The notes beneath the pieces are model-generated. The model did no database searches and was not told where the DNA came from. It saw only the letters and a list, made by a program, of their open reading frames with translations. A stretch of DNA of 21,073 nt, from the IMG/VR virus record IMGVR_UViG_3300025632_000100, positions 1 through 21,073 of that record; one strand, given 5' to 3'. This DNA is from a virus. The stretch's first letter is position 1. Every line of letters starts with the position of its first letter. Positions 1 through 21,073 of the stretch are shown here, in pieces. A program made the position numbers and the translations under genes.

Positions 1-3000
1 TTCATATGATAATATTCCATTCATATGTGATAAGAATACATTCATATTTTCAAAAATTGATTTTGAAGTATCTATAATAAAGTTTGTTTGATGTCGAGTT
101 ACAAAACATTGTTTGTGGTGTTCCCACCCCATGTATCTCCAATATTTTACGAAGTCTGAATCATATATTGAGTAATCTGGTACAATTCCTTTATTTCCGA
201 TCATATCAATAGTAATAGCACTTGGACCACTGCCCGATTCTTTCGTAAGATCAAAAGTTCCTGCACTTATATAAGTAACTCCACCTACTGTTCCACTTTC
301 ATGAGTAGGTTTAGATGTTAAGTATCCTGCTCCTGATTTTTGGTATAAGTTTTCTTCTGTAGTTATATATTCATCATCTGCATATGCTATATGCTTTCCA
401 TATAGTCTTACAAATTTACCAGATAGCTGATCAAAAGTTACTTTATTTGTAGAAGTAGCAGAAACTCTAGCTGACCCCAAATGATTGCCACTTCCATCTG
501 CTAATTTATAATAATCACCAACAGTTATTCCTGTCGTTCTAGTGCCGAGTGTAAGGGTGCCTCTGACTTCACAAAGTTTTGCTGAAGAAATAAAAGAAGC
601 TAAATCAATGTCCTCGTTTTCATTTAAATCTTTTCCATAACGAGGATCTTTCATGTAATCAAGTAGTTGTAAAGCTGTATTTGTTACTGCACGTCTATCT
701 CCTTGAGTACCTGAAATATCAAACTTTATAATTCCTGCATCATATTCTGCTTCTCTTAAAGTCCTAAAAGGAGATTCTATTTCAATTCGTTTTTCACTTG
801 CTACATAGCTAGTAATTTTTCTGCTTTCTCCGCTATGATTTAATGTAATTGTTGCTCCAGTAAAGTCAGCGTTATTATTAAAACCATCAAAAGGCGCACC
901 TGATCCACCCATATAGAAGTTTCTACTTTTATATACATCTATATTGAGTACATTTGCAATACTTCCGATTGCAACATTTCCATGATTTGCTGAATTATAC
1001 TTTACATTTTTAAGTGTAAGAACATCTCCACTCCATGTACCAACAGCATGATTATCTTGTAAATGTGATAAAGTTGAACAATCATTTACTAAAAAGCTGT
1101 ATAAAGCTTTTCCTGGTTGACTTGCAATCTCATTTGTATATCCTGCTTTTAATAGGTTTGCATCAGTAGTTGAAAAAGTAAACTGTATTTCATTACTTCC
1201 ATTTACACCAACTGCTGTAGGAGATTTTGCATATAAAGTAAAGTTTTGATTTGTAATATTTCTATGATTAAAAGTTCTCATATGCCAGTATTGAGCGGCA
1301 CCTGTTTTCTTTAATCTTAAATATGTTTTTGTTGGTAGCCCATTAACTGCATCTAAGTCTGGAGTTTGATCTAATAAGAATCTATAGTGTGACGTTCCAT
1401 CATTATTTGTAAGTAAATATTTATGTAATATTCGGAAACTTGTATCATCAGAATCTCCTTCTACATTTGTTGTAGCCCAAGAACTTCCATCTGTACTTCT
1501 TTCAACAGTGACTGTATCTCCTTCTTTAAAGTTTGTATGTGCATCACTTGCACCTATAACTGTATCTGGTACATAAGAGTTATCAAAATTATAACACTCA
1601 AGAACTCTACCTCTAACGACATATTCTAGTTCAGGTATTTCTGTTGAATCTGCTGAGATTACAAACGCATTTACCATATATGCAGTATCTAATAATCTGT
1701 GGTCTGGACTCCAATAAGGAACATCTGATTCATAATAATCATTTTGTCTTTTGAATCCTGTTCCTTGCGCTTGAGTTACAAGCATATTTGATGCTAACTG
1801 AGAGTTTGATCCTTTATTAAAAGTAAAGGACATATTATGTGGATGAGAGATACTTCCGTGTTCTTGATGTTGTAGCCCTCCTGCATCTGCACTTTGAGCA
1901 GTTATGCTAGGAACAGCGCTCTGTGATACGTTTGCAAACCAGTAAGAAGCTTGTCTTTGTAAGTTTCTATATATGTTTCTTATTTCGTCTGGGTCAGAAG
2001 AATCTTCTACAGCTTCTAAGTACATTTGACTTAAAGGAGAAGTTCCTACATAATTTGTTAAAGCACTCGCTATTCCAGTATCTGCTGCTCCTCCTAAAGT
2101 GTCTCCTTTGTCTGCTCTTCCATAACATTGTAAAGCGGCTTCATCTCTTTTTAAAGTTCCATCTGCATTAGTACTAGTGCTTGTTGCTCCACGTACATCT
2201 GCATCATTTGCGTCTGTACATATTAAAGGAACTCCATCAATATATAAATTATATAAACTGTGAATTTCTCCCTCGCACATTGCATCTGCAACATATACTA
2301 TTTTTGAATCATTTGCATCTGTATCAGCAAATACTGGTATACCAGGAAGTCTTTGTACTCCATATACAACAGGTAAGTATTTTCCTTGTAGACCTATATT
2401 TAAATCAACTTCATTATCTATCTCTTTTTGAACTTCTGTTGAAGTCATTTTCTTACCACCAAGTAGACCAGCAAAACCTCCTCGTTTTTTCATCTTATAA
2501 ACAATTTCTGTTTCATAAGTTTTATAGTTTGCTATTGCACTAAGTGTTGTTTCTGAGTGCATAAATCCTAAATCATCTGCATATTCAGGTTTAATTGTTA
2601 AGTCAGGATCTGATTTTCCCTTTAAGTCTAAAGCTCTATGAGTATCATCTGTAGTTAGTCGCCCTCCGACTTGAGACCAGTCTCCCCAGTGACTTGTAAG
2701 ATTCCATTTTACATTACTTGCAGTAGGTCCTTCGTCTATAGAGCATCCTGCAATAATTCCTTTGAATATAAGAATACTAGAGTTTCCTATTATATCTCCT
2801 GTTTCAGGATCTATGAATACTTTGTGAACGAATACTTCTCGATTGAGAAAAGAGGGGTTGGCTAAAGAGTTGGTTTCTTTTTCATTTAGAACAGCTTTGA
2901 TTTCATCAGATTCTAAAGAAATTGTTACTGAAACTCCAGAGTCTGTTGGATAAGTTGTATCATCATCTGCATCTGCTCCTGTAGTAGCAAAAGTCATTTT

Positions 3001-3549
3001 ACGATTATCACTCGCAAATCCAGTAATGATATATGTTACAGAACTTGCTCCAGTAGAAAATGTACCACTATTTTTTGTTATTTTTACTTTGTCACCTTCA
3101 CGAAAACCAAAGTCCACTAAGTCTGTAGCGTCTGCATCATCATGAAAAGTAGTTGCTACTGTGAATGCAGCACTGCCGAAGTCTCCTGTTATAGATAGTG
3201 AAGTTCCAAGATGATCTCCTGAAAGTGTAAGAGCCATGTTTGTTGCTCTAGGTGAGGTTGTTTCTGAATACGAACCAATAGATTTTACTCTGTTTGCTCT
3301 GTATATTTGGGATCCATTTGATTGATCTTCATGATCTGTGCTCTGATCATTAAAACTTATATCACGACTTGCATCAGTAAAGTAAGCATATCTATTCGCA
3401 TTAGTACGAAATGTAGACATTTGTTTTACACCATTTTCATCTGTTTCAATAGGAAATGGACGCTCGAATTTTATAAGATGAGCATATTCAAATTCAGAAT
3501 TACTTACTAAAACTTCTTCAATAGAAGTATTTATACTGCGTTTAGTCAT
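1..3549 (-). CDS. Tail tip / central tail hub protein (gpJ-like), 3'-partial
   Basis: An uninterrupted frame of 1183 codons runs from the ATG at 3549 to the left edge with no stop, so the C-terminus lies outside the window. It follows the tape measure and a distal-tail-like gene, where siphophages encode the baseplate hub and host-contact protein. Visible segments: an N-terminal beta-rich part (residues 1-260), IAGCSIDEG and SHWGDW (about 266-289), a Gly-rich basic turn (KKRGGFAGLLGGKK, about 350-364), LPVVYGVQ (about 391), CEGEIHSLYNLYIDG (about 425-439), EYVVRGRVLECYN (about 642-654) and KDPRYGKDL (about 967). The LPVVYG, CEG.I and V.RG.V segments are typical of hub proteins that bind the tail tube end. 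It shares a TAATG overlap with the upstream gene and has a strong GAGGAGG site. The hub role is inferred from motifs and gene order; receptor binding is not visible. Confidence 0.85.
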   Translation of the reverse strand, partial: MTKRSINTSIEEVLVSNSEFEYAHLIKFERPFPIETDENGVKQMSTFRTNANRYAYFTDASRDISFNDQSTDHEDQSNGSQIYRANRVKSIGSYSETTSPRATNMALTLSGDHLGTSLSITGDFGSAAFTVATTFHDDADATDLVDFGFREGDKVKITKNSGTFSTGASSVTYIITGFASDNRKMTFATTGADADDDTTYPTDSGVSVTISLESDEIKAVLNEKETNSLANPSFLNREVFVHKVFIDPETGDIIGNSSILIFKGIIAGCSIDEGPTASNVKWNLTSHWGDWSQVGGRLTTDDTHRALDLKGKSDPDLTIKPEYADDLGFMHSETTLSAIANYKTYETEIVYKMKKRGGFAGLLGGKKMTSTEVQKEIDNEVDLNIGLQGKYLPVVYGVQRLPGIPVFADTDANDSKIVYVADAMCEGEIHSLYNLYIDGVPLICTDANDADVRGATSTSTNADGTLKRDEAALQCYGRADKGDTLGGAADTGIASALTNYVGTSPLSQMYLEAVEDSSDPDEIRNIYRNLQRQASYWFANVSQSAVPSITAQSADAGGLQHQEHGSISHPHNMSFTFNKGSNSQLASNMLVTQAQGTGFKRQNDYYESDVPYWSPDHRLLDTAYMVNAFVISADSTEIPELEYVVRGRVLECYNFDNSYVPDTVIGASDAHTNFKEGDTVTVERSTDGSSWATTNVEGDSDDTSFRILHKYLLTNNDGTSHYRFLLDQTPDLDAVNGLPTKTYLRLKKTGAAQYWHMRTFNHRNITNQNFTLYAKSPTAVGVNGSNEIQFTFSTTDANLLKAGYTNEIASQPGKALYSFLVNDCSTLSHLQDNHAVGTWSGDVLTLKNVKYNSANHGNVAIGSIANVLNIDVYKSRNFYMGGSGAPFDGFNNNADFTGATITLNHSGESRKITSYVASEKRIEIESPFRTLREAEYDAGIIKFDISGTQGDRRAVTNTALQLLDYMKDPRYGKDLNENEDIDLASFISSAKLCEVRGTLTLGTRTTGITVGDYYKLADGSGNHLGSARVSATSTNKVTFDQLSGKFVRLYGKHIAYADDEYITTEENLYQKSGAGYLTSKPTHESGTVGGVTYISAGTFDLTKESGSGPSAITIDMIGNKGIVPDYSIYDSDFVKYWRYMGWEHHKQCFVTRHQTNFIIDTSKSIFENMNVFLSHMNGILSYE

Positions 3550-4265
3550 TAGGCTTGAGCCTCCTCTAAGTTAAGACTAAAAGTGTACAAGTTATTTGTT
3601 CCAAGTGAGTATTCTTGTACATCTGATTTTTGTACTACACGAAAAAGTGGACTTGCATATGTAATTGTTGAGTTGTCTGTTACATCTTTTTCGACTGGTG
3701 GAACAACATATAATCTTCTTTCATCAGAAGTATTTAATGCAGTATCAGAGGATAGTTTATTCGTTGAGTCTGCGACTCTTACCACTTTATAAATTTTATG
3801 ATGATTGGAATTTCCAGAATCTGAGAAATTGAACATATCCCCAGGACGTAATCCACCAGTGAGACTATCCATCCCATCTACTAAAAAATTTGAATCTCCT
3901 GCAGTTATAGTTCCTTGAACTGAAAGTGTTCCACTTGTTGTAGTTCGAGTTGCAACATGTTGTGGTAAAGCAACAAAAAAGGGTTTAAGTCGTCCTCTTT
4001 TTTCAAGTAAAAAGTTGTAAATTGGTTCAAACTCATCCCGAGTCATAGGGTTATATGTAATACCTATACTCCAGTGATGACCGACTATTGATCTTGTAGT
4101 TACACGACCACTATTTGTTCTTGAAAATGAAACAGGTTGATTAGCAGTAAATTTAACCGACGCAAAGCCTGGCCCTTCTGTGTAACTTGTTGCGTGTCCT
4201 TCTCCTGCTTCACTGATTCCCCAGTTTGGGTCAGGTAATCGATTTGTAAATGCACTAAAAGCCAT
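3549..4265 (-). CDS. Distal-tail-like / minor tail protein
   Basis: A 238-aa protein between the tape measure and the tail hub gene, the position of distal tail (Dit, lambda gpM/gpL-region) proteins in siphophages. The N-terminal 100 residues are beta-rich, with a HHWSIGITYNPMTRDEFE segment followed by a short helix and a KPFFVALP strand. This resembles the first domain of tail proteins that cap the tube. Residues about 138-177 form a separate GD...SG...TNK beta unit also seen in the hub gene. The C-terminus returns to a strand (LYTFSLNLEEA). The start overlaps the tape measure stop as TAATG, with GGAGGGGGAGG just upstream as ribosome binding site, so translation is probably coupled. I recognise the context better than the sequence, so the exact tail role is inferred. 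Confidence 0.65.
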   Translation of the reverse strand: MAFSAFTNRLPDPNWGISEAGEGHATSYTEGPGFASVKFTANQPVSFSRTNSGRVTTRSIVGHHWSIGITYNPMTRDEFEPIYNFLLEKRGRLKPFFVALPQHVATRTTTSGTLSVQGTITAGDSNFLVDGMDSLTGGLRPGDMFNFSDSGNSNHHKIYKVVRVADSTNKLSSDTALNTSDERRLYVVPPVEKDVTDNSTITYASPLFRVVQKSDVQEYSLGTNNLYTFSLNLEEAQA

Positions 4266-7200
4266 TAGCCTCCCCCTCCATAAACTGTAGGATCAACTGT
4301 TTCTAAAAAACCTTCTCCATTGTCGTTTGCTGCTTGTCTGATCATTGCTATGATATTTCCTTGTTGTTCGTTGAGCATATTTTGTACGCTTGCTCCGTCT
4401 ACTGCGCTAATATTAAAGTTGATGTTTTGTGCTTGTCCGCCTAAAGCAAAGTTTGGTGTTATGTCTACTGGGCTTGTAGGAGTTATTACTTCTGGTCCTC
4501 TTTCTCCAACAACTATTCCGTCTGCTCCATTTGCATAACCTTTTCTTCCCATTGCTGCACCAGTAAAGTTATTTGCATTTGTTCCAACTCCTCTATCTCC
4601 TCGTAAGTAAGAAAGTTCACCCGCTGTAGCTCTCTGAGAAGTATCAACTGCATTTCCTCTTCCTCCAATCTTCAAAGCTGTTTGTTGTACTTTTGGAGAT
4701 TCTCCTCCACCGCCTTGGAATTGTTGTCTTTGAATAATTGCAATCTGAGCCGCACCCATTGCTCCAATCATTGCTGCCATTGCGATTCTTAATGTAGTTG
4801 GTCCGTTAGCATTATCTCCGAGTGCTGCTACAACACCTGATGCTGTATTTGCGATTGCTGCTGCTATTTGCATTTTCTTGTTTCTTTCAAATGCTTTTCT
4901 TTGTATAGCTTCTTTTTTCTTTTCCATAGCTGATATTTTTGCTACAGATTCTGCGGATTTTCCGTCTCTTTTCTTTTCAAGTTCGATTTGTTCTTCTATA
5001 CTTGCAACTTGTGCTTTTGCTTGATTTTGTAGTATAGATCCTATGCTTGTTATAGCGCTTCCGACTGCGAGTAATCCTTCTGCTGAAGTAAGACCTGCTG
5101 TTTTTATTGTGTCAAAAGAGCTTGCCATTTGTAATGCACCTTCTCCAAAACTTGCTGCTAGTTCTCCTTCTGGTCCGAGTTTTCTTAGGTCTTCGAAGAG
5201 AGGAGACATTGATTCTCTCATTGCAGTTATTTTTGCCTGAAACGAAGCAGTATCACTATCAAGTGTTGTTCCTGCATCTTGTACCCTTTCTCTAAAATCA
5301 CCAGACGTACCTGAACCTGATAACGCTTTCATATCGTTGCTGTCTGCAGTTATTATACTTTGTCCAAATTTTGCTACAGAAGCGTCATCTTTTAATCCTT
5401 CTAATTTTTTTATAATGGCTTCGGCTGCCTTTTGGTCTTTTTCAGAAGCACCAAATACTCTCAGTTTTAATAGTTCAAGTTCAAATTGTAATTTGTTTAA
5501 TTCTTGTTCTCTATTTAATAAATCCAAAGCTCTTTTTCGATCTAACTCAGATTGTTCTAAAACGTCTGCTGTTTTATCTGCAGCAGATATTTGAAACTTA
5601 CCTGATAATCTAAATTCTCTTGCCGCCTTTTCAAAAACTCTAGCGGCATCTTGTAGTTTGTTCGTTGCTCCGATTGCTGCTATTTCTGCATTTAGTTTTT
5701 TGATTTCATTTGCGTTTGTTCGTGATTTTACTGCTATTTCTTCTAAAGAGTTGACAAAATCGACTGCTTCTCCTGTTCCTTTTTGAAATGCTTCTACAAG
5801 ATCTTCAACGGTTAAACCAAAATCCTTTAAAGCTCCTGCTGGTAATTCATTTTCAACAAAAGTTTTTAAACTTTCAAAACTATCTGTTTTTGCAAGTATT
5901 GTTCCTTTGTCTATTATTTTTTGAAAACCATCTGAAAGTTCATCAAAAGTATTTTCCTTTAACAATGCTTTTTTATTTTTACTAAATATTTTTGTAAATT
6001 CTTGAAAGTCTTTGCCAAATTCAGTTGCGGCGTCATTTCCACTTGTAATACTATTAGTTAATTTGAAGTATTCTTCAGTTATAGCTTTTAAAGAAGCTTG
6101 TAAACCTTTTCCAGCTTTCATTGAGTCATCAAATATTTTTTGAGGATCAAAACTTTCTAAACTTTCTTGTAGTTTATCACCAACTTCAGTTCCTGCAGTT
6201 TCTGCTAGCAACTGTGCCATTGATTGATTGACTTCTCGTATTGCTTTAGAGGCTTTCATAGCTTCTTGATCAAAGCCAAGTGCTTTTGCTGCTGTTGTTC
6301 CCAGTCCTGCCAACAGATCTAGTGCAGGTCCAAAATATGTCATAAAAGACTGGCCTACAAATACAAATATGTTTCCTACTTTTTTGACTCCTTCTCCTAG
6401 CATAGCCATACTATGACTAAAGATACTTACTTTGGCCTCTCCTGAAGATACTTCTCTTAGAAATAGGTTCATATTTGAACCAAATTCTTCTACTATACCT
6501 GCAGTTACTTTTAGTGTATTTCCTTGTTCTATTGTTTTTACATTGAGTTGATCAAAAGCAACTCCTGCTTTTGATAAACTTCGTTCTATTCCTGCGTTTG
6601 TTTTATCTAATTGAGAAAGTTTTTCATTAACAGTTTCTACAGTTTGATTCATATTATCTAAAGCTTTTGATACGTCATTTACAGATGTAAAAAAGCTTTT
6701 AAGAAATCCTATTATCATTCCCCCAAAGAATAATATTTGTCCAAATACTGGTATTGCATTTAATAGTGCAGATCCAAATAATTTTGCTGCTCCACCTGCT
6801 AAAGTAAAGTTTTTCTTTGCGCTTAATCCAATTCCTTGAAAAAATGAAAGACCTGACTTTTTAGATTCTGAAAATCCTCCTTTGATTTTTGTTTTGAACT
6901 TATCAAATTCTTGATTCGCTATCTTAAATCCTTCTAGTGATCCTGCTCCTCCAATTAACGCTAAACTTCCCTCTTCTCCTGCTAATCCTGCCGATGCATC
7001 TGCTCTTCCTGCTAAAAATGCGGAGGATCCTCTTGTACTACTTCTACCTTCTTGCTTTCTTTGAGTTTTTTCAATTTGGTTACTAAGATCTCGTAACTCC
7101 TGCATTCTAGTTTTATGCGCATCTGAATTCAGAGTACCGTTCTTTTTAGCAATTGCTTGTTGCCTTTTCATTGTGTTATTGACTTGATTTTGAGCTTTCT

Positions 7201-8350
7201 CAAAATCTTTTGATTCTGCTGTGTTTGATTTTAATTTTTTCTGCAAAGCATTTACTGAACTGAATTCTGCTCCACTTTTTGTTTTTGCTTTTGATCCTCT
7301 TACTAAGTCTATTTTTGCAGTTTGTGCAGCTACTTTACCTGCATTTGCAGCTTCAGCTGCCATAAATTTTGCACTATTTGCAACTTGTGTTTGTTTTTCT
7401 GCCATATTACCAAGAGCAGGAATCATTGTTGTAAGAATTGTACTACCAAACAGTACTAGACCACCTATCATGGCGGAACTAGAACCTGCAATAATACTTA
7501 AGAATGGAGCAAAAACTGTATTTATAAGTTTAAGTCCTTTTCGAGTGAGTTCTTCGAAAGCAGCAGAAAGCTGATCGAATTGGTTGGGTTTTACAGCATC
7601 TGACAATGCTCCATATTTTTTAGCGCCTTGTTCAATCGTAGCATTTAAGAAAGCCTGTCGTCTTTCTGCATCTGTTAATTGAGTTGCACTTTTATTAAGA
7701 GAGGCTGCATATTCTGTTACTGCAGTATCTAATCTTACAAGGATACCTAATTCATCCAAAATCTCTGGTTCGAGTTTTGCAACACCTCGGAATAATCTAT
7801 CGATAGAATCGGTCATATTTCTTCCAAGTGCAATTGAAGCATTTCTTGCTACTTCTGTTAGTTGTGCAATTTGGTCTGTTCTAAATCCTGAGGTAACGGC
7901 AATTGATGCAGAACGAAGTGCTGTTTCTAGTGAAATGGCATTGTCTGTTACTTGGCGAATTCCTTCAGCAATTTGTAAAGATGTTTTACCTGCTTGATTA
8001 CCTAAAAATGTAAAACCTTCTATAAGAGTATCTACCTGTGCTGCAGTTCGTAGAGCGTTAAAAGCAGCGGTTGCCGCAAAGACGTTCGCTGCTAATGTAG
8101 CATAAGCACCAACAAGACCAGAAGAGCCCCCTCCCATAGTTTCTTTCATTTTTGAGAAACCTTTTGCGGAAGAAAGATTACTTTGATATAAAGCTTTTTC
8201 TTTTTTATTCGTATTATCTTGAGCTTTATTTAATTTTTTATGAGAACCAGCAGTTTCATCAATACCTTTTTGAAGTTTTTTCTGATTGCGTTGAACAACC
8301 TCGAAACCCTTCGATGTTGCTACTACTTCAAATACTACTTTATTCGCCAT
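4265..8350 (-). CDS. Tape measure protein
   Basis: At 1361 aa this is by far the longest complete gene, placed directly after the two tail-chaperone frames, as expected for the tape measure protein that sets tail length and is ejected with the DNA. The N-terminal 80 residues are charged and helical; residues about 80-260 hold a conserved helical block (NMTDSIDRLFRGVAKLEPEI). Two hydrophobic stretches lie near residues 290-315 and 525-553, typical membrane-seeking segments. Long Lys/Glu/Gln-rich coiled-coil stretches fill residues about 560-1200, then an Ala-rich helix. Near residue 1280 is VVGERGPEVITP, a segment common near the C-terminus of tape measure proteins. At about 0.15 nm per residue the tail would be near 200 nm. 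It starts in a TAATG overlap with weak Shine-Dalgarno support, suggesting translational coupling. No lytic transglycosylase or peptidase motif was seen. Confidence 0.93.
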   Translation of the reverse strand: MANKVVFEVVATSKGFEVVQRNQKKLQKGIDETAGSHKKLNKAQDNTNKKEKALYQSNLSSAKGFSKMKETMGGGSSGLVGAYATLAANVFAATAAFNALRTAAQVDTLIEGFTFLGNQAGKTSLQIAEGIRQVTDNAISLETALRSASIAVTSGFRTDQIAQLTEVARNASIALGRNMTDSIDRLFRGVAKLEPEILDELGILVRLDTAVTEYAASLNKSATQLTDAERRQAFLNATIEQGAKKYGALSDAVKPNQFDQLSAAFEELTRKGLKLINTVFAPFLSIIAGSSSAMIGGLVLFGSTILTTMIPALGNMAEKQTQVANSAKFMAAEAANAGKVAAQTAKIDLVRGSKAKTKSGAEFSSVNALQKKLKSNTAESKDFEKAQNQVNNTMKRQQAIAKKNGTLNSDAHKTRMQELRDLSNQIEKTQRKQEGRSSTRGSSAFLAGRADASAGLAGEEGSLALIGGAGSLEGFKIANQEFDKFKTKIKGGFSESKKSGLSFFQGIGLSAKKNFTLAGGAAKLFGSALLNAIPVFGQILFFGGMIIGFLKSFFTSVNDVSKALDNMNQTVETVNEKLSQLDKTNAGIERSLSKAGVAFDQLNVKTIEQGNTLKVTAGIVEEFGSNMNLFLREVSSGEAKVSIFSHSMAMLGEGVKKVGNIFVFVGQSFMTYFGPALDLLAGLGTTAAKALGFDQEAMKASKAIREVNQSMAQLLAETAGTEVGDKLQESLESFDPQKIFDDSMKAGKGLQASLKAITEEYFKLTNSITSGNDAATEFGKDFQEFTKIFSKNKKALLKENTFDELSDGFQKIIDKGTILAKTDSFESLKTFVENELPAGALKDFGLTVEDLVEAFQKGTGEAVDFVNSLEEIAVKSRTNANEIKKLNAEIAAIGATNKLQDAARVFEKAAREFRLSGKFQISAADKTADVLEQSELDRKRALDLLNREQELNKLQFELELLKLRVFGASEKDQKAAEAIIKKLEGLKDDASVAKFGQSIITADSNDMKALSGSGTSGDFRERVQDAGTTLDSDTASFQAKITAMRESMSPLFEDLRKLGPEGELAASFGEGALQMASSFDTIKTAGLTSAEGLLAVGSAITSIGSILQNQAKAQVASIEEQIELEKKRDGKSAESVAKISAMEKKKEAIQRKAFERNKKMQIAAAIANTASGVVAALGDNANGPTTLRIAMAAMIGAMGAAQIAIIQRQQFQGGGGESPKVQQTALKIGGRGNAVDTSQRATAGELSYLRGDRGVGTNANNFTGAAMGRKGYANGADGIVVGERGPEVITPTSPVDITPNFALGGQAQNINFNISAVDGASVQNMLNEQQGNIIAMIRQAANDNGEGFLETVDPTVYGGGG

Positions 8351-8676
8351 TAACTTTTTCTTTTCATTCGGTCATACTCAGCTTTTAACTTTTTCTGAGA
8401 TGCTTCGATTGCTCTACTGTCTAAAAACAGTAATGTTTCAAATACATATTCTTTTTGGTGTTCTTCGACTCCATAATGTTCCATTAGATAGTCAAAGGTT
8501 GTATAATCTTTACCTATATACCCTATGTCTGGATATATTCGATCCCCCATACTATAAAATATATTCATAGTCTTGACGGTTAGTTCTGGAAAATCTTCCC
8601 AGTCTGGAGGACATTTTTCCCAATCGGGTTCTTCCTCCATTTGATCCATCATTTCAAGATACTGGTCTTTTGTCAT
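8350..8676 (-). CDS. Tail assembly chaperone, downstream frame (gpT-like part of a frameshift product)
   Basis: The frame from the ATG at 8676 encodes 108 acidic residues (KDQYLEMMDQMEEEPDWE near the start, then a Lys/Arg-rich tail). It sits between the gpG-like chaperone and the tape measure gene. The ATG has no Shine-Dalgarno sequence upstream (the leader reads AATAAAGATATTGGT). The same frame stays open upstream to 8751, overlapping the end of the 143-aa gene by 47 nt, and the extension reads as a plausible amphipathic helix (AAKNKEKLQKRLEVFLDNK). I therefore infer that this part is made mainly as a C-terminal extension of the upstream protein through a ribosomal frameshift, giving about 261 aa, as for lambda gpG-gpGT. 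The frame relation is +1 (equivalently -2), not the usual -1. Its stop overlaps the tape measure start (TAATG). Confidence 0.7.
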   Translation of the reverse strand: MTKDQYLEMMDQMEEEPDWEKCPPDWEDFPELTVKTMNIFYSMGDRIYPDIGYIGKDYTTFDYLMEHYGVEEHQKEYVFETLLFLDSRAIEASQKKLKAEYDRMKRKS

Positions 8677-8704
8677 ACCAATATCTTTATTGTCTAGAAA
8701 TACT

Positions 8705-9136
8705 TCAAGTCTCTTTTGGAGCTTTTCCTTGTTCTTTGCTGCGAAAGTTTTCTAAATCAAAGACTACCTCGTTGAGCCAGTTATCAAACTCACTTGAGTT
8801 TTCTACTAACACTTGAGCATTAGTTTCTGAAAATTCCATTTCGTCTTCTGGATTCTGGTCTTTTAGATCAACAAGTAATAAATCTTGTAAATATTCTAAT
8901 TTTAATCCTTTCCAATTTTTAACTGTTGCTTTTGTAAATTCTACAACAAATTTTTCATCATTTAATTCATCTTCAAATTGACGAGTCTTACGATTAAATT
9001 TATTAATTGTACACTTCTTGCGAAGGCTTGTTAATTCTTTTCTTGATAGATTTGCAAGTTCTACTTCAAATCCAAGTAATCCTGGGAATTCCGCCCAAGT
9101 AGTTTTACTATCTACTAATAGTGATTTTAATTCCAT
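8705..9136 (-). CDS. Tail assembly chaperone, upstream frame (gpG-like)
   Basis: A 143-aa acidic, mostly helical protein immediately upstream of the tape measure region, in the place of lambda gpG. Chaperones of this kind bind the tape measure protein and keep it soluble until tube subunits polymerise around it. The N-terminus (MELKSLLVDSKTTWAEFPGL) reads like an alpha/beta start, followed by a Lys-rich stretch (LRKKCTINKFNRKTRQFEDEL, about residues 38-58) and an acidic C-terminal helix. The ATG is preceded by TTAGGAGAATATAACACA, a good ribosome binding site about 10 nt away. The short tail after residue 131 (RSKEQGKAPKET) is probably replaced in a fraction of molecules by the downstream frame through frameshifting. 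The function rests on position, size and the frameshift architecture, not on a recognised motif. Confidence 0.75.
   Translation of the reverse strand: MELKSLLVDSKTTWAEFPGLLGFEVELANLSRKELTSLRKKCTINKFNRKTRQFEDELNDEKFVVEFTKATVKNWKGLKLEYLQDLLLVDLKDQNPEDEMEFSETNAQVLVENSSEFDNWLNEVVFDLENFRSKEQGKAPKET
8743..8746 (-). other. Candidate +1 ribosomal frameshift site (TTT_C)
   Basis: In the gpG-like frame the codons read AAC TTT CGC AGC. A one-base forward slip of the Phe tRNA from TTT to TTC enters the downstream frame (GCA GCA AAG...), which is open from 8751 onward after a TAG at 8752-8754. UUU followed by CGN is a known +1 slip context in other systems. Alternative +1 sites in the same window are three AAA_G positions further downstream. 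The exact slip site is inferred; the frame geometry is seen directly. Confidence 0.4.
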
Positions 9137-9150
9137 TGTGTTATATTCTC

Positions 9151-10059
9151 CTAATATGTTATAACGGTTGATAAATTTGCAGGATTGCCTATCAAACGAT
9201 AGTCAAAAGTCTGCGTAAACGCTTCGCTTGCGGCAGTTCTCTTAGTAAACATACAGTTTGCTAAGTTTGCATCTAAAAAGGTGCTGCCGTTTACGACTGT
9301 TTTAACACGAACTGTAGTGTCCGTATTAAAACTTTGCACTGTACTTGAATTATTACTTGTAACATACTGTGTAATATTACCAGAAACAACTCTTCTTCCA
9401 AGAGTAAACCCAGAAGGATACATTGCATTTGAAGCATTTGTAACTGAAAGACTGCTATGTAATGTTTCATAAGCTGTCCAATCTATTTCATTTTGAACAC
9501 TTAATGTAGCAGAAATAATGTTTGATACATCACTTCCACTTACTTCCACATCAATAAGCGATAAGGTGGGAGTTCTTGTCGAACTAGCACTCGCCAGTGA
9601 ACCTGGGAGTGAATAAGAAGCATTTCCTACTCTTTCTAACTTTTGTGCCTGTCCAGAGACAGATAAAGTTAGTGCTGAACCTTTTGCTAAATTAAAGTTG
9701 CCGTTTGTAAAAACACATTCATTTAATTTAAAAGTACTCTCTCCAGTTACGATATAAAGGTCAAAAGTTTTTATTCTTGTTTGTCCTTCTGTTGCATCAT
9801 AATCTGTTAATAGACTTTTTACTATTGTTTCATCTTTTTCTGTAGTTAGATGAACTGTAAAACTAAAGTCCGCAGGATTAGCTTTTGTTATGCTTGTTCC
9901 CTGAAACATTTTTGTTTGATCGTGCAAAGTCTTTACTTCGTATGCATCTTCCGCAAATGTCTGCGAGAACGTCACGTCAGGAGTCGTTTTTAATAAGTAA
10001 CGACTCCCTCCATGAACGAGGTGTACATTACTTTCTCTAAGAAAGTTGTACGCTGTCAT
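9151..10059 (-). CDS. Tail tube-like protein (second paralog)
   Basis: A 302-aa beta-rich protein between the 520-aa tube-like gene and the tail chaperones, where the major tail (tube) protein of siphophages usually lies. It appears to have two tube-like halves: residues about 1-145 (strands around NVHLVHGG, ADFSFTVHLTT, STFKLNECVF, SALTLSVSGQAQKLE) and about 165-302 (ASNAMYPSGFTLGRRVVSGNI and later strands). The same pattern appears in the neighbouring 520-aa protein in the same order, e.g. TFKLNECVFTNGNFNL here against TYRLNEAQVNQCEIDF there, so the two look paralogous. Only 2 nt separate them; the ribosome binding site is AGGCG. It could be the main tube subunit, a minor tube subunit, or the one that caps the tube end; the sequence does not decide. 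Confidence 0.7.
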   Translation of the reverse strand: MTAYNFLRESNVHLVHGGSRYLLKTTPDVTFSQTFAEDAYEVKTLHDQTKMFQGTSITKANPADFSFTVHLTTEKDETIVKSLLTDYDATEGQTRIKTFDLYIVTGESTFKLNECVFTNGNFNLAKGSALTLSVSGQAQKLERVGNASYSLPGSLASASSTRTPTLSLIDVEVSGSDVSNIISATLSVQNEIDWTAYETLHSSLSVTNASNAMYPSGFTLGRRVVSGNITQYVTSNNSSTVQSFNTDTTVRVKTVVNGSTFLDANLANCMFTKRTAASEAFTQTFDYRLIGNPANLSTVITY

Positions 10060-10061
10060 TG

Positions 10062-11624
10062 TTATACGCCTAAACTATGGTCAGTTGCGTATTGTGTATC
10101 TGAGTGAGTTGTTGAACCCTTATATTTCACAGTCATTTCATCACCTGTTAATAGGTCAGTTCCATGAGCTGAGAACTCTACTGTTGTAGAAATCAAATCC
10201 GCAGTTTCGATTGTTGGCACTGTTAAATGCGCTTTCGGTATATCAAACTCTACTACTGGTGTAGCACTTGAAGCTCCACCCATAAATAAACTCATATCAA
10301 ATGAATTACTTACAAGATCAGTAGCTCCTGCTAAGTCAGTAAGTAATTGGTTTGAACCGTCTGTTTTTGTATCCAAATAACAAGTTAAAGAACCAGTAAT
10401 CTGTCTAGCACCTGTGAAAGAACCGATCGGTTTATCCACAAGACCTAAAGTTTCTGGAGTTACATAAGTAACATTATTAGCGATAGTAATTGAACCACCA
10501 GTAATATTGATATCATATGTTGTTGCATCTAATCCATTAGAAGCTGCTCCACCACCTTGTGCTGCACAAGATAGAGTCAATGTTGACAATTTATTTCTTA
10601 AATAATCAGCATCATCTGGTGATACACAGTCAGCATAGCTATATCCTTCTACATAAGTAGAAGTATTTCCACCTGCTGCATCTAATACTCCACTTGTATT
10701 GAAAGTAGCATACTTAGAGGGATCTTCTAGTACTGTTGATACTTGGTCAATAGTTGTAGCATTACCAGACCATGTTAATTGAGCAATTCCGTCAATAGAA
10801 AAGTCAATTTCACACTGGTTTACTTGAGCTTCATTCAACCTGTAAGTAGTGTTTTCAAGAACAAAGAATATTGAAAGTTTCAATAATTCATGATGTTCTG
10901 ATCTTACAAAAGATATGTCTGCATCTGTTCCATCAATTGTAAGAGCTGATGCTGAAGTACCTGTTAAAGCTCCTTCTGCAATATCTTTACCTGCCATAGA
11001 GGCCCATAAGATATTCTCAACCATATCATGGTCTCCGCTTGTTCTCCAACTGTTAGAACCATGTTTGAAAGGTCTTACATAAGTTCCGAAAGACCATTCT
11101 GCTGGTGGTAGAGAATCATTGAATCGTTTTGATCCACGATTTGGTGTAGCACCTGCTTCGTTGATCTGAACATCAGTAGATTCACTTCCTTGTGAAAAAC
11201 TATATCCGTCTAGTACACCGATTCTAAAAGTATTAGCGTCTGCGCCATTACCTTTAAACAGTCCTAAACCTGCTCTTGAGTTGTCTGTTGTTGTTGTGCC
11301 TGTAACACCTGCAATAGTTGCTACAAAACCAGTTCCACTTCCTGTTGTTGCGGATTGAGTTGCTGTTTCGTTATCAGCAAATCCGTGTCCACGGAAGTTA
11401 TTTGGTAAGTATACTTCAGTAACTGCTCCAGAATTAACTGCTTTTACAATAACTTTTAGCTGATCACCACTTATTGATTCAGTACCTAATGTAAGTATAT
11501 CACCAACAGCGTGTCCGCTTCCGCCTGTAAAACCATCTAAAGCAACTGCGCAACCACCTGCGGTGTGCACTCCATTCACAGAGCTGACAAATACCTTGGT
11601 ATTTCTCGATAAATTTAAAGCCAT
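10062..11624 (-). CDS. Major tail (tube) protein with N-terminal loop insertion
   Basis: A 520-aa beta-rich, Ser/Thr/Gly-rich protein following the tail terminator, as expected for the major tail protein. The first strands (NTKVFVSSVNG, residues 8-18) and the next (NTFRIGVLDGYSFSQGS, about 131-147) match the corresponding start of the 302-aa neighbour, but about 110 residues are inserted between them. The insert is Gly/Thr-rich with GSGHAVGDILTL and GSGTGFVATI turns, a beta pattern found in phage virion decoration-type domains. Tube-like half one covers about 131-300, half two about 330-520 (ITGSLTCYLD near 400). The ATG has the same strong ACGGAGA-type ribosome binding site as the capsid internal start, and a hairpin lies in its leader, both fitting high, separately tuned expression. 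That it is the main subunit is inferred from order and signal strength. Confidence 0.75.
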   Translation of the reverse strand: MALNLSRNTKVFVSSVNGVHTAGGCAVALDGFTGGSGHAVGDILTLGTESISGDQLKVIVKAVNSGAVTEVYLPNNFRGHGFADNETATQSATTGSGTGFVATIAGVTGTTTTDNSRAGLGLFKGNGADANTFRIGVLDGYSFSQGSESTDVQINEAGATPNRGSKRFNDSLPPAEWSFGTYVRPFKHGSNSWRTSGDHDMVENILWASMAGKDIAEGALTGTSASALTIDGTDADISFVRSEHHELLKLSIFFVLENTTYRLNEAQVNQCEIDFSIDGIAQLTWSGNATTIDQVSTVLEDPSKYATFNTSGVLDAAGGNTSTYVEGYSYADCVSPDDADYLRNKLSTLTLSCAAQGGGAASNGLDATTYDINITGGSITIANNVTYVTPETLGLVDKPIGSFTGARQITGSLTCYLDTKTDGSNQLLTDLAGATDLVSNSFDMSLFMGGASSATPVVEFDIPKAHLTVPTIETADLISTTVEFSAHGTDLLTGDEMTVKYKGSTTHSDTQYATDHSLGV

Positions 11625-11653
11625 TTTGCTTTCTCCGTTTTATAATGGAAAGG

Positions 11654-11682
11654 GGTGCGGCGACATTTTTATGTGCCTTACC
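11654..11682 (-). promoter_or_regulatory. Hairpin in the leader of the major tail protein gene
   Basis: In RNA sense the arms are GGUAAGGCACAU and AUGUCGCCGCACC around an AAAA loop: ACAU/AUGU, a single bulged C, GGC/GCC, a 2x2 internal loop, then GGU/ACC. It lies in the 64-nt gap before the tail protein start, about 30 nt upstream of the ATG. No U-run follows, so it is not a classic terminator. It could stabilise or define the 5' end of the tail mRNA. Confidence 0.45.
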
Positions 11683-11688
11683 TGTTTC

Positions 11689-12135
11689 CTAATAACGTAC
11701 TCTGAGTGTCATTTCTCCAATTCCTAAAGGAGCAATTACTCCCTCATCAGTACTTATACTTCCTATTGTTAAAGAAGTAGTACTTAGACTTGGACTGACC
11801 GTGTCATCGTACACTAAACTATCATTATCATCTATGACTCTCTCGATATCTTCGAGTAATAATGCTAGAGTTTCTTGAACATCGTTATTATCATTAACAT
11901 ATGCTCTTATTGTTATATCTAACAATCTCCATTTGAATTGATCGGGTAAATATTCCCTAAATTCGTCTCCTGCTACTACGCAGAGACTTGGATATTGTTC
12001 TATTTCATCTAAAAATTTTAAACGTCCTGCTACATTGTCAAAAACGTTTGAATTGTATGGGTGATTTCCGTCTATCCCTTTTAATTTGTCCACAATGGCG
12101 TCTATAACTTTTTTTCGTTTTGTTCTACTTACCAT
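11689..12135 (-). CDS. Tail terminator / tail completion-like protein
   Basis: A 148-aa alpha/beta protein between the neck gene and the major tail protein. This is the position of tail terminator proteins (lambda gpU, SPP1 gp17 families), which cap the head-proximal end of the tail tube. The N-terminal helix (KKVIDAIVDKLKGI, about 8-21) is followed by strands (YPSLCVVAGDEFREYL, about 49-64, and RLLDITIRAYV, about 70-80), a second helix (VQETLALLLEDIERVIDD, about 86-103), and a C-terminal strand pair ending in GEMTLRVRY. The pattern helix, V..GDE.R, D..I.AYV, helix, L.V.Y is the usual plan of this family. The start overlaps the upstream stop (TAATG) and the ribosome binding site AGGAGA lies inside the last Arg codons of the upstream gene. 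Confidence 0.72.
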   Translation of the reverse strand: MVSRTKRKKVIDAIVDKLKGIDGNHPYNSNVFDNVAGRLKFLDEIEQYPSLCVVAGDEFREYLPDQFKWRLLDITIRAYVNDNNDVQETLALLLEDIERVIDDNDSLVYDDTVSPSLSTTSLTIGSISTDEGVIAPLGIGEMTLRVRY

Positions 12136-13616
12136 TATATTCTCCTAAGAGTAAATTTTGTTTCTATCTGTGCTGCTGCTAGTTCTCTTATGCTTTTTTC
12201 AATTAAAGGTCTAGGATCGTAACCTGAAGGGTAGTCTGCTCCGTCTTCAAATACTCGATACAATGGATTATAAGTATAATCCATATGAATATGGTTTCCT
12301 AGAGCGTTTGCATTCACAACTTGTGCTGATTGTGCAAATCTACCTGTTCTATTTTCTAAACTTGGGCGTCCCATGTTTCCTTTTAAAGTTTTAGCAAGTC
12401 TAGAATTTACAAATGCTCTTACTTGAAAAGCTTTTTGAGTAAGTGCATTTTGATTACTCTCTATATTTTTTGTTTTCTTTGGTACAGGAGGAGTTATTTT
12501 ATTTCCCCCTTTTACTATATAAGAAAGTCTTTTTCCCTTAATTTTTAAAGGTGCTTTCCTTTTGTTGTTTTTTCCTTTTGGTTGAAATTTAATATTACTT
12601 AAATTTTTTGCTAGCTTTTTTGCGTACATTTTACGCATAAAAGGATTATTAATTATTACTGCTAAAGCGTTTTGCTCTAAAGTAAGTGATCCTTTTCTTT
12701 TTGCGTATGCTTTCCCACTTTCTCCTACTAATCTTTTTTCTGCTTGTTTTTGAAAAGCTTTATTAAGAAGATTTATTACAGAGTTTTTTTCATTTGGATT
12801 TGTTAAAGCTGCTCCAAATTCTGCTTCTTCCTGTCTTAATACTTGGTTTTTAAACCAACTTTCAGCATCATACTTAACTTGCATAGTACCTTGAATAGCA
12901 CCATCTTTATCCATAAAAATGTCTACATCATCTGTGATTTCTACTTCAAGGTGTAATTTTTTTAATGACTTCTTTACAGTGCTGACAATTAATTTTCTGC
13001 CTTTATCTTCTAAATGATCAAAAGCGCCTGAATCTTGTGCAGCTCTTACTGCCATTGAAGTAAAAACGCTTAATCTTGCTTCTGCCACAGATACATGGTG
13101 ACCAACATTGAAAATCTCTTCTCCTTTATTACTTTTTGATGCTCTCGTTAAAACATTCTCGTATTTTCCTGTTGCTGTTAAAGCTTGTCGAGTTTGTTTT
13201 TGGCGCTCTCTAAAAAAGTTATAAATATTTGCTTCTGTTGTTTTTGGTTTAAATACCGCTGCAACTTTTAAATGTGTTGGTGTATCTATATCAAAAATTA
13301 CTTGGAGTTTAGTAGATGCCTTAGATATTTGTTTTTTAAACTCTGCTATCCAAGCAGCTGCAAATTTTTCTAATTTTTGTGTATCTCCTTTTTGAGTAAA
13401 CTCACCATAGAGTGCTCCTCCGTATTTTCCTGTTTCGGGAGCTCTTCTTTGAACAAGTTTTAACTCTTTAACCATTGCACCTTTTTCTAGTTCAAATATT
13501 GCGGGTACTTTATTAAGTAAATCTCTTAAAGGGTCTTCTGCTGAATCTCCCCCCTCTGGTCTACGGATAGCTGTTATTATACTATCTAAATCTTTTTCTA
13601 AATTAGCTAAAGCCAT
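12135..13616 (-). CDS. Large neck protein with HK97 gp10-like C-terminus
   Basis: A 493-aa Lys-rich protein between the gp6-like connector and the tail terminator. The last 100 residues (NRTGRFAQSAQV, then HIHMDYTYNPLYRVFEDG, then PRPLIEKSIRELAAAQI) resemble the C-terminus of HK97 gp10-type neck/tail completion proteins. Those are usually only about 110-170 aa, so roughly 330 residues are additional. This extra part contains FFRERQKQTRQAL (about 139-151), EEIFNVGHHVSVAEARLSVFTS (about 165-186), a long helical stretch and a strongly basic linker (about 330-395). It shares TAATG overlaps at both ends, with weak ribosome binding at its own start, implying coupling to the connector gene. A structural neck role is inferred; the function of the N-terminal two thirds is not recognised. 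Confidence 0.6.
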   Translation of the reverse strand: MALANLEKDLDSIITAIRRPEGGDSAEDPLRDLLNKVPAIFELEKGAMVKELKLVQRRAPETGKYGGALYGEFTQKGDTQKLEKFAAAWIAEFKKQISKASTKLQVIFDIDTPTHLKVAAVFKPKTTEANIYNFFRERQKQTRQALTATGKYENVLTRASKSNKGEEIFNVGHHVSVAEARLSVFTSMAVRAAQDSGAFDHLEDKGRKLIVSTVKKSLKKLHLEVEITDDVDIFMDKDGAIQGTMQVKYDAESWFKNQVLRQEEAEFGAALTNPNEKNSVINLLNKAFQKQAEKRLVGESGKAYAKRKGSLTLEQNALAVIINNPFMRKMYAKKLAKNLSNIKFQPKGKNNKRKAPLKIKGKRLSYIVKGGNKITPPVPKKTKNIESNQNALTQKAFQVRAFVNSRLAKTLKGNMGRPSLENRTGRFAQSAQVVNANALGNHIHMDYTYNPLYRVFEDGADYPSGYDPRPLIEKSIRELAAAQIETKFTLRRI

Positions 13617-14227
13617 TACTTATGAACTTTATAGAAATCTAGTATCCTCTTAATATGGTCTGGGAATCCTATATTTTCTCTCAGACTTGTAGATACAGAG
13701 TTCTGTATCGAAGCTCCAGCAATTGCGAGTCTATCTTTTCTTTCGTCTTTCAAATAATATTTTACTAAATCAAAACATGCCAGTTTTAAATCTTCGGGTG
13801 TCGAAGCATAACCTGACCTATATGTAACTTTAACTGCAGCTCTTCCTTTTGGAAAAGCTTTATCTGCTGTTGCAGTTGTTCTATAAATAGTATCTAGTTC
13901 AGTGTCTACTACGTATTCGTACTTACCACTAGAATCTGAGTTACCAGTTATTAGAGTTGTATATGAGTCATCTTGTCCTGTTCTTTCTGCTACCAGAGAG
14001 ACGCTGACAAGTGGGCTTTCATCCACTAAAATAGCATTTGTATAATCATCTTGAATATCAAAATACTCTGTTTTATCTGTTGAATAATAATCAACAAATG
14101 ACGTGCCACAGTAAGTTTTTACTGCTTGACTTATGGCTGGCACTATAACATTGATTTTCGCATTTTCACTTTCGCCAGTGATTCCTGCGAAGTCCTTATA
14201 CTGTTGTAATGTTACTAAATTTGCCAT
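13616..14227 (-). CDS. Head-tail connector protein (HK97 gp6-like)
   Basis: A 203-aa protein directly after the capsid gene. The N-terminal pattern (LVTLQQYKDFAGITGESENAKINVIVPAISQAVKTYCG, spanning about residues 4-41) is the hallmark of the gp6-like connector family: a Thr-Leu start, a short helix, and a second helix ending before a CG turn. Such proteins form the ring that docks on the portal. A beta-hairpin middle part with DSYTTLITG and a VTYRSGYASTPEDLKLACFDLVKYYLKDER segment (about 143-173) completes the usual fold: strand, S/T-P-E/D-D-L turn, long helix. The ATG has no Shine-Dalgarno sequence nearby; instead a GC-rich hairpin ends about 10 nt upstream. The gene's stop overlaps the next start (TAATG). 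Confidence 0.8.
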   Translation of the reverse strand: MANLVTLQQYKDFAGITGESENAKINVIVPAISQAVKTYCGTSFVDYYSTDKTEYFDIQDDYTNAILVDESPLVSVSLVAERTGQDDSYTTLITGNSDSSGKYEYVVDTELDTIYRTTATADKAFPKGRAAVKVTYRSGYASTPEDLKLACFDLVKYYLKDERKDRLAIAGASIQNSVSTSLRENIGFPDHIKRILDFYKVHK

Positions 14228-14231
14228 AATT

Positions 14232-14261
14232 AAAAGTGTGGGGCGATTAAGGCCGCCCCAC
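14232..14261 (-). terminator. GC-rich hairpin with short T-run after the capsid gene
   Basis: In transcript sense a perfect 8-bp stem (GUGGGGCG / CGCCCCAC) encloses the loop GCCUUAAU and is followed by ACUUUU. It lies 20 nt after the capsid stop and ends about 10 nt before the connector start. The short U-run suggests partial rather than complete termination, which would raise capsid over neck gene expression. It could also protect the capsid mRNA 3' end. Confidence 0.65.
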
Positions 14262-14281
14262 GAATCCTGTCTAAGCTTAAA

Positions 14282-15751
14282 TTAAGAAGCTTTGTACATG
14301 TGTCCCCATTTAGAAGTAGCACCATCGATAAGATCGGTGAAGCCAATTCTTTGTGAAGCAACAAGCACTCTGCGTTGAGCAGCAACTTCGTAATCAGATT
14401 CCACGGTTACACCACGTAATCTTGGTAATACAAAGTTTCTAGGGTTAACAGCGATAGCTGCGAATTTAGATACTGCTGGAGTAGCGAACTCATCACATAA
14501 TAGTACTCTTGATCCGAATACTTGTCCGATTTCACCACTTAGTTTAGTAGCCATGTCGCCTACTAAATTAGCATCTTGGAATTCAGCATCTTCTAGTAGT
14601 TCGAAATATGTTCGTTGTGAAACGATATAAACTACGTCAGATGGGTTAACACCATATTTACCCATATTTTTTCTCATTGAAAGAAGTTCTGCAGCGGTAA
14701 CAGTGTCAGAAGCGAAAGCAGTACTTGACTGTGTATAATCACTGTCATTTCTTGCTAAGTGTAGAAGCCCTTCAAAAGCTGCTCCACTTGTTCCGTATAC
14801 ACCATCAGCATCATCACCAGCTAGGATAGCGTTTTCAATACCTCTAGCGTGTGATCTTACCATAGACTCTCTAATTAAAGGTAGAATTGGCATGATAGCA
14901 TCTTCTTCAGTTTCATTACCTAAGTAAGACTGAGAAATAAGTTTCTTAGTTGAAAGAGTCCTTTCAGTCATAGTAACACCAGTGAAAGGTGCTCCGTATG
15001 TGTCGCCTCTGGTTTCTAAGTTACCATAAGGAGATGATCCAGTTGCGGCTTGGTTAGAAGTAAATTCTGCATAACCTGCATCTGGTAAGATTGGGATAAT
15101 CATATTCGCAGAAGTCATAGCAATTTCTCTAAATAGAGGAGCTAGAACTAATTCGTTTTCGATATCTCTTTCGATGTTTGTTGAAACAACTTGTTCGAAA
15201 TCAGCTGATGAAACTTCAACACCTGAATGTTGATTTACTTTTTCCATCAAAGATTTTGCCATTGGAGTGTCCCATCCTTTTCCAGTCGCTAGACCAGCAA
15301 ATTTAGCATCTGCAATGTCTGACTCGAAGGATTTCTTCCAATCGCCGTTGTTTCCTTGTCTGTCAGAGAAATGTCTTTTTGACTCACGAATATTCATGAT
15401 TTCTTCAGACTTCTCTGCTAGTTGAGCTTCTAGTGACTTAACAACACCTTCTAAGTTAGTGTAGTTATCGTTCACACGTTTCTCAACGTCAGACATTAAT
15501 TTTTCAGCACCTGTTAATCCAGCTTGGATTACAGTTTTTTGCTCTTCCTGTTTTGCTTCCTCGGAGGCTTTTTGAACTTCAGCTTCTTGAGTAGCTTTTT
15601 CAGCTAATTCTTCTGCAGCCTTCTGTTCAGCAGCTTTAAGTTCGGCTTGTTTCATTGCATACTGAGCAACTGCTTTTTCAGCAGCTTCTGCAGCAAATGA
15701 CTCAAGATTAAACTCTGGGTTGCTCTCAGGAGATTGTTTTTCTTTTGACAT
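14282..15751 (-). CDS. Scaffold-major capsid protein from an in-frame internal start
   Basis: Within the fusion ORF, codon 196 is an ATG (MSKEKQSPES) preceded by ACGGAGACAAAT, a strong Shine-Dalgarno sequence with a 6-nt spacer. Translation from here would give 489 aa: a coiled-coil scaffold of about 125 residues followed by a capsid domain of about 363, matching the usual delta-plus-capsid layout of HK97 gp5 (delta of about 100 residues). The site falls exactly in the low-complexity linker between protease and scaffold. I infer that most capsid subunits are made from this start and only a minority as the protease fusion, much as lambda makes Nu3 from within gene C. Confidence 0.6.
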   Translation of the reverse strand: MSKEKQSPESNPEFNLESFAAEAAEKAVAQYAMKQAELKAAEQKAAEELAEKATQEAEVQKASEEAKQEEQKTVIQAGLTGAEKLMSDVEKRVNDNYTNLEGVVKSLEAQLAEKSEEIMNIRESKRHFSDRQGNNGDWKKSFESDIADAKFAGLATGKGWDTPMAKSLMEKVNQHSGVEVSSADFEQVVSTNIERDIENELVLAPLFREIAMTSANMIIPILPDAGYAEFTSNQAATGSSPYGNLETRGDTYGAPFTGVTMTERTLSTKKLISQSYLGNETEEDAIMPILPLIRESMVRSHARGIENAILAGDDADGVYGTSGAAFEGLLHLARNDSDYTQSSTAFASDTVTAAELLSMRKNMGKYGVNPSDVVYIVSQRTYFELLEDAEFQDANLVGDMATKLSGEIGQVFGSRVLLCDEFATPAVSKFAAIAVNPRNFVLPRLRGVTVESDYEVAAQRRVLVASQRIGFTDLIDGATSKWGHMYKAS

Positions 15752-16336
15752 ATTTGTCTCCGTTGTGGCTTTCGCCGTACTTGGCTGCTCAATTTCAACA
15801 GCATCTGCTGAATCGTTTAAGTTAGCCGTATAAAAAGTATGCTTGTACTTATTGTACTCTTCCATAGAATCAAATGATTTGCTTAACCCAAAAGTTGCCC
15901 CTTGGTTGCAAGGTATTGATACTACAGAAACTTCAAAAAGCTCTGCGTCCTTTATTTTATATCCGTCAGTTTCAGTCATATAATCAGCGTCCTTGACTTT
16001 GAAACCAACAGAAAAAGCTCCAAGGACACCGTCTTTAATTAATTGCGTTACATCACCAGCAGCTTTAGAAATCTTTGCAGATATTTCTAAGCCGTTGTCT
16101 GTAACTTTTAAATCTTTTGCACGACCAATCGGTTTGTCATAGTTATGATTAAACAAAATAATTGGATTACCTTTATAGTTTTCCAATCCACCTTTTGTCC
16201 AAGCATCGGCTTCGATTATGTCGCCTGCTCTATCAAGAGCATTAGTACTAGCAGATCCTTTAATATCTACACCACCATCTTCGTTTTCGCCTAGTGATTT
16301 AAAAGTGCTAGTCCAATGATAAATTTTACTTGACAT
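14282..16336 (-). CDS. Prohead protease - scaffold - major capsid protein fusion polyprotein
   Basis: One uninterrupted 684-codon frame. Residues 1-155 are a S78-type (HK97 gp4 family) prohead protease: LFNHNYDKPIG with His64, GAFSVGF with Ser109, and ELFEVSVVSIP with Glu135 as likely third catalytic member. Residues about 196-320 form an Ala/Glu/Lys-rich coiled coil like the HK97 delta (scaffold) region. Residues about 321-684 are an HK97-fold major capsid protein (starting near HFSDRQGNN, with NIERDIENELVLAPLFREI and a C-terminal ATSKWGHM). Protease and capsid are usually separate genes; here no stop or frameshift divides them. I chose the ATG at 16336 because GGAG lies 7 nt upstream; the frame is open further back, but only a TTG inside the neighbouring gene's Ala/Pro tail is available. 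It overlaps the 88-aa gene by 11 nt. Maturation would require self-cleavage. Confidence 0.9.
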   Translation of the reverse strand: MSSKIYHWTSTFKSLGENEDGGVDIKGSASTNALDRAGDIIEADAWTKGGLENYKGNPIILFNHNYDKPIGRAKDLKVTDNGLEISAKISKAAGDVTQLIKDGVLGAFSVGFKVKDADYMTETDGYKIKDAELFEVSVVSIPCNQGATFGLSKSFDSMEEYNKYKHTFYTANLNDSADAVEIEQPSTAKATTETNMSKEKQSPESNPEFNLESFAAEAAEKAVAQYAMKQAELKAAEQKAAEELAEKATQEAEVQKASEEAKQEEQKTVIQAGLTGAEKLMSDVEKRVNDNYTNLEGVVKSLEAQLAEKSEEIMNIRESKRHFSDRQGNNGDWKKSFESDIADAKFAGLATGKGWDTPMAKSLMEKVNQHSGVEVSSADFEQVVSTNIERDIENELVLAPLFREIAMTSANMIIPILPDAGYAEFTSNQAATGSSPYGNLETRGDTYGAPFTGVTMTERTLSTKKLISQSYLGNETEEDAIMPILPLIRESMVRSHARGIENAILAGDDADGVYGTSGAAFEGLLHLARNDSDYTQSSTAFASDTVTAAELLSMRKNMGKYGVNPSDVVYIVSQRTYFELLEDAEFQDANLVGDMATKLSGEIGQVFGSRVLLCDEFATPAVSKFAAIAVNPRNFVLPRLRGVTVESDYEVAAQRRVLVASQRIGFTDLIDGATSKWGHMYKAS
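15757..15763 (-). promoter_or_regulatory. Internal ribosome binding site of the scaffold-capsid start
   Basis: Reads ACGGAGA on the coding strand, 6 nt from the in-frame ATG at 15751 counted from GGAG. The identical ACGGAGA precedes the major tail protein (11624) and GCGGAGA precedes the full-length fusion (16336). The interior of a coding region has no reason to keep such a site unless it is used. Confidence 0.6.
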
Positions 16337-16592
16337 CTTTCTTCTCCGCTTTCTTGGCTTTAGGAGCCTTTGGTGCGGGAGCAGGAGCTGGAGCTTCAAC
16401 AGCAACAACTACTGGATGTCTTTTCTTCATGGCTGATATTACTCGTTTCCAAGATCCAAATGCTCGTCTAAGCATATAGTCTTTTACGGGAACGTCTGTA
16501 CCATGGCTTTTATAGGTTGGTAAATCCATTGATTCGACGCCTTGTTCTACGAACCAGTCGGATAATGCTTTTGCCATCATGTTTTTTGTCAT
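16326..16592 (-). CDS. Small basic protein with Ala/Pro/Lys tail, unknown function
   Basis: An 88-aa protein between portal and capsid polyprotein. Residues 1-58 look folded and helical, with DYMLRRAFGSWKRVISAMKK (about 38-57), a pattern that recalls small DNA-binding repeats (R.FGSW...I..M). Residues about 60-88 are a low-complexity tail of Ala, Pro and Lys, probably disordered. The end overlaps the polyprotein start by 11 nt, so the two are co-translated; only 4 nt separate it from the portal gene. Genes in this slot can encode head accessory or decoration proteins, but nothing here proves that. No family is recognised with confidence. Confidence 0.7.
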   Translation of the reverse strand: MTKNMMAKALSDWFVEQGVESMDLPTYKSHGTDVPVKDYMLRRAFGSWKRVISAMKKRHPVVVAVEAPAPAPAPKAPKAKKAEKKDVK

Positions 16593-16596
16593 AATT

Positions 16597-17805
16597 TTAT
16601 TCTTCCTCTATTGGTGACGACTCTGGTGGTCGACCTCCCTCTTCAGGATTAACGGCAGAGCCTGCAATATTTTGCGGTACTCTAGGATCGTCAAATCCGT
16701 CTACAGGTTCTTTGCCTATTGCTTCTCTTGCTTCATTTGGACTTATAATTCCAGTATTAACAAGTGTTGCATAATAAGCTGCTTGGTCTCTCAGTTCTGG
16801 TTGTAATGCAGGTATTCCTGTTACATCTTCAGATAGTGAGAATCCAAAGTATCGTTCTAATGCATATCCTAACTTTCTTACGATTGGTAAGACAGTTTCA
16901 AGATAGTACAGTCTGTGATTGGGTCTTATGTTTGCGTTATTACCACCGTCCATTAAGATGGGCGGTATTCCCATGGCTTCTAGTATTATTTTCTCATTTG
17001 CTGTAATAGAAGCTTGGAAGTCTAATTCTTTAAAATTAATGTTAGTTAGGCTAGATACTTCTAATCCGCCGTCTAATATAAGAGGGCGTCTGCCTCCTGT
17101 TGTTGGATTGTATCTCATGCTCCATGCTTGTAACATTCTTTCTTTAATTTTTTCAGAAAGAGTATTTGGAGATTTAAGTACTAATCCTGGAACTGCTCCG
17201 TTCTTGAAGAAGTTATCTTGAAAACTTCTCATGTTGCTAAGTAGCTGCATAGTTCTGTATGCTGGTTTTAGTCTTGGAGTTCCTCTATAAATGGAGTTAA
17301 AGCTGTTTTCTTTAACATGTATAATCTCATTTACTGAATAGTCGATGCTGTTATCATATGTATATTTTTGAATATAATTAACATCATCAGTATAAATTGT
17401 AACTTTGTTTGCTGGTAAGTGGTACATATGAGTACCATCAAAGTATATAAATATGTTACCATCAATCATTAAGTCAATAATTAAGTTTCTTTTAAAAGTA
17501 CTAATATCCTGAAAAGGATTTGGTTCTATATTTAAAAGTAAGTTAACTTTTGATTTACGAATATTTTTTAGTATGCTATTCGTACCAATTAGTTTGTCCC
17601 CAACTGCGAAAGGGATTTCAGAAACATCATCAACAATCATATTAACTGCTCTGTTAACGATTTCTAGTTGTTCATATGCATTACGATAATTTGTAACTAT
17701 TTCACGCGAGTCTACGGTTAACCCTTCGTTTCTCGAAATAACGTATTGCGAAGGATTCAGCTTCTCTTCGTCGCTTCTTCCTAAAAATCTATCGTACCAT
17801 GCCAT
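16597..17805 (-). CDS. Portal protein (HK97 family)
   Basis: A 402-aa protein, close to the usual 380-450 aa of HK97-type portals, forming the dodecameric DNA channel at the capsid vertex. Seen: EIVNRAVNMIVDDVSEIPF (about 48-66, the N-terminal helix and strand typical of portals), DLMIDGNIFIYFDG (about 112-125), KPAYRTMQLL (about 181-190), a stem-like region with RPLILDGGLEVSSL (about 241-254), and NEKIILEAMGIPPILMDG (about 271-288), the E.I....G.PP....G signature that precedes the crown. The C-terminal 30 residues are Pro/Glu-rich. It sits after terminase and the HNH gene and before capsid genes, the canonical order. The start overlaps the HNH gene end by 17 nt. Confidence 0.92.
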   Translation of the reverse strand: MAWYDRFLGRSDEEKLNPSQYVISRNEGLTVDSREIVTNYRNAYEQLEIVNRAVNMIVDDVSEIPFAVGDKLIGTNSILKNIRKSKVNLLLNIEPNPFQDISTFKRNLIIDLMIDGNIFIYFDGTHMYHLPANKVTIYTDDVNYIQKYTYDNSIDYSVNEIIHVKENSFNSIYRGTPRLKPAYRTMQLLSNMRSFQDNFFKNGAVPGLVLKSPNTLSEKIKERMLQAWSMRYNPTTGGRRPLILDGGLEVSSLTNINFKELDFQASITANEKIILEAMGIPPILMDGGNNANIRPNHRLYYLETVLPIVRKLGYALERYFGFSLSEDVTGIPALQPELRDQAAYYATLVNTGIISPNEAREAIGKEPVDGFDDPRVPQNIAGSAVNPEEGGRPPESSPIEEE

Positions 17806-18163
17806 ATTTTTGTCTCTGCTTCTCGACCCAACGTTTTTGTTTCTCTGCTGTGATCAATCTGGGTCTTTTTCCGTATATTGAATGTAATCGTAAATGATGC
17901 TTATGGCAGAGGGTTACTGTGTAATCATACACTTTCTCCCAGTTATCATCAATAAAGGACTTTCGAAGTGCTAGTATGTCTTGCTCATTCTCTATAGTAT
18001 AATTTTGTTTTTTCAACCAAGTTTCTAGTAATTCGGTCAGTCCGTAGTAATGATGAAAATCTAAGTCTATATTGCTTTCGCAAATATAACAACTACTTTG
18101 TTTCTTGTATTTGGATTTAGCCTTGTCTCGTACATATTTAACTAAATCTCTTTTTAATTTCAT
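17789..18163 (-). CDS. HNH endonuclease-like protein
   Basis: A 124-aa basic protein with a Cys-x2-Cys pair (SCYICES, Cys25 and Cys28), a His pair (LDFHHYYG, His37/His38), then about 45 residues later VTLCHKHHLRLHSIYG (Cys86, His89, His90, His94). This is the layout of zinc-supported HNH nucleases: first knuckle, catalytic HH, second knuckle with a C..H element. It lies between large terminase and portal. HNH proteins beside terminase assist DNA cutting in HK97-type cos phages (for example HK97 gp74), although free-standing homing HNH genes also occur. Here it is tied into the operon: a consensus promoter lies just upstream and its end overlaps the portal start by 17 nt, which favours a packaging role. 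The long DNA-binding insert between the knuckles (39-85) is acidic and helical. Confidence 0.8.
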   Translation of the reverse strand: MKLKRDLVKYVRDKAKSKYKKQSSCYICESNIDLDFHHYYGLTELLETWLKKQNYTIENEQDILALRKSFIDDNWEKVYDYTVTLCHKHHLRLHSIYGKRPRLITAEKQKRWVEKQRQKYGMVR

Positions 18164-18182
18164 ATTTCAACTCTTAATTAGA

Positions 18183-18212
18183 ATTATACCAAAAAGTCAC
18201 ATCATATGTCAA
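18183..18212 (-). promoter_or_regulatory. Consensus sigma70-type promoter upstream of HNH-portal-capsid genes
   Basis: On the coding strand TTGACA (18207-18212) and TATAAT (18183-18188) are separated by 18 nt, both hexamers matching consensus exactly. It lies in the 71-nt gap between terminase and HNH genes, and the HNH ATG is about 20 nt after the -10. An imperfect inverted repeat (18211-18233) overlaps the -35 on the upstream side and could be an operator or weak 3' end for the terminase mRNA. It is the only perfect promoter seen in the window. Confidence 0.7.
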
Positions 18213-18234
18213 GAACTGTTTTTTACAGGTCTTA

Positions 18235-19536
18235 TTAAAACGTAGTGGCTGTAGTTTCAAATGTATACAGTGCATATCGTAAAGCATCAGCCATGTGGGA
18301 TGACATATTGTGTTTTGGTTTTTCTTTTAATAAATTAGGATTCGGATCCCACTGGTATTGATCTAATGACATCTGCGCTTGTTTGCAAGTTTGGTCTACA
18401 ATAAGATCATCATTGTCTACAATTCCTGCGACATGTCCGATTCCATCTAGTACTGATTTCTTTGCATTGATAGTACTAATATCATAATTTTGTGCAAAGT
18501 CGTATCTTGTTTGCTGTGCTGCAGAATCAATGTAAATCCAATCAATGTCCCATTTATCAATTAATTTTCGTATCTCTATGGCATGCTGTTCTGTAGTACG
18601 TTCAGCATTCATATATTCGTCTACTAAATAGTATTTCTGTTTATCCCAGTCGTATGCGATAACACAAAATGCAGTAGGATCTTTATATCCTACGTCAAGT
18701 CCTCCAAAGACATCCATTTGACTAGTATCTAATTCTTTTAAATCTGCTGTGCATTCTTCGTGATTAAATGCCCATACTTGTCCTTCAAATACATTAAAGT
18801 CTGCCATGTATTCTTGATTAAATTCTGCTTGGGACATTGTTTTTTTGGCTTCTTCAATATCTGCGTCTGCTACTCTTGGATTCTCATGATATGTTGCCTT
18901 TATACTACACCACTCTGGAAACTCTTCTGAGTAGCCTCTGTAATAAAATTCTGCAAAATAATTATTTCTACCCCTTGGAGTAGATATAAAAATTGCTTTT
19001 GAGTTTTCTTTGTCTAGTGTGGGTCTGAGTGCAACATTGAAGGCATCTCGTCCATCTGTAAGTGCTGCTTCGTCGAATATAATGAGATCATAACTTCTAC
19101 CAACTACTGAGTCTACCTGATTGATAGAACCCATTCGTATTGTAGAACCATTTGATAGTTCAATAACTTTATCTTTTGCGTTGTCTCGTGTTACCTCTAA
19201 GTCAAAATGCTTGATGAGATTTCTCTGTAAGTCAAATGAGATTTGAGATAATGAATAGTTTGGGGACATTAATAGTACGTGAGCTCCTGGTACTAAACAG
19301 GTTAGCTGTCCTATAATGTTGCTAATATATGTTTTTCCTTGTCGTCGTGATACTGCTGCGCAGACAAAACGATATTTAGGATTGTTGATTGCATTAATAA
19401 TTGCAGTCTGGGAAGTGTTTGGTGTGACATTGAGTAAATCAAGATACCCTTCAATAGGTAATTTAATAAAACGAGTTTCTGGGTTCATGTCCATTAAGTA
19501 GTCTTGCACTACATCAGAACGACTTATTTCAATCAA
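18235..19536 (-). CDS. terL: Large terminase subunit
   Basis: A 433-aa packaging motor ATPase and headful/cos nuclease. Walker A variant SRRQGKT (residues 63-69), Walker B LIIFDEAA (151-158, catalytic Glu156), coupling motif FISTPRGR (183-190). The C-terminal RNase H-like nuclease has its acidic residues at GLDVGYKDP (Asp281), IYIDSA (Asp337) and HMADALRYA (Asp417). All motifs are intact and the length is typical. The start is a TTG that overlaps the stop of the upstream 80-aa gene (TTGA), with GAG about 8 nt upstream; the next in-frame Met (Met15 or Met17) would still leave the whole ATPase. The small subunit is not obvious; the 80-aa gene upstream is the positional candidate. Confidence 0.95.
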   Translation of the reverse strand: MIEISRSDVVQDYLMDMNPETRFIKLPIEGYLDLLNVTPNTSQTAIINAINNPKYRFVCAAVSRRQGKTYISNIIGQLTCLVPGAHVLLMSPNYSLSQISFDLQRNLIKHFDLEVTRDNAKDKVIELSNGSTIRMGSINQVDSVVGRSYDLIIFDEAALTDGRDAFNVALRPTLDKENSKAIFISTPRGRNNYFAEFYYRGYSEEFPEWCSIKATYHENPRVADADIEEAKKTMSQAEFNQEYMADFNVFEGQVWAFNHEECTADLKELDTSQMDVFGGLDVGYKDPTAFCVIAYDWDKQKYYLVDEYMNAERTTEQHAIEIRKLIDKWDIDWIYIDSAAQQTRYDFAQNYDISTINAKKSVLDGIGHVAGIVDNDDLIVDQTCKQAQMSLDQYQWDPNPNLLKEKPKHNMSSHMADALRYALYTFETTATTF

Positions 19537-19775
19537 TGTAAGGTCTCTTTTTCAAATAGGTTAAAGGGATCGTCGGAGTCAAAGAGTCCGTGTTCTTTTG
19601 CAAGCTGTAGAAGATATAAGTATCCACCACATAAGTCAATAATATCAGTTTCAGCATCAGTTGGAGTTATTCCATTCACTTGTCGTGTTTGAAGTTTCTT
19701 CAACACTTCTGCGGCATGCAAGGATAATCCTTCTAGCCATACTGCTCTTCGATCTATTACTTTTGGTACTGTCAT
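19533..19775 (-). CDS. Small protein upstream of terL, possible small terminase subunit
   Basis: An 80-aa, mostly helical, slightly acidic protein. It overlaps the 114-aa gene by 4 nt (ATGA) and the terminase start by 4 nt (TTGA), so translation is probably coupled to terL. Residues 1-30 (IDRRAVWLEGLSLHAAEVLKK) and 40-66 (DAETDIIDLCGGYLYLLQLA) look like two helices with a charged C-terminus (DSDDPFNLFEKE). Position suggests a small terminase, but no helix-turn-helix DNA-binding motif stands out and it is shorter than most TerS proteins. An alternative is a helical adaptor for TerL. The function is not recognised from the sequence itself. Confidence 0.65.
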   Translation of the reverse strand: MTVPKVIDRRAVWLEGLSLHAAEVLKKLQTRQVNGITPTDAETDIIDLCGGYLYLLQLAKEHGLFDSDDPFNLFEKETLH

Positions 19776-20116
19776 CTTTTCCTTCGTTTACTTCCAAATC
19801 TTCTTTTCTGGGAGCTAGGTGGTCTTTTCTTTGAACCACCTTTACCTGCCCAAAATACTTTGTTTGCCCAATAGGCTGCGGAAGATTTACCTTTTTTGAT
19901 ATTTCTTCCGTGTCGTGCTTTGAAACTGCGTCGTGCTTCAGGACTATAATTATGTCCCATGCCTTGCGCTCCAAAGCGTATTATTTTCACTTTGCCACCA
20001 ACTCGTACAGCTACTACAGCTTTTTTAGTTCGGTGCTTGGGAGTTCTTTTTGGTTTATTTAGTCCGCTTAGTCCTGCCCTTTTTAGTCTTGCTTTTTCGC
20101 TTGTCGTCAGTGCCAT
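19772..20116 (-). CDS. Basic phage protein with R-SFKARH / YWANK motif, unknown function
   Basis: A 114-aa, strongly basic protein. The N-terminal LTTSEKARLKRAGLSGLNKPKR segment is followed by strands (KAVVAVRVGGKVKIIRFGAQG, about 32-52) and then PEARRSFKARHGRNIKKGKSSAAYWANKVFW (about 59-89), which resembles a conserved element in small proteins of many marine and other environmental phages (RRSF.ARH ... YWANK..W). The C-terminal 25 residues are nearly all Lys, Arg, Ser and Gly. The family's function is not established to my knowledge; the charge suggests DNA or RNA binding. It overlaps the 80-aa gene by 4 nt. Ribosome binding at its ATG is weak, so it may depend on translation of the small candidate ORF just upstream. 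Confidence 0.8.
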   Translation of the reverse strand: MALTTSEKARLKRAGLSGLNKPKRTPKHRTKKAVVAVRVGGKVKIIRFGAQGMGHNYSPEARRSFKARHGRNIKKGKSSAAYWANKVFWAGKGGSKKRPPSSQKRRFGSKRRKR

Positions 20117-20159
20117 TGTGCAATAAGTCCACGACTTTATTAAGTCGTCCTGCTTTCAT
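20055..20159 (-). CDS. Candidate 34-aa micro-ORF overlapping the 114-aa gene
   Basis: ATG at 20159 opens a frame encoding MKAGRLNKVVDLLHNGTDDK and a Lys-rich tail, ending inside the next gene. It fills the only gap in this cluster and reaches past the weakly supported start of the 114-aa gene, a layout that suggests coupling. No clear Shine-Dalgarno sequence precedes it, and its Lys-rich half may simply be a shadow of the basic gene in another frame. The frame is open upstream to 20222 but without ATG, GTG or TTG. Doubtful. Confidence 0.25.
   Translation of the reverse strand: MKAGRLNKVVDLLHNGTDDKRKSKTKKGRTKRTK
20131..20148. other. Perfect 7-bp inverted repeat (hairpin)
   Basis: ACGACTT - TATT - AAGTCGT, a perfect 7-bp stem with a 4-nt loop, 15 nt from the start of the 114-aa gene. 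No T-run follows in either direction, so a terminator is unlikely. It could mask or expose the start region of the 114-aa gene, or be a protein binding site. Confidence 0.4.
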
Positions 20160-20188
20160 AAATTCATGAAAGTCTTTATGAATAATGT

Positions 20189-20452
20189 TTATCTTCTGCG
20201 TAGTATTCGACCTGCACCTTTTTTACCAAATCTAGCCCTTTTTGGGTTAGTAGTTTTGCCGAATCTTGGTCCGATTGCTTTCGGTGCAGCTCCGTAGAAT
20301 CCACCAGGAGTGGACATAGGAGTCTTTGTGTTCACAAAGTTTCCAGCTGCTGCGTTCATGTCTCTAGTGACACCACGCTTTAATTTATGTTTAGCTAACT
20401 TTGATGTACCATGTACACTTGGTCCGCTAAGAAATCCGCCTTGTCTTGCCAT
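20189..20452 (-). CDS. Small Gly/Arg/Lys-rich basic protein, unknown function
   Basis: An 87-aa very basic protein, low in acidic residues, with a GGFLSGPSVHGTSKLAKHKLKRG start, a central NFVNTKTPMSTPGGFYGAAPKA stretch and a C-terminal tail of repeated Lys/Arg-Gly-Phe elements (PRFGKTT, ARFGKKGAG, RILRRR). The composition looks disordered and nucleic-acid binding. A good ribosome binding site (AGGAAA, 6 nt spacing) precedes the ATG. Like its neighbours it lies upstream of terminase in the same direction. No family is recognised; a capsid-internal DNA-binding or packaging accessory role is a guess from charge and place. Confidence 0.7.
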   Translation of the reverse strand: MARQGGFLSGPSVHGTSKLAKHKLKRGVTRDMNAAAGNFVNTKTPMSTPGGFYGAAPKAIGPRFGKTTNPKRARFGKKGAGRILRRR

Positions 20453-20471
20453 TTTCTTTTCCTAAACAGAG

Positions 20472-20651
20472 TTACCCCTGTTCCGTCCCATTTTTTAAAT
20501 GAGTTTTTAATAATTCTTGATTTTGGTGAGGAGAGTTGAGTAACTCTCTAAGCTCTTGTCCCCACATTATTTTGTTTTCAAGAGCATAACGAAACTGTCG
20601 TGATAAATTTACCACTCCTAGTATTTCGTGTATGATTTCTTTTCTGTTCAT
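20472..20651 (-). CDS. Small 59-aa hypothetical protein
   Basis: ATG at 20651 with AGGA 5-6 nt upstream opens a 59-codon frame to a TAA at 20472-20474. The product is helical: NRKEIIHEILGVVNLSRQFRYAL (about 2-24), a short turn with MWGQELRELLNS (about 29-40), and a hydrophilic end. Codon composition resembles the neighbouring genes and it fits the gap between the 87-aa and 42-aa genes without overlap. No family is recognised. Its regular heptad-like hydrophobic residues would suit a small helical bundle or a partner-binding peptide. Confidence 0.6.
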   Translation of the reverse strand: MNRKEIIHEILGVVNLSRQFRYALENKIMWGQELRELLNSPHQNQELLKTHLKNGTEQG

Positions 20652-20682
20652 GCTAGTCCTTATATGACTTAGCTAATGAATT

Positions 20683-20811
20683 TTAGCTTTTAGCTTTTTC
20701 TTCGGCTTCCATCATTTTATCTTTGATGTCCACTTGGCCGTCCCAGTTTTTATCTTGACCTGAGACAATGTTCACAAATTGTGTCCATTTAATCTTTAAC
20801 CATTCTACCAT
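20683..20811 (-). CDS. 42-aa micro-protein with EF-hand-like loop
   Basis: ATG at 20811 with AGGAAG just upstream opens a 42-codon frame ending in TAA. After a short amphipathic start (MVEWLKIKWTQFVNIVSG) comes DKNWDGQVDIKD (residues 20-31). It matches the 12-residue calcium-binding loop rule: acidic or Asn at positions 1, 3, 5 and 9, Gly at 6, aliphatic at 8, and an acidic residue at 12 (Asp instead of the usual Glu). A charged helix follows. The flanking helix-loop-helix arrangement fits a single EF-hand or dockerin-like unit. It overlaps the upstream 54-aa gene by 23 nt, so the two are co-translated. Calcium binding is an inference from the motif. Confidence 0.6.
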   Translation of the reverse strand: MVEWLKIKWTQFVNIVSGQDKNWDGQVDIKDKMMEAEEKAKS

Positions 20812-20953
20812 TTTCTTCCTCGTATTGTTTTAATAGATTATAATAATTTTCCCGAAACTCACCCTGAGATATTCTTTGTAAAGCCCAGTCAGCAAACTGA
20901 CGTTCTTTATCTCTTACCTCTTCTAGTTTTTCTTTTGGCGATTGTTCGAACAT
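20789..20953 (-). CDS. 54-aa acidic helical hypothetical protein
   Basis: ATG at 20953 opens a 54-codon frame to TAA at 20789. The product is almost entirely helical and charged (PKEKLEEVRDKERQFADWAL about 6-25, then RENYYNLLKQYEEENGR about 34-50), which suits a coiled-coil or dimeric helical hairpin. Its start lies inside the preceding basic gene (47-nt overlap) and its end inside the next gene (23-nt overlap), typical of compact phage operons. An AGAGG sequence about 10 nt upstream can serve as ribosome binding site. No family is recognised; roles such as small terminase or scaffold helper cannot be told from the sequence. Confidence 0.6.
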   Translation of the reverse strand: MFEQSPKEKLEEVRDKERQFADWALQRISQGEFRENYYNLLKQYEEENGRMVKD

Positions 20954-21073
20954 TTGTTGGTTTACCTCTCACTCCTTGTCTTACTGCTCGTTTTCTACGA
21001 ACAGCAGATTTCTTTTGAGCTTTACTCATAGTTCTAGCACGAGCTAAAGGTACACATTTAGGGTAGCCTTTTC
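20907..21073 (-). CDS. Small basic protein with YPKCVP motif, 5'-partial
   Basis: The last 54 codons and TAA stop (20907-20909) of a gene that begins beyond the right edge. The visible part starts KGYPKCVPLARARTMSKAQK, continues with a cluster of Lys/Arg (SAVRRKRAV) and a GKPTNV element, and ends in a Lys/Arg-rich tail. The order YP.CVP - A.A..M - SAVRRKRA - GGKPTNV is one I associate with small basic proteins of environmental phages near terminase genes, whose function is not settled. The single Cys in YPKCVP could hint at a metal or nucleic-acid site. It overlaps the start of the 54-aa acidic gene by 47 nt. Confidence 0.7.
   Translation of the reverse strand, partial: KGYPKCVPLARARTMSKAQKKSAVRRKRAVRQGVRGKPTNVRTIAKRKTRRGKR

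What the first reader, a model, noticed from the sequence alone, without database searches (positions are those of the whole stretch)
8705..8751. Tail chaperone frameshift of +1 (or -2) rather than the usual -1
Seen: the downstream 108-aa frame is open up to 8751, overlaps the upstream gene by 47 nt, its own ATG lacks a Shine-Dalgarno sequence, and its relation to the upstream frame is +1/-2. A TTT_CGC site lies in the overlap. Known: most such genes use -1; Mu uses -2. The fused protein would be about 261 aa (131 + 130).
Basis: partly seen in the sequence, partly recalled or inferred. Interest (0 to 1): 0.6.

Follow-up and report, generated by a model that had tools for sequence, protein, structure and literature searches.

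The report
+1 frameshift in T5-like tail chaperones
A marine virus related to phage T5, together with T5 itself and hundreds of relatives, almost certainly makes its long tail-assembly helper protein by letting ribosomes skip forward one base at a conserved TTT_C site, a rarer direction than the backward slip that most phages use for this protein.

Summary
On the minus strand the tail-chaperone gene (9136-8705) and the next frame (open from 8751, stop at 8350) overlap by 47 nt in a +1/-2 relation, with TTT_CGC at 8746-8741.

I compared this junction in 379 records. They gave 244 distinct gene pairs, all overlapping, besides one in-frame fusion. In 127 the second frame is +1, and all 127 carry in-frame TTT_C (124 TTT_CGN, 2 TTT_CAC, 1 TTT_CAA). 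In 117 it is -1, and all 117 carry a canonical X_XXY_YYZ heptamer. On a tree of 75 representatives one change of direction suffices.

In the overlap the +1 frame is under purifying selection (pN/pS 0.45) and the 0 frame is not (1.14). The internal ATG lacks a Shine-Dalgarno and is not universal. The -2 reading fails because its re-pairing is impossible; TTT to TTC on tRNA-Phe is perfect.

I conclude that this is a +1 programmed frameshift giving a 261-aa G-T-type fusion. UUU_C is also the influenza PA-X site. One T5-like record (Shivani) already annotates a compatible join, but a 2018 paper states that T5 and Sugarland lack a frameshift signal; both carry this site.

The parts
8705..9136 (-). 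Upstream gene, tail assembly chaperone ('G' product, 143 aa; T5.143/p139 homologue)
   Evidence: phrog_313 tail assembly chaperone E=3.7e-13; Pfam Phage_TAC_5 (XkdN-like) E=6e-4, below its cut-off; AF2 model pLDDT 83 whose two best solved-structure matches are YqbN (Z 5.1) and HK97 tail assembly chaperone (Z 4.1)
8741..8746 (-). Slip site TTT_CGC; proposed +1 slip of P-site tRNA-Phe from TTT (8746-8744) to TTC (8745-8743), next codon GCA (8742-8740)
   Evidence: invariant TTT_C in 127/127 distinct +1 gene pairs; zero entropy at these four bases in 79 aligned relatives; TTT 77/77 against TTT 483:TTC 160 elsewhere in the genes
8350..8751 (-). Downstream +1 frame ('T' domain, open 133 aa; T5.142/p138 homologue)
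   Evidence: phrog_3914 tail assembly chaperone E=1.3e-16; AF2 pLDDT 92.7, first helix residues 3-23 begins at the slip site, upstream of the ATG
8350..9136 (-). Frameshift product, 261 aa (131 from frame 0, ...ENF, then 130 from frame +1, AAK...)
   Evidence: arithmetic; homologous G-T pair in all relatives
8674..8676 (-). Internal ATG, probably not used as an independent start
   Evidence: no Shine-Dalgarno; SD of 4 nt or more at internal starts in 7/130 relatives against 129/130 for the upstream gene; 7/130 have no start codon at all
8762..8780 (-). Upstream block C_TGG_CTC_AAC_GAG_GTA_GTC with almost invariant synonymous sites in the marine group; holds a weak hairpin and a GAGGU; candidate 5' stimulator (hypothesis)
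   Evidence: CTC 74/76, GAG 75/75, GTA 75/76, GTC 74/76; KL up to 2.9 bits against a background mean of 0.13; consensus hairpin -2.9 kcal/mol
4265..8350 (-). Tape measure protein gene directly downstream (context)
   Evidence: position and 1361 aa length; weak tape-measure Pfam hit, PF24164 E=7e-4, below its cut-off
9151..10059 (-). Baseplate tail tube protein p140 homologue directly upstream (context)
   Evidence: PF23779 E=4e-25, phrog_3889

Best explanation
This is a +1 programmed ribosomal frameshift in the tail assembly chaperone gene of a T5-like siphovirus. Most ribosomes read frame 0 to the TGA at 8707-8705 and make the short chaperone (G). A small fraction, with tRNA-Phe on TTT (8746-8744) in the P site and CGC waiting in the A site, slip forward one base so that the same tRNA pairs perfectly with TTC; they go on in frame +1 to 8350 and make the 261-aa G-T fusion. 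By analogy with lambda gpG/gpGT, G coats the tape measure protein and the T part brings in the tail tube subunit, and the G:GT ratio is set by the slip frequency. Shown here: the overlap, the frame relation, the conserved slip site, the selection on the +1 frame and the lack of an independent start. Inferred: that slipping occurs, its efficiency, the A-site pausing role of CGN, and the functions of G and GT.
For: Of 244 distinct homologous gene pairs, all 127 with a +1 relation have in-frame TTT_C in the overlap and all 117 with a -1 relation have an X_XXY_YYZ heptamer; the background for TTT_C is 3.2%. In an earlier set of 77 genes, TTT 77/77 and CGN 77/77 against the genes' own codon usage: p = 2e-9 and 4e-27 (related sequences, so the p-values overstate). 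When the A-site codon changes, to CAC or CAA, TTT_C stays. Shift window of three sense codons in My1 and D126. Overlap pN/pS 0.45 in +1 against 1.14 in frame 0; between the 0-frame stop and the ATG, 0.23 in +1. Start and SD data. T domain predicted to begin with a helix at the slip site, before the ATG; the G fold ends at the slip site and the 0-frame tail 135-142 is disordered. T5 and Sugarland carry the same site.
Against: No peptide, reporter or ribosome-profiling evidence. No conserved 3' RNA structure was found, and in T5 in-frame TTT_CGN is not avoided in other genes (7 seen, 8.0 expected), so the hexamer alone cannot be strongly shifty and an unidentified context or a low efficiency must be assumed. 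CGT is not a rare codon in T5 (245 of 562 arginine codons), so the pausing role of CGN is unproven. The genome of the window's host is unknown.
Confidence: 0.93

Rival explanations
1. The downstream gene is a separate gene started at its own ATG (8676), by translational coupling or reinitiation after the TGA at 8705, with no frameshift.
For: An ATG is present between the slip and the conserved domain in 118 of 130 relatives, mostly at a fixed place (GM[TS]K), 28 nt after the 0-frame stop in the window. Public records mostly annotate two separate genes.
Against: A Shine-Dalgarno of 4 nt or more at internal starts in 7/130, against 129/130 for the upstream gene; 7/130 have no start codon at all. 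Amino acids between slip and ATG are conserved under purifying selection and predicted to form a helix of the domain. This does not explain the invariant TTT_C or the perfect match between frame direction and slip-site type.
Confidence: 0.04
2. A -2 frameshift, as in phage Mu, reaches the same frame.
For: The frame relation alone cannot tell +1 from -2.
Against: At the only conserved site the -2 codon would be ACT, CTT, CCT or CGT for a tRNA-Phe; no conserved run allows -2 re-pairing. TTT to TTC by +1 is perfect in every member.
Confidence: 0.015
3. Transcriptional slippage, or a sequencing or assembly error, produces the frame change.
For: Both are common causes of split frames in AT-rich sequence.
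Against: There is no long homopolymer run: the longest near the site is 4 A or 3-4 T. The same split is found in T5 and in over 200 independent records.
Confidence: 0.015

Closest known systems
Lambda G/GT tail assembly chaperone frameshift and its relatives (Xu, Hendrix, Duda 2004, as cited in PMC5009743 and PMC10885494)
   Same: Same place in the genome (between tail tube genes and tape measure), same two-frame G-T layout, 3'-end overlap; the homologous -1 members found here use lambda-like heptamers G_GGA_AAC and G_GGA_AAG.
   Different: +1 instead of -1, by single P-site slippage on TTT_C instead of tandem slippage on X_XXY_YYZ.
Influenza A PA-X +1 frameshift, UCC_UUU_CGU (Firth 2012, PMC3498833)
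   Same: Same slip tetramer UUU_C and same A-site codon CGU in most members; [quoted passage not shown]
   Different: Eukaryotic virus, eukaryotic ribosome, unrelated protein; the E-site codon UCC is found only in My1-type members here.
Listeria phages PSA/A118/A500 and SPP1 +1 frameshifts in capsid or tail tube genes; haloarchaeal HSTV-2, 'very likely +1' in its tail chaperone (PMC5009743, PMC3498833)
   Same: +1 frameshifting in phage structural or tail genes.
   Different: The Listeria sites are CCC_UGA or CCC_UCC in tube or capsid genes, not chaperones; HSTV-2 was not compared here.
Salmonella phage Shivani record KP143763 (T5-like): joined 'tape measure chaperone' CDS
   Same: Same gene pair and same TTT_CGT site; the annotated joined length 832 nt = 3n+1 fits +1 or -2.
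   Different: Annotation only; the accompanying paper PMC4342426 does not mention it. For the T5-like phage Sugarland and for T5, PMC6256483 states that no frameshift signal was predicted.

Membership tests
Siphovirus tail assembly chaperone G/GT pair | Two ORFs between tail tube and tape measure genes, overlapping in different frames | tested here: met
   p140 homologue before, 1361-aa tape measure after; 47-nt overlap
Siphovirus tail assembly chaperone G/GT pair | Sequence or fold kinship with known tail chaperones | tested here: met
   PHROG families 313 and 3914; best solved-structure matches are YqbN and HK97 tail chaperone, Z 5.1 and 4.1, weak but the two best
Siphovirus tail assembly chaperone G/GT pair | Conserved slip site in the overlap, matching the frame relation | tested here: met
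   127/127 (+1, TTT_C) and 117/117 (-1, heptamer)
Siphovirus tail assembly chaperone G/GT pair | Both G and GT proteins made in a set ratio; absent from virions | not testable with these tools
   needs proteomics or a reporter assay
+1 P-site slippage at UUU_C (PA-X type) | P-site codon whose tRNA re-pairs perfectly one base 3' (UUU to UUC) | tested here: met
+1 P-site slippage at UUU_C (PA-X type) | Slowly decoded A-site codon | tested here: inconclusive
   CGN 124/127, but CGT is common in T5; CGC is 6 of 201 arginine codons in the other genes of the window; host unknown
-2 frameshift (Mu type) | Possible -2 re-pairing at the conserved site | tested here: not met
Lambda-type -1 frameshift | Second ORF in the -1 frame with an X_XXY_YYZ heptamer | tested here: not met
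   second frame is +1 here
T5-like (Demerecviridae-like) tail module | Homologues of T5 tail terminator, p140, chaperones and pb9 in T5 order | tested here: met

The most novel reading that the evidence does not exclude
One homologous chaperone family changed its frameshift direction once, at the same codons. Lineages with A_AAT_TTT or G_GGA_AAC slip -1, and the T5/marine lineage slips +1 on TTT_C; a third of +1 members still hold a heptamer, mostly A_AAT_TTT, in the overlap. In the marine group a conserved 5' RNA element 18-34 nt before the slip stimulates the forward slip from behind the ribosome.
Probability: 0.3. Interest if true: 0.75.

Novelty: new variant of a known kind. Interest (0 to 1): 0.6.

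Why it matters
T5 is a model phage, and a published annotation states that its tail chaperone lacks a frameshift signal. If this is right, the G:GT mechanism holds for T5-like phages too, with a different slip direction and no need for a heptamer, and most T5-like records annotate these genes as two separate proteins. The family also gives a natural comparison, over 127 +1 and 117 -1 orthologous sites, for asking how a frameshift changes direction and what makes UUU_C shifty in bacteria, the same tetramer that influenza A uses in PA-X.

Tried and rejected
(1) 3' stimulatory RNA structure: the consensus fold of 14 relatives gave zero pairs, 80 relatives gave none 3' of the slip, and the shuffle z-score averages -0.6. 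The window's own hairpin over the ATG (8687-8657, z -2.7) is not conserved. (2) Avoidance of TTT_CGN elsewhere in T5: not seen (7 against 8.0), although TTT_C in general is at half of expectation (25 against 49); the cause of the latter was not controlled for. (3) An SD-like stimulator close to the slip, as in prfB: none; GAGGU lies 19 nt upstream, much further than the few bases of prfB. (4) A profile search with the upstream alignment A1 failed for lack of a conserved stretch. (5) Sequence search of solved structures with the upstream profile: nothing meaningful. (6) Folding the fused protein was not attempted, because a second in-frame TTTC in frame +1 (GTA_TTT_CTA) would have misread under a four-letter code. 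(7) Paper searches for an earlier report of a +1 signal in T5-like chaperones found none; most subscription papers are not held.

Full report
What is there. All genes concerned lie on the minus strand. The chaperone ORF 9136-8705 (143 aa) overlaps by 47 nt a second frame open from 8751 to 8350, in a +1/-2 relation; TTT_CGC stands at 8746-8741, and the only ATG of the second frame is at 8676, without a Shine-Dalgarno. The neighbours are T5-like: tail terminator, major tail protein, p140 baseplate tube upstream; tape measure and pb9-like distal tail protein downstream. The upstream protein belongs to phrog_313 and the downstream one to phrog_3914, both called tail assembly chaperone. The window is a 21-kb virus record of unknown host.

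Relatives. 80 close IMG/VR relatives all show the second frame in +1 and the motif AAY/CAC_TTT_CGY, while the 0-frame stop moves between 143 and 150 aa. T5 itself (T5.143/T5.142) and thirteen other T5-like phages of Enterobacterales and Vibrio have TTT_CGT or TTT_CGA and a +1 second frame. In My1 (GAC TCC TTT CGT TAA) and D126 (AAC TTT CGT TAA) the shift has to occur within three sense codons, since a +1-frame stop lies just before and the 0-frame stop just after. There only TTT to TTC re-pairs; a -2 slip of tRNA-Phe would meet ACT, CCT, CTT or CGT. In 77 distinct genes the Phe codon is TTT 77/77 (elsewhere 483 TTT:160 TTC) and the Arg codon CGN 77/77 (elsewhere 142 CGN:218 AGR). These sequences are related, so the p-values (2e-9, 4e-27) overstate, but the direction is clear.

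Wider family. Profile searches brought 240 more loci. Scanning all 379 records held with the two HMMs showed that every gene pair found overlaps, and one is an in-frame fusion. After removing duplicates, 127 pairs are +1 and all have in-frame TTT_C: TTT_CGT 103, TTT_CGC 17, TTT_CGA 4, TTT_CAC 2, TTT_CAA 1. 117 pairs are -1 and all have a canonical heptamer, mainly G_GGA_AAC, A_AAT_TTT and A_AAA_AAC. The three CAC/CAA cases separate the roles: the four bases that allow re-pairing are kept when the A-site codon changes. Equal-length segments elsewhere in the genes hold TTT_C in 3.2% of the +1 genes. The -1 members are true homologues: L217 shares 44% identity with the window's chaperone up to ...DLGNF/DLENF, and 33% with its T domain, and one (L340) sits between a tail-protein-like gene and a tape-measure-like gene (by inspection). 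On a tree of 75 representatives, one change of direction suffices, with that branch at 100/98 support; the root, and so the polarity, is not known. A third of the +1 members (41 of 127) also hold a heptamer in the overlap, mostly A_AAT_TTT as in AAT_TTT_CGT.

Selection and starts. In 79 aligned relatives the overlap evolves with pN/pS 0.45 in frame +1 and 1.14 in frame 0; the stretch between 0-frame stop and ATG has 0.23 in +1 in the ten sequences that allow the test; the four bases TTTC have zero entropy. The upstream gene has an SD match of 4 nt or more in 129/130, the internal starts in 7/130, and 7/130, among them Brizo, KEY and KKP_3711, have no ATG, GTG or TTG at all before the conserved domain. 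The T domain is predicted with high confidence (pLDDT 92.7) and its first helix, residues 3-23, is encoded before the ATG. The chaperone model (pLDDT 83) ends at the slip site, with a disordered 0-frame tail, and its two best solved-structure matches are YqbN and the HK97 tail chaperone, weak but both of the expected kind.

Stimulators. No conserved 3' structure was found. In the marine group a block 18-34 nt before the slip (C_TGG_CTC_AAY_GAG_GTA_GTC) is almost frozen at synonymous sites while its neighbours vary freely. It can form a weak hairpin and contains GAGGU. It may act as a 5' stimulator; this is a hypothesis, it is not seen in the T5 isolates, and a few marine members depart from it.

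Literature. Reviews state that tailed phages use -1, -2 or +1 for the chaperone in different phages (PMC5009743); the influenza PA-X site is UCC_UUU_CGU (PMC3498833). The record of T5-like phage Shivani already annotates a joined chaperone of 3n+1 length. The Sugarland paper says that T5 and Sugarland have no predicted frameshift signal (PMC6256483), yet both carry ACT_TTT_CGT and a +1 frame. I found no paper in the held library that reports the +1 site for T5-like phages; that library lacks most subscription papers.

Verdict. It is a new variant of a known kind, supported comparatively but not yet by protein data.

Noticed in passing
window 8780-8762 (-): Synonymous sites 18-34 nt before the slip are almost invariant in the marine group (CTC, GAG, GTA, GTC), with a weak hairpin and a GAGGU; possible 5' stimulator, GTC third base unexplained by the hairpin.
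   Followed up: partly
L213, L217-L219, L220-L299 (many), L300-L379: Homologous tail-chaperone pairs that use -1 frameshifting with lambda-like heptamers at the same place; one switch of direction on the tree.
   Followed up: yes
L270 1153-1872: Chaperone and T domain read as one in-frame ORF, with about 30 residues around the usual slip region missing: a frameshift-less member or an assembly fault.
   Followed up: no
window 8687-8657 (-): Hairpin over the internal ATG (z -2.7), not conserved in relatives.
   Followed up: partly
L381 (T5 70001-120000): In-frame TTT followed by a C-codon is half as common as expected in T5 genes (25 against 49), while TTT_CGN is not avoided; no control for general codon-pair bias was made.
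   Followed up: no
window 14282-16408 (-): One long ORF reads like a prohead protease joined to the major capsid protein, which T5 encodes as two separate genes.
   Followed up: no
L139, L125: The published statement that Sugarland and T5 lack a chaperone frameshift signal (PMC6256483) conflicts with the TTT_CGT +1 site in both.
   Followed up: yes
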